Shown here one piece after another: positions 1 through 64,000 of a stretch of DNA of 64,000 bases. The notes under the pieces were generated by a model. It ran no database searches. It had not been told where the DNA came from and saw only the letters and a list, made by a program, of their open reading frames with translations. Each line of letters opens with the position of its first letter. Position 1 is the stretch's first letter. The stretch lies in assembly GCF_003932785.1 (NCBI RefSeq), contig NZ_RQYT01000011.1, forward strand, positions 1 to 64,000, written 5' to 3'. Made by a program: the position numbers and the translations under genes. The stretch comes from Arachnia propionica. Its GTDB lineage: Bacteria > Actinomycetota > Actinomycetes > Propionibacteriales > Propionibacteriaceae.

Positions 1-56
1 GCGCACTGGATCGTGCGTTCAAGGAGGACAACGTCGTCAGGGGGTCACCGGGGTGA
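1..56 (+). CDS. Possible C-terminal end of a truncated CDS
   Basis: The third forward frame stays open from the window edge and stops at TGA 54-56. It reads as 17 residues with actinobacteria-like codon use (G or C in most third positions) and a charged composition (ALDRAFKEDNVVRG). It could be the tail of a gene lying mostly to the left, running convergently towards the sigma-factor partner gene. Too little is visible to name a product, and chance cannot be excluded. Confidence 0.3.
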   Translation, partial: ALDRAFKEDNVVRGSPG

Positions 57-58
57 CC
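43..58. terminator. Short GC-rich inverted repeat, possible terminator
   Basis: GGTCACC at 43-49 is answered by GGTGACC at 52-58, giving a compact perfect hairpin. It lies between a possible gene end on the plus strand and the stop (88-90) of the minus-strand gene, which suits a bidirectional terminator. There is no T tract, which is common in high-GC genomes. Function is inferred from position and symmetry only. Confidence 0.35.
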
Positions 59-87
59 GCAGTAGATGCGCCTATCCGCGCACCCTC

Positions 88-1146
88 TTAGCTCTCCTCG
101 ATGACCGGCTGATCCATCTCCACGCGCTCGGCGCCGAGCCGATCCACGAAGTCCTGCGGCAGCTCCGCGACGTGCTCATCGACGGTCACCGTCGTCCCCC
201 AGGAGAACTTGGCGTCCCTGTCCTGGTCCCCGCCGATGAGGATCCCCTCGGCATTGATGAGCACGCTGTGGCCGCCCTCCGGGTCGAGCGCCGAATCCAC
301 GAAGTGGGCGCGATACCCGACCGTGCCATCGGAGATGAGGAGTTCGGTCACGGTGACCTTCGGGTTCGTCGGCACTCCCTCCTTGCCCACGCCCGGTCCT
401 TCCGGGTTCTCGGCGATCCGCTGGAGCACCCGGATCGCCGCGGCACGCACCTCGGGCCGGGTCTGGGCCGAGAGCAGGTTGGTCGCCTCCTTGAACACAC
501 GCTCATCCGCGGAGTTGTTGCCGCCCCGCCCGCGCAGCACCGCGTCGAGTTCGACCGGATCGGTGGGCAACTCCCGGTCCTCGTTGGGGGCGAGCTTCAG
601 CCACGTGACCACTCCCGGTTCGACGTCCGAGACCCGTCGTGTCCACGTCCAGCCCTCGGCGTCCATGTAGATCTCGTGGGTGGTCTCGGGGATGACCTCG
701 TTGTTCGGGCCGCGGGATCCGATCACCTCGACGAGGTGGCGGAATCCCTGCCCGGCGGGTTCCACGGCCTTCGTCGAGGCGACAGCCACCTCCTCCAGGA
801 CGCTCGGCGCGACCTGGGCGCCTTCCCGCCAGGTCAGCGCCGCCTGCACCCCGGGACTCTCGGCCGGTGGAACGGATGCGGCGGGTGTGGGCGACGCCGT
901 CGCGGGCATGCTGATCCGGGGCTGAGCCGCCGGCGCCGGGCCCGGGCGGTTCAGGTGGACGAGGACGGGAGCGGTCAGGGCCACCGCCGTCACCGCGGCC
1001 GCCACCACGCCCAGGGCGACGACGGGTCCTCGACGTCGGGTGGGACCGGTGGCCCGCGTCTCGGTGATCTCCGCGTACAGCGCGGCACGGCGTTGCGGGG
1101 TGAACTCGGATTCGAAGTCGGGACGGTGTTTCGACAGATCGGTCAT
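88..1146 (-). CDS. CU044_5270-family membrane-anchored protein, partner of an ECF sigma factor
   Basis: A 352-residue protein with a basic cytoplasmic N-terminus (residues 1-42), one transmembrane helix (about 43-63, rich in Val and Ala), a Pro/Ala/Ser linker (about 66-105) and an extracytoplasmic domain to the end. This matches the architecture of the CU044_5270 family often encoded directly after ECF sigma factors. The ATG overlaps the sigma gene stop by 4 bases (ATGA) and has a GGAG Shine-Dalgarno inside that gene, so the two are translationally coupled. It may act as a sensor or anti-sigma-like regulator, but I see no classical zinc-binding anti-sigma (HxxxCxxC) motif, so that role is inferred only from the pairing. 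Confidence 0.7.
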   Translation of the reverse strand: MTDLSKHRPDFESEFTPQRRAALYAEITETRATGPTRRRGPVVALGVVAAAVTAVALTAPVLVHLNRPGPAPAAQPRISMPATASPTPAASVPPAESPGVQAALTWREGAQVAPSVLEEVAVASTKAVEPAGQGFRHLVEVIGSRGPNNEVIPETTHEIYMDAEGWTWTRRVSDVEPGVVTWLKLAPNEDRELPTDPVELDAVLRGRGGNNSADERVFKEATNLLSAQTRPEVRAAAIRVLQRIAENPEGPGVGKEGVPTNPKVTVTELLISDGTVGYRAHFVDSALDPEGGHSVLINAEGILIGGDQDRDAKFSWGTTVTVDEHVAELPQDFVDRLGAERVEMDQPVIEES

Positions 1147-1670
1147 GCTGGGCTCCTCACAGGGATGGGGCGGATGGTGTGGGTGGGGTCGACCAACTCC
1201 TCGAAGCGTTGCCGAGCCCGCCCCAGTCGTTTCGTGAACGCGGACTTGCTCATCCCGAGCACCTTGGCCGCCGCCTCATGGCTGAGGCCGTCCCAGCCCA
1301 CGAGGAGCAACGCCTCACGGTCGGTGTCGGACAGCCGCTCGAGGGCAGCCAGCACCGTCTGCCGTTCGACGACGGCGCTCTCCGGCCCCGGGAGCGAAAC
1401 GCTCCGCTCGAGGATGTGGATCTGCTCGGTCAGTCGGGCGCGTCGCGATCGGGAGCGTTGATGATCGATCAACGTCCGTCTCGCCGTGGTGATGAGCCAC
1501 CCCAGGGGCTCCGGCCCCATCGAGTCGAGATGCCGCCACGCCTTGACGAACACCTCCGCCGTGACGGTCTCGGCCAGATCGGGGTCACTGTGCCTTCTCA
1601 GGAAGGCGTACACCCGTGGGGATGTCGTCTCGTACAACCCCCTGAATCGGGATTCCGCATCATCGTTCAC
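1143..1670 (-). CDS. RNA polymerase ECF-type sigma-70 factor
   Basis: The 175-residue product has both sigma domains. Region 2 is at about residues 7-75 (a YAFLRRHSDPDLAETVTAEVF-like segment and the ARRTLIDH helix). Region 4 is at about 105-165, with the helix-turn-helix GLSHEAAAKVLGMSKSAFTKRL. It directs RNA polymerase to a specific promoter set. The start is taken as GTG at 1670, where homology-like sequence begins; the same frame stays open further upstream, but only as an out-of-frame copy of relA. It follows relA by 41 bases and overlaps the downstream partner gene by 4 bases. The stress or signal it answers to is not visible. Confidence 0.85.
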   Translation of the reverse strand: MNDDAESRFRGLYETTSPRVYAFLRRHSDPDLAETVTAEVFVKAWRHLDSMGPEPLGWLITTARRTLIDHQRSRSRRARLTEQIHILERSVSLPGPESAVVERQTVLAALERLSDTDREALLLVGWDGLSHEAAAKVLGMSKSAFTKRLGRARQRFEELVDPTHTIRPIPVRSPA

Positions 1671-1711
1671 ACCCCGAACACGATCCGCGACCCCACGAGG
1701 TGACACGGGAT

Positions 1712-3991
1712 TCAGGAATTCACCCTGAAGGCGTCGTAGACCCCGGGGATGCGCCGCACCTGGGTGAGGACGTGTTGCAGGTGGGTGGGGTCCGGGGCCT
1801 CGAAGGTCAACCGTCCCACGAACTTGCGGTTGCGCCCCGTCGTCATCGACACCTCGAGGAGATCCACGTGGGCCTCCGAGATCGCCGCGGAGACATCCAT
1901 GAGCAGACGGGCCCGGTCGATTCCCTCCACCTGGATGGTGACCTCGAACTGGCCCGCCTCGTCGCCGTCCCATTCCACCGGGACCAGGCGCTCGGGGGTC
2001 TCCCGCAGGGCGGGCATGTTGCTGCAGTCCTCGCGGTGCACCGAGACCCCGTCGCCGCGGGTGATGAACCCCGCGATCTCGTCGCCGGGAATCGGGTGGC
2101 AGCACTTCGCCAGCTTGACGGTGATCGTCGGGTCACCGTCGACGAGCACCCGCGCCTCACTCGCCGGTCGGGGACGACGGCGGGGACGCACCACCTCGTC
2201 CTCGGTGATGGTGTCGACCGCCTCGTCCTCCCCACCGTGCAACTGGATGAGATGGGTGACGACGGACTGGGCGGAGACGTGTCCCTCGCCGATGGCCATG
2301 TACAGCGAGGGGACGTCCTGGTGCCTCAGCACGTTCGCCACCGCTGTGAGGTTCTCGAGGGTCAGGAGACGCTGCAGCGGCAGCCCGGTGCGGCGCAGCT
2401 GCTTCGCCAGGGACTCCTTGCCGGTCTCAATGGCCTCGTCGCGGCGTTCACGGGAGAAATACTGCTTGATCTTCTGCTTGGCCCTCGTCGAGGCGACGAA
2501 GCTCAGCCAGTCCCGGCTGGGACCGGCGTTCTCCGACTTGGAGGTGAGGATCTCGACCTTGTCCCCCTGGACCAGCTTCGCCGACAGCGCGACGAGGCGG
2601 CCGTTCACCCGGGCCCCGATGCAGCGGTAGCCGACCTCGGTGTGCACGGAGAATGCGAAGTCGACGGGGGTCGCGCCGACGGGGAGCGCCACGACCTCCC
2701 CCTTGGGGGTGAAGACGTAGATCTCGTCCGAATTGATCTCGAACAGCACCGAGTCGAGGAACTCGGTGGGGTCCTCGGTCTCCTTGCTCATCACGCCGAG
2801 CTGGTGCATGGCCCGCAGCCCCGCCTGCTCCGGGGTGACGCCGTTGCGGAGGTTCTCCTTGTACTTCCAGTGGGCGGCGACACCGTACTCCGCCCGTCGG
2901 TGCATCTCGTGGGTGCGGATCTGGAACTCGACCGGCTCGCCCCTGATCCCGAGCACCGTCGTGTGCAACGACTGGTACATGTTGAACTTCGGGTTCGCGA
3001 TGTAGTCCTTGAACCGGCCCGGGATCGGCTTCCACTTGGAGTGGGCGACCCCCAGCACCGCGTAGCAGTCGCGCACCTCCTCGACGAGGACCCTCAGCCC
3101 GATGAGGTCGTAGATGTCGGCGAAGTCCCGTCCCCGCACCATCATCTTCTGGTAGATCGAGTAGAGGTGCTTGGGGCGGCCGTACACCGTCGCCTTGATG
3201 CGGTTCTCCGCCAGCAGCTGCTGGAAGTCGGTGATGAGCTCCCGGAGGTAGCGTTCCCGGCCCGGCGCCTGCTGCGCCACGAGTTCGGAGATCTCCTGAA
3301 ACACCTTCGGTTCAATCGCCTGGAAACTGAGGTCCTCCAGTTCCCACTTGATGGTGTTCATGCCCAGCCGGTGCGCCAGGGGGGCGAAGATGTTGAGGGT
3401 CTCGGTGGCGATCCTCACCTGCTTGTCCGGGCGGAGGAAGGAGATTGTCCGCATGTTGTGGAGCCGGTCGGCGAGCTTGATGACCAGCACCCGGACCTCC
3501 TCGGAGGTGGCCATGATCATCTTGCGGATCGTCTCGGCCTTGGCCGTCTCGCCGTAGGTGACCTTGTCGAGCTTGGTCACGCCGTCGACCATGCGTGCCA
3601 CCTCGTCGGAGAAGTCCGAACGGAGCTGATCGAGGGTGTAGTCGGTGTCCTCGACGGTGTCGTGCAGCAGCGCGGCCGCGATGACCGGCTCGGTCATTCC
3701 GAGCTCCGCCAGGATGGTGGCGACGGCGAGCGGGTGGGTGATGTAGGGATCCCCCGACTTGCGCTTCTGGCCGTGATGGTGGTGTTCGGCGATGCGGTAG
3801 GCGCGTTCGATGACGTTGAGGTCGGCCTTGGGGTGGCTGGCCTGGATGATCTTGAACAACGGGTCGAGCACGGCGGAGCGGGGCCGCACCGCCCCGAGCC
3901 GGGCCAGTCGCTGCCGCATGCGCAGCCGCGGCTGTTCCGGCCCGCCCGCGAAGCGTTGCAACGCTCCTGGTCCACTCACCTGCTCAGCCAT
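1712..3991 (-). CDS. relA: Bifunctional (p)ppGpp synthetase/hydrolase
   Basis: A 759-residue long RSH protein that makes and degrades the stringent-response alarmones pppGpp and ppGpp. The HD hydrolase domain is at about residues 60-190, with the intact H110-D111 pair and E114-D115. The synthetase domain (about 260-370) carries GRPKHLYSIYQKM and YQSLHTTV motifs. A TGS domain (about 430-490, EIYVFTPKGEVVALP) and a C-terminal ACT domain (about 685-759) follow. With both catalytic centres intact it should be bifunctional, like mycobacterial Rel. It lies downstream of apt as in many actinobacteria, with a potassium channel gene between. A TAGAAT box ends 6 bases before the ATG, suggesting a leaderless transcript. 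Confidence 0.97.
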   Translation of the reverse strand: MAEQVSGPGALQRFAGGPEQPRLRMRQRLARLGAVRPRSAVLDPLFKIIQASHPKADLNVIERAYRIAEHHHHGQKRKSGDPYITHPLAVATILAELGMTEPVIAAALLHDTVEDTDYTLDQLRSDFSDEVARMVDGVTKLDKVTYGETAKAETIRKMIMATSEEVRVLVIKLADRLHNMRTISFLRPDKQVRIATETLNIFAPLAHRLGMNTIKWELEDLSFQAIEPKVFQEISELVAQQAPGRERYLRELITDFQQLLAENRIKATVYGRPKHLYSIYQKMMVRGRDFADIYDLIGLRVLVEEVRDCYAVLGVAHSKWKPIPGRFKDYIANPKFNMYQSLHTTVLGIRGEPVEFQIRTHEMHRRAEYGVAAHWKYKENLRNGVTPEQAGLRAMHQLGVMSKETEDPTEFLDSVLFEINSDEIYVFTPKGEVVALPVGATPVDFAFSVHTEVGYRCIGARVNGRLVALSAKLVQGDKVEILTSKSENAGPSRDWLSFVASTRAKQKIKQYFSRERRDEAIETGKESLAKQLRRTGLPLQRLLTLENLTAVANVLRHQDVPSLYMAIGEGHVSAQSVVTHLIQLHGGEDEAVDTITEDEVVRPRRRPRPASEARVLVDGDPTITVKLAKCCHPIPGDEIAGFITRGDGVSVHREDCSNMPALRETPERLVPVEWDGDEAGQFEVTIQVEGIDRARLLMDVSAAISEAHVDLLEVSMTTGRNRKFVGRLTFEAPDPTHLQHVLTQVRRIPGVYDAFRVNS

Positions 3992-3997
3992 GACAGG

Positions 3998-4003
3998 ATT
4001 CTA
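3998..4003 (-). promoter_or_regulatory. Putative -10 box of relA (leaderless)
   Basis: On the minus strand TAGAAT lies exactly 6 bases before the relA ATG and there is no Shine-Dalgarno. Transcription would then start at or next to the initiation codon. No convincing -35 hexamer is seen. Confidence 0.55.
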
Positions 4004-4035
4004 GTGTCACCGCACACCCGCAGGCGATCCGCGCA

Positions 4036-5103
4036 TCAGGACAGCCGATCGAGGTCCGTCTCCGCGCGTTCTGCGCGCCGGACGACAATGAGTTGATCCC
4101 CCGTCTCGATCCGGGATGCGGTGGAGTCGTAGAAGCGACGCAGGGTGCCACCACGGATGATGCCGATCACCCTTTCGTTGTGCAGGGAGGACGGCGTCTG
4201 GCCGACCTCGTGGGCGGCGGCCTGGCGTTGGCTGACCTCGAGTCCCGTGCCGGCGGTCAGCAGGTCCTGGATGATGGAGCCGAGTTCGGGACCCACGGCC
4301 GACAACCCCATGAGCCGCCCCACCGTGTCGGAGGAGGTCACCACGGAGGTCGCGCCGGACTGACGCAGGAGTGGGACGTTCTCCTGTTCCCGCACGGAGA
4401 CGACGATTGCCGCGCTCGGGTTGAGCTGCCGCACCGTCAGGGTGGAGAGGATGGCGGAGTCGTCGCGGGAGAGACAGATGATGATCTTGCGGGCCTTGCT
4501 GATCTCCGCCCGACGCAGCAGCTCACGTTGGGTGGCGTCCCCGAGGAAGGCCGCCAGGCCATCGAGGTTCGCCTCGTTGACGGCGACGTCGTTGTTGTCG
4601 ATGACGACAATCCTCGCGTCCTTCTCCCCGTGACGCCGCAACGTGTTGACGGCACTGCGTCCCTTGGTGCCGTACCCGATGACCACGACATGGTTTCTCA
4701 TGGCTCGCCTCCACTGGAGATCACGGATGATTCGGTTGCCCTGATTGGCCAGCACGGCGATCGTGGTCCCGACGAGGACGACGAGGAAGCCGATGCGCAT
4801 GGGGGTGATGAGGATGGCGTTGAGGAGCCTGGCGTGCGGCGCCAGCGGCGTGATGTCGCCGTAGCCGGTGGTCGTCATCGTGACGGTCGAGTAGTACAGG
4901 GCGTCGATGAAGCTGACCCCGTCGTTGCGGACGTTGTCCACGTAGGCGTCCCTGTCCAGCCAGACCGTGATGGTGCTGACCGACAGCAGGACGCAGGCCA
5001 GGATGAACCTCTTCGCCAGTTCCCTGAGGGGATGCAGGTCACGCCTCGGCAGGCTCACCATCGACGTGGCGTAGCCTCGCTGGACCAGCTTCCTTGCGGG
5101 CAT
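4036..5103 (-). CDS. Potassium channel with cytoplasmic RCK (TrkA-N/TrkA-C) domains
   Basis: A two-helix K+ channel subunit of about 355 residues. TM1 is at about 30-47, the pore loop carries the TTTGYGD selectivity filter (GYGD at about 80-83), and TM2 is at about 94-121. Then come a Rossmann-fold TrkA-N/RCK domain (NHVVVIGYGTKG at about 135) and a C-terminal TrkA-C domain. It resembles Kch/MthK-type channels gated by a nucleotide or ion ligand. ATG 5103 lies 2 bases after the apt stop and is preferred; an in-frame ATG at 5130 would overlap apt. Its place between apt and relA is unusual and suggests co-expression with the nucleotide-stress genes. The physiological ligand is unknown. Confidence 0.88.
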   Translation of the reverse strand: MPARKLVQRGYATSMVSLPRRDLHPLRELAKRFILACVLLSVSTITVWLDRDAYVDNVRNDGVSFIDALYYSTVTMTTTGYGDITPLAPHARLLNAILITPMRIGFLVVLVGTTIAVLANQGNRIIRDLQWRRAMRNHVVVIGYGTKGRSAVNTLRRHGEKDARIVVIDNNDVAVNEANLDGLAAFLGDATQRELLRRAEISKARKIIICLSRDDSAILSTLTVRQLNPSAAIVVSVREQENVPLLRQSGATSVVTSSDTVGRLMGLSAVGPELGSIIQDLLTAGTGLEVSQRQAAAHEVGQTPSSLHNERVIGIIRGGTLRRFYDSTASRIETGDQLIVVRRAERAETDLDRLS

Positions 5104-5105
5104 GG

Positions 5106-5627
5106 CTAGTCCGTCACCACCGCCGAGCAACTGTCGATGCCAGCCTCGAGCAGCCGGGCGCGTCCGCCCAGGGAGGTGAGCTCCAGCAGGACGCTCACGT
5201 GGACGAGTTCGGCCCCCAGCCGGGTGAGCAGCGCGGACGTGGCCGCGATCGTGCCCCCCGTGGCCAGGACGTCATCCACGACGAGCACCCGCGCCCCCGC
5301 CACCATGGCATCGACGTGCATGGTGAGCGTCTCCGTCCCGTACTCGAGGGCGAAGCTCTCGCTCAGCACCGCCCGCGGCAACTTCCCCGGCTTGCGTACG
5401 GGCACGAATCCGGCGCCGAGCCGCAACGCGACGGGGGCCGCGAAGATGAAGCCACGCGCCTCCATCCCGACCACGAAGTCGATGCCGCCCGGCGCGGATT
5501 CGGCGATGGCGTCGACCGCCTGCCGGAAGCCCTCCGGGGAGGCGAGCAGCGGGGTGATGTCCTTGAACGTGACCCCGGGTTTGGGCCAGTCCGGGACATC
5601 GGTGATGAGGGACCTCACCAGATTCAT
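5106..5627 (-). CDS. apt: Adenine phosphoribosyltransferase
   Basis: The 173-residue enzyme converts adenine and PRPP to AMP and pyrophosphate in purine salvage. The PRPP-binding loop VLVVDDVLATGGT is at about 115-127. The PKPGVTFKDITPLL segment near the N-terminus (about 15-28) and the EARGFIF motif (about 56-62) are typical of bacterial APRTs. Its start overlaps the secF stop by 4 bases (ATGA), so it is coupled to the Sec genes. apt next to relA is a long-known actinobacterial arrangement. Confidence 0.95.
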   Translation of the reverse strand: MNLVRSLITDVPDWPKPGVTFKDITPLLASPEGFRQAVDAIAESAPGGIDFVVGMEARGFIFAAPVALRLGAGFVPVRKPGKLPRAVLSESFALEYGTETLTMHVDAMVAGARVLVVDDVLATGGTIAATSALLTRLGAELVHVSVLLELTSLGGRARLLEAGIDSCSAVVTD

Positions 5628-6742
5628 CGGTTCAGCCTCTTGCGCTGTTCCCGGCTGAGGTGGGTCCGGCGCTGGCGACGCTGCGCCGCCCCGACCATTT
5701 CGGCCTCCTCCTGGGGCTCTGCATCGGCCTCCGACGCCTCGGCCGCCCGACGTTCGGCACGGGCCTCCTGACGTTCCTTCCGGCGCTCCAGCGTCTTGCG
5801 GTGGGCGATCTGCTCGGGTTCGCGTTCCTTCATCTGGACCAGCAGCGGGGTGGCGATGAAGATCGACGAGTAGGCGCCGGCGATCATGCCGATGAAGAGG
5901 GCCAGGCCGAGGTCGGCGAGGGGGCCGCTGTGGAGCATGGATCCGCCGATGAGCAGGGCGGTGACCGGGAGGATGCCGATGAGGGTGGTGTTCAGTGAGC
6001 GGATGAGCACCTGGTTGACGGCGAGGTTCGCCGCCTGCCCGTAGGTCTGGCGGCTCTCCTTGATGCCTCGGGTGTTCTCACTCACCCGGTCGAAGACCAC
6101 GACGGTGTCGTAGAGGGAGTAGCCGAGGATCGTCAGCACACCGATGATGGTGGCGGGGGTGACCGTGAACCCGACCAGCGCGTAGACGCCGATCGTCACG
6201 ACGAGGTCGTGCGCCAGGGCGATGACGGCGGCCAGGGACATCTTCCAGTTCCTGAACCACACGCCGATGAGGATCATCACGAGCAGGATGAACACAACGA
6301 GGGCGATGAGCGCCTGTTGGGACACCTGCTTGCCCCACGAGGCGCCGATCGCGGTGTAGGCGACGTCCTTGGGCTCCTTGCCGGCCATCTCCGCGATCGC
6401 GGCGCGTACGATGCTGGTCTCCTCAGGGTTGAGCGCCCTGGTCTGGATCCGAACGGCGGAGTCCCCCAGGGAGAAGACCTGGGCGCCGAGGTTCTTCACC
6501 TCGAAGGAGTCGACCTTGCCCCGCACCTCGTCGACGGTGCTGGCGGTCACCTCCATCGGCACCTGGAAGTCCGTGCCGCCCCGGAACTCGATGCCGAGGG
6601 CGAGGCCACGCACGAGCAGGCCGACGACACAGATGCCGAGGATGACCGCGGAGAGGATGTACCACGTGCGGCGCTTGCCGACGAAGTCGTAGGAGACCTG
6701 CCCCGAGTAGAAACGATGTGCCAGACCGTGCTTGCTGGTCAT
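5624..6742 (-). CDS. secF: Protein translocase subunit SecF
   Basis: At 372 residues this is the RND-family partner of SecD. TM1 is at about 27-50, then the GIEFRGGTDFQV motif (about 51-62), a small periplasmic domain, and five further helices between about 155 and 305. The C-terminal tail of about 65 residues is strongly charged (Arg/Glu-rich) and longer than in E. coli SecF. With SecD and YajC it uses the proton-motive force to pull exported proteins off SecYEG. Its ATG overlaps the secD TGA by one base (TGATG). Confidence 0.96.
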   Translation of the reverse strand: MTSKHGLAHRFYSGQVSYDFVGKRRTWYILSAVILGICVVGLLVRGLALGIEFRGGTDFQVPMEVTASTVDEVRGKVDSFEVKNLGAQVFSLGDSAVRIQTRALNPEETSIVRAAIAEMAGKEPKDVAYTAIGASWGKQVSQQALIALVVFILLVMILIGVWFRNWKMSLAAVIALAHDLVVTIGVYALVGFTVTPATIIGVLTILGYSLYDTVVVFDRVSENTRGIKESRQTYGQAANLAVNQVLIRSLNTTLIGILPVTALLIGGSMLHSGPLADLGLALFIGMIAGAYSSIFIATPLLVQMKEREPEQIAHRKTLERRKERQEARAERRAAEASEADAEPQEEAEMVGAAQRRQRRTHLSREQRKRLNR

Positions 6743-8295
6743 CAGGCCTCCTTGACGATCTGGGTGGAGCGGCGGCGACGTCCGAGCAGCGAGTCACGGG
6801 TGACCCCCATGTGGGAGGCGTCGAGACCCGACAGCTTGTGTCCCTGCCCGAAGAACTTGGTCCTGCCGAGCACCTGGACGAGCGGCTTGGTGAAGAAGAA
6901 GCACACCGCCAGGTCGATCAGCGTGGTGAGACCGAGGGCGAAGGCGAAGCCCTTCACACCACCCACCGCGAGGATGAACAGCACCAGCGCGGACAGGATG
7001 GACACCATGTCCGCCACGACGATGGTCGACCTGGCCTTCGTCCACCCCGTGGTGAGGGCGGACTTCAGGCTCCTGCCGTCCCGGATCTCGTCGCGAATCC
7101 GCTCGAAGTAGATGACGAACGAGTCGGCCGTCACGCCGATGGCCACGATGGCGCCGGCGATGGCGGGCAGGTTGAGCGTGAATCCCATGGCCTCGCCGAG
7201 GATGACCATGGAGGCGTAGGTGGCCAGGGCGGCGACGGCGAGCGAGCCGATGACCACGAGGCCCAGGCCACGGTAGTACAGCAGGCAGTACCCGATCACG
7301 AGCCCGAGCCCGATGAGGCCGGCGATGAGACCGACCCGCAGCTGCTCGCCGCCGAGGGTGGCGGAGACGGTCTCCACCTGGGAGGGCTCGAAGTTCAGCG
7401 GCAGCGAACCGAAACGCAGGATGTTGGCGAGCTGGGCGGCCGACTCGGGCGTGAAGTTGCCGGAGATCTCCGCGTTGCCGTCGTTGATGGCGCTGCGCAC
7501 AGCGGCATTGGACTCGACGACCCCGTCGAGGACGACGGCGAACTGGTTGGTGGGGTCGGGCTTGTTCACCAGCGCCGTGGTCATGGCGCGCAGCTGCTCC
7601 GTGCCCTCCGCGTCGAAGGAGAGCACGACGACGTTCTGCACCTGGCCGGCGTGGACCGTCGACGCGGCGTTCGTGACCCGCTCCCCGATGATCGCGACGG
7701 GGCCGAGCAGGAACTTCATGGTCTTGGTCGAGTCGCAGGCGTAGGTGGCCTTGTCGAGGGGCTCGACCACCTCGTCGCCACACTGGTAGCTGTGGAACGC
7801 GCTCTGCTCCTCGGCGCTCGCCTGGTAGGCGACCACCTGATCGACGGGCAGCTGGGTGCCGACGGCTCCCGGCTCCGGGGTCGGGGTGGGGAGTCGGTCG
7901 ACACCGTTCTCCTCGACCGGGGCGACCGGCTGGTAGCTCAGCACCGGCCGGAAGGACAGCTGGGCCGTGCTCCCGATGAGGTCGACCAGGTCGTCGCGCT
8001 GGACGTTGGGGGCCGAGACGACGATGTGCCGATCACCCGAGGTGGTGACGGCGGCCTCGCTCACCCCGAGGCTGTCGACGCGGTTCTGGATGATCTGTCG
8101 CGCGAGTTCGAGATTGTCCGCCTCCACCGTGGAGTTGGTTGCGGTGAGGGTGATGGTCATGCCGCCCTGGAGGTCGAGACCGAGTTTCGGGGTCCAGATC
8201 CGCCCGATGGCCATGATGCCGAACAGCGCGGCGACACAGACCAGGAAGATCGTCAGGACGAGCCCCGGACGGGGCTTGCGGGATGTGGTTGCCAT
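6742..8295 (-). CDS. secD: Protein translocase subunit SecD
   Basis: A 517-residue RND-type membrane protein with TM1 at about 10-30. The signature GLDLQGGMTITL (about 38-49) follows, then a large extracytoplasmic P1 region (about 55-310). Five helices come after it (about 325-485), including GVTADSFVIYFERIRDEIRDG, the conserved RND loop. It works with SecF and YajC in post-translocational release. The P1 head holds an insertion around residues 125-180 that includes the Cys pair CGDEV...ACDST, possibly a disulfide on the outer face. It is shorter than E. coli SecD, as usual for Gram-positives. Confidence 0.96.
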   Translation of the reverse strand: MATTSRKPRPGLVLTIFLVCVAALFGIMAIGRIWTPKLGLDLQGGMTITLTATNSTVEADNLELARQIIQNRVDSLGVSEAAVTTSGDRHIVVSAPNVQRDDLVDLIGSTAQLSFRPVLSYQPVAPVEENGVDRLPTPTPEPGAVGTQLPVDQVVAYQASAEEQSAFHSYQCGDEVVEPLDKATYACDSTKTMKFLLGPVAIIGERVTNAASTVHAGQVQNVVVLSFDAEGTEQLRAMTTALVNKPDPTNQFAVVLDGVVESNAAVRSAINDGNAEISGNFTPESAAQLANILRFGSLPLNFEPSQVETVSATLGGEQLRVGLIAGLIGLGLVIGYCLLYYRGLGLVVIGSLAVAALATYASMVILGEAMGFTLNLPAIAGAIVAIGVTADSFVIYFERIRDEIRDGRSLKSALTTGWTKARSTIVVADMVSILSALVLFILAVGGVKGFAFALGLTTLIDLAVCFFFTKPLVQVLGRTKFFGQGHKLSGLDASHMGVTRDSLLGRRRRSTQIVKEA

Positions 8296-8298
8296 GGA

Positions 8299-8673
8299 TC
8301 AGTTCTTCTCGTCGGCCTCATCCGGGATGACGGGGGCGACGTCGGCGTCCTCGGTGAGGTCCTTGACCTCCTCCACCCCGAGGTCATCCGCCTCGTCGTC
8401 GAACTCGAACTCCTCCTCGTCCGCGGTGGCGGCGCGCATGATGGCGGCCTTGAGGATGGTGACCTCGGTGCCGGGGGCCAGTTCCACGATGGCCTGCCGG
8501 TCCCCGACATGGGTGATGGTGCCATAGATGCCGCTCTGCATCAGCACACGCGCTCCCGGGCCGAGGGCGTTGACCGCTTCCTGCTGTTCCCGCATTCTCC
8601 GCTGCTGCGGACGAATGAGCAGGAAGTACATGATGGCGAAGATTCCCACCATCATGAGCATCATTTCAATCAT
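8299..8673 (-). CDS. yajC: Preprotein translocase accessory subunit YajC
   Basis: The 124-residue product has one N-terminal transmembrane helix (about 3-21), then the family signature LIRPQQRRMREQQ (about 20-32) and the GARVLMQSGIYGTITHVGD segment. The C-terminal third is an acidic tail (Glu/Asp-rich). YajC joins SecDF at the translocon. The stop lies 3 bases before secD on the same strand, so it is the first gene of the yajC-secD-secF group. Confidence 0.94.
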   Translation of the reverse strand: MIEMMLMMVGIFAIMYFLLIRPQQRRMREQQEAVNALGPGARVLMQSGIYGTITHVGDRQAIVELAPGTEVTILKAAIMRAATADEEEFEFDDEADDLGVEEVKDLTEDADVAPVIPDEADEKN

Positions 8674-8725
8674 GGAACAAGTCCTTCAAGAGTTGTGGGC
8701 GTGACAGACCGATGGTCAGGATAGC

Positions 8726-9745
8726 TCAATCGAACAGAGAAGCCCCATCGACGGGCGGCTGCAAACCCATGTGCCGCCATCCCGCCCCCGTCGCCACCCT
8801 GCCCCGTGGGGTCCGCATCATGAGTCCCTCCCTGATGAGGAAGGGTTCGGCCACCTCGGAGACGGTCTCCGTCTCCTCCCCCACACTGAGCGCCAGGGTG
8901 GACAGGCCCACGGGTCCCCCGCCGAAGAGGGTGCAGAGATTGCCCAGCACGGCACGGTCCAGTCGGTCGAGCCCGCGGGCGTCGACCTCGTAGAGGTCCA
9001 GGGCGGCCCGGGCGTGATCGACACCGACGCTCGCCTCCCCGGCGACCTGGGCGTAGTCCCGAACCCGCCGGAGCAGGCGATTCGCGATCCGGGGGGTGCC
9101 GCGGGAACGCCCAGCGATCTCCCGTGCCGCATCCGGCACCAATGCCACCCCCAATTTCTGGGCCGATCCCGCGACGATTCCCGCCAGATCCGCCGAATCG
9201 TAGAACTCGAGTTGTGCGGTGAATCCGAAACGATCGCGGAGCGGGCCCGGCAACAATCCGGCTCTCGTGGTCGCACCGACGAGGGTGAAGGGTGGCAGGT
9301 CGATGGGAATTGCCGTCGCGCCGGGTCCCTTGCCGACGACGACATCGACGCGGAAGTCCTCCATGGCGAGATAGAGCATCTCCTCCGCCGGGCGCGCGAG
9401 CCGGTGGATCTCGTCGAGGAACAACACATCCCCTTCATCCAGCCCGGAAAGGATGGCGGCGAGATCCCCCGCGTGCTGGATGGCCGGCCCGGAGGAGATC
9501 CGGAGGTTCACCCCCAGCTCGGCGGCGATGATCATGGCCAGGGTGGTCTTGCCGAGTCCCGGCGGCCCCGAGAGCAGCACGTGATCGGGGCTCGTCCCAC
9601 GGTGACGGGCCGCGTCCAGCACCAGCCCCAGCTGGTTGCGCACCCGGGGCTGCCCCTCGAACTCCGCCAGCCGCTTGGGACGCAGTGCCGCCTCGAAGTC
9701 CTTCTCCTCGCCGCGACGGTTCGGATCGACCGCTGACTCGTCCAT
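8726..9745 (-). CDS. ruvB: Holliday junction branch migration ATPase RuvB
   Basis: This AAA+ motor drives branch migration with RuvA. The 339-residue sequence shows the [12 protein letters not shown] start of the ATPase domain, Walker [12 protein letters not shown] (about 65-75), Walker [10 protein letters not shown] (about 112-120), sensor 1 GATTRAG and the LRDRFG arginine-finger region (about 170-175). A C-terminal winged helix follows. It is downstream of ruvA by 10 bases in the order ruvC-ruvA-ruvB, standard for actinobacteria. Confidence 0.97.
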
Positions 9746-9755
9746 CGTCGCCTCC

Positions 9756-10367
9756 TCAGCGCTTCGCCAGTGAGCTCAGGGCCGCGCGCATGAGCTCCCC
9801 CACGGGGGCCCCGGCGGCCGCCCGATCCGCCACCGCGTCGCAGGCCTGGGCCGCATCCTTCGCCGACCATCCGAGCCCCTGGAGCCCCTCGGTGAGCTGA
9901 TCCCGCCATTCCTCGCCGGCCCCGGGTGCCGGGCGGGGTGTGTCGACGCCGGAGTCGTCGAGGGCCAGCAGGGCCGGCTTGTCCCGCAACTCGAGGATGA
10001 TCTTCTGGGCCATCTTCGGCCCCACCCCCGGCGCCTTGGAGATGGCGCGGGCATCGTCGGCGAGCACCGCCCGCTTGAGCTCCGCGGGGGCCAGGACCGA
10101 GCAGATGCCCAGCGCCACCTTGGGACCCACCCCGCTGGGTGCCTGCACGAGTTCAAAGGTGTCCCGTTCCACGTCGGTGGCGAACCCGAACAGGGTCAGG
10201 GAGTCCTCGCGCACCACCATGGAGGTGTGGACGGTGGCCTGCTCCCCGGGGCGGAGCGCCGCCGCCGTCGAAGGGGTGCACTGGGCGTGGAAGCCCACTC
10301 CCCCCACATCGATGACGAACCATGTGGTCCCGGCGCGGACGACGGTTCCCGAGAGCTGAGCGATCAT
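9756..10367 (-). CDS. ruvA: Holliday junction DNA-binding subunit RuvA
   Basis: A 203-residue protein that binds four-way junctions and loads RuvB. It has the N-terminal OB fold ([10 protein letters not shown], about 1-64), the tandem helix-hairpin-helix region ([12 protein letters not shown] and [17 protein letters not shown], about 78-130) and a C-terminal domain III that contacts RuvB. The ATG overlaps the ruvC stop by 4 bases, so RuvC and RuvA are coupled. Confidence 0.96.
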
Positions 10368-10897
10368 GACCTTCCCTTGGCTGCCGCGACGAGAGCGGCG
10401 TAACGATTGGTGTGTCCACCCCGCCAGGCATGGCAGACGGCGAGGGCCAGGGCGTCGGCGGCGTCGGCGGGCCTGGGCGGCGCGTCGAGTCTGAGGATGG
10501 CGGTGACCATCGCCGTCACCTGGGCCTTGTCGGCCCGACCCGATCCACTCACCGCGGCCTTGACCTCACTCGGCGTGTGATGGGTGACGGGGATGCCCCT
10601 TCGGGCGGCGACGAGGGCGGCCACCCCGGCCGCCTGCGCCGTGTCGATGACGGATGCCCGGTTGTGCTGCGCGAAGACCCGCTCGATGGCCACCACATCG
10701 GGCAGACACCGGTCGAACCACTCCTCGAGTCCTACCTCGAGGGCAAGGAGCCGACGTGCGACGTCGAGTTCGGTGGGGGTGCGCACCACCCCCACCGCGA
10801 CGAAGGACGGCGGGCGCCCGACCGATCCGTGCACCACCCCGATACCGCATCGGGTGAGGCCGGGGTCGATCCCCAGAATTCGCTTGCTCTCGAACAT
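10364..10897 (-). CDS. ruvC: Holliday junction resolvase RuvC
   Basis: The 177-residue endonuclease cuts junctions to finish recombinational repair. The RNase H-like acidic residues are in place: D11 in [11 protein letters not shown], the Glu of [12 protein letters not shown] (about 71), and the C-terminal [14 protein letters not shown] Asp pair (about 145-148). It leads the ruvCAB operon. A TACCAT box lies 7 bases before the ATG with no good Shine-Dalgarno, which suggests its own leaderless start inside the short gap after yebC. Confidence 0.95.
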
Positions 10898-10904
10898 CAG
10901 TTCG

Positions 10905-10910
10905 ATGGTA
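10905..10910 (-). promoter_or_regulatory. Putative -10 box of ruvC (leaderless)
   Basis: On the minus strand TACCAT (TANNNT) lies 7 bases before the ruvC ATG, just past the yebC stop. Its position matches the other leaderless candidates in this window. No clear -35 is visible. Confidence 0.4.
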
Positions 10911-10915
10911 GCGGA

Positions 10916-11689
10916 TCAGTCCTCGTTCTCGAGGGCCGCCGCGACCTCATCCGTGAGATCAAGGTTGGTGTAGACGTTCTGCACGTCGTCGGAGTCCTCG
11001 AGGGCATCGATGATCCGGAAGGCCTTGGTGGCCACGTCGACGCTGTCGACCTGCTGGTCGAAGGAGGCGACGAACTGCACCTCGGCCGAGTCGTACTCGA
11101 AACCGGCGGCCTCCACGGCCTTGCGCACCTCGACGGTGTCGTTCGGGTCGCAGATCGCCTCCCAGTTCTCGCCCTCGTCGCTGACCTCCTCGAGCCCCGC
11201 CTCAAGGGCGGCCTCCAGCAGATCGTCCTCGGTGAGCTCCCGCTCCCCCTGCTGCTTGGGCACCACGACGACTCCCTTGCGGGAGAACAGCCGCTGCACC
11301 GAACCGACATCCGCCATGGTGCCGCCGTTGCGGGTCACGGACACCCGGACGTCCGAGGCGGATCGGTTCCGGTTGTCGGTGAGGCACTCGATGAGGATGG
11401 CGATCCCGGAGGGCCCGTAGGCCTCGTACATGATCGTCTCGTAGTCGGCACCACCGGATTCGGCCCCGGAGCCCCGCTTCACCGCCCTGTCGATGTTGTC
11501 ATTGGGCACCGACGACTTCTTCGCCTTCTGGATGGCGTCGTAGAGGGTCGGGTTGCCGGCGGGGTCCCCGCCACCCAGTCGCGCCGCGACCTCGACATTC
11601 TTGATGAGTTTCGCGAACAGCTTGCCGCGCTTGGCATCGATGACTGCCTTCTTGTGCTTCGTCGTCGCCCATTTGGAGTGGCCGCTCAT
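10916..11689 (-). CDS. yebC: YebC/PmpR-family translation/transcription factor
   Basis: A 257-residue member of the YebC family, starting with the diagnostic [16 protein letters not shown]. It also has the [18 protein letters not shown] segment and a conserved [17 protein letters not shown] motif. Family members are described as DNA-binding regulators and, more recently, as factors that help ribosomes through proline stretches. The start is ATG 11689 with an AAGGA ribosome site; an in-frame upstream start at 11734 would add 15 residues that do not belong to the family. It precedes ruvC as in most bacteria. Confidence 0.95.
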
Positions 11690-11729
11690 TCGTCCCCGTC
11701 CTTGCGTGGTGGTCTCAACTGCAAGGCGC

Positions 11730-11735
11730 AGCATA
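11730..11735 (-). promoter_or_regulatory. Putative -10 box of yebC
   Basis: On the minus strand TATGCT lies about 40 bases before the yebC ATG, leaving room for a leader with the AAGGA ribosome site. The call rests on a TANNNT match in the only intergenic space upstream. Confidence 0.3.
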
Positions 11736-11787
11736 GCTCAGTGACCGGGTCCGGGCAGTCATCGCCGTCCCCGAGCGGCCATGTCGG

Positions 11788-12726
11788 TCAGTCGATCACG
11801 AGTTCCAGGGAGGCGACGCTGTCGCACTCGACGTAGCCCAGCACCCGGGTCAGCCACTCGGAGATGCCGCGGCTGGGGACGTCGACGCTGATGCCACACG
11901 ACTGGATGCCGTCAGCGGCCATGGCCCGCATCGACCGGGCCAGCATCGCCTCGGCGATCCCATGACCCCGCTCCTCGGGGGCCACCCCCAACCGGTCGCA
12001 CCAGCCCTGGTCCTCAACACCCTCGGTGTGACTGACGAGGCCGTTCAGGCAGTACCCGATGAGGCGTTTGTCCCGGAGCGCGACGACCGACCAGTCGGCG
12101 CGGAAACTGGGGGCCGACAACGATTCGGCCCACCGCTGCGCGCAGAAGGGCGCCTCGAAGCACACCCGATGAAGAGCCAGGACCTCCTGGCTGAACCGTT
12201 CGGAGAACTCGACGAGTTCCACCCCCTGGGGAACCTGCACCGAGGGGAGGGGGTGGAGCGGCCGGGTCATGTCGGCGAGGCAGCGGATCAGCCGGAAGCC
12301 CCGCTGGACCAGCAGCTGCTCCTGGGCCGGATTGCCCTCCACGAAGCACTGGAGCCGCAGCGGCTCGCCCGGCCGCGTCACGTCACGCCACTCCACGGCA
12401 CGGTCGATCTGCCACTGCAACAGGTTGGCCCCGATCCCGAGGTGCCGGTGCGTGGGATGGATGGTCCCGAGGAGATGGACGAGGGGATCGGTCGCATCCG
12501 GGTCCACGTGGTTCCAGGCGAACGCGAGCAGGCTGCCGTAGTCGTCCCAGCCTCCCACCGCGATCCCGCGTTCGCTGCCCTCGGGCAGCGATTCCAGCAG
12601 GTCGAGCACCGGGGTCACCAGCGGCTCGTCGATGATGGCCACCTGCGCCTGCAACTCGGTCACGGCCACCCAGTCGTCCCCCTCGACGGGACGCCAGTTC
12701 AGGTGCGGTTCAACGAATGGATCCAC
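11788..12726 (-). CDS. Tandem GNAT-family N-acetyltransferase
   Basis: The protein of about 312 residues is built from two GNAT folds. The first has its acetyl-CoA loop at HLLGTIHPTHRHLGIGANLL (about 93-112). The second has RLGVAPEERGHGIAEAMLA (about 250-268) with a good R/Q-x-x-G-x-G/A site. Length and tandem layout resemble mycothiol synthase MshD, but I cannot assign that substrate. GTG 12726 is 8 bases past the stop of the PlsC-like gene and begins the homologous sequence; a longer reading would overlap that gene. It closes the hisA-FAR-LarA-PlsC series, so it may N-acetylate an amine in the same pathway. The substrate is unknown. Confidence 0.75.
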   Translation of the reverse strand: MDPFVEPHLNWRPVEGDDWVAVTELQAQVAIIDEPLVTPVLDLLESLPEGSERGIAVGGWDDYGSLLAFAWNHVDPDATDPLVHLLGTIHPTHRHLGIGANLLQWQIDRAVEWRDVTRPGEPLRLQCFVEGNPAQEQLLVQRGFRLIRCLADMTRPLHPLPSVQVPQGVELVEFSERFSQEVLALHRVCFEAPFCAQRWAESLSAPSFRADWSVVALRDKRLIGYCLNGLVSHTEGVEDQGWCDRLGVAPEERGHGIAEAMLARSMRAMAADGIQSCGISVDVPSRGISEWLTRVLGYVECDSVASLELVID

Positions 12727-12734
12727 GTCGCTGC

Positions 12735-13475
12735 CTAGGGGCTCCGCCAGATGCCGGGCCCGTGCCCGGGACGAGGGGCCGTCTGCTGCCAGCGTCGACG
12801 CCACCGCGGCATCAGCGGCTCCTCCGCCGTGAGCGGGCGCCGCTGCTGCAGCGACCACCACGAAACGTCGTTGCGATGGAACAGCGCCCCGACGGCGGCC
12901 TGGAGTTCCGCCGTGGCCTCGTCGATCGACTGACCGCGCACATAGATGGGGGCGCCGAATCGCACGGACACCTTGGGACGGCGTTTGAGGGCCAGCCGCA
13001 GGACCTCCTTGAGGTGGTACGTGCCGACGAGGGCGACCGGCACGACGGGCACGTTGTGGAGGTTCGCCAGCTCCGCCGGCACCGTGGAGAACTCACCGAC
13101 GGCCCCGTCGATGTCGGACGGCTCGGAGAACACCACTGCGCTCCGCTGTCGACCGAGCGCTTGGTTCGGACGCCTCATCGTGGCCCGGAGCCGGGGCGGC
13201 AGGGCCGCCTTGAGGACCCGCCAGTCGAGCACCCCCTGCTCGTTGCAGGCGAGGATGACGGGGGCGTCGAGTCCGTTCAGCGCGTCCAGGCCCGCCACCT
13301 GGTACTCCAACCGCCAGGCCAGCTGGTTGAGCATGCTGGGGGTCTCGCTGAGGTCGCCGCGTCCCAGCCGATGACGACGTCGAGGGGCCCGCGGGGGCGC
13401 CCCCTCGGGCCTGCCGTTGCGCAGCCCGAACCCGGTCCGGGCGAATCGGACCAGATCGGCGAACCAGGTGATCAC
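12735..13475 (-). CDS. PlsC-like lysophospholipid acyltransferase homologue with altered active site
   Basis: A 246-residue protein with the PlsC/AGPAT fold pattern. There is a motif I-like block VILACNEQGVLDW (about 73-85), a motif II/III block around GRQRSAVVFSEPSD (about 108-121) and motif IV NVPVVPVALVGTYH (about 141-154). In true acyltransferases motif I is N-H-x4-D. Here the His is replaced by Glu (N78-E79-Q80-G81-V82-L83-D84), so normal His/Asp catalysis is doubtful. GTG 13475 overlaps the LarA-like stop by 4 bases and has GGGGAG six bases upstream. It could acylate a glycerolipid-like product of the neighbouring reductase, or bind acyl chains without turnover. Confidence 0.7.
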   Translation of the reverse strand: MITWFADLVRFARTGFGLRNGRPEGAPPRAPRRRHRLGRGDLSETPSMLNQLAWRLEYQVAGLDALNGLDAPVILACNEQGVLDWRVLKAALPPRLRATMRRPNQALGRQRSAVVFSEPSDIDGAVGEFSTVPAELANLHNVPVVPVALVGTYHLKEVLRLALKRRPKVSVRFGAPIYVRGQSIDEATAELQAAVGALFHRNDVSWWSLQQRRPLTAEEPLMPRWRRRWQQTAPRPGHGPGIWRSP

Positions 13476-14986
13476 CGGCACTCCCCTGCCGCCAGACCGG
13501 GACCGTGGAGGTAGGTGATCCGCTCCACGTCGGCGCGTTCCCGCGCCAGTTCGAGGGCGTCGTCGAGGGTCGTCGCGGCGCGATGCCCCAGCACCGCTGC
13601 GGAACTGCGGGAGCCACCGACCCAGATCACCTCGGCCAGCCGCGACGTCACCTCCTGGATCCGGTACCACGAGTGGAACACGGCCAACGGATGGTGGGCA
13701 TGGTGCTCCCGATAGAGCTTGAGGTGCCAGTCATCCTCGAGGGCCTGCGGCTCGAAACGTTGCCGGATCTCGTGGGGGTCCCGCGTCACCGGCAACACCT
13801 TCTCGAAGAAATCGGAGGTCGGGGACTGCAGGCGGTTGGAGAACGCACGGGTGAGGGGATGGAGGGCCAGCGCCACCCCGCCCTCACGCACGAGGGGCTG
13901 GTCGCCGTGGCTGCCCACCCGCTCGACGAGGGCGTGGTGCGCGGCGTTGATGGGCGAGCCGATGGGGTCGCCGGGGTCGAAACTGCTGCCCCACACGGAG
14001 GTGATGACCACATCCGCGGTGGGGACGGAGACGGCGTTCGCCGCGTGCCACACCTCCGAGGCCTGGGGCACCACGGCGGCCGCGTCCCCGGCCACGATGT
14101 CGAGCAGTTCGTAGTCCGCCCGGGGCGCCGCGTAGAGCCGGTGCGAGCCATGCATCGGCATGAGACCGATGAACTGTCGCGTCGCCGCGAAGGACAACTG
14201 TTCCGGCAACCGCCACTCCCACTCCCGCTCGTTGAGGAAGCCGAGGGGACCGCGCATGAGGGGCTGGCCGAGCACGGCGGAGATGGCGAAGACGTTGACG
14301 GCCCTGCCGATGGCGGCCGAGACGGTGTCGACGGCGTCGCGGGAACCGTCGATCCCGGCGACCCGGTTGATCGTGGCCACATCGGTGGCTCCCGTGGCCA
14401 GGACGCAGCCTGCGCCTCGGCCGTGACACAGGTCGACCACGACGACGAGGTCGGATTCGGCGATCCGCGGATCCACCCGGACCGGTTGGCCATCGACACT
14501 GGTGACCTCGACCAGATCCGGGGAGGCCACGTCGTGGCTGTGCACGAACCCATCGGGCAGGAAGGACGCCGCGACACGATCCCCCAGGGCCGCCACGACG
14601 TCCTGCGTGGCCCAGCGGGGGGTCAGACCGGCCGCGATGACGATGGCCACATCGTCCACCCCGGCCCTGGCGGCATGTTCCAGCACCCGTTCCACGATGC
14701 TGCGCCGGATGTCGAAACGCATCCGGGGCTGCACGGGATGGACGCTCCCCACGACGATGGTGAGTTTCATCCCGGGCCGCAGCACGGCCGGTAGCGGGTC
14801 ACTCGCGATGGGGGCCGCGAGGGCCCCGTCGATGAGGAGCACCGGATCGCTCGAGGGGGAGGCATCCGGCGGGTACACCACCTGGGTCCCGGCCGGGAAG
14901 CGCTGCAGCTGCACCCGGCTGCCGGCGAGCGTCAGCAGGTCGGGGGTTCGTTCGTCGACCGTGAGGACGAATCCTGGACGTGTCAT
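13472..14986 (-). CDS. LarA-like (DUF2088) protein, divergent lactate racemase homologue
   Basis: The 504-residue protein resembles the nickel-pincer lactate racemase LarA in its N-terminal half: VVGSVHPVQ at about 79-87, HSHDVASPDLVEV at about 149-161, and PRIAESDLVVVVDLCHGRGAG at about 173-193. Candidate metal His residues are 83, 151 and 188. The covalent cofactor lysine of LarA is not seen: there is no Lys between residues 140 and 190, and the usual GFSGG-type loop is replaced by GRGAGCVLATGATD. It is also about 80 residues longer than typical LarA. ATG 14986 overlaps the reductase stop by 4 bases. It is probably not a lactate racemase; its reaction is unknown. Confidence 0.65.
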   Translation of the reverse strand: MTRPGFVLTVDERTPDLLTLAGSRVQLQRFPAGTQVVYPPDASPSSDPVLLIDGALAAPIASDPLPAVLRPGMKLTIVVGSVHPVQPRMRFDIRRSIVERVLEHAARAGVDDVAIVIAAGLTPRWATQDVVAALGDRVAASFLPDGFVHSHDVASPDLVEVTSVDGQPVRVDPRIAESDLVVVVDLCHGRGAGCVLATGATDVATINRVAGIDGSRDAVDTVSAAIGRAVNVFAISAVLGQPLMRGPLGFLNEREWEWRLPEQLSFAATRQFIGLMPMHGSHRLYAAPRADYELLDIVAGDAAAVVPQASEVWHAANAVSVPTADVVITSVWGSSFDPGDPIGSPINAAHHALVERVGSHGDQPLVREGGVALALHPLTRAFSNRLQSPTSDFFEKVLPVTRDPHEIRQRFEPQALEDDWHLKLYREHHAHHPLAVFHSWYRIQEVTSRLAEVIWVGGSRSSAAVLGHRAATTLDDALELARERADVERITYLHGPGLAAGECR

Positions 14987-17334
14987 GAGGGCAACTTCCA
15001 ACGAGGCTGAACGGAGTGGGACGGCCAGTCGATGATCGACCAGCCGGAGGTCCGTGCCGCCCGCATGAGACCGACGTCGGGGCTGACGGCGACCGGGTTG
15101 CCGACGGTCCGCAGCATCGGCAGGTCGACGTGGCTGTCCGCGTAGGCGAACGAGGCCCCCAGATCGATGCCGTGCAGTCCGGCGTAGTGGGTGAGCCAGG
15201 CGGCCCTTGAGTCACCCACCATCGGGGGCCCGGTGAGGAAGCCGGTGCACACCCCGTCCGCGTCCGTCGCGAGGTCGGCCGCGATGATGTGGTCGAAGAG
15301 TCCCTCGAAGGGACGCGTCAACGGCCGGATGACCCCGGTGATGAGGATGGTGGTGTGTCCCGCCTCCTTGTGCTCGCGGATCCGGCGGACCGCCTCCGGG
15401 GACGTGCGGTCGAGCACGAAGGGGGTGACCTTCTCGTCGACGAATCGTTCGAGCTCGGCCAGGTTCGCCCCCTCGTAGCGTCGGTACACCTGCCGGAGGA
15501 ACACCCCGCGGTCCTTGCGTTCGGCGCCGAGATAGTTCGGCAGCTGCCCGATGACCTTCGCCAACTCGCCCATCCGCGCGGACAGGCTCATCTCCGGCAG
15601 CCGCAGCCACAGGTAGGTCTCGATGACGTTGGTCCTCATCACCGTGCCGTCGAGGTCGAAGGCGGCGAGCACCGTGCCCGGCTCGGAGGGCTTCAACTCC
15701 TTGTAGGTGGCTGCCCGGACCCGGCGCCGTTTGCGGGCCGCCTCCAAGCGCCGAACGGGATCCGTCACGGCCGGCGCGTGGACCTCCTCGATGTAGTGGG
15801 TCCAGTCGAGATCGGCCGAGTCGAAGCCGAAGGACTTCTTGTCGTCGTCGTGGAGGGAGGTGTGCAGGGCGAGGGTGCAGTCGTCGACGAAGTGCAGTTC
15901 CGACTGCAGGTACTCCCCGTACAGCCCCAGGTACTTGTTGAGGAAGTCCAGCTGCTTCGCCGTCCGGTCAAGGGCCCTGGCGGCACCGAGGGTCCGTCGG
16001 CCACGTGGGGCGAAACTGAGCAGTCGGTTGCCGATGTTCACCCCGAGGCCGGCGAACCAGAGCTTGCGTTCCACCGGTTCGGGGCCGGGGAAGTTCCACG
16101 TGGCGAGCTTCGAGGAGTCCTGGCCCTCACGGTAGGGGTGCCGCGAGAAGTAGGCGCGGATGTGCTCGTAGATGCCGCGGAAGGTCAGGGGGTTCCGGGC
16201 GCCCGAGGAGCAGTGGTAGTACTCCGGCTGACCGATCTCCGGCTGGGTGGCGCACACCGCCACGATGGCGTTGACGACGTAGTCGCACGGGATGATGTCG
16301 ATGACGGCGTCCGGTGATGCGGGGAACTCCGGGAGCTGTCCCTTGCCGTAGGCGAGGATGATGGGGTCGGCCATCTTGAAGCCCTCGATCCAGCCGGGGT
16401 GCGGATGGCGCAGGGAGGATTCCACGATGGCGGGCCGCACGATGGACACCCGCATGTCGCGGCACAGGTCGGCGACGACGGCCTCCCCCATGGCCTTCGC
16501 GAACGTGTACACATCGGTCCAGCCGAGGGAACGGGCCCGTTCGGTCCCCGCCGCGATGAGTTCCTGCTTCACCCATTCGACACGGCGTCGTTCGGTGTCC
16601 TCGCTCGTGGTGAGGTATCCGGCGCGGCGGTGCAGCTTCTCCGCCTCCTTGCGGAGCAGGGTCAACTGCTCCGAGGTACGGGAGCGGGCCTCCACCATGG
16701 CGGCCATCGCCAGTGCCGCGTCGGTTTCCCGCGCGTAGTCGACGGAATGCGGATGCGCGGCCTCCGGGATCGGACCGCGGCGTCGCCCGGCCGTGTAGGC
16801 GGTGGAGATGTGGACATAGTGCGGCACCCGCTCGAGGTTGCCCTCCCGATCGGAGCAGGACTCCCTGAATCGGGCCAGCAACGCCTCGGTGCCGAGCACG
16901 TTGGTCTTGAAGGCCTGGTCGATCGGGGGATCGAAGGAGACGTCCCCCGCACAGTGCACGAGCACGTCGATGTCGCGCGGGAGCACCGGCACGTCGGGGA
17001 GGTCACCCTCGATGACCTGCACCCGCGCGGCCATCAGCTCCTCGACGGAACCGGCCGCCTCGACGACCTCCTTGAACACGGGCTTCCTCAGCAGGGAGCG
17101 GACCCGATCCTCGGCGCTGAGCGACCCCTTGCGTCTCACGAGGACGGCCGTGCGGGTGTCCGGGCACTCGGTGAGGACCTTCCAGAGGAGCTGCTCCCCG
17201 ATGAATCCCGTGACCCCTGTCAGGGCGATCTTCTCGCCCGCGAGCAGGTCCCGGATCCGGCCGGTCAGCAGCGGCGGCGTGTGGAGTCTCGTGGTCTCGG
17301 AGGCACCGAAACTGGTGCGCGGCGCCGGGGTCAT
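14983..17334 (-). CDS. Fatty acyl-CoA reductase-like SDR fused to a HAD-IB phosphatase
   Basis: A 783-residue two-enzyme fusion. The N-terminal extended SDR (about 35-340) has the NAD(P) loop TGVTGFIG (39-46), a Ser in VHISTAY (about 177) and the catalytic Y276-x3-K280, as in FAR-type reductases that turn acyl-CoA into aldehyde or alcohol. A FAR_C-like region follows to about 540. The C-terminal HAD-IB domain (about 555-760) has D560-x-D562-G-T, a Thr at 666 (LITGV) and D733/D737 in [11 protein letters not shown]. Family knowledge suggests fatty alcohol formation plus hydrolysis of a phosphomonoester. Its ATG overlaps the hisA stop by 4 bases, an odd partner for lipid chemistry. Confidence 0.8.
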
Positions 17335-18065
17335 CGTGGTCTCCTCTCGGGCTGGGGGCCGGCCACGTCGATGGCCTCGGCGAGGGTGAAACGCCCCAGG
17401 TACAGGGCGGTCCCGATGATCGCGCCCTCAACGAGTCCCCGCAACCCGGCCAGGTCGGCGAGGGACGATATCCCCCCGGAGGCCACGATCGCGGCCTCGG
17501 TGCGTTCGCTGACCTCAGCCAGCAGTTCACGATTCGGCCCCGTCAGCATGCCGTCCGAGTTCACATCCGTCACCACGAACCGCGGGCATCCCGCCGCCGA
17601 GAGGCGGTCGAGGGTCTCCGCCCAGGGCCCGCCCTCCGTCGTCCATCCGCGGGCGGCCAGTCTCTCCCCCCGAACATCGAGGCCGATGGCGATCCGCTCC
17701 CCGTGCTCGACGATCACCCGCTCACACCACTGGGGATCCTCCAGGGCCGCGGTGCCGATGTTGACCCGCCGGCATCCCGTCGCCAACGCCCGACGCAGTG
17801 ACTCATCGTCACGGATGCCACCCGACAACTCGACGTCGATGTCGAGTCGGTCGATGATCCGGGCCAGCAACTCCGCGTTCGAGCCGCGCCCGAAGGCGGC
17901 GTCGAGGTCCACGAGATGGACCCAGGCCGCGCCCTGCTCCTGCCATCGGAGCGCCGCCGCCATCGGATCCCCGAACTCCTTCTGGGTTCCCGCCACGCCC
18001 TGGACGAGCTGGACGGCCTGCCCGTCCTGCACATCCACCGCGGGCAACAACTGCAATGTGTCCAC
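17331..18065 (-). CDS. priA: Phosphoribosyl isomerase A (HisA, probably bifunctional PriA)
   Basis: A (beta/alpha)8 isomerase of about 244 residues that converts ProFAR to PRFAR in histidine synthesis. In actinobacteria the PriA subtype also does the TrpF step. The catalytic Asp of [18 protein letters not shown] is near residue 11, a second Asp is in [12 protein letters not shown], and phosphate loops SGGI and ASGGI are present. No trpF lies with the trp genes here, which fits bifunctionality. Starts possible are TTG 18074 and GTG 18065; the latter is preferred for its spacing from a TAGGG-containing ribosome site. It ends in a 4-base overlap with the reductase-HAD gene. hisF does not follow it in this window. 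Confidence 0.9.
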
Positions 18066-18076
18066 GAGCGGCAACC

Positions 18077-18667
18077 CTACCGCCTCACGGCGTCACCCGT
18101 GAGAACGTTCAGGGCCGCACGGAGCCCCCGCTCCTGGGAGTCGAGGTCGAGGGTCGCGACCGGGGGCACGTGCACGAAGCCGCACCGGGGCCGATCCCCC
18201 TCCGGACGACGCCCGGCCTCCGTGAGCAGGGTGTACAGCAGGGCGTTGCAGACGTAGGCCCCGGCACTCAGGGACAGCTCCGCCGGCACGTCCACGGCTC
18301 GGGTGGCCGCCATCATCTCCTTGACGGGCAAACCCACCCACAGAGCATCGGGACCGCCCTCGACCACGGGAACATCGACCGGCTGTTGCTCCGCGTTGTC
18401 CGCGATGGGGGCGTCGATGAGGTTGAGCGCCACGCGTTCGTAGATGATGCCCGTGGCCCTGGCGGACAGCCCGAGCGAGACGACGTGGGTGGGACGCCAC
18501 TGCTCCATCAGCTCGTTGACCCGTTGCCGAAGGTTCCGGAACTCAACGGGCAACACCACCCCCGGGTGGGTGTCGGCGAGTCGCTCGACGAGCTGTTCGG
18601 AAGGATTGGTGTCGTCGCCCCCGAACGGTTCGAAGCCGGTGACGAGTACCCGTGCGGTCGTGGTCAT
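18077..18667 (-). CDS. pcp: Pyroglutamyl-peptidase I
   Basis: The 196-residue cysteine peptidase removes N-terminal pyroglutamate from peptides. The catalytic triad is visible: Glu in IIYERVALN (about 80), Cys in [10 protein letters not shown] (about 140) and His in CGFVHVPPV (about 165). Length is slightly below the usual 200-215. ATG 18667 has a GGAGG ribosome site about 11 bases upstream. The stop is within about 10 bases of the hisA start, so the two probably share a transcript that begins in the 77-base gap facing the sirtuin gene. Confidence 0.9.
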
Positions 18668-18683
18668 GGTGTCGTGTTCCTCC

Positions 18684-18702
18684 TGCTGCCGGTTCGGCAG
18701 CA
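18684..18702. repeat. Perfect inverted repeat between pcp and the sirtuin gene
   Basis: TGCTGCCG (18684-18691) and CGGCAGCA (18695-18702) form 8-base arms with a 3-base loop, GTT. It sits in the 77-base divergent gap, within the presumed 5' leader of pcp just ahead of its GGAGG site. It could be an RNA hairpin or an operator; the short loop favours an RNA structure. Confidence 0.4.
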
Positions 18703-18744
18703 CAGTCTGGCACGAAGTGTTGCGGCGAGTGCAAGGATGGGGGA

Positions 18745-19524
18745 ATGAACGAGCCTCACTCCTTCGTCCCCGAGGCCCTCGTGGAGCGGGCCGGGGCGGC
18801 CCGGCGCGTCCTGGTCCTGACCGGCGCGGGCATGTCCGCCGAGTCGGGGGTGCCCACCTTCCGCGACGAGTCGGCGGGCCTGTGGGCACGCTGGTCGCCC
18901 GAGGCGATGGCCACCGAGCAGGGGTGGCGGGCCGACCCCGAGCTGGTGTGGGCCTGGTACCTGTGGCGGATCGGCATCGTCGCCGGGACCCGCCCCAACG
19001 CGGGACACCGTGCCCTGGGCCGGTGGCAGCACAGCGGGTCCCTCGAGCGGCTGGACATCGTCACCCAGAACATCGACGACCTGCACGAACGTGGCGGCGC
19101 CGAGGTGCTGGCCCACCTGCACGGGCGACTCGACCGGTTCCACTGCCTCGACTGCGGATCCCCCGGTCAGCCGGACCTCTCCCCCGCCGGGTCCGAGCCC
19201 GTCCTCAGGCATCCCCCCTCGCCGTGTCCCCGGTGTGGCGGGGATCTCCGGCCCAGCATCGTGTTCTTCGGTGAGGCCCTCGACCCCGTCGACATCGACA
19301 ACGCCGTGGCGGCGGCGCAGAGCGCGGACCTGACCCTCGTGGTCGGTACCTCCTCCATCGTGTACCCGGCCGCGGCGCTCCCGGGGGTGGCACGACGCAG
19401 CGGTTCCTTCGTCGTGGAGATCAATCCCCACCCGACCGATCTGGACTGCGACCTGCACTGGGCCACCACGGCGGCCGTCGGGCTTCCGGCCCTCGTGGCG
19501 GCCTTGGGCCCCGATCAGGCCTGA
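18745..19524 (+). CDS. Sir2-family NAD-dependent protein deacylase
   Basis: The 259-residue sirtuin has the NAD-binding motif TGAGMSAESGVPTFR (about 26-40), TQNIDDLH (about 108-115), the general-base His in LHGRL (about 126) and two zinc Cys pairs, CLDC and CPRC (about 133-136 and 161-164). GTSS and EINP complete the Rossmann fold. It would remove acyl groups from protein lysines, using NAD and releasing nicotinamide. Start ATG 18745 follows AAGGA. It is the only plus-strand gene inside the his region and its 3' end overlaps hisH by 10 bases tail to tail. Confidence 0.94.
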   Translation: MNEPHSFVPEALVERAGAARRVLVLTGAGMSAESGVPTFRDESAGLWARWSPEAMATEQGWRADPELVWAWYLWRIGIVAGTRPNAGHRALGRWQHSGSLERLDIVTQNIDDLHERGGAEVLAHLHGRLDRFHCLDCGSPGQPDLSPAGSEPVLRHPPSPCPRCGGDLRPSIVFFGEALDPVDIDNAVAAAQSADLTLVVGTSSIVYPAAALPGVARRSGSFVVEINPHPTDLDCDLHWATTAAVGLPALVAALGPDQA

Positions 19525-20120
19525 GCCACCCAGTTCCGCAGCAGGAGCGCCCCGGCCTGCCCGGACTTCTCGGGATGGAACTGGGTGGAGGAGACGTTGC
19601 CCCGCTCCACGGCCGCGACGAAGCCCCCGTCGTGATCGGCGGTGCTGACGAGGGCGTCCCGCGGCGGCGTGAGGCAGGCGTAGCTGTGGACGAAGTAGAA
19701 CCGCTGTCCGTCGAGCCCCGCGAACAGGCGGCTGTCGTGGGGCGCCGTCACCGTGTTCCATCCCATGTGCGGCAGCCTGCGGGCGGGAAGGCGCTCCACC
19801 TCGCCGTCCCACACCCCGATGCCCTCCACCCGGATACCGTGCTCCGTGCCTGCGTCGAAGAGCACCTGATGCCCCACGCAGATTCCCAGCAGGGGCCGCC
19901 CTGAGCCGACCCAGTCGCGGACGAGCGCCTCCCCGTCGGCGGAACGCAACCCGGCCATGCAGGCCGCGAAGGCCCCCACCCCGGGGACGACGAGCCCGGC
20001 GCACGCCTCGAGCTCCGCACGCGAGGAGGACTGAACCACCTCGGCCCCCGCCGCCTTCAGGGCGCGACGCACTGAGTGCAGGTTGCCCGACCCGTGGTCG
20101 AGCAACCCGATCCTGGTCAG
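19515..20120 (-). CDS. hisH: Imidazole glycerol phosphate synthase, glutamine amidotransferase subunit HisH
   Basis: A class I glutamine amidotransferase of 201 residues that supplies ammonia to HisF in histidine synthesis. The nucleophile Cys is in [11 protein letters not shown] (about 81), and the His-x-Glu of the triad is in [11 protein letters not shown] (about 182-184). The family N-terminus [16 protein letters not shown] is directly preceded by CTG. No ATG, GTG or TTG in this frame gives a sensible start nearby. That CTG sits in a CTGA 4-base overlap with the hisB stop and has GAAGG 8-9 bases upstream, so a CTG start is proposed. Its HisF partner is not in the window. Confidence 0.9.
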
Positions 20121-20725
20121 AGCGCACCCTTCGTCGAGGGGATGTCCGTGACGCGGGGATCGATGGCGATCGCATCCCTCAGCGCCCGGGCGAGGGCCTT
20201 GAACTCCGCCTCCACGATGTGGTGGGGGTCGCGTCCGGCCAGCAGCCGCAGATGGATGCACAGCCCGGCGTTGAGGGCGAGCGATTCGACGACGTGGTAG
20301 GTCATGGAACCGGCATAGGGCACGCCGCTGCCGCCGATGCGGGCCAGGACCTGGCTGTCCGGCTCACCGGAGCACACCGCGTAGGGTCGTCCCGCCACAT
20401 CCACGACGCAGTGCGCGAGGGCCTCGTCGAGGGGCACCGTGGCGTCGGCGTAGCGGCGGATGCCGACCTTGTCGCCGAGGGCCTGCCGCAGGGCCTGACC
20501 CAGCACGATGGCGGTGTCCTCGACGACGTGGTGCCCGTCGATGTGGACATCCCCCTCGGCGGCGATCTCCATGTCGATGAGGGAGTGCTTGGACAGCGCG
20601 GTGAGCATGTGGTCGTAGAACCCCACACCCGTGGAGATCGTGGAACGACCCTGCCCGTCGAGGTTGACGGTGACCGTGATGCGGGACTCGCTGGTCGTCC
20701 GGGTGCAGGTCGCGGTGCGGCTCAT
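20117..20725 (-). CDS. hisB: Imidazoleglycerol-phosphate dehydratase
   Basis: A 202-residue monofunctional IGPD that dehydrates imidazole glycerol phosphate. The metal-binding repeats are clear: [15 protein letters not shown] (about 34-48), the [10 protein letters not shown] motif (about 62-71) and TYHVVESLA (about 142-150) near the C-terminus. No HisN-type phosphatase domain is fused, as usual in actinobacteria. Its ATG overlaps the hisC stop by 4 bases. Confidence 0.96.
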
Positions 20726-21801
20726 GACTGTGGTCCTTCCGGGTGGAGGCTGACGAGGGCGTCACGGAGCGCGGCCATCTCCTCGGCCGTCCCCGCCGAG
20801 GCGCGGAGGAACCCGTCGGGACCGGTCTCCCGGATGAGGACCCCCTGGTCGAGGAGCCCCTGCCAGACGGCGTGTCGATCCCGGAACCGTCCGAAGAGCA
20901 CGAAGTTCGCATCGGAGGGGACCACCTCATAGCCGCGTTGGCCGAGCCAGACCTGGAACTCCCGCGCCTGCCGTCCCAGTTCGGCCACCCCCGCGAGCAG
21001 CTCGTCCCGGTGCGCCAGGGCGACCCGGGCCAGGACCTGCGTCTGGAGGCTGAGGTGGTAGGGCAACCGCACGATCCGGCACGCGTCCACGATCTCCGTG
21101 CCCGCCGCCAGGTATCCGACCCGCCCCCCGGCCATCGCGAAGGCCTTGCTCATGGTCCTGGCCACCACGAGGTTGACGTGGTGGTCGAGGAGGGAGACGC
21201 TGCTCGGTTGGGTCGAGAACTCCTGGTACGCCTCGTCCACGACGACGACCGCCTCCGTCTGGCGGCACACCTCGTCGATCACCGCCGGGGGTACGGAGGT
21301 CCCCGTCGGGTTGTTGGGCGTGGTGATGATGACCACGCTGGGCCGGTGCCGCTCGATCCCCTCCAGCACGAGCGGGGCATCCACTGTGTGGTCGGGATGT
21401 CGGGCCTCGGTGACGTAACGGGTGCACGTGTTGCGGGCGTACTCCGGGTACATCGAGTACGTCGGCGTGAACGTGAGGACGTTGCGACCGGGACCTCCGA
21501 AGGCGGTCAGGAGCTGGGTCATGACCTCATTGGACCCGTTTGCCACCCAGATGTTCTCCGACCGGAGTCCGTGCCCGAGATACCCGGCCAGGTCCTCCCT
21601 CAACCCGAGCGCCTCCCGATCGGGGTACCTGTTGAGCCGGCCAGTTGCCTCGTGAATGGCCTCGGCGAAGGCCCGTCTGAGGGCCTCGGAGGGACTGTGG
21701 GGGTTCTCGTTGACGTTGAGCACCACCCTGGCGTCCAGTTGCGGGGCCCCGTACGGCTCCTGACCGACCAGGTCCTCCCGCAACGGCAGGCCGGCCCTCA
21801 C
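20722..21801 (-). CDS. hisC: Histidinol-phosphate aminotransferase
   Basis: The 359-residue PLP enzyme (fold type I, class II) forms histidinol phosphate. Typical features are the N-terminal [31 protein letters not shown] (about 170-177), VVDEAYQEF (about 200-208) and the PLP lysine in [16 protein letters not shown] (about 226-241). GTG 21801 is chosen because it forms a GTGA overlap with hisD; the same frame is open further upstream but only opposite hisD coding sequence. Confidence 0.95.
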
Positions 21802-23105
21802 GGCCGCCTCCGGACGCTGATGGCGTTCGCGTGGCCAGGCAGGTCCTCGGCCAGGGCGAAACGCTCGACCCCATCGGCGATCTCCAGCAGGGCCGCCTCG
21901 GAGTAGTGGATGACATGGACGGTACGCATGAACGAGCGCACACTCAGCCCGGAGCTGTGGCAGGCGCAGCCCGCGGTCGGCAGCACGTGCGTGGAGCCCG
22001 CCGAGTAGTCGCCGAGGCTCACCGGGGAATGGGGACCGACGAAGATCGCCCCCGCATTGCGGATCCGTGCCGCGACCTCGGCGGCGGCCCGGGTGTGGAT
22101 CTCCAGGTGCTCGGCCGCGTAGGCGTCGGCAACGGCGATCCCCTGCTCGAGATCCCGCACCAGGAGCACCGCCGACTGCTCCCCGGTCAGGGCCGTCCGG
22201 ATGCGCTCCGCGTGCCTCGCCGTCGCCACCTGGGCCTCGACCTCCCGCTGCACGGCGGCCGCCAGGTCCCTCGAGTCGGTGATGAGCACGGAGGCGGCCA
22301 TCGGGTCGTGCTCCGCCTGGGAGATGAGGTCGGCGGCGATGAAGCGCGGGTCCGCCTGGTCGTCGGCGAGGATCGCGATCTCCGTCGGGCCGGCCTCGGA
22401 GTCGATGCCGACGATCCCCCTGAGAAGGCGCTTGGCCGCGACGACGTGGATGTTGCCGGGGCCCGTGACCATGGCGACGGGAGCGCACAGCCCCTCCACC
22501 CCGAGCGCGAACATCGCGATGGCCTGGGCCCCGCCGATGGCGTGGACCTCGGTCACCCCCAGCATGTGGCACAGGGCGAGGATGTTGGGATGGGGCCAGC
22601 CGCCGTGATCGGCCTGGGGCGGGGAGGCCACCGCGATCTCCGTCACACCCGCGACCTGGGCGGGGACGACGTTCATGATGACGCTGGAAGCCAGCGGCGC
22701 CAGACCACCGGGAACGTAGAGCCCGACACGGTCCACGGGGATGTTTCGCAGCCCGACCTCGGCGCCCTTCGCCAGGACGGCCGGCCTGGGGTCAGGGTCC
22801 AGTTCCAGGGTGGTGGCCACCTCACGCCGCCGCCGGATCGCCTCCTCGAAGGCCGATCGCAGCTGAGGATCGAGTTCGGCCTCGGCACGCTGCAGCACCT
22901 CGGCCGGGACCCGGAACGAGGGGGGTACCACGCGGTCGAACCGACGCGAGTACTCCTCAAGCGCCTCGACGCCTCGGGTCCGCACGTCGTCGACGATGCC
23001 TCGCACCGCCTCCATGGCGCGGCTGACATCCATGGGCGACCTCGGGATGAGCCGCCGGTGGTCGCCTCGCTCGGCGGTCAGGTCAACGGTTCGCAACACG
23101 ACCAC
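21798..23105 (-). CDS. hisD: Histidinol dehydrogenase
   Basis: A 435-residue zinc- and NAD-dependent enzyme that performs the last two oxidations to histidine. Recognisable blocks are [57 protein letters not shown] and [11 protein letters not shown] (about 260-270), plus the C-terminal HVLPTAGCA. The start is GTG 23105, directly after the upstream stop; GTG 23099 or TTG 23096 are alternatives two or three codons in. It is the first his gene here and is followed by hisC with a 4-base overlap. Confidence 0.95.
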
Positions 23106-23663
23106 TCAGTCTACCGTCGCGATACGCCGGGCTTCCGGGGCCGATCGGCTTGTGGACGGGTTCTCCGGCCAGAAGGCCGCGAAGAACATCACCGGGGTGA
23201 TGGCGCCGAAGGGCCCCACCAGCAAGGCAGCCAGGGAGTGCAGGGCCAGGTCGATCGGGACCCGGTCCCCGGCCACGGCTGTGGCGAGCCGTTGATCGAA
23301 GTCGTCCGGGGAGAACAACATGCCGAGCTGCCAGATCACCAGGGCAGCCGCGAAACCGCCGAGGATGGCCTGGACACACACCAGCCAGCCGGTGTCCCTG
23401 AACTTCACCCAGGCGACCACCCCGGTCAAGAGCCCGCACAGAGCGGCGAGCCCCACGTAGAGGGCGTCGGAGGAGAACACGTCGGCCTGCCCCCGCTCGC
23501 TGAGGTAGGCGCCGAGTTCCTCGGTGACCACATAACTCGGCCGATGCGCGAACACGGCCCAGGCTCCGGCCGCCAGGGCGGAGATCCCGAGCACGAAGAC
23601 CGTGAACCAGAGGGCCGACCACGTCCATGCGGGTCGGGCCCGGGTCGGTAGGGACTCACTCAT
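23106..23663 (-). CDS. Small multi-pass membrane protein of unknown function
   Basis: The 185-residue protein has about four transmembrane helices (about 14-35, 67-86, 96-113 and 138-162) and a loop (about 40-65) facing outside. I do not recognise a family. ATG 23663 follows AAGGGGAG. It lies 1 base after the dnaE stop and abuts hisD, so it probably belongs to a dnaE-his transcript. Similar small membrane proteins are found near his genes in other actinobacteria, but no role follows from this. Confidence 0.75.
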   Translation of the reverse strand: MSESLPTRARPAWTWSALWFTVFVLGISALAAGAWAVFAHRPSYVVTEELGAYLSERGQADVFSSDALYVGLAALCGLLTGVVAWVKFRDTGWLVCVQAILGGFAAALVIWQLGMLFSPDDFDQRLATAVAGDRVPIDLALHSLAALLVGPFGAITPVMFFAAFWPENPSTSRSAPEARRIATVD

Positions 23664-23664
23664 C

Positions 23665-26600
23665 TCAGCTCCCCTTCCCGAAACTGACCGCGCTCGGACC
23701 CAGCAGTGCCTTGAGATCGGCGAACAGCGGGGAACTCGGCGCCACCTTGAAGCCGTCCCCCAACCGGAAGGTCGTGTGGCTGCTGCCGGAACGCAACTGG
23801 AGATGCACCTCGGCACTGCCCGGGTGACCGGACAGCACCTGTTTGAGGTTGGTGACCACGCCCGGGGTGCAGCGTACCGAGGCCAGCGTCAGCACGACAG
23901 GACCCACCCCTCCCTCCGCGTTCACCTGGGGGGCGTGGACGTCCGCGGCACGCATCCGGACCCGGTCCTCGGAGTCCTCGACGGTGCCACGCACCGCCAC
24001 GATGGTGTCAGGGGCGAGACAGTGGGCGACCGCATCGTAGACCCGGGGGAACACCGTGACCTCGATGGCGGCGTCGAGGTCCTCGAGGGTGATGATGGCG
24101 TAGAAGGCGCCGGACTTGTTGACCTTGCGGTTGACGTGGGTGATGAGCCCGCAGACGGTGGTCTCCCCCCGGGCACCCCCCTCGCCGAACAGCGAACCGA
24201 TGGAATGCTTGCCGTGCTGGAGCAGCACGTGTTCCAGACCGTTGAGTGGGTGATCGGACACGTAGAGCCCCAGCATCTCCCGCTCGAAGGCGAGCTTGGT
24301 GCGCTTGTCCCACTCGGGAAGATCGGGTACCGCCTTGAGGTCAACCCCGCCCGAACTCTCCCCCTCCAGACCGCCGAAGAGGTCGAACTGTCCGTTCTCC
24401 TCGTTCTTCTTCAGGTCGATGACCGAGTCCACCGCCTCCTCGTAGATCTCCATGAGGGAGCGTCGGGTGTGGCCGAGCTCGTCGAAAGCACCGGCCTTGA
24501 TGAGCGACTCGATGACCCGCTTGTTGCACATGAGCAGCGGCGCCTTGTCGAGGAAGTCGTTGAAGTCCCTCGCCGGACCGACCTCGGCACGCTCCGTCGT
24601 CCAGGCCGACACCACCTTGTCGCCGACGTTGCGCACCGCACCCAGACCGAAGCGGATGTCCTTGCCGACCGGGGTGAAGGCGATCTCGGACGAGTTGACG
24701 TCCGGGGGCAGCACGTTGATCCCCATGTGACGGCACTCGGCGAGGTACCCGGCGGACTTGTCCTTGTCGTCGCGCACCGACTGAAGCAGGGCGGCCATGT
24801 ACTCGGTGGGATGGTTCGCCTTGAGGTAGGCGGTCCAGTACGAGACCACACCGTAGGCGGCGGAGTGCGCCTTGTTGAACGCGTAGTCGGAGAAGGGCAG
24901 CAGGATGTTCCACAGCACGTCGATGGGCTCCTGGTGGAACCCCCGTTCCTTCATGCCGTTGCTGAACCGCTCGTAGTGGGCGTCCAGCTCCGCCTTCTTC
25001 TTCTTGCCCATGGCGCGGCGGAGCATGTCGGCGCCACCCAGCGTGTACCCGGCCAGCTGCTGGGCGATGGCCATCACCTGCTCCTGGTAGACGATCAGGC
25101 CGTAGGTCTCCCCAAGGATCGGCTCCAGGGCCTCCGCGAGCTCCGGATGGATGGGTTCGACCTCCTCGCGACCCGTCTTGCGTCTGGCGTACTTGTTGTG
25201 CGAGTCGGCACCCATCGGGCCGGGGCGGTACAGCGCGCCGACGGCGGAGATGTCGTCGAAGCAGTCGGGCTGCATGGAACGCAGCAGCGCCCGCATGGGG
25301 CCGCCATCGAGCTGGAACACCCCGAGTGTGTCGCCGCGTTGCAGCAGTTCATAGGTGGCGGGGTCCGTCAGCGGCAGATCCTCCAGCACCACGTCGATGC
25401 CCTTGTTGATCTTGATGTTGCGCACCGCGTCGTCGATGACGGTGAGGTTCCGCAACCCCAGGAAGTCCATCTTGATCAGACCGAGGGACTCACATCCGGG
25501 GTAGTCGAACTGGGTGATGATCGCCCCGTCGGACTCCCGTTTCATGACGGGGATGACGTCCTGGAGCGGGGTGCTCGACATGATGACCCCGGCGGCGTGG
25601 ACCCCCCACTGGCGTTTCAGCCCCTCGATGCCCTTGGCCGCCTCGACGACGGTGCGCACGTCAGGGTCGGAGTTGTACAGGTCCCGGAACTCCGAGCCCT
25701 CGGCGTACCGCTTGTGCTCCTCGTTGAAGAGGTCCGGCAGGGCCACGCCCTTGCCCATCACGTCGGCGGGCATGGCCTTGGTGATCTTCTCCCCCACCGC
25801 GTAGGGCATGTCGAGGACCCGGGAGGCGTCCTTGACCGCAGCCTTGGCCTTGATGGAGCCGTAGGTGACGATCTGGGCGACCTTGTCGGAGCCGTACTTG
25901 CGGGTGACGTACTGGATGACCTCCCCGCGACGACGATCGTCGAAGTCGATGTCGAAGTCCGGCATGGAGACCCGTTCCGGGTTGAGGAAGCGCTCGAAGA
26001 GCAGGCCGTGCTCGATGGGGTCGAGGTCGGTGATCCTCAGGGCGTAGGCGCACATCGATCCGGCACCGGAGCCACGCCCCGGCCCCACCCGGATGCCGTT
26101 GTCCTTGGCCCAGTTGATGAAGTCGGCGACGACGAGGAAGTAACCGGTGAACCCCATCTTCGCGATGATCCCCGACTCGAAGGCGGCCCGCTCCACCACC
26201 TCGTCCGGGATCCCGTCCGGGTAGCGCTCGTGCAGGCCACGGTCCACCTCCTTGTGGAACCAGGAGTCCTCGTCCTCCCCGTCGGGGCAGTCGAAGCGGG
26301 GCATGAACGTGCCCATGCCCTCCTCGAAGGCCGTTTCGATGCGTTCCGCGATGGCGAGGGTGTTGTCGCAGGCCTCCGGGAGTTCGCTGAAGAGTGCCCG
26401 CATCTCCTCGGGGCTCTTGAGGTAGTAGCCGGAGCCGTCGAACTTGAACCGGTCCGTCTGGGCCTTCCGGGAGCCGGCCGACACGCACAGCAGGGTGTCG
26501 TGGGCGTCGGCGTCGTGGGCGTGGACGTAGTGCAGGTCGTTCGTGGCCACCAGCGGGAGCTTGAGTTCCTTGGCCAACCGCAGCAGGTCCTGCCTGACCC

Positions 26601-27192
26601 GGTTCTCGATCTCCAGACCGTGGTCCATGAGTTCCACGTAGAAGTTCCCCGCCCCGAAGATGTCCCGGAACTCGGCCGCCGCCGCGAGCGCGTTGTCGTA
26701 CTGCCCGAGCCTGAGGAAGGTCTGGACCTCGCCCGAGGGGCAGCCGGTCGTCGCGATGAGCCCCTTGCCATAGTCGTTGAGGAGTTCCCGGTCGGCCCGT
26801 GGCTTGTAGAAGAACCCCTCCAGCGAACTCCGCGAGCTCAGCCTGAACAGGTTGTGCATGGCGGCCTGGTCGGAGGCCCACATCGTCATGTGGGTGTAGG
26901 CGCCCTTGGAGGCGACGTCGTCGCCCGTGCCGTCGCCGAACTGGACCCGTTTGCGTTCCGACCGGTGGGTGCGCGGGGTGAGGTACGCCTCGAGCCCGAT
27001 GATCGGTTTGACGTCGTAGTTCTTCGAGGCCTTGTAGAACTCGTAGGCGCCGAAGAGATTGCCGTGGTCGGTCATGGCGAGGGCGGGCATCCCCATGCGT
27101 TCGGCTCCGGCGAACAGGTCGTGGATCCGGGCCGCCCCGTCGAGCATCGAGAACTCCGTGTGACAGTGCAGGTGCACGAACGAATCCGCCAC
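23665..27192 (-). CDS. dnaE: DNA polymerase III alpha subunit (DnaE1 type)
   Basis: A replicative polymerase of 1175 residues, normal for DnaE1. The N-terminal PHP domain begins with FVHLHCHTEFSMLDG (His-rich metal site, about 5-19), which in actinobacterial DnaE1 can carry proofreading activity. The polymerase active-site aspartates are in PDFDIDFDDRR at about 405-415. SMCAYALRITDLDP, the fingers (GVHAAGVIMS), HhH and a C-terminal OB fold follow. GTG 27192 follows GAGGAG. It lies directly upstream of the his genes. Confidence 0.97.
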   Translation of the reverse strand: MADSFVHLHCHTEFSMLDGAARIHDLFAGAERMGMPALAMTDHGNLFGAYEFYKASKNYDVKPIIGLEAYLTPRTHRSERKRVQFGDGTGDDVASKGAYTHMTMWASDQAAMHNLFRLSSRSSLEGFFYKPRADRELLNDYGKGLIATTGCPSGEVQTFLRLGQYDNALAAAAEFRDIFGAGNFYVELMDHGLEIENRVRQDLLRLAKELKLPLVATNDLHYVHAHDADAHDTLLCVSAGSRKAQTDRFKFDGSGYYLKSPEEMRALFSELPEACDNTLAIAERIETAFEEGMGTFMPRFDCPDGEDEDSWFHKEVDRGLHERYPDGIPDEVVERAAFESGIIAKMGFTGYFLVVADFINWAKDNGIRVGPGRGSGAGSMCAYALRITDLDPIEHGLLFERFLNPERVSMPDFDIDFDDRRRGEVIQYVTRKYGSDKVAQIVTYGSIKAKAAVKDASRVLDMPYAVGEKITKAMPADVMGKGVALPDLFNEEHKRYAEGSEFRDLYNSDPDVRTVVEAAKGIEGLKRQWGVHAAGVIMSSTPLQDVIPVMKRESDGAIITQFDYPGCESLGLIKMDFLGLRNLTVIDDAVRNIKINKGIDVVLEDLPLTDPATYELLQRGDTLGVFQLDGGPMRALLRSMQPDCFDDISAVGALYRPGPMGADSHNKYARRKTGREEVEPIHPELAEALEPILGETYGLIVYQEQVMAIAQQLAGYTLGGADMLRRAMGKKKKAELDAHYERFSNGMKERGFHQEPIDVLWNILLPFSDYAFNKAHSAAYGVVSYWTAYLKANHPTEYMAALLQSVRDDKDKSAGYLAECRHMGINVLPPDVNSSEIAFTPVGKDIRFGLGAVRNVGDKVVSAWTTERAEVGPARDFNDFLDKAPLLMCNKRVIESLIKAGAFDELGHTRRSLMEIYEEAVDSVIDLKKNEENGQFDLFGGLEGESSGGVDLKAVPDLPEWDKRTKLAFEREMLGLYVSDHPLNGLEHVLLQHGKHSIGSLFGEGGARGETTVCGLITHVNRKVNKSGAFYAIITLEDLDAAIEVTVFPRVYDAVAHCLAPDTIVAVRGTVEDSEDRVRMRAADVHAPQVNAEGGVGPVVLTLASVRCTPGVVTNLKQVLSGHPGSAEVHLQLRSGSSHTTFRLGDGFKVAPSSPLFADLKALLGPSAVSFGKGS

Positions 27193-27267
27193 GCCAACTC
27201 CTCTTCCATCGGCCGGTGCCCAACCCTACCCCTCCCGCCCCGTTTTGCCGTCAGGCATGCTGGTCGG

Positions 27268-27287
27268 TGTTCGGGGTGGCCCGAACA
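27268..27287. repeat. Inverted repeat in the promoter region between dnaE and the sensor kinase
   Basis: TGTTCGGG (27268-27275) and CCCGAACA (27280-27287) are perfect 8-base arms with a 4-base spacer GTGG. It lies 57 bases before the kinase ATG in the 152-base divergent gap and may be an operator for the two-component system or a hairpin in its leader. The rest of the gap shows only the GAAGGAGAAGG ribosome site of the kinase. Confidence 0.4.
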
Positions 27288-27344
27288 TCACAGACACCAG
27301 CCAGCGGGATGGTCCCCGGTGGCTCGAAGGAGAAGGCTTGACCC

Positions 27345-28607
27345 ATGACCACTCCATCATGGAACGCAATCACCTGGCGTCGTCTCGGCTACCTGCTCCT
27401 CGGTCTCCCCCTGCATCTGGCGGCGTTCACCGTCACCGTCACCCTCGTCACCCTGGGGTTGGGGGTTTCGATCCTCGTGTTCGGGGCCTTCATCCTGGCG
27501 GCCGGGCTGCTGTTCGCCCGCGCCTGCGCCACCGCCGAACGGCAGGTCATGCACACCCTCCTGGGCGGCGCACCGGCACCTCAGCTGGTGTACCGGCCTG
27601 CTCACGGATCCAGGCTCCAGCGACTCCGGATCCTGCTCACCGACCCACAGAGCTGGTTGGATGTCGCCTGGGTGGCGCTGGCCTTCATCACCTCGGTGTT
27701 GACCTGGTCGCTGACCATCATCCTCCTCACTCTCGCTGTCGGCTCCGTGCTGGGGCCGATCATGGTCCTGCTGTTCAACGGGCCGCTCGGGCATCTCGAC
27801 GGAAGCATGGGGATCGGGGAACTGCTCGGGCTACCGATGGCATGGCTGGTCGACATCGGCCTCTACCTGCTACTGGGGTTCGCGGCGGTACGTCTCGGCC
27901 CCGCCGCCATCGCGGGTCTGACCTCGCTCCAGTCAGGGGTGGGTGAGTTCCTGCTCAACTCCCGTGCCCGGCAGGAGCAGCGCTACGACGACCTCTTCGA
28001 CTCCCGGCAGGCCGCGCACCGTGCAGAGGCGGATTCACTACGACGGTTGGAGCGGGACATCCACGACGGCCCCCAGCAGCGGCTGGTGCGGCTGAACATG
28101 GACCTGGCCCGGGCCCGCCGGAAGATGGCCACCTCCCCGGAGACCGCCGAGGATCTGCTGGTCCAGGCGATGCAGCAGACCCAGGACACCCTGGCCGAGT
28201 TGCGGAACCTCTCCCGGGGCATCGCCCCTCCGGTGTTGGTCGACCGTGGCCTCGCCGCAGCCGTGGAGGAGGTGGTGGCGAACTCCACCATCCCCGCACG
28301 GTGCAGCGTCACCTCCTTGGCCCTGCCACCCCACGTGGAACAGGCCGCCTACTTCGTCGTTGCCGAGGCCCTGACCAATGCCAACAAGCACTCCGGTGCC
28401 CAGCGGATCCTCGTTGAGGTCCTCGGCGAGCCGGATGCGGTGCAGATCACCGTCGCCGATGACGGTGCCGGTGGCGCGGACCTCGCCAAGGGACACGGTC
28501 TGGCCGGACTGGAGCAACGGCTCCAAGGGCTGGGCGGTACCCTGACGGTGGCGTCCCCCGCCGGAGGGCCCACGATCCTGGAGGCAGTCATCCCATGCGC
28601 ATCCTGA
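27345..28607 (+). CDS. Sensor histidine kinase (NarL-partner type, HisKA_3)
   Basis: A 420-residue membrane kinase. Four hydrophobic segments (about 15-35, 37-60, 105-145 and 165-190) form an N-terminal sensor region of the kind seen in actinobacterial kinases with a Sensor/PspC-like module. The phosphoacceptor is H240 in LERDIHDGPQQRL (HisKA_3), and the HATPase_c domain ends with DDGAGG and GHGLAGLEQRLQGLGG. It phosphorylates the response regulator encoded just downstream with a 13-base overlap. With little extracellular sequence, the signal is probably in or at the membrane. Confidence 0.9.
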   Translation: MTTPSWNAITWRRLGYLLLGLPLHLAAFTVTVTLVTLGLGVSILVFGAFILAAGLLFARACATAERQVMHTLLGGAPAPQLVYRPAHGSRLQRLRILLTDPQSWLDVAWVALAFITSVLTWSLTIILLTLAVGSVLGPIMVLLFNGPLGHLDGSMGIGELLGLPMAWLVDIGLYLLLGFAAVRLGPAAIAGLTSLQSGVGEFLLNSRARQEQRYDDLFDSRQAAHRAEADSLRRLERDIHDGPQQRLVRLNMDLARARRKMATSPETAEDLLVQAMQQTQDTLAELRNLSRGIAPPVLVDRGLAAAVEEVVANSTIPARCSVTSLALPPHVEQAAYFVVAEALTNANKHSGAQRILVEVLGEPDAVQITVADDGAGGADLAKGHGLAGLEQRLQGLGGTLTVASPAGGPTILEAVIPCAS

Positions 28608-29239
28608 CCGCTGACGACTCGGTGCTGCTGCGCGAGGGGCTCAATCTGATCCTCCTCGAGGAGGGGCACGAGATCGTCGCCACCGTCGGCGACGGGGAGA
28701 CCCTGGTGGAGACCGCACTCGACCTTCGTCCCGACCTGGTCATCACGGACATCCGGATGCCGCCCAGTCACACGGATGAGGGGCTGCGGGCCGCCGTCGC
28801 CATCCGCTCCCGCTGGCCGGAGGCCCCGGTGCTGCTGCTGAGCCAGTACGTGGTCCCCGCCTATGTCGCGGATCTCCTCGCCACCGGGGACGCGCACCTG
28901 GGGTATCTGTTGAAGGACAGGATCTCGGACCTCGGTACCTTCCTCGACGCCGTGTCCCGGGTGGCCGAGGGTGGGCTGGTGCTGGATCCGGAGGTGGTCT
29001 CGCGGGCGCTGCGTCGCGGGCGTGCCCAGGATCCGGTGGCCACCCTCACCCCTCGGGAGAAGGAGGTGCTGGAGCTGATGGCGGAGGGGCACACCAACGC
29101 GGGTATCGCCGCTCGCCTCGTCGTCACCGAGGGGGCGGTGGAGAAACACACCCAGCGCATCTTCAGCAAGCTGGGGCTCGCCCCGGACGCCTCGGTGCAC
29201 CGTCGGGTCAAGGCCGTGCTGGCCCTGCTCCAACGGTGA
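28595..29239 (+). CDS. LuxR/NarL-family response regulator
   Basis: The 214-residue regulator has a receiver domain with the acidic pocket ADDS (D7-D8), the phosphorylatable D52 in VITDIRMPP and K107 in YLLKDR. A LuxR-type helix-turn-helix is at about 150-205 (LTPREKEVLELMAEGHTNAGIAARLVV). Its gene overlaps the kinase gene by 13 bases, so they are a pair. The gene ends 1 base before the stop codon of the convergent proline-rich protein gene. The target genes are unknown; the inverted repeat upstream of the kinase is one candidate site. Confidence 0.92.
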   Translation: MRILTADDSVLLREGLNLILLEEGHEIVATVGDGETLVETALDLRPDLVITDIRMPPSHTDEGLRAAVAIRSRWPEAPVLLLSQYVVPAYVADLLATGDAHLGYLLKDRISDLGTFLDAVSRVAEGGLVLDPEVVSRALRRGRAQDPVATLTPREKEVLELMAEGHTNAGIAARLVVTEGAVEKHTQRIFSKLGLAPDASVHRRVKAVLALLQR

Positions 29240-29240
29240 T

Positions 29241-30437
29241 TCAGTTGGGCACGTAGGAACTGAGGATCTGGCGTTCGAGCGTCAGCCCCAGTTCGCCCTC
29301 CTTGCCCACTCGGCTGACCATGACCATCACGGCGATCTGAGATGGATCACCGCCCGAGCGGGTCACCACGGAGACCCGCATGGCGGGGAAGTCACATTCG
29401 CCGGGGTGCTTCGGCACGAAGGTCACGGTGGACAGGTATCCCTTCACCCCATCGGCGAAGGGGAACTCCATCGTCACGGGTTCGGGGACGAGATAGTAGT
29501 CCCCTTCCCACTGGGTGTTGATGAGCAGGGACCACGAACTGGCCATGAACTCGGCCAGGGCATCCTGACGCTTCCCCTCGATCGGCTTCATGGTGCCCAC
29601 GAAGGCAAGATCCTCTCCTTGGCACTGGTCCTTGCCAAACACCGATGAATCCCTGACGATGAGGGTCTTGGCCATCGTGTCGTAACCACGCAGGACATCG
29701 ATGTCGACGACCCAGTCGGCGGGAACTGCGTAGCGGCCGCGTTCCCCGACCACCTGCTGCCAGGACCCGGTCCACGGGCCGGGGTCCGCGATGGTCGGCC
29801 ACTCCTGGGCCGGGGTGGCGTCGGGTGCCTCGATCGGGGGGCGCTCCGCCCGGGGCTCCTTGAACCCTCCTCGCCCCTTCTCCGGATCGTAGCCCGGGTT
29901 GAGGGGGTCGGGACCTGCCTCGGTCGGGGTTGCCGCCGGAATGTCGGGGTTGACCGTCGGGAGGTCACTCGGCACCACGGGAGGAGCCTCCCCGGACGCG
30001 GGCGCATTGGTCGCCGGCGGCACGGTCGTCCCTGTTGCGGTGCTCGGAGCGGAGGTGGCGGAGGGGCTGGGAGGTTCCTCACTGGTGGTAGGCGATGCCG
30101 GTGCCGAGGGGGACTGCGACGGGGAGGCCGCTGGCGGTTCAGCGGTCTGCTCCCCCTTCGGCCAGAGCACGTACCCGACGAGCACCGCGGCAACGATGAG
30201 CACCGCGACCAGAGCCACGATGAGCCCCGTGTTGCCATCGGAGGGCGGGGGCGGGCCGGGAGGGGGCTGGTGCCATCCCCCGTTCGGTGGCATGGGCGGC
30301 ATCGGCCCGGAAGGCGGATAGGAGAAGGAAGGGGGCTGGCCGGGGGGTGGGGCAGGAGGCTGCTGCGGGGGGTACCACCCCTGGGGTGGTTGACCGTGGG
30401 GGGCGTTGAACCGTGGGTCGGGACCGGGCTGGGTCAC
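29241..30437 (-). CDS. Proline-rich, single-pass membrane protein with an unknown extracellular domain
   Basis: The 398-residue protein has three parts: a cytoplasmic N-terminus of about 66 residues that is mostly Pro, Gly and Gln; one transmembrane helix (about 70-92); a Pro/Ser/Thr/Ala-rich stalk (about 95-200); and a folded extracellular domain (about 215-398) ending in a hydrophobic SSYVPN. There is no Cys lipobox and no LPxTG. I do not recognise the C-terminal domain; two Cys in it (CQGE and ECDF) could pair. GTG 30437 follows TAGGAG by 6 bases, 9 bases after trpA. Similar proteins (low-complexity cytoplasmic N-terminus, helix, small domain) are common in actinobacteria. Confidence 0.75.
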   Translation of the reverse strand: MTQPGPDPRFNAPHGQPPQGWYPPQQPPAPPPGQPPSFSYPPSGPMPPMPPNGGWHQPPPGPPPPSDGNTGLIVALVAVLIVAAVLVGYVLWPKGEQTAEPPAASPSQSPSAPASPTTSEEPPSPSATSAPSTATGTTVPPATNAPASGEAPPVVPSDLPTVNPDIPAATPTEAGPDPLNPGYDPEKGRGGFKEPRAERPPIEAPDATPAQEWPTIADPGPWTGSWQQVVGERGRYAVPADWVVDIDVLRGYDTMAKTLIVRDSSVFGKDQCQGEDLAFVGTMKPIEGKRQDALAEFMASSWSLLINTQWEGDYYLVPEPVTMEFPFADGVKGYLSTVTFVPKHPGECDFPAMRVSVVTRSGGDPSQIAVMVMVSRVGKEGELGLTLERQILSSYVPN

Positions 30438-30446
30438 GGCACTCTC

Positions 30447-31267
30447 CTACTGCTTGACTCCTGCGGCCAATTCTGCCGTGAGGCGGGTCAACCGGTCGAG
30501 GTCCTGGTCAAGATCCTCACCGTCCGGTCCGAGACACCGCACGAGGGCGGAGCCGACGATGACGGCGTCCGCGTACCTGGCCACCTCCGCCGCCTGCGCG
30601 GCGGTTCCTACGCCGAGACCGATCCCGACCGGCAGCCCCGGGTCGATCTCCCGGGCCCGGGAGGCGATGATGGGGGCCGCGGCTGAGGTGGTGGTTCTGA
30701 CCCCCGTCACCCCCATGACGCTGGTGGCGTACACCCAGCCACGGCAGGCTGCCATCGTCATGGCGATCCGTTCGGGCGTGCTGGACGGCGCGATGAGGAA
30801 GATCCGGTCGAGGCCGTGGGCATCCGTGGCGGCGAACCACTCCTCGGCCTCGTCGGGCGTGAGGTCCGGGGTGATGACGCCTGCCCCGCCGGCGGCAGCG
30901 AGGTCCCGCGCGAAGGAGTCGGGCCCGTACTGCTCGATGAGGTTCCAGTAGGTCATCACGACGGGGGTCCGCCCCGCCTCCGCCACGGTCTCGGCGGCGC
31001 GAAGGGCGTCGGTGGTCCGAACCCCACGTTGGAGTGCGCGGGTGGTGGCGTGCTGGATCACCGTGCCGTCCAGGAAGGGATCCGTGTAGGGCATGCCGAT
31101 CTCGACGATGTCCGCCGACTCGGCGAGCGCCCGGAAGGCCCTGAGGCCGCCGTCGACGGTCGGGTAGCCGACGGGGAGGTAGCCGATGAAGGCGGCCCTG
31201 CCCTCGTCGCGGCACCGGGCGATGACCCTGCCGGAGATGCCGAGTCGGGCGGGGTCGGTGAAGCTGC

Positions 31268-31271
<4 letters not shown>
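30447..31271 (-). CDS. trpA: Tryptophan synthase alpha chain
   Basis: The 274-residue TIM barrel splits indole-3-glycerol phosphate into indole and glyceraldehyde-3-phosphate. Catalytic Glu and Asp lie in [18 protein letters not shown] (about 51-68), and the phosphate loop is in [12 protein letters not shown] (about 215-226). The ATG 31271 overlaps the trpB stop by 4 bases. The frame is open far upstream, but only as the shadow of trpB. Confidence 0.95.
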
Positions 31272-32506
<1,235 letters not shown>

Positions 32507-32580
32507 GCGCGGCATCCTACGCGCCCCGCCACGCTCCCGGAGCTCGTCTCCCAGTGGGAACACCTGCCCTCCGCCATGTC

Positions 32581-32598
32581 ATGCCGCTGTCACGGCAT
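32581..32598. repeat. Small inverted repeat at the trpC stop
   Basis: ATGCCG (32581-32586) and CGGCAT (32593-32598) flank the trpC stop codon. It is a weak 6-base hairpin between trpC and trpB. It might reduce read-through or protect the mRNA end, but it is too short to call a terminator with confidence. Confidence 0.25.
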
Positions 32599-33363
32599 CA
32601 GACCCAACTCGCCGATCGCCTCGAGTGGGTTGCCGTGTTTCACGAGGGCCTCGCCGACGAGGATCGCGTCGGCTCCTTCCTCACGCACCCGGCGGGAGTC
32701 GTCGGCGGTGAAGATGCCGGACTCGGCGACCCGGGTGCAGGTCTCGGGGATGAGGGAGGCGAGTCTGCCGAACTGGGCGAGGTCGACCTCGAGGGTCTTG
32801 AGATTGCGGTTGTTGACGCCGATGATCTCGGCTCCCGCCACGAGGGCGCGCTCGACCTCCTCCTCGGTGTGCGTCTCGACGAGGGGGGTCATCCCGAGTT
32901 CGCGGCTCAGGACGAGGAAATCCCCGAGCTGGGCGTCGTCGAGGGCGGCGACGATGAGGAGCACGAGGTCCGCCCCGTGAGCCCGGGCCTCGTGGAACTG
33001 GTAGGGGTCGACCATGAAGTCCTTGCGCAGGACCGGCGCGTGCACGCGGGCGCGAACGGCGTCGAGATCCTCCAGCGACCCACCGAACCTCCGCGGTTCG
33101 GTGAGGACGGAGATGGCGGCGGCCCCTCCAGACTCGTAGGCGGCCGCCAGGGATGCCGGATCGGGGATCTCGGCCAGATCGCCCTTGCTCGGTGAGCGGC
33201 GTTTGACCTCGGCGATCACCGCGAGGCTGTCTCGTTTCAGGCACACGGGGCGGGCGGGGATGGCCGCCCGAGCCGCTGCCTCGATCTCCGCATCCGGGAC
33301 GGTGGCACGTCGTGTCTCGAGGTCCTCGCGGACGCCCTGGATGATGTCGTCGAGGACGGTCAT
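32590..33363 (-). CDS. trpC: Indole-3-glycerol phosphate synthase
   Basis: A 257-residue barrel enzyme closing the indole ring from CdRP. Signature residues are in [13 protein letters not shown] (about 48-60), [12 protein letters not shown] (about 109-120), the catalytic Glu of [10 protein letters not shown] (about 158) and [14 protein letters not shown] (about 181-194), with AESGI near the end. Not fused to TrpF. ATG 33363 overlaps the trpE stop by 4 bases. Confidence 0.95.
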
Positions 33364-34853
33364 GACTGTTCTCCCATCGTGGCGGCGCGCCTGAGCGCGG
33401 TGATGACGGCGGCGGCCTTGTGCGAACACTCGGCGTCCTCCATCTCGGGGCGCGAGTCCGCGACGATCCCCGCCCCGGCCTGGACGTGGGCCACCCCGTT
33501 CTTCAGGACGGCGGTGCGGATGGCGATGGCGACATCCGAGTTCCCCGCGAAGTCGAAGTAGCCCACCACCCCACCGTAGAGGCCGCGCCGGGAGACCTCC
33601 AGGTCGTCGATGATCTCCATGGCCCTGACCTTGGGCGCCCCGGAGAGCGTGCCGGCGGGGAAACATGACAGCGTGGCGTCGAGCGCGGTGCTCCCCTCGG
33701 CCAGGGTGCCGGAGACGGCGGCCTCGAGGTGCATGATGTGGCTGTAGCGGTGGATGCGCATGAACTCGTGGACGGTGACGCTGCCGGGTCGGCAGATCCG
33801 TCCCAGATCGTTGCGCCCCAGATCGACGAGCATGATGTGTTCGGCGCGTTCCTTGGGGTCGGCCAGCAGTTCGTCGGCGAGTTCCCTGTCCTCCGCCTCC
33901 GTGCGGCCCCGGGGCCGTGATCCCGCGATGGGGCGGGTGGTGGCCACCTGGTCCTTGACGGTGACGAGGGCCTCCGGGCTCGAACCGACAACGGCGAAAC
34001 CCGGCAGACGCATCAGGTACAGGTAGGGACTGGGGTTCGTCAGGCGCAACGCGCGGTACACGTCGAGGGCGTCGCTGGAGGTCTCGACGTCGAAGCGCTG
34101 GGAGAGCACCACCTGGAAGGCCTCGCCCGCCTCGATCTCCTCGATCACGGTCCGCACCGCCTGCTGGTAGTCGTCGGCGCTGCGTTGTCGGCGCACCGGC
34201 AGGTCGACCAGCCCTTCGGGAGCGGGCGCGGCGAGGGAGGCGATGGGCTCGGCCAGGGTGCGTGCCATCTCCTCGATGGCGACCACGGCCTCGTGGTGTG
34301 CCCGTTCGACTCCCTCGTCGGTGCCGTCGTGGTTGATGGCGTTGGCGATGAGGATGACCTCGTTGAGGTGGTGGTCGAACACCGCCAGCTGGGAGGTCAG
34401 CATCATGACAACCTCCGGCAGCTTCAGGTCGTCGACGCAGCCGTCCGGCAGCCGCTCCAATCGGCGGACCACGTCGTAGCCGAGATACCCGACCATTCCG
34501 GCGTGGAAGGGCGGCAGTCCCTCGACCGCAGGGGTGGCGAACTCCTCCAGGGTCTGCCGCAGCACCGCCAGGGGGTCGCCCTCCCCGATCCCCGCGAGTT
34601 CACGTCCCAGCCAGACCGCCCGGCCGTTGCGTTCGGTGAGAGTCGCCGCCGCCCTGACACCAACGAAGGACCACCGGGACCACACCCCCTGGGTCGCCGA
34701 CTCCAGCAGGAAGGTGCCCTCACGGGCCCCGCACAGGCTGGAGTACAGCGCGATCGGGGTGAGGTGGTCGGCGGTGAGGCGGGCATGGACGCTGATGACG
34801 CGTCGGGTGCGGGCCAGTTCGGTGAACTCGGCCAGGTCAGGGGTGATCCTCAT
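33360..34853 (-). CDS. trpE: Anthranilate synthase component I
   Basis: The 497-residue chorismate-using subunit makes anthranilate with ammonia from TrpG. The C-terminal chorismate-binding domain (about 225-490) shows [21 protein letters not shown] (about 320-330), [15 protein letters not shown] (about 350-364) and [12 protein letters not shown] (about 430-441). The N-terminal part has LLESA as in the tryptophan feedback site. trpG and trpD are not next to it, unlike classical trp operons. The ATG overlaps the hisI stop by 4 bases. Confidence 0.95.
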
Positions 34854-35197
34854 GCGAGATCCTCCGTGGTCAGTTCGGTGAAGAAGCAGGTCGGGTTGCC
34901 CGTGTGGCAGGCCGCGCCGGTCTGCTCGACCCGCAACAGGATGGTGTCACCGTCGCAGTCGAGCCCGACGGAGACCACCCGTTGGACATGCCCGCTGGTC
35001 TCGCCCTTCACCCAGTACTCCTGTCGACTGCGGGACCAGTAGGTGGCCCGCCCCGTCGTGAGGGTCCGGGCCAGGGCCTCAGCGTCCATCCACGCCAGCA
35101 TCAACACCTCGCCGGTGGCCGCGTCCTGCGCCACGGCGGGCACGAGACCGTCGGCGTTGAACTTCAGCCGGGCGGCGAGGTCAGGGGAGAACTGCAT
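34850..35197 (-). CDS. hisI: Phosphoribosyl-AMP cyclohydrolase
   Basis: The 115-residue zinc enzyme opens the purine ring of PR-AMP in histidine synthesis. Motifs are [11 protein letters not shown] (about 33-43), [20 protein letters not shown] (about 51-70), [23 protein letters not shown] with the metal-binding Asp and Cys residues (about 80-102). There is no fused HisE. It heads the hisI-trpE-trpC-trpB-trpA group; a his and trp mixture of this kind is usual in actinobacteria that share PriA between the pathways. A CACAAT-like box sits 6 bases before the ATG. Confidence 0.94.
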
Positions 35198-35246
35198 GGA
35201 GCCATTGTGTCGCCTGGGCCACGTGGCGCTCCAGCGTGACCACGAT

Positions 35247-36359
35247 TCAGCGTGCCGCCTCGGCCTCGGCTGCGGCGAGGAGAGCCATGCCGTGCAGCCC
35301 GGCATCGGGCCCCAAGGAGGCTGCCTCGATCCGCAACGCCTCGGTCATCAGGGGGTGGCAGCCGTCGTAGATCCTGGCCCGCACGGCGGAGACGAAGTGC
35401 TGTGAGGCGGCCAGTCCACCGGTGAGGAACAGGGCGTCGGGGTTGAAGAAGCTCACCACCGGGCTCAGCACCTCCCCCAGATGCGCTCCGGCGGTGCGGA
35501 TCATCGTGGTGGCGATCGGGTCACCGTCAGCGGTCAGCGCCAGCACATCGGCGGTGCTGTCGACCCGGCTCCCCTGCTCCCGAAGCCGGGACACGATGCC
35601 CGCCCCGGAGGCGATGGTCTCGAGGCAACCGAGCTTTCCACAGGTGCAGGGACGCGGGCCCGCGGCCTCGACCCAGGTGTGGGTGACATCCCCCGACGCG
35701 GATGTCGCTCCCCGGTAGAGCTGACCGTCGACGATGATGCCGGAACCGATGGCGGTCCCCGCTTTGACCGTGATCGAGTGGCCGTGGCTGCCGAACTGTG
35801 ACCGGTGCTCGCCAAGGGCCATGGCGTTCGCGTCGTTCTCCACGACGACGGGGGCCCCGAAACGCTCCATGGCGGCCTGGCGGACCGGGTATCCGGCCCA
35901 CCCGGGCATCCGTGAGGGCAACCGGACCGACCCATCCGGCTGGACCGGGCCCGGAAGGGCCAGACCGACGGCCAGTGTCGGCCCGTGGGCCTCGAGGTGT
36001 GTCACCACCTCATGGAGCGCGTCCAGCACAGCGACGGGGCCCTGACCGATCACCACTTCGGCGGTGACGACCTCGGTGATGTCCCCCCGCAGATCCGCGA
36101 CCCCGACCCGGGCATGGTGTCCCCCCAGGTCGACAACGAGGAGATGTCCGGCTGGCTGGGTCAGTCGCAGGCGACGTCGCGGCCTGCCCCCCTGGGAGGC
36201 GAGCGCCCCGTCCTCGACCACGACCCCCTCGGCGATGAGCTGGCCCACCCACGCCGAGGCCGTCGATGCGGAGACCCCCAGCTGCCGTGCCAACTCCGTC
36301 CTCGACGTGACAGAACCGTCTGCCAGCAGCTGCCGAATGGAGAGATCAGGTCGAGCCAT
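35247..36359 (-). CDS. ROK-family transcriptional repressor
   Basis: The 370-residue regulator has an N-terminal winged helix (about 5-60, [21 protein letters not shown]) and a C-terminal ROK sugar-binding domain with the zinc motif [15 protein letters not shown] (about 238-252). It lies divergent from the ABC importer operon across a 230-base gap that contains a perfect CTTAATTC/GAATTAAG palindrome over the importer promoter. That fits a NagC/XylR-like repressor released by a sugar or sugar phosphate. The ATP-binding residues of ROK kinases are less clear, as expected for a regulator. Confidence 0.88.
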
Positions 36360-36532
36360 ACCCCCACTTTAGCCAGTCCTGCAATAACTGGTCATGCCAA
36401 CATGGGTTTCGCACTGAGCCCACCAAGGAGTTCTCCAGAACGAGACCGCTCCAGAGTCTCCGGCATGATCACGGTTCCGCAACGGTCCTCTCTCCACCCC
36501 TTGCGCAACCGGACGTACACCCCTACCCTCAG

Positions 36533-36575
36533 TTGTGCCAAGCAGGCAAGAAACTTAATTCGAGGAAGAATTAAG
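36533..36575 (+). promoter_or_regulatory. Promoter and ROK-type operator of the sugar import operon
   Basis: TTGTGC (36533-36538) and TAATTC (36556-36561) are spaced by 17 bases and can serve as -35 and -10. A perfect inverted repeat, CTTAATTC (36554-36561) and GAATTAAG (36568-36575) with a 6-base spacer, covers the -10 and the start site. Such AT-rich palindromes with this geometry are typical of ROK repressors, and one is encoded divergently. A strong AAGGAGGA ribosome site follows before the ATG. Confidence 0.65.
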
Positions 36576-36589
36576 GACAAGGAGGATCA

Positions 36590-37861
36590 ATGAAGGTCAA
36601 CTTCCGCAAGGTCATCACGCTGGGGGCCGTCGCTGCCCTCGCGCTCACCGGTTGCGGTGGCGGAAAGGGGGACGGGGCCCAGACCGGCTCGGACGGCCGC
36701 GCCAAGATCATCGTCGACATGTGGGCGGGCGGGGACAAGGACATCGCCGCGATCAAGAAGCAGGTGGAGATCGCGCAGGCCTCGCTGCCCGACATCGAGA
36801 TCGAACTTCGCACCGCTCCGTGGGGCGACTTCTTCACCAAGCTGACCTCCAACATGGGGACCGGCAACATGGCATGCGTCACCGGCATGAACTCCGGGAA
36901 GCTCACGGACTTCAAGGAGGGGTTCGTGGAGTTGACCGAGGCGGACCTCACGACAGCGGGTCTCAAGACCTCCGACCTCGCGCCCGGTGCCACCGAGATT
37001 CTCAGCGACGCGGGCAAGATGTACGGGGTTCCCTTCGACATGGCCACCATGTTGGTCTACTACAACGCCGACATGATCACGGCCAATGGTGCTCCCGAGC
37101 CGAGCAATGGATGGAGTTTCGACGACTTCGAGGCCACCGCCAAGGCAGCCACCACCGCCGACAAACAGGGATTCGCCGTCGGGATGGGTGACTTCCAGTG
37201 GCAGGCCCTGCCCATCGCCAGGGCCGGGATGCAACCCGTCACCGCGGAGGGCGGACTCGACATCGCCAACCCGGCCTTCGTCGAGGCCGCCACCTGGTAC
37301 TCCGGTCTCGTGACCGACCAGAAGGTCGCCCTGCCGGTTGCTTCCGCATCCGATGCCGGCTGGGGCGAGGAGCAGTTCAGCAACGGCAACGCAGCCATGG
37401 CCGTGGACGGTACCTGGAACGCCGTCAGTTACCTCGGCAACGACGCGGGCTTCGAGGTCGGCATGGTGAATCTGCCCGCGGGCGAGGGGGGCACCTCGCT
37501 GGGGCTGGTCCTTGGCTCGGGCTACGGTGTCGCCAAGACCTGCCAGAACAAGGAGGCCGCACTGAAGGTGATGGGGGCGCTGCTGAGCAAGGAGGCCCAG
37601 GACCACATCGCCAGCTCGGGCCGTTCCTACCCGGCCCGGGCCGAGTCGCAGCCGTTGTACTTCACCTCCATCGAGGAGAAGTACCGGGAGCGGGTCCAGC
37701 AGGCCTACGACGCCGCTTTCGCCAACGTCGAGGGGCAGCACGTCTCGCCCAACTGGTCCAAGGTGAACGCCTACATCCAGCCCGAACTGGTGAGCGTCTA
37801 CACCGGCGCCAAGCCGATGTCCGAGGTGCTCCAGAGCGCACAGCAGCAGTTCCAGCAGTGA
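36590..37861 (+). CDS. ABC transporter sugar-binding lipoprotein (CUT1 type)
   Basis: A 423-residue extracellular solute-binding protein. The N-terminus is a lipoprotein signal peptide with lipobox LALTGC, lipidated Cys at 22. The remainder is a MalE-like cluster-B fold (VDMWAGGDKDIAAI, PFDMATMLVYYNADMI, FSNGNAAMAVDGTWNA). It delivers substrate to the two permeases that follow; the ATPase is not in the operon and is probably a shared MsiK-like subunit elsewhere. Binding specificity cannot be read from sequence; the operon suggests a fucosylated amino-sugar compound. Its stop is overlapped by the first permease gene (GTGA). Confidence 0.92.
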   Translation: MKVNFRKVITLGAVAALALTGCGGGKGDGAQTGSDGRAKIIVDMWAGGDKDIAAIKKQVEIAQASLPDIEIELRTAPWGDFFTKLTSNMGTGNMACVTGMNSGKLTDFKEGFVELTEADLTTAGLKTSDLAPGATEILSDAGKMYGVPFDMATMLVYYNADMITANGAPEPSNGWSFDDFEATAKAATTADKQGFAVGMGDFQWQALPIARAGMQPVTAEGGLDIANPAFVEAATWYSGLVTDQKVALPVASASDAGWGEEQFSNGNAAMAVDGTWNAVSYLGNDAGFEVGMVNLPAGEGGTSLGLVLGSGYGVAKTCQNKEAALKVMGALLSKEAQDHIASSGRSYPARAESQPLYFTSIEEKYRERVQQAYDAAFANVEGQHVSPNWSKVNAYIQPELVSVYTGAKPMSEVLQSAQQQFQQ

Positions 37862-38757
37862 CCAGATCAACCGCTGGCGCGCTGCGCCGAGCCGAGGAAC
37901 GCCAGGCGCTGGGCTTCATCAGCCCGGCTCTGGTGGGCCTCGGCCTGTTCACCCTCTTCCCCGTCGGGTTGTCCATCGTCATGAGCCTGTTCGACTGGCC
38001 AACATTCGGGACAAGAACCTTCACGGGCCTCGGCAACTACCTCAAGCTGTTCACTGCCAGCCCAGATTTCTGGCCGGCATTGCGCAACACCTTCGTCTAC
38101 GCGATCGCCTACGTTCCCGTCAACATCGCCCTTTCCCTCGGCCTGGCGGTGGCCCTCAGCTCCCGGATCCGGGGACGTGGGGCCCTCAGGGTGCTGTTCT
38201 TCATCCCCGTGGTGACCCCAATGGTGGCGAACATCCTGGTGTGGAAGATGCTGTTGCAGCCCCAGGGTGCCCTCAACGGTGTCAGTCAGGGCTGGTTCGG
38301 TCTCAGCCTGCCGAACTTCCTCGCGGACCCCCACTGGGCGATGACCATGGTGGTGGTGATGTCGGTGTGGCAGGGCATGGGCTACAACATGCTCATCTTC
38401 TCCGCGGTGCTGGAGCAGCTGCCGGAGACCGTCCTCGAGGCCGCTCGGATCGACGGGGCGACGGGGGCCAGACTGTTCTTCCAGGTGACACTGCCCATGA
38501 TCTCCCCGGCACTGTTCTTCGCCACCGTCATGACGATGATCGGCTCGCTCCAGGTCTTCGCCCAACCCCAGTTGTTGACCGGTGGCGGGCCCGGCAATGC
38601 GACCCAACCCATCGTCCAGTTCATCTACAACCAGGGCTTCCGATTCCAGGATCTCGGCCTCGCAGCAGCCGCGGCATGGATCCTGTTCGCGATCATCATC
38701 ATCCTGACCGCCCTGCAGTTCAAGGCGCAGAAGAGGTGGGTGCACTATGAACACTGA
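37858..38757 (+). CDS. ABC sugar transporter permease (MalF type)
   Basis: The 299-residue inner membrane subunit has six transmembrane helices and the EAA loop EAARIDGATGARLFFQVTLPMI (starting about 197), which docks to the ATPase. The start is GTG 37858 in a GTGA overlap with the binding protein gene. The frame stays open upstream opposite the binding protein, but that part is not coding. It overlaps the next permease gene by 11 bases. Confidence 0.92.
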   Translation: MTRSTAGALRRAEERQALGFISPALVGLGLFTLFPVGLSIVMSLFDWPTFGTRTFTGLGNYLKLFTASPDFWPALRNTFVYAIAYVPVNIALSLGLAVALSSRIRGRGALRVLFFIPVVTPMVANILVWKMLLQPQGALNGVSQGWFGLSLPNFLADPHWAMTMVVVMSVWQGMGYNMLIFSAVLEQLPETVLEAARIDGATGARLFFQVTLPMISPALFFATVMTMIGSLQVFAQPQLLTGGGPGNATQPIVQFIYNQGFRFQDLGLAAAAAWILFAIIIILTALQFKAQKRWVHYEH

Positions 38758-39607
38758 CACCCATGGGCAGCGACAGGGCCGTACCACACGGCTCCGTCTG
38801 ATCCTGGCCCACCTGACGATCTACCTGGCGGCCCTGCTGTTCGCCTCCCCCTTGATCTACGCAGTGTTCTCGGCGATGAAACCCAACAACGAGATTTTCG
38901 CCTCCCCACCTCGACTGATCGGCTCCCAACTCAAGTGGACGAACTTTCTCGAGGTCTTCACCTATGGCCCTTTCATCACCTACATCTCGAACTCCCTGTT
39001 CGTGTCCGTGACCGGCACCCTGCTGGTGCTGTTCGTCTCCTCCACAGCTGCTTTCGCCTTCGCCCGGCTGCGGTGGCGCGGGCGGGACGTGGTCTTCGTC
39101 CTCTTCCTGGCCACGCTCATGGTGCCCGCCGAGGTTGTCGTCATCCCGCTCTACACCCTCATGGGCTGGTTCGGCTGGGTCAACTCCTACCAGGCCCTCA
39201 TCATCCCGTTCGCCTTCAGCGCCTTCGGCACCTTCCTGCTGCGGCAGTTCTACCGAGGCATCCCCTACGAACTCGATGAGGCGGCCCGGGTGGACGGCGC
39301 CGGAGCGATCCGTATCTATTGGAGCATCATCCTGCCCCTGTCCCGCTCGGCGCTGGCCGTGCTCGCGGTGTTCACCTTCCTCGGTTTCTGGAACTCCTAC
39401 CTGTGGCCCCTCATCGTCACCGTCGACTACTCGACAATGGGGACCCTGCCCATCGGCCTGGCCTCCTTCTCCACCCAACAGGGCACCCGCTGGGACCTTC
39501 AGATGGCAGCCGCCGTGATCTCGATGCTGCCCACCACCCTGCTGGTCATCGCCCTGCAGAAACACCTGGTGCGGGGCATCGCGATGGCCGGTCTGGGGGG
39601 CCGATGA
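38747..39607 (+). CDS. ABC sugar transporter permease (MalG type)
   Basis: A 286-residue permease with six transmembrane helices and the EAA loop DEAARVDGAGAIRIYWSIILP (about 177-198), typical of CUT1 MalG-like subunits. It pairs with the preceding permease. Its end overlaps the ROK kinase start by 4 bases (ATGA), which ties transport to phosphorylation. Confidence 0.92.
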   Translation: MNTDTHGQRQGRTTRLRLILAHLTIYLAALLFASPLIYAVFSAMKPNNEIFASPPRLIGSQLKWTNFLEVFTYGPFITYISNSLFVSVTGTLLVLFVSSTAAFAFARLRWRGRDVVFVLFLATLMVPAEVVVIPLYTLMGWFGWVNSYQALIIPFAFSAFGTFLLRQFYRGIPYELDEAARVDGAGAIRIYWSIILPLSRSALAVLAVFTFLGFWNSYLWPLIVTVDYSTMGTLPIGLASFSTQQGTRWDLQMAAAVISMLPTTLLVIALQKHLVRGIAMAGLGGR

Positions 39608-40512
39608 TGGTCACCGCCGGCATCGACATCGGTGGTACCAAGACCAGCGCCGTCCTCGCCGACGTCGACGGCAGCGTGTTGGCGACCCGGACCGTGACCT
39701 CGGGTAGCGGCGGAGCGGCCCTCATCGACGGGGCAGCGGATCTGCTGAACCAGCTGGAGCTCTCCTCAGGGCTGCGGGCCGAGGCCGTGGGCGTCGGTGC
39801 CGCCGGGGTGATCGCGCCGGACACCGGTGAGGTACTGGCCGCCTCCGGCATCTTCCCCGACTGGGTGGGACGCCACCCCGGCAACGCGCTGGCGACACGT
39901 CTGGGGCGTCCCGTACACCTGGTCAACGACGTCAACGCCTTCCTGGCTGGCGAGGCGCGGTGGGGAGCCCTGCGTGGGGTCCGAAACGCCCTCGCCCTCA
40001 TGCTCGGCACCGGCGTCGGTGGGGCACTGCTGCTCGACGGTCAGCTGTACCACGGACCCCGTGGCAGCGCCGGGGAGATCGGCCACACCCCGGGCTACTC
40101 CCACCTGGACTGCACCTGCGGCGGCGTGGGCCACCTGGAAACCCTGGCCTCCGGACGCTCGTTGGGACTACGCTACGGCGAACTCACCGGTGTGACGGGG
40201 CTGGGAGGCCGAGAGGTCGCGGAGCGGGCCCGTCGGGGGGACGCAGCTGCAACGAGCGTCTTCGCTCAAGCCGCGAGCGCCCTCGCCCAAGCCATCGTCG
40301 TGGCCACCACGATGCTGGATCTCACCGATGTCGTCGTGGGTGGCGGGGTCAGCGCCGCCTGGGACCTGTTGGAGCCTCCACTCACCGCATCACTGACGTC
40401 GGCGCCCCCGGTCACCGTCCCGCTCCCCCGGCTGCACCGGGCTTCCCTGTCCAGCACGGCACTGGGGGCCGCCGCACTGGCACAACCCATCCGATTCGAA
40501 CCGATCCCATGA
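39604..40512 (+). CDS. ROK-family sugar kinase
   Basis: The 302-residue kinase has the phosphate-binding loop GIDIGGTKTSAV (about 6-17), the catalytic Asp in LVNDVNAFLAGEA (about 103-115) and the GTGVGGAL motif (about 137-144). The zinc-site sequence is CTCGGVGHLETLASG, where the third Cys of the usual CxCGxxGCxE is His. The kinase probably phosphorylates a hexose or N-acetylhexosamine released by the neighbouring enzymes. It has no DNA-binding domain. GlcNAc or ManNAc would fit the loci in this window; a specific name is not justified. Confidence 0.87.
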   Translation: MMVTAGIDIGGTKTSAVLADVDGSVLATRTVTSGSGGAALIDGAADLLNQLELSSGLRAEAVGVGAAGVIAPDTGEVLAASGIFPDWVGRHPGNALATRLGRPVHLVNDVNAFLAGEARWGALRGVRNALALMLGTGVGGALLLDGQLYHGPRGSAGEIGHTPGYSHLDCTCGGVGHLETLASGRSLGLRYGELTGVTGLGGREVAERARRGDAAATSVFAQAASALAQAIVVATTMLDLTDVVVGGGVSAAWDLLEPPLTASLTSAPPVTVPLPRLHRASLSSTALGAAALAQPIRFEPIP

Positions 40513-40519
40513 GGAAGAC

Positions 40520-42046
40520 ATGACTGCTGCTGACATCTGGTGCCCACCCCTGCCGCCCGTCACCGACGGACTTGCCCGGCCCCGCATCGGGATCGCCGGC
40601 ATCTCGATCGAGGCCAGCGTCTTCTCCCCTCATTTGAGTGGCGACGAGGCCTTCACCCTCCGGGAGGGCGAGGAGTTGCTGTCCTACTACCCGTTCCTCG
40701 CACCCGGCCGGGAGCTCCGAGAGGCCGCCGACTGGGTTCCGCTGCACCACGGCCGATCGCTGCCCGGGGGACCCGTTGTGCCCGCCACCTATCAGCGGAT
40801 GAAGCAACGCATCCTCGACCTTGCCGCCTCGCAGGGACCCTTCGACGGATTCCTGCTCGACCTCCACGGCGCCATGACCGTCGTCGGGATGCGCGACGCC
40901 GAGGCCGACCTCACCACGGCCCTGCGCGAGGTGCTCGGCCCCGACTGCCTCATCTCCTGCACCCAGGATCTGCACGGCAACGTCTCCGCCGAACTCGTGG
41001 AGCAGGTCGACCTCATCACCTGCTACCGCATGGCCCCCCACGAGGACTGGCTCAACACGAAGGAACGGGCCACCCACAACCTGCTCCTGAGGCTCCGCTC
41101 CGGTGCGGGTCGGCCATGGAAGGCCTTCATCCCGATCCCCCTGCTGCTCCCCGGGGAGAAGACCAGCACCCGGGTGGAGCCCGCCGCCGGTCACTACCGT
41201 CGGGTCGCGGAGGTCGCGGCCCGCGACGGCGTGCTGGATGCCTCCCTCTGGGTGGGCTACGCCTGGGCCGACGAACCTCGGTGCCACGCCGCCGTCGTCG
41301 TCACCGGCGACGATCCCGACGAGGTCAGCCGTGGGGCCTCGGAGCTGGCGGAGGGCTGGTGGGCAAGCCGCGACGACTTCCAGTTCGTCGGCCCCACGGA
41401 TTCCCTCCAGGGCGCCCTGGACCGGGCACTCGCCGAGGGGGCACCCCGCCCCTATGTCATCTCGGATTCCGGCGACAACCCGACGGCGGGAGGTGCGGGC
41501 GACGTCTCCTGGACGCTCCGGGCGCTGCTCGCCGACCCGAGACTCGTCGACGAGGCCCTCACCGTCATCCACGCCTCAACCTTCGACCCGGCGGCCGTCG
41601 CCCAGTGCTTCAAGGCTGGTCTCGGGTCCCGGGTACGGCTGCGGGTGGGTGGCAACGTCGACCGCACCGCTGCCCCGGCCGAGATCCACGGCGAGGTGGT
41701 TTCCCTCACCGACGGGGATCCCGTCGCGGGCCGACAGGCCGTGGTGAGGCAGGGCGGGGTTCACGTCGTCATCACCGAGAAACGAAAACCCTTCCATCTG
41801 CTGGCCGATTTCCAGCAGCTCGGTCTTGACCCTGTCACCGCCGACCTCGTGGTGGTGAAGATCGGCTACCTCGAGCCCGAGCTGTTCGACCTGGCCGCGG
41901 GCTGGACGATGGCCCTCACCCCGGGCGGCGTGGACCAGGACCTCCTGCGATTGGGCCATCGACATCTGGCGCCGGGAACCTGGCCCTTCGACCGTTCGCA
42001 GCCGAATCCTGACCTGACCCCCATCTTGACCCGCCGGGAGAACTGA
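40520..42046 (+). CDS. M81-family (MlrC-like) metallohydrolase
   Basis: A 508-residue member of the M81 family, named after microcystinase C. The N-terminal domain starts with IGIAGISIEASVFSP (E31 in the place of the family HExxTF-type motif) and has DLHGAMT (about 114-120). The zinc ligands D150 and H152 in CTQDLHGN and H174 in RMAPHEDW are in place. The C-terminal domain has ISDSGDNPTAGGAGD. No signal peptide, so it is cytoplasmic. Known MlrC cleaves an amide bond in linear peptides; most members have unknown substrates. Its position between a sugar kinase and a fucosidase points to an amide-linked glycoconjugate, for example glycosyl-asparagine. Confidence 0.85.
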   Translation: MTAADIWCPPLPPVTDGLARPRIGIAGISIEASVFSPHLSGDEAFTLREGEELLSYYPFLAPGRELREAADWVPLHHGRSLPGGPVVPATYQRMKQRILDLAASQGPFDGFLLDLHGAMTVVGMRDAEADLTTALREVLGPDCLISCTQDLHGNVSAELVEQVDLITCYRMAPHEDWLNTKERATHNLLLRLRSGAGRPWKAFIPIPLLLPGEKTSTRVEPAAGHYRRVAEVAARDGVLDASLWVGYAWADEPRCHAAVVVTGDDPDEVSRGASELAEGWWASRDDFQFVGPTDSLQGALDRALAEGAPRPYVISDSGDNPTAGGAGDVSWTLRALLADPRLVDEALTVIHASTFDPAAVAQCFKAGLGSRVRLRVGGNVDRTAAPAEIHGEVVSLTDGDPVAGRQAVVRQGGVHVVITEKRKPFHLLADFQQLGLDPVTADLVVVKIGYLEPELFDLAAGWTMALTPGGVDQDLLRLGHRHLAPGTWPFDRSQPNPDLTPILTRREN

Positions 42047-42047
42047 C

Positions 42048-43358
42048 ATGCTGTACTTCGACGAACGCACCGGCCCCGACCTCGGGGTCACCTACCCGGA
42101 TGTCACCCCTCCCACCTGGTACCGGGACGCCAAACTCGGTGTCTTCATCCACTGGGGCCTGTTCTCCATCCCGGCCTGGGCGGAGACCCACGACGGGCGG
42201 GTCCCGGTCGAGGACGCCTTCACCCGTCACCGCTACGCCGAGTGGTACGGCAACACCGTGCGCATCCAGGAGTCCTCCGCCCGCGCCCACCACCTGGCGC
42301 GGTTCGGCGAGGGGACGACCTACGAGGACCTGGCTGACCACTGGCAGCTGCCATCGTTCCGCGCCCCCGAACTCATCGCCTCGGTGCTGCGGTCCGGGGC
42401 CCGCTACGTGATACCCGTCACCAAGCACCACGACGGCTTCTGCCTGTGGGACACCAGCACAACGGGGTTCAATGCGGTTCGACGCGGCCCCGGCAGGGAC
42501 CTGATCCAAGAACTCGCCGACGCCACCCGGGCGGCTGGCGCCCGTTTCGGGGTGTACTTCTCCGGGGCGTTGGACTGGCACGTCAGCGATCTGCCGCCGA
42601 TCAGGAGCGAGCGGGACCTGTTCGTCCTGAGACGCAACGACCCGTCCTTCGCGCGGTACGCGGCCGCACAACTCGGCGAGCTGATCGAACGGTTCTCCCC
42701 CGACGTGCTGTGGAACGACATCGAGTGGCCGGACTCCGGCAAGGGCGGCGACGACTTCGGCGTGGCGGCCCTGTGGCGACGGTACCTGACGGCCGTCCCT
42801 CATGGCGTGGTCAACGACCGGTGGGGGGTTCCCGCCCATGGCCACCTGACCCGCGAGTACCTCGATGTGGCGGAGATCCAGGATCAGGTGTGGGAGTCGA
42901 CGCGGGGGCTGGGTCAGTCCTTCGGCTACAACGCCGCGGAGGATGAGTCACACTCCCTCTCGGCCCCGGATCTCATCCGGCACCTCGTCGACGTGGTCGC
43001 CAAGAACGGCAACCTGCTCATCAACGTCGGCCCCCGCGCCGACGGTTCGGTGCCGGACGTGCAGCAGCGTGCCCTCGACGGCCTGGGACAGTGGTTGGTG
43101 GTCAACGGGCAGGCCGTCTTCGGCTCGCGGCCGTGGCTGCGGGCCGGGGAGGGCACGGTGCGCCACACCGTGGTCGATGGTCAGGTGTTCGCCCATGTGC
43201 TCGACCCGCAGCAGGGCAGGCTCCGTCTCCCACCCGAGCTGTGTGGGACGACGAGTGTGAACTGGCTGGGAGGAGATGAGGCTCCGGTCCACGACGGTGA
43301 GGCCGAGATCCCGGAGCCGCTGAGGAACACCGCAGTGGCGGTGGCCAGGATCGGATAA
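42048..43358 (+). CDS. Cytoplasmic alpha-L-fucosidase, glycoside hydrolase family 29
   Basis: The 436-residue GH29 enzyme releases L-fucose with retention. The catalytic nucleophile is D224 in DVLWNDIEWPDSGKGG, equal in position to that of the Thermotoga enzyme. Substrate-binding motifs include GVFIHWGLFSIPAW (about 31-44), TKHHDGFCLWDT (about 125-136) and SFGYN. There is no signal peptide, so it acts on imported substrate, not on polymeric host glycans outside. It starts one base after the M81 stop. A short all-beta C-terminal domain completes it. Linkage preference (for example alpha-1,6 or alpha-1,3/4) cannot be read directly. Confidence 0.92.
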   Translation: MLYFDERTGPDLGVTYPDVTPPTWYRDAKLGVFIHWGLFSIPAWAETHDGRVPVEDAFTRHRYAEWYGNTVRIQESSARAHHLARFGEGTTYEDLADHWQLPSFRAPELIASVLRSGARYVIPVTKHHDGFCLWDTSTTGFNAVRRGPGRDLIQELADATRAAGARFGVYFSGALDWHVSDLPPIRSERDLFVLRRNDPSFARYAAAQLGELIERFSPDVLWNDIEWPDSGKGGDDFGVAALWRRYLTAVPHGVVNDRWGVPAHGHLTREYLDVAEIQDQVWESTRGLGQSFGYNAAEDESHSLSAPDLIRHLVDVVAKNGNLLINVGPRADGSVPDVQQRALDGLGQWLVVNGQAVFGSRPWLRAGEGTVRHTVVDGQVFAHVLDPQQGRLRLPPELCGTTSVNWLGGDEAPVHDGEAEIPEPLRNTAVAVARIG

Positions 43359-43362
43359 CTTC

Positions 43363-43391
43363 CGATATCGTTGGATTATGCAACGATATCG
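43363..43391. promoter_or_regulatory. Operator of the MarR gene, overlapping its -10 box and start codon
   Basis: CGATATCGTTG (43363-43373) and CAACGATATCG (43381-43391) are perfect 11-base arms with a 7-base spacer. The ATG (43378-43380) of the MarR-type gene lies in the spacer. TATCGT (43366-43371) is 6 bases before the ATG and may be the -10 of a leaderless transcript, so a bound dimer would block both polymerase and the gene start. A palindrome of this size directly on a MarR gene is almost certainly autoregulatory. Confidence 0.8.
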
Positions 43392-43959
43392 CGACAACCC
43401 CAGGGGGTCCTCGCTCCTCCTGGAGGCATGGTTCCTCAACCAGGTGGTGTCCCGCTGGATGACCGACCGGCTGGGCGACAGCCCAGTGAGTCCGGATGAG
43501 TTGGGCCTGTGTGCTGCCCTGGTGCTGCACGGCGACGCCGCGACCTCCCAGATCTGCGACCTCACCGGAGCGGCCACCTCCACCATCGCGAGCATGGGCA
43601 ACCGCCTGGCTGGACGCGGGCTGCTGGAACAGATCCCCCACCCGAATGATCGCCGCGTCCGGCTGTGGCGCCTCACCTCGGCCGGAGGTGAGGTGGTTCA
43701 TGAAGCGATGGAGCGGTTCGCTGAGGCCTACCGGAGCTTGCTCGCGGCCACCGCACTGCGGGCCGAGCAGGCCCGGAGCGGACTCAACGACCTCGAGCAG
43801 GCCCTTCGACACGACCTCGACCTGCCACAGCGCCCATTGCTCGGGGACTGCACCACCGAGGATTCGGAACTCACCCCGGCTGAGCAGCAGGAACTGCGTC
43901 AGTTCAGGCAATGGTTGATCCATCGTCGCGGCCGCCACAGCTCCGAGGTGACGCAGTGA
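43378..43959 (+). CDS. MarR-family transcriptional regulator
   Basis: A 193-residue winged-helix regulator. The recognition region is about 45-100: TSQICDLTGAATSTIASMGNRLAGRGLLEQ, then the wing HPNDRRVRLWRLTSAG. The C-terminal 60 residues form the dimer helices and an extra acidic tail. It follows the fucosidase by 19 bases but has its own perfect palindromic operator on the start codon and no Shine-Dalgarno. It overlaps the next membrane protein gene by 4 bases, so it probably controls that protein rather than the sugar operon. Confidence 0.88.
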   Translation: MQRYRDNPRGSSLLLEAWFLNQVVSRWMTDRLGDSPVSPDELGLCAALVLHGDAATSQICDLTGAATSTIASMGNRLAGRGLLEQIPHPNDRRVRLWRLTSAGGEVVHEAMERFAEAYRSLLAATALRAEQARSGLNDLEQALRHDLDLPQRPLLGDCTTEDSELTPAEQQELRQFRQWLIHRRGRHSSEVTQ

Positions 43960-44492
43960 CTCGCCCACCCCGCACCCTGCTCATCGCAGTGACCTCCGCA
44001 TGCGGCCTCGTCGCAGCCGTCATCTTCCTCCATGCTCTTCCCGAGGTCACGGCCACCTGTGGCCTACCACCGCTCGACACCCGCCCGTTCTGGACCCGGA
44101 CGGAGGCAATCGAGCTCGCTCGCGCCTGTGATGGACCAGGCATCGCCGCATACACCAGGCTGGCCCTGTTGGACCTGCTGCACCCCGCACTGGTGGCTGG
44201 CACCCTGGTTCTGTGGGTCAGATGGAGCCGAAGTCCTCGCCCACGGGCAGCCATCGCCGTCCAGACGATCATCGTGCTCGGTGCCGTGGCGGACTATCTC
44301 GAGAACTGGACGGTCTGGACCTTCCTGCGAGGCGGCCCTGATCTCGCCACCTCGATCCCGCTCACCGTCGGGGGTGGCTTCAGTCTCGCCAAGAACGTCC
44401 TGGTCCTGCTCGGAGTCCTGGCGGCTGCCGTCCTGATCCTCGACGCGATGCGACACCGTGCCCTGTCTCGGAGGGCAGCTCGAGAAACGTGA
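43956..44492 (+). CDS. Small multi-pass membrane protein under MarR control
   Basis: The product of about 178 residues has four hydrophobic segments (about 6-26, 66-85, 93-110 and 133-157) and short loops, with a Cys pair in the first outer loop (TCGLP and ARACDG) that could form a disulfide. No known transporter motif is visible. GTG 43956 forms a GTGA overlap with the MarR gene, so expression is coupled. Like many membrane proteins next to MarR genes it might take part in export or sensing of a small molecule, but this is inferred only from context. Confidence 0.7.
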   Translation: MTRPPRTLLIAVTSACGLVAAVIFLHALPEVTATCGLPPLDTRPFWTRTEAIELARACDGPGIAAYTRLALLDLLHPALVAGTLVLWVRWSRSPRPRAAIAVQTIIVLGAVADYLENWTVWTFLRGGPDLATSIPLTVGGGFSLAKNVLVLLGVLAAAVLILDAMRHRALSRRAARET

Positions 44493-44520
44493 CCGGGGCG
44501 CTCCCCGACACCATGACGAT

Positions 44521-44541
44521 CCTCTGTCCGCGCGTCAGAGG
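44521..44541. terminator. Possible weak terminator hairpin after the MarR/membrane pair
   Basis: CCTCTG (44521-44526) and CAGAGG (44536-44541) with a 9-base loop lie 28 bases after the membrane protein stop. A second hairpin, TCGCCG (44584-44589) with CGGCGA (44598-44603), follows in the same 215-base gap. Either may end transcription; neither has a T tract. Confidence 0.35.
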
Positions 44542-44694
44542 TTGCTCGGATGGGGGTCACTGAAGGATGAGGGTGGGCACCAATCGCCGCTTTGCTTCGG
44601 CGAGATCATGGCGATGTCAACGCTGCCACCGAGTCAGGACGGCGATTCGTGACCGTGTTGGTCCTCGTCACGATCCCCCTAGCCGCGCACCCTC

Positions 44695-44700
44695 TAAGCT
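44695..44700 (+). promoter_or_regulatory. Putative -10 box of the DinB-like gene (leaderless)
   Basis: TAAGCT ends 7 bases before the ATG at 44708 and there is no Shine-Dalgarno. The transcript would begin at or near the start codon. The 33 bases from 44678 to 44710 are nearly repeated at 71-103. Confidence 0.5.
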
Positions 44701-44707
44701 GTGCTCC

Positions 44708-45313
44708 ATGAGTCTTGCCGCCCGTCAGCGCGCCGCCCTGTGTGACCTCATGGCCGACCTGGGAGCCACGGCTCCCACCCGCTGCGCGGGCTGGCAGGTC
44801 CAGGACCTCGCCGCGCACCTGTGGATCCGGGAACACCGTCCCGCTGCGCTGCCCGGCATCGGACTCGCCCGCTTCGCCGACCGCACCGAACGCATCCAGC
44901 AGGAGACTCTCCACCTCAAGGGTTTCGAGACCCTCGTGACCGAGCTCCGGCGCCCCGGCTGGGTCATGCGCCCCTTGGATCGACTGGTCAATGCGGTGGA
45001 GTTCTTCATCCATCACGAGGACGTGCTCCGCGCCAACGACCGCAGCCAGAGGCTCACCGATGCGGAGCAGGGCCAGCTGTGGCGGGTTGCCCGGCTGCTC
45101 GCGCGAAAGGTGCAACGGTCCTGGGGCGGGCAGCTGATCCTGCAGCCGACGGACCGCCCCGCGGTGCGGTACGGCCAGGGCCCGCGACCGGTGCGGTTGA
45201 ACGGTCAGCCCTCCGAGCTGCTGTTGTTCCTCAGCGGCCGCGACGCCGATGTCACGGTCGCCGCGGAACCCGACGTGGCACGAGACCTGAAGGTGTCCAT
45301 CGGCGCACTGTGA
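44708..45313 (+). CDS. TIGR03085-like metal-binding protein of the DinB/maleylpyruvate isomerase superfamily
   Basis: The 201-residue protein matches the TIGR03085 family of actinobacteria. The N-terminal four-helix bundle has candidate metal ligands in DLAAHLWIREHRP (His at about 37 and 42) and FFIHHEDVLR (His at about 100-101). This superfamily includes mycothiol-dependent isomerases and transferases. The C-terminal part (about 140-200) is an SCP2-like fold pattern with LSGRDADVTVAAEPD. A thiol-transfer or detoxification role is likely but not proven. It is probably translated from a leaderless mRNA and ends at a strong bidirectional terminator. Confidence 0.8.
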   Translation: MSLAARQRAALCDLMADLGATAPTRCAGWQVQDLAAHLWIREHRPAALPGIGLARFADRTERIQQETLHLKGFETLVTELRRPGWVMRPLDRLVNAVEFFIHHEDVLRANDRSQRLTDAEQGQLWRVARLLARKVQRSWGGQLILQPTDRPAVRYGQGPRPVRLNGQPSELLLFLSGRDADVTVAAEPDVARDLKVSIGAL

Positions 45314-45320
45314 CCCGGAC

Positions 45321-45360
45321 ATGTTGCTCGGCGGGACCTCGGGGTCCCGCCGAGCAACAT
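45321..45360. terminator. Strong bidirectional terminator between convergent genes
   Basis: An 18-base perfect inverted repeat occupies 45321-45338 and 45343-45360 with the 4-base loop TCGG. It sits between the plus-strand DinB-like gene (stop 45313) and the minus-strand catalase gene (stop 45368). Symmetry and position make it a two-way terminator. Confidence 0.85.
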
Positions 45361-45367
45361 GGGAAGA

Positions 45368-46813
45368 TCACATCCGGAACTTGGCCTCGATGGCCGCACC
45401 GACCTCGGCATCAATGTTCTTCCAGTACTGGAAGACCCGGCCGAGCACCGGCTCGTTCACACCCGCCAGCGACCCCACGACGGTCTCGACGAGGCGCTCC
45501 CGCTGGGCGTCGTCGTAGACCTCGCGCACCAGGGTGTGGGCCTGGCCGAAGTCGTCGTCCTCCGCATGGAGGGTGTAGGCGGAGCGCACGAGCGCACCGT
45601 CAGCCTCCCAACCGTTGTCCGCCGGCCCCTGCGTCTCGGCGTAGGGACGGCCGAAGGAGTTCGGCGCGTACACGGGGGAGGCTCCGGTGTGGACGTACTC
45701 CATGTTCGCCTGCGAGGCGTAGTTGTTCACCGGGCACACCGGCTGGTTGACGGGCAGCTGGTGGAAGTTCGCACCGATCCGGGCCCGCTGGGCATCCGGG
45801 TAGGCGAAGACGCGGGCCATGAGCATCTTGTCCGGCGAGATCCCCGTTCCGGGCACCATGTTCGAGGGGCTGAATGCGGCCTGCTCGATCTCGGCGAAGA
45901 AGTTGGTCGGGTTCTCGTTGAGTTCGAGACGGCCGACCTCGATGCGCGGGTAGTCCTTCAGCGACCAGACCTTGGTGAGGTCGAACGGGTTGAAGCGGTA
46001 GTCCTTGGCCTCGGCGTAGGGCATCACCTGGACGTGGAGGGTCCAGCTGGGGAACTCCCCCTTGGCGATGGAGTCGAACAGGTCGCGGCGGTGGAACTCA
46101 GCGTCCACACCCGCCATCTCCGTCGCCTCGGCGCCGGTCATGTTCTCGACACCCTGGTTGCTGAGGAAGTGGTACTTGACCCAGAACTTCTCCCCCTCAG
46201 CGTTGACCCACATGTAGGTGTGGGAGCCGTAGCCGTTCATGTGGCGCCAGGTGCGGGGAAGACCCCGATCACCCATGAGGTAGGACACCTGGTGGGCGCT
46301 CTCGGGGGACAGGGTCCAGAAGTCCCACTGCATCTCGGCGTCACGCAGCCCGGAGGCAGGCATGCGCTTCTGGGAGCGGATGAAGTGCGGGAACTTCATG
46401 GGGTCGCGGAGGAAGAACACCGGGGTGTTGTTGCCGACGATGTCGAGATTGCCCTCGGTGCTGTAGAAGCGCACCGAGAAACCGCGCACGTCGCGCCACG
46501 TGTCCGGGGACCCCTGCTCACCGGCGACGGTGGAGAACCGCAGCAGGGACCGGGTCGTGGCACCCGGCTGGAACACGGCCGCCTTGGTGTAGGCGGAGAC
46601 ATCACCGGTGACGGTGAAGGTTCCGAATGCACCAGCCCCCTTGGCATGGGGGCTGCGCTCCGGGACCCGCTCCCGGTTGAAGTGGGCGAGCTGCTCCACG
46701 AGGTGGACGTCGTGGAGGACGATCGGGCCGTCTGGCCCGACTGTCAGCGAGTGGGAGTCACTCTGGACGGGGGATCCGTTGAGATGGGTGGACGGGGTCT
46801 CGTTGGCGTTCAT
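45368..46813 (-). CDS. katA: Heme catalase (monofunctional, small-subunit clade)
   Basis: A 481-residue catalase that disproportionates hydrogen peroxide. The active-site His is H56 in [13 protein letters not shown], the distal Asn is in VGNNTPVFF (about 129), and the proximal heme Tyr is in [11 protein letters not shown] (about 339). The [21 protein letters not shown] block is typical of clade 3 enzymes, which often bind NADPH. No signal peptide, so it is cytoplasmic. Its ATG overlaps the Fur-family gene stop by 4 bases, so catalase is produced from the regulator's own transcript. Confidence 0.97.
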
Positions 46814-47247
46814 GCCGTTCCTTCCGCTTCGAGGCAGGCGGGGCAGGTGCCCCAGTAGATGACCTCAGCCTCCTCCACACGGAAGCCCGCGGAATCCACC
46901 GGTTCCAGACAGGGAGCCGCCCCGATGTGGCAGGCGACGTCCCTGAGCTCACCGCAGCTGCGGCACTTCAGGTGGTGGTGGTTGTCGCCCGTGGCCAACT
47001 CGAACCGGGGCGCGGACCCGGCCGGCTCCACGCGACGGATCAGGCCGGCCCCGTGGAGGGCGGCGAGCACATCGTAGGTGGCCTGGACAGAGAGAGATCC
47101 GGTCCTGCTGATGACGAGATCGCGCGTCTGTTCGATGGTGGCATGGGGGCATTCCGCCAGGGCCTCGAGGACCCCCAGCCGCGCCGACGTGACCCTCAGG
47201 CCAGCCGAACGCAGCGAGGCCGCGTGGTCAGAGACGGTTGAGGACAT
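46810..47247 (-). CDS. Fur-family peroxide/iron-responsive repressor (PerR/CatR-like)
   Basis: The 145-residue Fur homologue has an N-terminal winged helix (about 8-75) with [23 protein letters not shown]. The C-terminal dimer domain has the structural zinc site CRSC and CPAC (about 95-98 and 134-137) and a His-rich sensor stretch DNHHHLKC. Coupling to katA and a box on its own promoter suggest a PerR/CatR/FurA-like peroxide sensor that represses itself and catalase until metal-catalysed oxidation. Whether it senses peroxide or iron cannot be decided from sequence alone. Confidence 0.88.
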
Positions 47248-47253
47248 GGTGTC

Positions 47254-47282
47254 ACTCTAGCCCTTTTCTGGAAGAATTCCAA
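47254..47282 (-). promoter_or_regulatory. Promoter and Fur/PerR-type box of the fur-katA operon
   Basis: On the minus strand TTGGAA (47282-47277) and TAGAGT (47259-47254) are 17 bases apart. The -10 ends 6 bases before the ATG, so the mRNA is probably leaderless. The inverted repeat TGGAA-N3-TTCCA (47269-47281) in an AT-rich stretch covers the -35 and part of the spacer, where the repressor would bind. Confidence 0.7.
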
Positions 47283-47309
47283 AAAGCGTAGTCATCAAGT
47301 GAGACCGGT

Positions 47310-48806
47310 TCAGCTGGACTCCCCCACCCGCTCCAACAACAGTTCCCTCACCCGGGCCGCATCGGCCTGGCCGCGCATGGCCTTCATGACCTGCCCGATG
47401 ATGGCCCCGGCCGCGGCGACCTTCCCGCCCCGGATCTTCGCCACGATGTCGGGATTCGCGGCGATGGCCTCGTCCACCGCGGCCGTGAGGGCCCCCTCGT
47501 CGGAGACGACCTTGAGCCCACGCCTCGCCACGACCTCGGCCGGGGATCCCTCCCCCGCTATGACGCCGTCGAAGACGGCACGGGCCAGCTTGTCCGTCAG
47601 CTCCCCCGCGTCGACAAGGGCCTGGGTGGCGGCGACATCGGCAGGGCTCACCCCGAGTTCCTCCAGTTCCACCCCGGACTCGTTCGCGCGGCGGGCCAGC
47701 TCGGACATCCACCATTTCCGCGAAGCCTGGGGGCTGGCCCCGGCGGCCACCGTCGCCTCGATGAGGTCCAGTGCCCCCGCGGCCACGATGGCCTGCATCG
47801 TGCGGTCATCGACCTCCCATTCCTGCGCCAACCGCCGACGACGCTGCGCGGGCGGCTCGGGCAGGGTGGCGCGGAGTTCCTCGATCCACTCGGCCGACGG
47901 CGCAATCGGGACAAGATCCGGCTCCGCGAAGTAGCGGTAGTCCTGGGCCTCCTCCTTCGAGCGCCCCGGGCTGGTCGACCCGTCGGCCTCGTGGAAGTGA
48001 CGGGTCTCCTGGATCACCGACCCTCCCGACGCGAGGATGGCCGCCTGCCTGCGCATCTCATGGGTGACGGCCCGTTCGATGGAGCGCAGCGAGTTCACGT
48101 TCTTCGTCTCCGTGCGGGTGCCGAGCTGCGAATCCCCCTTCAGGGCGAGCGAGACGTTGGCATCACAGCGGAGGCTCCCCTGCTCCATCCGCACGTCGGA
48201 GACGTCGAGGGCGCGCATGAGATCCCGCAGGTGGGCGACATAGGCCCTCGCCACCTGGGGGGCCTTCGCCCCGGTCCCGAGGATCGGGCGGGTGACGATC
48301 TCGATCAGCGGCATCCCGGCACGGTTGTAGTCAACCACGGAGTAGTCGGCCCCGTGGATTCGACCGCTCGACCCGACGTGGGTGAGCTTGCCGGCGTCCT
48401 CCTCCATGTGGGCCCGTTCGATCTCGATGACGAAGACCTCCCCGTCGACCTCCACCTCGACCCGACCGTCATGGGCGATGGGTTCGTCGTACTGTGAGGT
48501 CTGGAAGTTCTTCGTCATGTCCGGATAGAAGTAGTTCTTCCTCGCGAATCGCCCCCAGGGGGCGATCTCACAGCCCAGCGCCAGACCGATGCGGATGGCC
48601 GATTCCACCGCCTTGGCATTGACGACGGGCAGCGCACCGGGCAGTCCGAGGCACACCGGGCAGGTCTGGGTGTTGGGCTCCGCCCCGAAGGTCGTCGCAC
48701 AGCCACAGAACATCTTCGACGCCGTGTTGAGCTCTACGTGCACCTCGAGCCCGAGGGCCGGGTCGAAGCGCTCGAGCACCTCGTCGTAGTCCATGAGTTC
48801 GCTCAT
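47310..48806 (-). CDS. gatB: Asp-tRNA(Asn)/Glu-tRNA(Gln) amidotransferase subunit B
   Basis: The 498-residue subunit binds mischarged tRNA and activates its carboxylate. It has the N-terminal [16 protein letters not shown] (about 18-33), zinc Cys residues (CGCAT and CPVCLG), [42 protein letters not shown] and a C-terminal YqeY-like tail (about 350-498) ending in [19 protein letters not shown] 48806 overlaps gatA by 4 bases. GatCAB makes Gln-tRNA and/or Asn-tRNA where the direct synthetases are missing. Confidence 0.96.
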
Positions 48807-50314
48807 CGCCACACCGCCTTGGATCCGGGAAGGGCGGCGGCCCTGGCCAGCAGCGGCCCGCCCTGTGATTCGAGTCGCGTCTCGAGGAACCCCCCGACAC
48901 GGTAGAGCCGGTCGTCCGCCAGGGGCGGCGCGACCACCTGGAGACCCACCGGGAGCCCTTCGGAGCTGAGCCCGACCGGGAAACTGGCGGCCGCGTTGCC
49001 CGCCAGGTTGGACGGGATGGTGCACAGATCGGCCCGGTACATCGCCATCGGGTCGCTCATCCGCTCCCCCAGCCGGAAGGCCACGGTGGGCGTGGTCGGC
49101 GTGACGAGCACGTCGCAGACCTCGAAGGCCCGCTCGAAGTCCCGCGCCACCAAGGTGCGCACCTTCTGCGCGGACCCGTAGTACTGGTCGTGGTATCCGC
49201 TGGACAGGGCGTAGGTGCCGATGATGAGGCGGCGCTTGGCCTCGCGCCCGAATCCCTGCCCCCGGGTGAGGGAGGTGACGGCCTCCATGCCGTTGCTGCC
49301 GTCATCACCCAGACGCAGACCGTAGCGGACCGCGTCGAAGCGGGCGAGGTTGGAGGACAGCTCCGCAGGCATGATGAGGTAGTAGGCGGCCAGGGCGTGC
49401 TCGAAGCTCGGACAGGAGACCTCGACCACCTCTGCGCCGGCCTCCTCGAGCCATGCCACCGCCTCACCGAAGCGGGCCTCGACATCGGCCTCGTAGCCGT
49501 CCCCGGCCAGTTCCTTCACCACACCCACCCGGAGACCGGAGACGTCACGACGGTGCGCCGCCGCCACGATTGCGGGAAGGGGCTCGGCGATCGAGGTCGC
49601 ATCCATGGGATCGTGGCCGCCCATGACCTCATGCAGCAGTGCGGCATCAACCACGGACCGGGTCACGGGTCCGGGTTGGTCCAGGGAGGAGGCCATGGCG
49701 ACGACCCCGTAGCGGGACACGCCGCCATAGGTCGGCTTCACCCCGATGGTTCCCGTCACCGCGCCGGGCTGGCGGATGGACCCACCCGTGTCGGAGCCGA
49801 GCGCCAAGGGGGCCATGCAGGCGGCGACGGCGGCAGCCGACCCCCCACCGGAACCGCCGGGGATCCGCTCCAGGTCCCAAGGGTTGCGGGTGGGGCCGAA
49901 GGCGGAGGTCTCCGTGGAGGAGCCCATCGCGAACTCGTCCATGTTCGTCTTGCCGAGCAACACCAGTCCGGCCGCCCTCAGGCGGGCCACGACGGTGGCC
50001 TCGTAGGGAGGCACCCAACCCTCGAGCATCCGCGAGCCGCAGGTGGTCGGCATGCCGAGGGTGCAGAAGTTGTCCTTGACCGCGATGGGCACACCGTCCA
50101 ACAGCGACAGTCGCTGGCCGGCCTCGCGACGACGATCGGCCGCGGCGGCGGCCTCGAGGGCCTCGTCGGCGGCGACGTGGAGGAAAGCGTTGAGGTCACC
50201 GTTGAGCGCCTCGATCTGGTCCAGGTGGGCGCGGGTCACCTCGACGGAGTTGGTCTCCCCCGTTGCGATGAGCTCCGCCAGTTCATGCGCGGATCGGGTC
50301 AGCAGATCACTCAT
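48803..50314 (-). CDS. gatA: Asp-tRNA(Asn)/Glu-tRNA(Gln) amidotransferase subunit A
   Basis: The 503-residue amidase-signature enzyme releases ammonia from glutamine. The catalytic Lys is in [19 protein letters not shown] (about 79), the cis-Ser is in [16 protein letters not shown] (about 154), and the nucleophile Ser is in [13 protein letters not shown] (about 178). The signature is GGSGGGS where most have GGSSGGS, a mild change at a non-essential position. It follows gatC by 3 bases and overlaps gatB by 4 bases. Confidence 0.96.
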
Positions 50315-50317
50315 GGC

Positions 50318-50611
50318 TCAGTCCTCACTCAGGATCCGCGGGACACGGAAGCGCCCCTCCTCGACGTCGGGTGCGCCCGCGAGAACGGCCTCAACCGGGA
50401 GGCTGGGGCGCACCTCGTCGGGACGCATCACGTTGGTCAGGGGCAGGGCGTGCGTCATGAGCGGCACGTCAGGACCCACCACCTCGGCCACGCGGGACAC
50501 CGAGGTGAGGATGACGTCCAGCTCCGGGGCGAGTTCAGCACACTCTGCTTCCGTCAGATCGAGTCGTGCGAGCCCAGCGAGCCGCGCGACCTCCTCAGCG
50601 GTCAGGGCCAC
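50318..50611 (-). CDS. gatC: Asp-tRNA(Asn)/Glu-tRNA(Gln) amidotransferase subunit C
   Basis: A 97-residue linker subunit that wraps GatA and GatB. It has LTAEEVARLAGLARLDLTEAE (about 3-23, the family start) and the C-terminal RVPRIL segment. GTG 50611 is chosen because GGAGG sits 4-5 bases before it and homologues begin there; a start at 50638 would add nine residues. It is the first gene of gatCAB. Confidence 0.93.
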   Translation of the reverse strand: MALTAEEVARLAGLARLDLTEAECAELAPELDVILTSVSRVAEVVGPDVPLMTHALPLTNVMRPDEVRPSLPVEAVLAGAPDVEEGRFRVPRILSED

Positions 50612-50658
50612 GATTCCTCCAGGGATGTCTCGACCCACGGGCGTGGGCCGAGGTCATC

Positions 50659-51396
50659 CTAGCTGTCGACGCTGACGTCGAGCACCCTGCAGAGTGGCTC
50701 GTAGTGCTGCAGCACTGCCCGCCGATAGGCCGCAACGTCACCGGCCTCGGCGGCCTGGAGCATGTCGCCGTGGGTCCGGGCGGTCGACTCGATGTCATCG
50801 GGTGCAGGAATGGACAGTTGGGGCAGCACCGCGCTGTGGACGTCCCAGAAGGCCGCCACGAGCTGGGAGGCGATGTCGAGTCCGGTCCGTTTGAGCAGCG
50901 TGGTGTGGAACTCGCGGTCCTCCTCGGCGAAGGAACGCCTCTCCTCCGCGGCCACGACCATGGTGGCCACGAGTTCGTGCAGTTCTGCGTTCTCCGTACC
51001 CTTGAGCCGGGAGCACACGCGTTCGGCCACGCTGAGGTCAAGACTCTGCCGCACCTCCAGGACCTCGCGCAACGCCCGGAAGTCGTCCCCCGGCACCAGC
51101 ACGGCCCGGAAGACCAGCGTCTCCACCAGGGGCTGCAGCGAGGCCTCCCCGACGAAGGTGCCGCGACCGTGCTTGACCTCCACGATCTCCAAGGTGTTGA
51201 GCATGCGGATGGCCTCACGGACGGAGCTGCGGGAGACCCCCAGACGTTCGCACAGCTCGGCCTCGCTGGGCAACGGATCCCCGGGCCGCAGGTTGCTGGC
51301 GATGATGAACTGCTTGATCTGGCTGGCCGTCTGACGGGCCAGGGTCCTTCCGTCGCGGGCACCACGCCTGGCGCTCTCGAGCCGTTCCAACCTCAT
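50659..51396 (-). CDS. FadR/GntR-family regulator, likely repressor of sialic acid genes (NanR-like)
   Basis: The 245-residue protein has a GntR winged helix (about 18-85: GDPLPSEAELCERLGVSRSSVREAIRMLNTLEIVEVKHGRGTFV) and an FCD ligand domain of alpha-helices (about 95-240) with metal-ligand candidates (REFHTTLL). It is divergent from the transporter and nan genes across 148 bases, in the same layout as nanR of other bacteria. ATG 51396 has GGAGG 12 bases upstream. A ligand such as sialic acid would relieve repression; specificity is inferred from context. Confidence 0.85.
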   Translation of the reverse strand: MRLERLESARRGARDGRTLARQTASQIKQFIIASNLRPGDPLPSEAELCERLGVSRSSVREAIRMLNTLEIVEVKHGRGTFVGEASLQPLVETLVFRAVLVPGDDFRALREVLEVRQSLDLSVAERVCSRLKGTENAELHELVATMVVAAEERRSFAEEDREFHTTLLKRTGLDIASQLVAAFWDVHSAVLPQLSIPAPDDIESTARTHGDMLQAAEAGDVAAYRRAVLQHYEPLCRVLDVSVDS

Positions 51397-51465
51397 GGCC
51401 CTACCTGTCCTCCGAAAGGATTGTTCAAATCTGTCGATCGTGACCGAATCGTGACATGGCGGTCG

Positions 51466-51495
51466 TTGAACGACGCCTGTTGATGTGCTTAGTAT
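51466..51495 (+). promoter_or_regulatory. Promoter of the sialic acid transport operon
   Basis: TTGAAC (51466-51471) and TAGTAT (51490-51495) are spaced by 18 bases and are close to the sigma-70 consensus for this GC content. Transcription would begin at about 51502, leaving a leader of about 43 bases with TTAGGAG as ribosome site. Confidence 0.7.
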
Positions 51496-51512
51496 ATCCA
51501 CAACGTCAGTCA

Positions 51513-51524
51513 TCAGACGTCTGA
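51513..51524. promoter_or_regulatory. Perfect 12-base palindrome, likely NanR-like operator
   Basis: TCAGACGTCTGA is its own reverse complement. It lies just downstream of the predicted start site of the sat-nan operon and between the divergent regulator and transporter genes. GntR/FadR regulators bind short palindromes like this; a dimer here would act as a roadblock. Confidence 0.6.
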
Positions 51525-51544
51525 ACATTGTTAGGAGTTCAACG

Positions 51545-53179
51545 ATGCATCTCCCCCAGGAGAACAGCTTCACCCGCCGCTCGTTCGTCAAGCTGCTCGG
51601 CGCCACGAGCGCGGCTGCAGGCATCGCGGCTGGCCTGGCGGCCTGCGGCACCACCACGAAGCAGGGCGACGCGAAGACGTCCACCCCCGGCTCCACCGGT
51701 GCCGCCCCCTCCGCCACCAAGGGTGACGGCACGATCACTGCCGGCATCTCCTACGAGCTCGGCACGAACGGTTACGACCCCATGACCACCACCGCGGCCC
51801 TCACCGTCGCCGCGAACTGGCACACGATGGAGGGACTCACCGAACTCCACCCCGACACCCGCGAGGTGTACCCGGCACTCGGCAAGGAACTGCCCAAGCA
51901 GATCGACGACACCACCTGGGAGGTCGCGCTGCGTGACGGCGCCGTCTTCACCAATGGCGAGAAGGTCACCACCGACGACGTCGTGTTCTCCTTCGAGCGG
52001 GTGCTCAACCCCGAGAACAAGTCGCTCTACGCGGCCTTCCTGCCCTTCCTGGAGTCGGTGACCAAGAAGGACGACACCACCGTCGTCGTCAAGACCAAGT
52101 ACGCCTTCTCCCTCGTCCCCGAGCGCCTGTCGGTGGTCAAGGTCGTCCCGAAGGCGGCCGTCGAGGCCGACGCCAAGGCCTTCGACCTCAACCCCGTCGG
52201 CACCGGCCCGTGGAAGATGACCGACAACGGCGCCGCCTCGAAGAAGATCCTCTTCGAGCGCAACGACGCCTACACCGGCCCCCGCCCGGCCCTGGCCAAG
52301 AGCATGGTCTGGGAGATCCTTCCCGACAACGCCACCCGCGTGAACGCCATCTCCTCCGACTCCGTCCAGGCCATCGACGCGGTGCCGGCCACGGACCTCG
52401 CCACCCTCGGTTCGTCGAAGAAGGTCGCCGCCGAGCAGGGCTTCGGTCTGGTCTTCATGATGTTCAACTGCGGCTCCGCCCCCATGAACGACGTGAAGAA
52501 CCGTCAGGCGATGCTCTACGCCCTCGACATCGAGAAGATCTGCAAGACGGGCATGAGCGACCTCGCCACCCCCGCCACCTGCTTCGTGCAGCAGGAGCAC
52601 CCCGCCTACAAGAAGGCCGCGACGGTCTACACCCAGGACCAGGAGAAGGCCAAGGCCCTCCTCGCCGAGACCGGGCTCACCGCCGTGCGTCTCCTCTGCT
52701 CCGACCACGGCTGGTTCTCCGCGGTCCGCCCGATCATCAAGGAATCCCTGGAGGCCGTCGGGCTGACGGTCACCTACGAGGAGAAGAAGTCCTCGGACGT
52801 CTACGGCACCATCGACGGCAAGCCCGAGGCCTACGACATCGTCGTGGCCCCCGGCGATCCGTCGGTCTTCGGCGACGACGCGGACCTGCTGCTGCGCTGG
52901 TGGTACGCCGGCGACACCTGGACCGACTCCCGCATGCACTGGAAGGGTCAGGAGTCCTACACCAAGGTGCAGACCCTGCTGGAGGAGGCCGGCGCCGCCA
53001 CGGGAGACGCCCAGAAGGCCAAGTGGCACGAGATCTTCGACGTTGTCGCGGAGAACGTTCCGCTCTACCCGCTGTTCCACCGCAAGACGCCCACCGCGTA
53101 CGACGACAAGACGCTGACCGACTTCAAGCCGATCGCCATCACCGGCCTGTCCTTCATCGACGTTTCCAGCTCCAAGTGA
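51545..53179 (+). CDS. ABC transporter substrate-binding lipoprotein (SatA-like, family 5)
   Basis: The 544-residue protein is of the oligopeptide/nickel-binding (SBP_bac_5) type. Its signal combines a twin-arginine motif (TRRSFVK, Arg11-Arg12) with a lipobox LAAC (Cys34), so it may be folded before export and then lipidated. It has the EGLTELHPDTREVYPALGKELP start of the mature domain and VTTDDVVFSFERV. The rest of the operon (permease, fused permease-ATPase, ATPase, nanA-like, nanE) matches the Haemophilus ducreyi SatABCD sialic acid system, so sialic acid is the likely substrate. A stable hairpin after its stop may raise its level over the membrane subunits. Confidence 0.88.
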   Translation: MHLPQENSFTRRSFVKLLGATSAAAGIAAGLAACGTTTKQGDAKTSTPGSTGAAPSATKGDGTITAGISYELGTNGYDPMTTTAALTVAANWHTMEGLTELHPDTREVYPALGKELPKQIDDTTWEVALRDGAVFTNGEKVTTDDVVFSFERVLNPENKSLYAAFLPFLESVTKKDDTTVVVKTKYAFSLVPERLSVVKVVPKAAVEADAKAFDLNPVGTGPWKMTDNGAASKKILFERNDAYTGPRPALAKSMVWEILPDNATRVNAISSDSVQAIDAVPATDLATLGSSKKVAAEQGFGLVFMMFNCGSAPMNDVKNRQAMLYALDIEKICKTGMSDLATPATCFVQQEHPAYKKAATVYTQDQEKAKALLAETGLTAVRLLCSDHGWFSAVRPIIKESLEAVGLTVTYEEKKSSDVYGTIDGKPEAYDIVVAPGDPSVFGDDADLLLRWWYAGDTWTDSRMHWKGQESYTKVQTLLEEAGAATGDAQKAKWHEIFDVVAENVPLYPLFHRKTPTAYDDKTLTDFKPIAITGLSFIDVSSSK

Positions 53180-53189
53180 TGTGAGCACC

Positions 53190-53223
53190 GGGGGGTCCGA
53201 CGCATTGCGCGTCCGGACCCCCC
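53190..53223 (+). repeat. Intercistronic hairpin between the binding protein and permease genes
   Basis: GGGGGGTCCG (53190-53199) pairs with CGGACCCCCC (53214-53223), extended by ACGC/GCGT with a one-base bulge. It stands 11 bases after the binding protein stop. Such hairpins protect the upstream mRNA or partly stop transcription, giving more binding protein than permease. Confidence 0.7.
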
Positions 53224-53250
53224 GCCACGTCCAACCAAGGAAATCACCCC

Positions 53251-54249
53251 ATGTCCACCTTTCTCCGTCTCCTCGGCAGACGACTCCTGGTGCTCCCCCT
53301 GATGGTGGTCGGCGTCACGTTCCTCGTCTTCTTCGTGATGTCCTTCTCCACGGCGGATCCGGCCCGTCTGGCCCTCGGTGAATCAGCGGATGCCGCGGCC
53401 CTCGAGGCCTACCGCGAGACCCACGGGCTGAACCGGCCCCTGCTGGTGCGGTTCGGCGACTACCTCTGGCGCCTGGTCACCCCCGAGGTCTCGTTCAACC
53501 CCTTCCACGTCAAGATCAACCTGGGCGAGTCCTTCACCGGCACCGACATCTACTCCATGGTGGAGACCGCCTTCCCCATCACCCTCCAGCTGACGTTCCT
53601 CGGCCTGCTCATCGCCGTCGTCCTCGCCGGCGTCCTCGGTGTCGTGGCGGCCCTCTACCGGGACCGCTGGCCCGATCAGGTCATCCGCGTCTTCTCGATC
53701 GCGTGCCTCGCCACCCCGTCGTTCTGGTTGGCCCTGCTGCTCATCCAGTGGTTGGGCAACATTCCGGGTGGCGCCAGCGTCTTCCCCGCCGTCATCACCG
53801 AATGGGTCGGGCTGTTCGAGGACCCCGCCCGGTACATCGACCAGGTGACCCTGCCCGCCATCGCCCTCGGGGTGCCCGTGGCGGGTTCGCTCACCCGGGT
53901 GGTCCGCACCGCGATGGTGGAGGAGCTCGACCGCGACTACGTCCGCACGGCCATCGGCGCCGGCATCCCGAAGCACGTCGTCGTGGCACGCAATGTCCTG
54001 CGCAACGCCCTGATCACGCCGATCACCGTCCTCGGCCTGCGGGTCGGCTACCTCATGGGTGGTGCGGTGGTCATCGAGATGATCTTCAACATCAAGGGGA
54101 TGGGTGACCTCATCTTCCAGGGCATCACGCGCAACGACGTGAACATCGTGCAGGGCGTCACCATCACGGTCGCCGTCGCCTTCATCTTCATCAACATCGT
54201 CGTCGACCTGCTCTACGTGCTGGTCAACCCGCGAATCAGGAGCGTGTGA
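53251..54249 (+). CDS. ABC transporter permease (DppB/SatB-like)
   Basis: A 332-residue BPD-type permease. TM1 at about 12-32, a large extracytoplasmic loop (about 33-105) usual for DppB proteins, then five helices. The conserved DYVRTAIGAGIPKHVVVARNVLRNALIT segment (about 229-256) is the ATPase-docking loop. It pairs with the permease half of the next protein. Its stop overlaps the next start (TGATG). Confidence 0.93.
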   Translation: MSTFLRLLGRRLLVLPLMVVGVTFLVFFVMSFSTADPARLALGESADAAALEAYRETHGLNRPLLVRFGDYLWRLVTPEVSFNPFHVKINLGESFTGTDIYSMVETAFPITLQLTFLGLLIAVVLAGVLGVVAALYRDRWPDQVIRVFSIACLATPSFWLALLLIQWLGNIPGGASVFPAVITEWVGLFEDPARYIDQVTLPAIALGVPVAGSLTRVVRTAMVEELDRDYVRTAIGAGIPKHVVVARNVLRNALITPITVLGLRVGYLMGGAVVIEMIFNIKGMGDLIFQGITRNDVNIVQGVTITVAVAFIFINIVVDLLYVLVNPRIRSV

Positions 54250-56333
54250 TGCTGTCCGCGGAATCCAAGAAGAAGCTCCAGACCCCCGGGCTGCGGCTGC
54301 CGAGCCTCAGCGCTCTGCCCATCGGCTCCCGGATCGCGCTCGGCATCCTCGCGCTCGTGGCGCTCATGGCGGTGTTCGCCCCGTGGCTCGCCCCCTTCTC
54401 CCCCGACGCCACCGGCCTCGTCCCCGAGGACAAGGTCGTGCAGGTGGAGACCGAGATCGAGGGTGTCGGGAAGCAGCTCATCCCCGACCACTCGATCCCG
54501 CCGGATTCGCAGTTCTGGTTCGGCACCGACCAGGGTGGCCGTGACGTCCTGTCCCGCATCATGCACGGTGCCCGGGTCTCCCTGACCGTGGGCCTCGCCG
54601 CGACGGGTCTCGCCCTCCTCGTGGCCGCCGTGCTCGGCTCCATCGCCGCGACGGCCAGGAAATGGGTGTCCGAGACCCTCATGCGGGTGCTCGACATCAT
54701 CATGAGCTTCCCCGGCATCGCGCTGGCGGCCGTCCTCGTGACCGCCCTGTCCTCCCGGGTGTCGAGCATCCTCGTCGTGGTCATCATCTCGATCGCGTTC
54801 CTCTACGTCCCCCAGCTCACCCGGGTGGTGCGCGCCAACGTCCTCTCGCAGTTCGGCGAGGACTACGTCGCCGCCTCCAAGGTCATGGGGGCGAGGACCT
54901 GGTGGATCCTCGTCAAGCACGTGGCCCGCAACTGCCTCGCACCCATCATGGTGTTCGCCACCGTGCTGGTCGCCGACGCGATCGTCTTCGAGGCCTCGTT
55001 GTCCTTCATCGGGACCGGCATCACCTCGGTCAACACGCCGACCTGGGGCAACATGCTCTCCGAGGGCAAGGCCCTGCTGCTGTCCGGACACTGGTGGGTG
55101 ACCTTCTTCCCCGGTCTGTTCATCCTCATCACCACCCTGTGCCTCAACGTGCTCTCCGAGGGTCTCACCGATGCGCTGGCCAGCCCCCGCATCCGGGTCC
55201 GCACCAACGTCGAGGCCGACGAGCTCGCCGCGCAGGGCTCCCGGGACGAGGTCATCGCCGCCGCCCACGCCGCCCAGGCCGCCAAGCTCCGGGAACGTCT
55301 CGCGCACCTGCGGACCTCGGAACTCGCCCGTACCGACCGGTTGCAGCTGGCCGACCCCGCGTCGAAGCCCCTGCTCGAGGTGAAGAACCTCTCCATCTCG
55401 TTCCCCGGGGCCCACGGTGAGGTCGCCATCGTCGATGACATCTCCTTCACCGTGCGTCCCGGCGAGACCATGGGGCTGGTCGGCGAATCCGGATGCGGCA
55501 AGTCGATCACCTCGATGGCGATCATGGGCCTGCTGCCCAGGACGGCCAGGATCGAGGGGCAGATCCTGTTCGACGGCGTCGACCTGCTCACCCTGAACGC
55601 CCGCGAGCGCAACGCGTTGCGCGGCCACGAGATGGCGATGATCTACCAGGACGCCCTGAGCTCCCTCAACCCGTCCATGCTCATCCGTTCCCAGATGAAG
55701 CAGCTCACGTCCCGCGGCGGGAAGCGTTCCGCCGCGGAACTCCTCGAGCTGGTGGGCCTCGACCCGGTGCGGACCCTGAAGTCCTACCCGCACGAGCTCT
55801 CCGGCGGCCAGCGCCAGCGCGTGCTCATCGCCATGGCCCTCACCCGGAACCCCCGCCTCGTGATCGCCGACGAGCCCACCACGGCCCTCGACGTCACGGT
55901 CCAGGCCCAGGTCGTGGAGCTCCTCAACGAACTGCGCACCCAGCTGGGCTTCGCCATGGTGTTCGTCAGCCACGACCTCGCGCTGGTCGCCGAGGTGGCC
56001 CACCGGATCACCGTCATGTACGCCGGCCAGGTGGTGGAGCAAGCGGCCACCCCCGAGCTGCTCGCCAACCCCGTGCACGAGTACACCCAGGGCCTACTCG
56101 GCGCGGTTCTCTCCATCGAGGAGGGGGCCGGCCGGTTGCACCAGGTTCCGGGCACCGTGCCCAGTCCCCGCGAGTTCGTCCCCGGCGACCGCTTCGCGCC
56201 ACGCAGCTCCCACCCGAGCGTGGGGCTGGAGACCAAGCCCGAGCTCAGGCTCGTCGAGGGAACCGAGGACCACTACTGGGCCACCACCCCCGAACTGCTC
56301 GCGGTGTTGAAGAAGGAGGCCACCCATGGCTGA
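54249..56333 (+). CDS. Fused ABC permease-ATPase (SatC-like, DppC-DppD fusion)
   Basis: The 694-residue protein joins a permease and an ATPase. Residues 1-320 have six helices and the docking loop EDYVAASKVMGARTWWILVK (about 205-224). Residues about 375-630 form the ATPase with Walker A GESGCGKS (about 410-417), signature LSGGQRQR (about 516-523), Walker B LVIADEPTTALD and an OppD-like C-terminal tail. This fusion is the hallmark of SatC in sialic acid transporters. ATG 54249 has AGGAG at 6 bases; a GTG one codon earlier is possible. It overlaps the next ATPase gene by 8 bases. Confidence 0.9.
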   Translation: MLSAESKKKLQTPGLRLPSLSALPIGSRIALGILALVALMAVFAPWLAPFSPDATGLVPEDKVVQVETEIEGVGKQLIPDHSIPPDSQFWFGTDQGGRDVLSRIMHGARVSLTVGLAATGLALLVAAVLGSIAATARKWVSETLMRVLDIIMSFPGIALAAVLVTALSSRVSSILVVVIISIAFLYVPQLTRVVRANVLSQFGEDYVAASKVMGARTWWILVKHVARNCLAPIMVFATVLVADAIVFEASLSFIGTGITSVNTPTWGNMLSEGKALLLSGHWWVTFFPGLFILITTLCLNVLSEGLTDALASPRIRVRTNVEADELAAQGSRDEVIAAAHAAQAAKLRERLAHLRTSELARTDRLQLADPASKPLLEVKNLSISFPGAHGEVAIVDDISFTVRPGETMGLVGESGCGKSITSMAIMGLLPRTARIEGQILFDGVDLLTLNARERNALRGHEMAMIYQDALSSLNPSMLIRSQMKQLTSRGGKRSAAELLELVGLDPVRTLKSYPHELSGGQRQRVLIAMALTRNPRLVIADEPTTALDVTVQAQVVELLNELRTQLGFAMVFVSHDLALVAEVAHRITVMYAGQVVEQAATPELLANPVHEYTQGLLGAVLSIEEGAGRLHQVPGTVPSPREFVPGDRFAPRSSHPSVGLETKPELRLVEGTEDHYWATTPELLAVLKKEATHG

Positions 56334-57129
56334 GGCACCCGTCATCGAACTGCGCAACGTGCACGTCATCCACAAGGCGCGCACGGGGAAGCTGTTCCGC
56401 CCCAACCTCGTCCATGCCGTCAACGACGTCTCACTCAGCGTCTCCCGCGGTGAGACGGTCGGGATCGTCGGCGAGTCCGGCTGCGGCAAGTCCACCACCG
56501 CACGCGTCATGGTGGGGCTGCAGCCCGTCACCAAGGGGGAGATCCTGTTCAAGGGCAGGTCCCTGGGACGCTCCGCCAGGGACCGCGCCGAGTTGGGCCG
56601 GTCGGTCTCCGTGGTCTTCCAGGACCCCGCCACCGCCCTCAACCCCCGGCTCACGGTCCGCGAGACCCTGCTGGACCCCTTCCGGGTCCACGGCATCGGG
56701 GATCCGGCGTCCCGGCTGACCAGGGTGAAGGAGCTGCTCAACCTGGTCGGTCTCCCGCAGTCCGCCCTCGACGTCCTCCCCCGCCAGATCTCCGGCGGCC
56801 AGCGTCAACGCGTCGCCATCGCCCGGGCCCTGGCCCTGGAACCCGACGTCATCATCGCCGACGAACCCACCTCCGCCCTCGACGTCTCGGTCCGCGCGCA
56901 GGTGCTCAACCTGCTCACCGACCTCAAGGACCAGCTGGGCCTGGGTCTCGTCTTCATCAGCCACGACATCAACACCGTCCGGTTCATCTCGGATCGGATC
57001 GGGGTGATGTTCTTCGGGAAGCTGGTCGAGATGAGTCCGACCGACGAGATCTTCTCGAACCCGAAGGATCCGTACACGAAGAAACTGCTCTCCGCAGTTC
57101 CGTCCCTGCTTCAGGAGCCACTGTCATGA
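56326..57129 (+). CDS. ABC transporter ATP-binding protein (DppF/SatD-like)
   Basis: A 267-residue ATPase with Walker A GESGCGKST (about 46-54), Q-loop VFQDPATALNPR, signature ISGGQRQR (about 155-162), Walker B VIIADEPTSALD (about 176-187) and the H-loop FISHD. It completes the importer by dimerising with the ATPase half of the fused subunit. Its end overlaps the lyase gene by 4 bases, coupling uptake to breakdown. Confidence 0.94.
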   Translation: MAEAPVIELRNVHVIHKARTGKLFRPNLVHAVNDVSLSVSRGETVGIVGESGCGKSTTARVMVGLQPVTKGEILFKGRSLGRSARDRAELGRSVSVVFQDPATALNPRLTVRETLLDPFRVHGIGDPASRLTRVKELLNLVGLPQSALDVLPRQISGGQRQRVAIARALALEPDVIIADEPTSALDVSVRAQVLNLLTDLKDQLGLGLVFISHDINTVRFISDRIGVMFFGKLVEMSPTDEIFSNPKDPYTKKLLSAVPSLLQEPLS

Positions 57130-58046
57130 CCGCCTTCTCCGGCATCATCCCCCCGGTCGTCACCCCCCTTCTCCCGAACGGCGAGGTCGACCACACCTCC
57201 CTCGACCGGGTGATCGATCATCTGCTTGACGCGGGCATGGACGGCCTGTTCGTCCTCGGCTCCACCGGCGAGGTCACCTATCTCACCGACGACGAACGCG
57301 TCTCCGTCGTGACGGCGATCGCCGCCAGGGTCGGCAAACGGGTGCCGCTCATCGTCGGCTGCATGGAGACCACCGCCCCGCGCGTCATCGACCAGGCCCG
57401 GCGCATGGTGGCCGCGGGGGCCGACGCCATCGTCGCCACCGCCCCGTTCTACGCCCTGAACAACGAGAAGGAGATCGCACAGCACTTCCGCCTCATCGCG
57501 GCGGCCGTGGACGTCCCGATCTTCGCCTACGACGTCCCGGTGCGTCTCGGCGGCGTGAAGCTCAGCCCGGAGCTCCTGGTGGAGCTGGGACGGGAGGGAG
57601 TCATCGCCGGCGTGAAGGACTCCTCCGGCAACGACGTGGCCTTCCGGCGTCTCGTCGCGTTGAACCGGGCGGCCGGATCCCCGCTGCGCCTGTTCACCGG
57701 CCACGAGACGGTCAACGAGCTCATGCTGCTCGCCGGGGCCGACGGCCAGGTGCCAGGCTTCGCGAACGTCGACCCGCACGGCTACCGTCGCCTGGCGGAC
57801 GCCTGCAGTGCCGGGAACTGGGAGGAGGCCGCCAGGATCCAGGAGCAGATCAACGCCGAGTTCGAGATCGTGTTCGCGCCCCGGGGCCGGGGTGGGGATG
57901 GTACCGGTGTGGGCGCCTTCAAGATCGCCATGCACCTGCTCGGGATCATCGACCACCCGACCCAGCCCGCCACCCTCGGCGAGTTCTCCGACGAGGACAT
58001 CACCGCGGTGCGGGAGGTCCTCGTCGCCACGGGGATGCTGAAATGA
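57126..58046 (+). CDS. nanA: N-acetylneuraminate lyase-type aldolase (DHDPS/NAL family)
   Basis: The 306-residue barrel has the carboxylate-binding GSTGEV (about 43-48), the Tyr of IFAYDVPVRLGG (about 138) and the Schiff-base lysine in VIAGVKDSSGND (about 164). Enzymes of this family include N-acetylneuraminate lyase, dihydrodipicolinate synthase and other 2-oxo acid aldolases. Its place between a Sat-like importer and nanE makes cleavage of sialic acid to ManNAc and pyruvate the best assignment. The sequence is not diagnostic on its own. It overlaps nanE by 4 bases. Confidence 0.85.
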   Translation: MTAFSGIIPPVVTPLLPNGEVDHTSLDRVIDHLLDAGMDGLFVLGSTGEVTYLTDDERVSVVTAIAARVGKRVPLIVGCMETTAPRVIDQARRMVAAGADAIVATAPFYALNNEKEIAQHFRLIAAAVDVPIFAYDVPVRLGGVKLSPELLVELGREGVIAGVKDSSGNDVAFRRLVALNRAAGSPLRLFTGHETVNELMLLAGADGQVPGFANVDPHGYRRLADACSAGNWEEAARIQEQINAEFEIVFAPRGRGGDGTGVGAFKIAMHLLGIIDHPTQPATLGEFSDEDITAVREVLVATGMLK

Positions 58047-58723
58047 CCGGGATCATCGACGGCATCAAGGGCCGCCTCGTCGTCTCCTGCCAGGCCTATC
58101 CGGGTGAGGCCATGCGCCATCCCGAGACGATGGCCCAGGTGGCCCAGGCCTGCGTCAAGGGCGGTGCCGCCGCCATCCGGGTCCAAGGAATCGAGGACAT
58201 CCGCGCCACGGCGGCCGTCGTCAACGTGCCCGTCATCGGACTGTGGAAGGACGGCGTCGAGGGGGTCTACATCACCCCCACCCTCCGCCACGCCCTGGCC
58301 TGTGCGGAGGCGGGCGCCCAGGTGGTCGCGATCGACGCCACCTCCCGCCCCCGGCCCGACGGTTCGAGCTTCACCGACATCGTGGCGGGCCTCAAGGCGC
58401 AGTATCCGGACGTGCTGGTCATGGCCGACTGCGGCAGTCTCGACGACTGCCTCCGCGCCGAGGCCGACGGTGCCGACATCATCGGCACGACGCTGGCCGG
58501 CTACTCCGGGGAGCGGCCCCGCACCGACGGACCGGACCTCGAGTTGGCGCGGCAGGCCGTGCAGCAGTGCACCCGACCCGTCGTCGTGGAGGGCAGGGTC
58601 CACACCCTGGACCAGGCCCGCGCCGTCATGGCGGAGGGAGCCTGGGCGGTGTGCGTCGGCACCGCGATCACGCATCCCACGACGATCACCAGCTGGTTCT
58701 CGGACGCCGTCCAGAACAGCTGA
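58043..58723 (+). CDS. nanE: N-acetylmannosamine-6-phosphate 2-epimerase
   Basis: A 226-residue barrel that converts ManNAc-6-P to GlcNAc-6-P. Typical blocks are LVVSCQAYPGEAM (about 12-24), AAIRVQGIEDI (about 43-53), the catalytic Lys of IGLWKDGVEGVYITP (about 69), DCGSLDD and VVVEGRVHT with the conserved Glu (about 180). It needs a ManNAc kinase (NanK); none lies in this operon, but a ROK kinase is 18 kb away. NagA and NagB are not in the window. A strong hairpin follows it. Confidence 0.93.
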   Translation: MTGIIDGIKGRLVVSCQAYPGEAMRHPETMAQVAQACVKGGAAAIRVQGIEDIRATAAVVNVPVIGLWKDGVEGVYITPTLRHALACAEAGAQVVAIDATSRPRPDGSSFTDIVAGLKAQYPDVLVMADCGSLDDCLRAEADGADIIGTTLAGYSGERPRTDGPDLELARQAVQQCTRPVVVEGRVHTLDQARAVMAEGAWAVCVGTAITHPTTITSWFSDAVQNS

Positions 58724-58734
58724 CAGCCGTGGCC

Positions 58735-58775
58735 ACCGGGTGTGGGCGGCACCTCGGTGCTCGCCCCCACCCGGT
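58735..58775. terminator. Terminator of the sialic acid operon
   Basis: Fourteen-base arms (58735-58748 and 58762-58775) pair with one mismatch, with a second short stem GCACC/GGTGC inside. It begins 12 bases after the nanE stop. The final base of the right arm is the T of the TAGGGT box thought to drive the next gene, so terminator and promoter touch. Confidence 0.75.
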
Positions 58776-58780
58776 AGGGT
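58775..58780 (+). promoter_or_regulatory. Putative -10 box of the ABC exporter operon (leaderless)
   Basis: TAGGGT lies 6 bases before the ATG at 58787. There is no ribosome site in between. The -35 region would fall inside the terminator hairpin. Same layout as the other leaderless candidates. Confidence 0.45.
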
Positions 58781-58786
58781 CGATGC

Positions 58787-59554
58787 ATGGAGACAGCCCT
58801 CGTCACCCATGGCCTGGTCAAGAGATTCGGTTCCACCCTGGCCGTGGACAACCTCAGCCTGCAGATCCCCGTCGGCCATCTCTTCGGCCTGGTGGGCCCC
58901 AACGGGGCGGGCAAGACCACGGCGATGTCGATGATCTGCGGGCTGCTCCGCCCCGATCACGGCGAGGCCTTCGTCCTCGGACACGACGTCTGGCAGGACC
59001 CGGTCCGGGCGAAGGCCCTGTTCGGGGTGCTTCCCGACGGGATGATGCTGTTCGATCGGCTCACGGGCCTCGAACTGCTCCGTTACAACGGCCGGCTCCG
59101 TGGCCTGGACCGTGACGTCGTGGAGACCCGCGCCCTCGAGCTGCTCTCCGTGCTGGGGCTGGAGGACGCGGCCGGGCGGGTGGTCGCCGACTACTCGGCC
59201 GGCATGACGAAGAAGATCTCCCTCGCCTGCGCCCTCATCCACGCCCCGAGACTCCTCATCCTGGACGAACCCCTCGAGGCCGTCGATCCCGTCTCGGGCC
59301 AGGTCATCCGCGACCTGCTGCGGGACTACGTCACCGGAGGGGGCACGGTCCTGCTCTCCAGCCACGTGATGGAACTCGTGGAGAACATCTGCGACGGGGT
59401 GGGGATCATGGCCGCCGGGCGGCTCCTCGTCGCCGGGACCGTCGAGCAGGTCCGCGGGGACTCAACCCTTCAGCAGCGTTTCATCGAGTTGGTCGGGCAG
59501 GGCCACATTCCCGGGGAGGAGACGTTGCAGTGGTTGCGACGCTCCTCGCTGTGA
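58787..59554 (+). CDS. ABC transporter ATP-binding protein (exporter type)
   Basis: The 255-residue ATPase is of the DrrA/CcmA-like exporter type. Walker A is GPNGAGKTT (about 35-43), the signature is YSAGMTKKIS (about 138-147), where SAGM replaces SGGQ, and Walker B is LLILDEPLEAVD (about 158-169). It powers the membrane protein encoded next, with which it overlaps by 25 bases. The exported compound is unknown; there are no biosynthetic genes nearby. Confidence 0.92.
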   Translation: METALVTHGLVKRFGSTLAVDNLSLQIPVGHLFGLVGPNGAGKTTAMSMICGLLRPDHGEAFVLGHDVWQDPVRAKALFGVLPDGMMLFDRLTGLELLRYNGRLRGLDRDVVETRALELLSVLGLEDAAGRVVADYSAGMTKKISLACALIHAPRLLILDEPLEAVDPVSGQVIRDLLRDYVTGGGTVLLSSHVMELVENICDGVGIMAAGRLLVAGTVEQVRGDSTLQQRFIELVGQGHIPGEETLQWLRRSSL

Positions 59555-61122
59555 GGATCCGCTCCCAGCTGGCGATGCTGCGGAGCAACATCTGGTCGGC
59601 GATCGGGATGGGGGTCCTCGCCCTTTTCATGCTGCCCGGTCTCGTCATCGTCGTCGTGGCCCTGTTCTGGCTCAGCTCCCTGCCGCACCTCAGACCCGAC
59701 GCCACAGTATTGGCGGGGTCCCTGCTCGTCGTCGTGTGGTTGATCGGCTCGGTGGTCTTCTTCGCCATGGATGACTCCGTGGCCCCCGGCCGCCTGTGCC
59801 TGTTGCCCCTGCGGGCGCGCGACCTCGCCCTCCCGTTGGCCCTGTCGGATCTCGTCACGCTGCCCGGGATCGCGACGCTGCTGGTCTCGATCGGACTCAT
59901 CGGGGCCTGGGCGTCGGGGCTGATCGTGCTGCTGTCCGGGGTGTTGGCGACCTGCATCGGCGTGCTCATCGGGATCATCGCGGGACGGATCACGGTCACG
60001 GCCCTGTCAGCCGTGCTGGCGAATCGACGCTCCCGGGACGCCCTCTACATCTTCGTCGTCCTTGCCGTCACGGTGGCGGCCCTCCTGCCGTCCTTCCTCA
60101 TGGACGCCGACTCGGCGGTGCTGCTGGAACTGCGGGTCGACATGGTGCACTCCCTCGTCTCCGTGCTGGAGTGGACGCCACTGGGGGTGGCCTGGGCCTT
60201 CCCCGCCGCGGTCGTCAAGGGGGCCTGGCTGCTCGCGGCGGTGCGCCTGCTCCTGGCGCTGGCGTACCTCGCCGCGTTGTACGGCCTGTGGTCATGGCAG
60301 CTGGGTCGGGCACTGACCTCCCCGTTGCCCAGTGCCGGGTCCAGCCGCACCCAGGGGTCCTGGCGGTGGATCGATCGGATCTTCCCCCACTCACCCGCCG
60401 GGGCCCTCGCGACACGGATCCTGCGTTACCTGCGCCGCGATCCGCGACGCTTCATCGCCCTGGTGATGGTCACGATGATGCCCACGGTCCTCGTGCTCAT
60501 CAACCGGGCCACGAGCGAGGGCGGGGTCGACGGGTTCGTGCCCTGGCTCGGTGTCGCCGCGCTCGCCTGGTTGGCCGGGATCAACGGCCTCCAGGACACG
60601 GCCTACGACGGTTCAGCCCTGTGGACCCATGCCGTCGCCGGGATCTCGGGACGCGACGACCGGCTGGGTCGGCTGATGGGCAACGGGCTGCTCTACACCG
60701 TCGCGCTGACCATCACGGCGCTCCTCATCGCCGGGCTGGCGGACCGCTGGTCCCTGCTGCCCGCCCTCATCGGTCTTGGACTCGCGGCGCTCTACGCCAG
60801 CATGGGCGTGGGGTTGCTCGTGTCGTCCTTCCTGAACGGGACCCTCCCTCCGCCGGGCTCCAACCCCTTCGCCACCAGCACCAAGGGGCAGGGCTCGGCC
60901 TTCCTCGGTTCGGTCCTGCACGGGATGGGGATGCTGGTGATCACGGCACCGTGTCTGCTCGTCGTGCTGGCCCTCGATGACTCACCCTGGCTGGGCTGGG
61001 TGCTGCTCCTTGTCGGCCCGGCCGTCGGTGCCGGGGCGGCTCTCGGCCTGTGCCATCTGGGCGGACGGCACATCGACGGTCACTGGCCGGAGCTCGTGCA
61101 CTCCGTGACCTACGAGAAGTGA
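59530..61122 (+). CDS. ABC exporter membrane subunit
   Basis: A 530-residue integral membrane protein with about twelve hydrophobic segments in two groups (about 15-190 and 215-520) separated by a cytoplasmic stretch (about 255-300). It is the partner of the preceding ATPase, but I do not recognise a named family. GTG 59530 is preferred because GGGGAGGAG lies about 8 bases upstream, inside the ATPase gene; GTG 59551, in a GTGA overlap, is an alternative. Its 3' end overlaps the small convergent gene by 13 bases. Confidence 0.85.
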   Translation: MVATLLAVRIRSQLAMLRSNIWSAIGMGVLALFMLPGLVIVVVALFWLSSLPHLRPDATVLAGSLLVVVWLIGSVVFFAMDDSVAPGRLCLLPLRARDLALPLALSDLVTLPGIATLLVSIGLIGAWASGLIVLLSGVLATCIGVLIGIIAGRITVTALSAVLANRRSRDALYIFVVLAVTVAALLPSFLMDADSAVLLELRVDMVHSLVSVLEWTPLGVAWAFPAAVVKGAWLLAAVRLLLALAYLAALYGLWSWQLGRALTSPLPSAGSSRTQGSWRWIDRIFPHSPAGALATRILRYLRRDPRRFIALVMVTMMPTVLVLINRATSEGGVDGFVPWLGVAALAWLAGINGLQDTAYDGSALWTHAVAGISGRDDRLGRLMGNGLLYTVALTITALLIAGLADRWSLLPALIGLGLAALYASMGVGLLVSSFLNGTLPPPGSNPFATSTKGQGSAFLGSVLHGMGMLVITAPCLLVVLALDDSPWLGWVLLLVGPAVGAGAALGLCHLGGRHIDGHWPELVHSVTYEK

Positions 61123-61337
61123 AGGGCCATCGTCCCCATGAGGGCCAGGTAGAACACCCGCGCGAGGAAGAACACCCCGACGGCGATGAGGACCGCGAGG
61201 ACGGGCACCATCACCCGCTGCCACTTCTTCGCTCGGGTGGACGGCACCGCCGCAGGTCCCCAGGCCCCGGCCCCGGGCTGCGCACGCAGCGGGGTTCGGG
61301 CGTTGAGGTTGAGGTCAGACGTCTTACGCACCGCCAC
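61110..61337 (-). CDS. Small single-pass membrane protein
   Basis: The product is about 75 residues: a basic, disordered N-terminal half (about 1-38) and a C-terminal transmembrane helix (about 43-65). No family is recognised. It starts with GTG 61337 (or 61331) 3 bases after the MetE-like gene and lacks a clear ribosome site, so translation may depend on coupling. Its last bases overlap the end of the convergent exporter gene. A real gene is likely, given the helix and position, but not certain. Confidence 0.55.
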   Translation of the reverse strand: MAVRKTSDLNLNARTPLRAQPGAGAWGPAAVPSTRAKKWQRVMVPVLAVLIAVGVFFLARVFYLALMGTMALHFS

Positions 61338-61340
61338 AGT

Positions 61341-62315
61341 CTAAGGGGTCCCCACCTCTTCCTCCACCAGGGAGGCCGCCGCACCCAGCGAGCGCAGCTG
61401 CGGCATCACCTCCGCCATGGGCCATCCCCCCAGACCACAGCCGGTTGAGAGGATCACGCGGTCCGTGAGATCCGTCACGGGGAGTTCGAGGGGCCGCAGC
61501 ACCCGCATCGTCTCCCGCCTGAGGACGTCGACGCCTTGAGCACGCAGCAACGTGGTGTCCACGACACCGAGCACGAGTCCTCGACCGTCGTGCACCCACT
61601 CGGCCAACGTGTCGATCCCCGCGCCCCGGAACAGTCGGGAATCGACGGCGACGGTGCCGAATTCGGCGCGGCGAGCGATCGGGACCCAGGAACCGGACGC
61701 GCAACAGTGGAGCCACGCCCCGTCGGCGAAGCGTCGGAGCCGATCCGCCACCTCCCCCGGCTCGACCGCCCGGTGCCGCCCGAATCCCGACGCCGTCGGC
61801 AACGTCCCGTCGAGCACCGCGACGAGCAGTGGCTCGTCGACCTGCAGCAGCAACCGGACTGCGGGAAGTCGCCGCTCGATCTCCGCGGCGAGCCGGCACC
61901 ACCCCTCCCACAGCGCCTCCGCCACCTCGGCGCGAGCCCCGTGATCGGCCAGGATGCGATCCCCCCGAGGGCGTTCCACACCCCCTGAGAGCGTCCAGGG
62001 ACCGGTGATGGCGATCTTCACCACGCCCTCGAAACCCTGGAGCAGTTCCTCCGCATCGTCGAGATCGCGACGCCACTGGGAGCGCGCCCGTCGATGGTCG
62101 GCCCCGGGATGATGGGTGAGCCGCCACCCGCCGGGCTGGAGGTCGAAACCGAGATCGTCGATGACGCCGAGGGCCCGGCCGATCATGTCCGACCCGACGC
62201 CCCTGGCGGGCAACTCCGGCCAGGCCAGGACATCCGGCAGCAGTTCCGCCATCGTCGACAGGGCGCCCCTGAAATCCTCCCCCGGCAGCGAACCCGTAGC
62301 GGTGGTCCTCATCAT
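61341..62315 (-). CDS. MetE C-terminal-domain-like methyltransferase (core-MetE/UROD superfamily)
   Basis: The 324-residue barrel corresponds only to the catalytic half of cobalamin-independent methionine synthase (about 750 residues). Zinc-site residues are present: [10 protein letters not shown] (His and Cys two apart, about 200-202) and [11 protein letters not shown] (Cys, about 292). The N-terminus is [14 protein letters not shown]. Proteins of this size are found next to mnmA in other actinobacteria and are usually labelled methionine synthase. Short MetE forms elsewhere take methyl from a corrinoid protein. ATG 62315 overlaps the mnmA stop by 4 bases. The methyl donor here is unknown. 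Confidence 0.75.
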
Positions 62316-63382
62316 CCCGCGCTCCGGATGATGGCTGATCCCACCACTCGGGTGCCGTCGAAGAAGACCATGGACTGGCCGGGAGCCACGCCGCTGGTCG
62401 GCTGGTCCAGCGTGACCCGCACCCCATCGGCGGTGGGCTCGATGAGCGCGGACAACGCCGCCCCGTGGGCCCGGTACTGGACCTCACCCCGCATGGGTTC
62501 CTGCAGGGGACGTTGCGTCCACGTCGGCCGGATCCCCGTCAGGACGGAGACCGCGAGATCCTCCCGGGACCCGACCACGACGGCGTTGTCGACCGGATCG
62601 ATGCGCAACACGTAGCGGGGACGTCCATCCGCGGCCGGCACCCCGAGGTCCAGGCCGCGTCGCTGTCCCACCGTGAACCCGTGGTGGCCCCGGTGTTCCC
62701 CGAGGGTGCGCCCCTCGGCGTCCACGATCGGTCCGGGCTCCTCACCGAGATGGCGCCTCAGGAACCCCTGGGTGTCGCCGTCGGGGATGAAGCAGATGTC
62801 ATAGGAGTCCGGCTTGTTCGCCACCCTCAACCCCAGCTCGGCCGCCTCGGCGCGGACCTCACTCTTCGGGCTGTCCGCCAAGGGGAAGAGGCTGTGACGC
62901 AGCTGCTCCTGGTCGAGGACCCCCAGGACGTAGGACTGATCCTTGCGGGGGTCCTGCCCCCGGTGGAGTTCCACCTCGCCACCGACCGCCACGAGCCGGG
63001 CGTAGTGGCCCGTGGCGACCGCGTCGAACCCGAGGTCGATGCCGCGTTCCAGCACCGCCGCGAACTTGATGCGCTCGTTGCAGCGCAGGCACGGGTTGGG
63101 GGTCCTGCCCTGCCGGTACTCGGAGACGAAGTCGTCGACCACCGCCGCCTGGAACTGCTCGGAGAAGTCCCACACGTAGAAGGGGATGTCCAACAGATCG
63201 GCTGCCCGTCGGGCGTCGTGCGCATCCTCGAGGGAACAACAACCGCGGGATCCCTCACGGTAGGGCTGGGGGTTGCGGTTGAGCGCCAGGTGCACCCCCG
63301 TCACGTCGTGTCCGGCGGCCACGAGGCGTGCCGCGGCCACCGCCGAGTCCACCCCTCCCGACATCGCGGCCAGCACCTTCAT
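62312..63382 (-). CDS. mnmA: tRNA-specific 2-thiouridylase
   Basis: The 356-residue enzyme thiolates U34 of Lys, Glu and Gln tRNAs. It has the PP-loop [15 protein letters not shown] (about 6-20), the catalytic Cys in [12 protein letters not shown] (about 100), TGHYAR, and the persulfide Cys in [15 protein letters not shown] (about 195). Sulfur comes from the cysteine desulfurase encoded just upstream. ATG 63382 has GGAGGAGGG ahead. Placement after the desulfurase and before the MetE-like gene is conserved in actinobacteria. Confidence 0.96.
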
Positions 63383-63417
63383 CTCACCCTCCTCCACGCC
63401 GTGTGCGGCACACGATT

Positions 63418-64000
63418 CTACCGGGCGCCACGGGCCCGATCGAGGACGCGGGGAAGGGCCTCCGCGAGATGGGTGACATCGGCCTCGCCGCTCGTGTGCC
63501 CAAGCGAGAAACGCACCGACGATGCGGCCGTGGCCTCGTCGCGCCCCATGGCCAGCAGCACCTCGCTCGGGCCCCGGACCCCGGCGCGACACGCCGCCCC
63601 CGCCGTCGCGTCGATCCCCGCCTCGTCCAGCAGCAGCAGGAGGTCCTGGGCGCGCACCCCCGGGAAGGATGCGTTGACGATGTGGGGTGCCGCCCGCTCC
63701 GGTCCGTTGAGGGTCCCCCCGTGCTGAAGGACGAGGGCGCGGATGGCGTCCCGCAGCCGCGTGAGCCGCGGCATCTCCTGCCGCACGGTCGCCACGGCCT
63801 CGGTGGCCGCGGCGGCGAAGGCGCGGGCCAGGGCCACGGTCTGGGTGCCGGAGCGCACTCCCCCCTCTTGACCCCCACCGAGCCCCGCGGCTCGCAACCG
63901 GATGCCGCGGCGCACCAGGAGGGCCCCGACGCCGACGGGGCCGCCGATCTTGTGCGCCGACAGGCTGAGCAGGTCGGCACCGGTGTCGGCGAAGCGGACG
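63418..64000 (-). CDS. Cysteine desulfurase (IscS/NifS family), 3' part
   Basis: The gene enters from the right edge, so the N-terminal half is missing; about 194 residues remain. The PLP lysine is in [16 protein letters not shown], and the RSGTQ motif and the flexible catalytic loop with Cys in [19 protein letters not shown] are visible. The loop is AACRAG where typical class I enzymes have ACTSG or ACSSG. It transfers cysteine sulfur, most likely to MnmA, which lies 35 bases downstream, and perhaps to Fe-S assembly. Confidence 0.92.

Follow-up and report, generated by a model that had tools for sequence, protein, structure and literature searches.

What do five closely packed genes of Arachnia propionica do, and do they act in one pathway? 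The genes lie within the window, the whole 64,000-nucleotide stretch of contig NZ_RQYT01000011.1 that we analysed. An earlier note had proposed that the four genes following hisA make an unusual lipid or acylated metabolite. All five genes, from hisA through GNAT, are encoded on the minus strand:

17331..18065, minus strand: hisA/priA, bifunctional HisA/TrpF (TIGR01919, 337 bits)
14983..17334, minus strand: FAR/HAD fusion, 783 aa (PF07993, PF12710, TIGR01490)
13472..14986, minus strand: LarA-like protein, 504 aa (PF09861; 312 bits on NF052592)
12735..13475, minus strand: PlsC-like protein, 246 aa (by alignment to intact PlsC of the complete block described below)
11788..12726, minus strand: tandem GNAT, 312 aa (PF00583)

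The genes, their coordinates, three 4-base overlaps, and an 8-base gap before GNAT had been described previously and were all confirmed on the sequence. The overlaps are ATGA between hisA and FAR (17331-17334), ATGA between FAR and LarA-like (14983-14986), and GTGA between LarA-like and PlsC-like (13472-13475); a possible GNAT start, GTG at 12726, lies 8 bases past the PlsC-like stop. Start/stop overlaps of 4 bases are frequent among actinobacterial operons. Among the 45 named Propionibacteriaceae loci that carry both FAR/HAD and LarA-like genes, the FAR/LarA overlap occurs in just 4, those most closely related to the window. The LarA match begins 13-109 bases past the end of the FAR match in 40 of these loci, and a dehydrogenase lies between the two matches in one Propionibacteriaceae locus, L078. 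The above-chance signal is conserved gene order rather than the overlaps.

The FAR/HAD protein consists of a fatty acyl reductase (approximately residues 27-526; PF07993, E 9e-48) and a HAD-IB phosphatase (approximately residues 556-753; PF12710, E 2e-32). The HAD part scores 103 bits on TIGR01490, above the cut-off of 98.3 for HAD-IB phosphatases, and its DxDGT, T/S, and D...D motifs are intact. The nucleotide-binding motif, Ser/Thr, and YxxxK of the reductase are also intact, and the solved FAR 7eoz matches the protein (E 6e-48); the Sterile domain falls under its Pfam cut-off (30.9 vs 35.4 bits). S177, Y276, K280, D560, D733, and D737 are kept in 51/51 Propionibacteriaceae and in 74/74 outside rows (69 distinct). 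FAR/HAD matches occur in all 36 genomes of the window’s genus. In a FAR tree of 103 rows, in which the tree tool flagged long branches among distant rows, all Propionibacteriaceae fall on one side of a branch with SH-aLRT 100. We infer that FAR/HAD is the window’s working enzyme, with fatty aldehyde or alcohol formation and phosphomonoester hydrolysis as its predicted activities.

We identified a complete block, ordered FAR/HAD – zinc alcohol dehydrogenase – LarA – PlsC, in Kribbella, Actinopolymorpha, some Nocardioides, and many other sampled Actinomycetota. (The labels Kribbella, Nocardioides, and Actinopolymorpha for families f2, f3, and f4 derive from identical loci in both collections.) Among 395 genomes, 86 have block-type LarA and FAR/HAD, 4 LarA only, 6 FAR/HAD only, and 299 neither (Fisher 4e-74); FAR/HAD is thus present in 86 of the 90 genomes carrying block-type LarA. 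Order and strand are conserved at the 35 phylum-wide loci with block-type LarA, which include FAR/HAD in 34 (the remaining one is at a contig end), the dehydrogenase in 34, and PlsC in 26. PlsY is present in 6 of the 9 loci without PlsC, and in one family it replaces PlsC; a glycerolipid is therefore the likely product of the complete block. Its predicted functions suggest that the complete block probably builds a modified, perhaps unusual, glycerolipid using a nickel enzyme.

For each locus only the best tblastn segment was used, and matched segments with a stop or below a minimum length (FAR 650, LarA 430, PlsC 170 residues) were left out of the counts. Loci L191-L195 and those numbered below L031, which have 1.5 kb flanks, are absent from the residue tables, where L049 counts as a member of Propionibacteriaceae. 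Five outside loci were entered twice, from two collections, so that 80, 74, and 70 outside rows represent 75, 69, and 65 distinct sequences.

Co-occurrence in other genomes, on which the lipid-pathway proposal had been staked in advance, was found: FAR/HAD, LarA-like, and PlsC-like genes recur in the same order across sampled Actinomycetota. The proposed four-gene set holds for these three; the fourth ancestral gene is the alcohol dehydrogenase, which is missing in the window. Of 60 relatives, those with a dehydrogenase ortholog (E <= 1e-60) are precisely the 18 that carry the block outside the window’s genus; none was found in the window’s 36 congeners. Loci L191-L195 (LarA 36-41% identity), where no block partners were found, were excluded as belonging to a different LarA group; the one exception is L193, whose opposite strand gives a weak match (82 bits) to the FAR family. 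We did not find the FAR/HAD/LarA block in the literature among the matches listed, although the supplements of PMC7583248, which give group gene contexts, may tabulate the association; the matches listed for Arachnia lipids held nothing useful.

The LarA-like protein was previously suggested to perform an epimerisation or dehydration. Its name is supported by a Lar_N match (PF09861, 46.7 bits), but its best NCBIfam model, LarAH14/15/16 (NF052592), gives 312 bits, below the cut-off of 740; two complete-block LarA proteins score 933 and 916 bits on this model. Residues were mapped to LarA Sp through a HMMER alignment and are numbered as in the block locus L044. The lysine that covalently binds the nickel-pincer nucleotide (NPN), K200, is kept in 80/80 outside rows (75 distinct) and in 0/46 Propionibacteriaceae; the window protein has Cys in this column. 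At H216 (within H214-H216, one of which would be the Ni-binding His), H124 (the catalytic His), and D81 (the ribose-binding Asp), it has A, T, and G, while these columns too are kept in 80/80 outside rows. The Asp/His/Lys/His cofactor set is thus complete in every outside row (75 distinct) and in no Propionibacteriaceae sequence.

No LarB, LarC, or LarE match was found in the window’s genome, which is 99.99% complete. Among Propionibacteriales outside Propionibacteriaceae, each of the three is present in 18/18 block genomes and 0/6 block-less genomes (Fisher 7e-6 for LarC). Of the 36 genomes in the window’s genus, 7 encode LarC, and each of these 7 has a second LarA. Across the phylum sample, 11 of the 90 genomes with block-type LarA, including six that are >90% complete, yielded no LarC match, and 167 of the 305 without this LarA do encode LarC; the link between LarC and the block is therefore weaker phylum-wide than at the order level. 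By its cofactor residues and partner genes, the window protein is not assignable to the NPN-dependent LarA enzymes, nor by its score to LarAH14/15/16. Because it lacks the cofactor and catalytic residues and no LarB, LarC, or LarE gene was found, nickel-dependent epimerisation is very unlikely in the window.

The PlsC-like ORF of the window matches no Pfam or NCBIfam model, and its kinship to PlsC, as given by the earlier label, is detectable only via its relatives. Where intact PlsC has NHxSHLD the window protein reads NEQGVLD, and PEGTRS is gone; HX4D, PEGTR, and a PF01553 match, which characterize PlsC/AGPAT enzymes, are all lacking. Acylation by this protein, also part of the original proposal, is unlikely, as the protein has lost both PEGTR and the catalytic His. 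The His to Glu change is common to 20 of 35 PlsC-like proteins, many of which have it inside an NEQG.LD-type motif that is conserved in the Arachnia/Tessaracoccus clade. The Microlunatus-type loci L089 and L090 altered the PlsC motif in another way. In a mixed alignment of 33 sequences, 16 match PF01553 (E <= 0.01), at most 5 of them from outside Propionibacteriaceae. Some Propionibacteriaceae PlsC-like proteins are thus still PF01553-positive, which counts against the favoured reading given below.

Gene order and overlaps would fit a cluster in which all four window proteins are active, with LarA-like epimerisation or dehydration and PlsC-like acylation, and intact relatives look catalytically competent. 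The lost NPN residues, the lack of LarB, LarC, and LarE matches in the genome, and a PlsC-like protein with neither catalytic His nor PEGTR make this very improbable. The lipid-pathway idea thus survives as a conserved, lipid-type block of FAR/HAD, LarA-like, and PlsC-like genes, without the two reactions assigned to the window’s LarA-like and PlsC-like proteins.

The hisA gene (TIGR01919, 337 bits against a cut-off of 306) is of the HisA/TrpF (PriA) type and lies upstream of FAR/HAD in 50/50 named Propionibacteriaceae loci. It was not found in 5/5 named Nocardioides loci, and none of the 35 block loci sampled across the phylum showed it. The coupling to hisA that had been left unexplained is therefore an inherited neighbourhood rather than a pathway link, and we rejected hisA as a functional partner. 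A functional link would arise if the HAD domain were a missing histidinol-phosphatase, and the domain does hit HAD-type histidinol-phosphatase models (NF052360, NF052359), but at 71 bits against cut-offs of 280 and 400. Moreover, the window’s genome encodes a HisN-type candidate at 272 bits, just below the model’s cut-off of 275; 59/60 genomes match this model at E <= 0.001, and only 20/60 score above its cut-off. The invariable position of hisA within the family notwithstanding, we rejected this assignment as having scarcely any likelihood. GNAT occurs in 32/50 named Propionibacteriaceae loci and 0/30 named loci outside, and was rejected as a block member. We judge hisA and GNAT to be lineage-specific neighbours outside the ancestral block.

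Are the LarA-like and PlsC-like genes still of use? Median dN/dS values in two clades are 0.25 and 0.285 for LarA-like, 0.22 and 0.297 for PlsC-like, and 0.096 and 0.17 for FAR, all rough since dS is near 1. The range of 0.22-0.30 for the LarA-like and PlsC-like genes shows purifying selection on both. Their values exceed those of FAR, so constraint may be relaxed or decay still under way. The two genes might merely be decaying beside a functional FAR/HAD that supplies, for example, fatty alcohol to lipid genes elsewhere in the genome. The dehydrogenase, nickel site, and PlsC motifs have all been lost, and FAR/HAD persists in L058, L069, and L097, where neither a larA nor a pls match turned up next to it; the partners are therefore not strictly required. 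We nevertheless regard simple decay as unlikely. LarA-like frames are approximately 500 residues long in 43 of the 45 named Propionibacteriaceae loci with a match (contig ends truncate the other 2), dN/dS is far under 1, and the shared His to Glu change is unlike random decay.

Alternatively, both proteins may have been re-purposed with new active sites, such as one in which Glu replaces His in the PlsC fold. The conserved NEQG.LD-type motif and the purifying selection are consistent with this idea, which we consider rather improbable: the invariant LarA-like residues, in our reading of the list, include no evident new catalytic set, and the PlsC motif changes differ in L089 and L090.

We consider it reasonably probable, judging from conserved gene order and motifs, co-occurrence, and the pattern of losses, that the window holds a reduced form of an ancient actinobacterial block, in which FAR/HAD works and the LarA-like and PlsC-like proteins are kept as likely non-catalytic partners. 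In the complete block, FAR would convert an acyl thioester to an aldehyde or alcohol, PlsC or PlsY would acylate a glycerol phosphate, HAD would remove phosphate, and the dehydrogenase and predicted NPN-using LarA would carry out hydride chemistry on a hydroxy compound. The LarA nickel site was probably lost at the base of Propionibacteriaceae; most lineages of the family also lost the dehydrogenase as well as the active site of PlsC. Kept by selection, the LarA-like and PlsC-like proteins would now most likely serve FAR/HAD without catalysis of their own, as binding partners or as subunits that handle lipids. A more specific version, that the complete block is a phylum-wide NPN-dependent glycerolipid pathway, with a lipid-linked substrate for the orphan LarA group 14, whose Propionibacteriaceae form consists of FAR/HAD and two enzyme-derived non-catalytic subunits, we advance tentatively, as somewhat less than an even prospect.

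Several known systems resemble parts of the block. Intact block LarA exceeds the cut-off of LarAH14/15/16 (NF052592), which is also the best model for the window protein with its 312 bits and missing NPN residues. In PMC7583248, purified Frankia LarAH14 showed none of seven tested activities and LarA group 16 was set aside for lacking NPN residues. The nearest solved relatives of intact block LarA are the single-histidine LarA proteins of Streptococcus plurextorum and Blautia wexlerae (9q2u, 9q3k, 9q3j; PMC12611868), which likewise have one catalytic His and Asn residues near the second His position. Their gene context is sugar metabolism, whereas that of the block is acyl reduction and glycerolipid acylation; in the window protein, even the remaining His and Lys are gone.

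The Myxococcus xanthus elb ether-lipid operon also encodes a FAR1-like domain, an AGPAT-like acyltransferase, and a HAD protein; its ElbD adds ACS and ACP domains, and the available part of its description mentions neither LarA nor NPN (PMC9131029). No ACS or ACP domain was found among Pfam matches of the window proteins or the L044 block proteins. The elb domain set (FAR, ACS, ACP, AGPAT) is not reproduced in the window, which has no active-looking acyltransferase, and the likeness is at the level of shared families. In actinobacterial triacylglycerol clusters, HAD-AGPAT fusions pair PF12710 with PF01553 in lipid synthesis, as far as the available part of PMC10351704 describes them; in the block, HAD is instead fused to FAR, and LarA and the dehydrogenase are added.

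The fixed association of LarA with FAR and PlsC or PlsY suggests that this LarA group acts on lipid-linked compounds, a question that is now testable. We would regard it as unusual for membrane-lipid synthesis to involve a nickel enzyme. Within Propionibacteriaceae, the losses form a series: the nickel site everywhere, the dehydrogenase and acyltransferase motifs mostly, and both genes in a few members. This series offers a natural experiment in which a pathway has been stripped towards one enzyme while its disabled partners are under selection.

The earlier note proposed a candidate lipid pathway for a run of genes in the window, which we place and identify as follows:

17331-18065, minus strand: hisA, HisA/TrpF type
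14983-17334, minus strand: fatty acyl reductase fused to a HAD-IB phosphatase (FAR/HAD), 783 residues, matching PF07993 and PF12710
13472-14986, minus strand: LarA-like protein, 504 aa, matching Lar_N
12735-13475, minus strand: PlsC-like protein, 246 aa, named without a family-model match of its own (no model matched in Pfam or NCBIfam)
11788-12726, minus strand: tandem GNAT, starting with GTG at 12726, downstream of the PlsC-like gene

The gene junctions are as that note described them, with three 4-base overlaps from hisA to the PlsC-like gene and an 8-base gap before GNAT. The GNAT weakly matches MshD (mycothiol synthase; 27 bits, cut-off 163) and adjoins genes that we take, from their translations, to be yebC and ruvCAB. 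A pyroglutamyl peptidase gene (18077-18667) lies directly upstream of hisA; among the named loci described below, this gene was found in L051-L053 and L085, the window's closest relatives, and nowhere else.

We identified a FAR/HAD match in all 36 genomes of the window's genus, its own counted (cut by a contig end in G006 and in pieces in three others), and a strong match (E <= 1e-235) in 18 of the 24 other genomes of the order. A named scan of genome contigs gave 80 loci from 203 confirmed candidates. Fifty belong to Propionibacteriaceae genera, including Arachnia, Tessaracoccus, Microlunatus, Enemella and others, or to MAGs placed with them; the other 30 are mostly from Kribbella, Nocardioides and Actinopolymorpha. 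The association of FAR/HAD with LarA and PlsC partners proposed in the earlier note holds outside Propionibacteriaceae, where 29 of the 30 loci encode FAR/HAD, a zinc alcohol dehydrogenase, LarA and PlsC in the same order (hereafter, the block). The sole exception, from Pseudokineococcus (L123), has FAR/HAD alone. An early stop was met in the frame trace of one PlsC (L111). Several genes of the region are in pieces in L047, L048 and L049, possibly through sequencing indels. Judging from translations, acyl-CoA-ligase-like and aceE-like ORFs lie near three Nocardioides blocks, upstream of FAR (L037, L120, L124), two of which also have a peroxiredoxin-like ORF nearby (L120, L124).

The block extends across the phylum. 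An intact-LarA profile matched in 109 of 396 Actinomycetota genomes, 90 of which (own genome excluded; two matches are fragments) encode a high-scoring LarA type. FAR/HAD is present in 92 of 395 genomes (own excluded), and the two occur together in 86 (Fisher 4e-74, 395 genomes). We took 40 phylum-wide loci, 35 with the high-scoring LarA and five with a more distant one (L191-L195). The 35 have a single order and strand for the block genes and include FAR/HAD in 34 (the remaining locus, L182, runs off its contig), the dehydrogenase in 34 (missing in L180) and PlsC in 26. In one family (f21), all six loci with sequence upstream of FAR have PlsY, a glycerol-3-phosphate acyltransferase, directly upstream of FAR/HAD and no PlsC that we could find; PF02660 confirms PlsY in two of the six. 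The strongest evidence for glycerolipids as the target of the block is this exchange of PlsC for PlsY. The other three loci lacking PlsC are either cut by contig ends (L185, L197) or have neither acyltransferase (L196). No block partners were found beside the five distant LarA genes, save a weak FAR-family match in L193.

The intact LarA is predicted to use a nickel-pincer nucleotide (NPN) cofactor. On NCBIfam NF052592 (cut-off 740), two intact block proteins reach 933 and 916 bits; among solved structures, the single-histidine LarA proteins of S. plurextorum and B. wexlerae are closest to them. PMC12611868 describes NPN bound via Lys195 in LarA Sp and reports LarA groups 14 and 15 as lacking the second catalytic histidine. 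Asp81, His124, the predicted NPN-binding Lys200 and His216 (numbered as in L044, a complete-block locus) are all kept in 80 of 80 rows outside Propionibacteriaceae (75 distinct). The NPN genes LarB, LarC and LarE are present in all 18 order-level genomes that carry the block and in none of the 6 that lack it (Fisher for LarC, 7e-6; 0.036 in f3 alone). Within f3, a Nocardioides-type family, they occur only in the two block-bearing genomes, each with a single LarA. At phylum level, tested for LarC only, the link is weaker (79 of 90 genomes with this LarA versus 167 of 305 without; 11 exceptions). The L191-L195 type, also seen in other genomes, is a second, mid-scoring actinobacterial LarA group without lipid partners; L191-L195 score about 330-426 bits against the block profile, and Asp, His124 and Lys200 are kept in all five.

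The block is degenerate in the window and its family. None of 46 Propionibacteriaceae LarA-like sequences has the four residues together, and none keeps Lys200; the window's protein has G, T, C and A in their places and scores 312 bits on NF052592. We found no LarB, LarC or LarE in the window's own genome. Seven of the 36 genus genomes have LarC, every one of them among the eight with a second LarA, and 28 have neither. These seven (G001, G013, G015, G027, G029, G031, G034) also encode LarB, and six of them LarE; their second LarA, located elsewhere, is probably an unrelated racemase. The eighth, G035, has no LarC that we could find and is 85% complete. A search of the 36 genus genomes for a dehydrogenase ortholog (E <= 1e-60) found none, and the gene is present in one of the 50 named family loci (L078). 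All 70 outside rows (65 distinct) keep the PlsC catalytic histidine, versus 10 of 35 family sequences. Glutamate replaces it in 20 of these 35, 28 of them have a gap in place of the middle segment, and PEGTR is mostly gone. By contrast, every FAR/HAD row, 51 from the family and 74 from outside it (69 distinct), keeps S177, Y276, K280, D560, D733 and D737. At the second HAD aspartate (D562), 50 of the 51 family rows and 55 of the 74 outside rows have aspartate, and the other 19 outside rows have glutamate.

In a FAR tree built from 103 rows by a quick method (LG+G4), which drew warnings of long branches among distant rows, the 51 family rows lie on one side of a branch (SH-aLRT 100), and nickel-site loss in Propionibacteriaceae can therefore be a single event. 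L078, with its dehydrogenase and PlsC motifs, falls inside the family, which means either later, repeated losses of these features or their regain. Three loci (L058, L069, L097) have no larA or pls match beside FAR/HAD. Median Nei-Gojobori dN/dS (Arachnia, 10 pairs; Tessaracoccus, 21 pairs) is 0.25 and 0.285 for LarA-like, 0.22 and 0.297 for PlsC-like, 0.295 and 0.361 for GNAT, 0.096 and 0.17 for FAR, 0.11 and 0.132 for hisA, and 0.064 and 0.177 for yebC. By these figures, which are rough because dS is near 1, the LarA-like and PlsC-like genes are not evolving neutrally.

Every one of the 50 named family loci has hisA upstream of FAR/HAD, as do the Kribbella and Actinopolymorpha loci, with a distance of up to about 3 kb (L125). 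The gene was found in none of the five named Nocardioides loci, nor in L118, L123 or L129, and is thus an inherited neighbour of the block and not a working part. In one distant family (L186, L189), the block lies downstream of plsY and hisF-hisI-trpE (hisI and trpE presumed from translations); proximity to histidine and tryptophan genes therefore occurs far from Propionibacteriales too.

Functionally, the nearest parallel is the myxobacterial elb operon, whose FAR1-like, AGPAT-like and HAD parts are described in PMC9131029; PMC10351704 discusses HAD-AGPAT fusions for actinobacterial triacylglycerol clusters. No description of the block was found among the open-licence matches listed, and supplementary tables of PMC7583248 may list part of the LarA 14-16 context. 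The best NCBIfam matches of the dehydrogenase, all sub-threshold, are polyol and threonine dehydrogenases, a weak hint at a polyol-like headgroup as its substrate. The complete block would be a glycerolipid pathway combining dehydrogenase and nickel hydride chemistry with acyl reduction, acyl transfer and removal of phosphate. The window would retain a presumably active FAR/HAD with two putatively non-catalytic partners.
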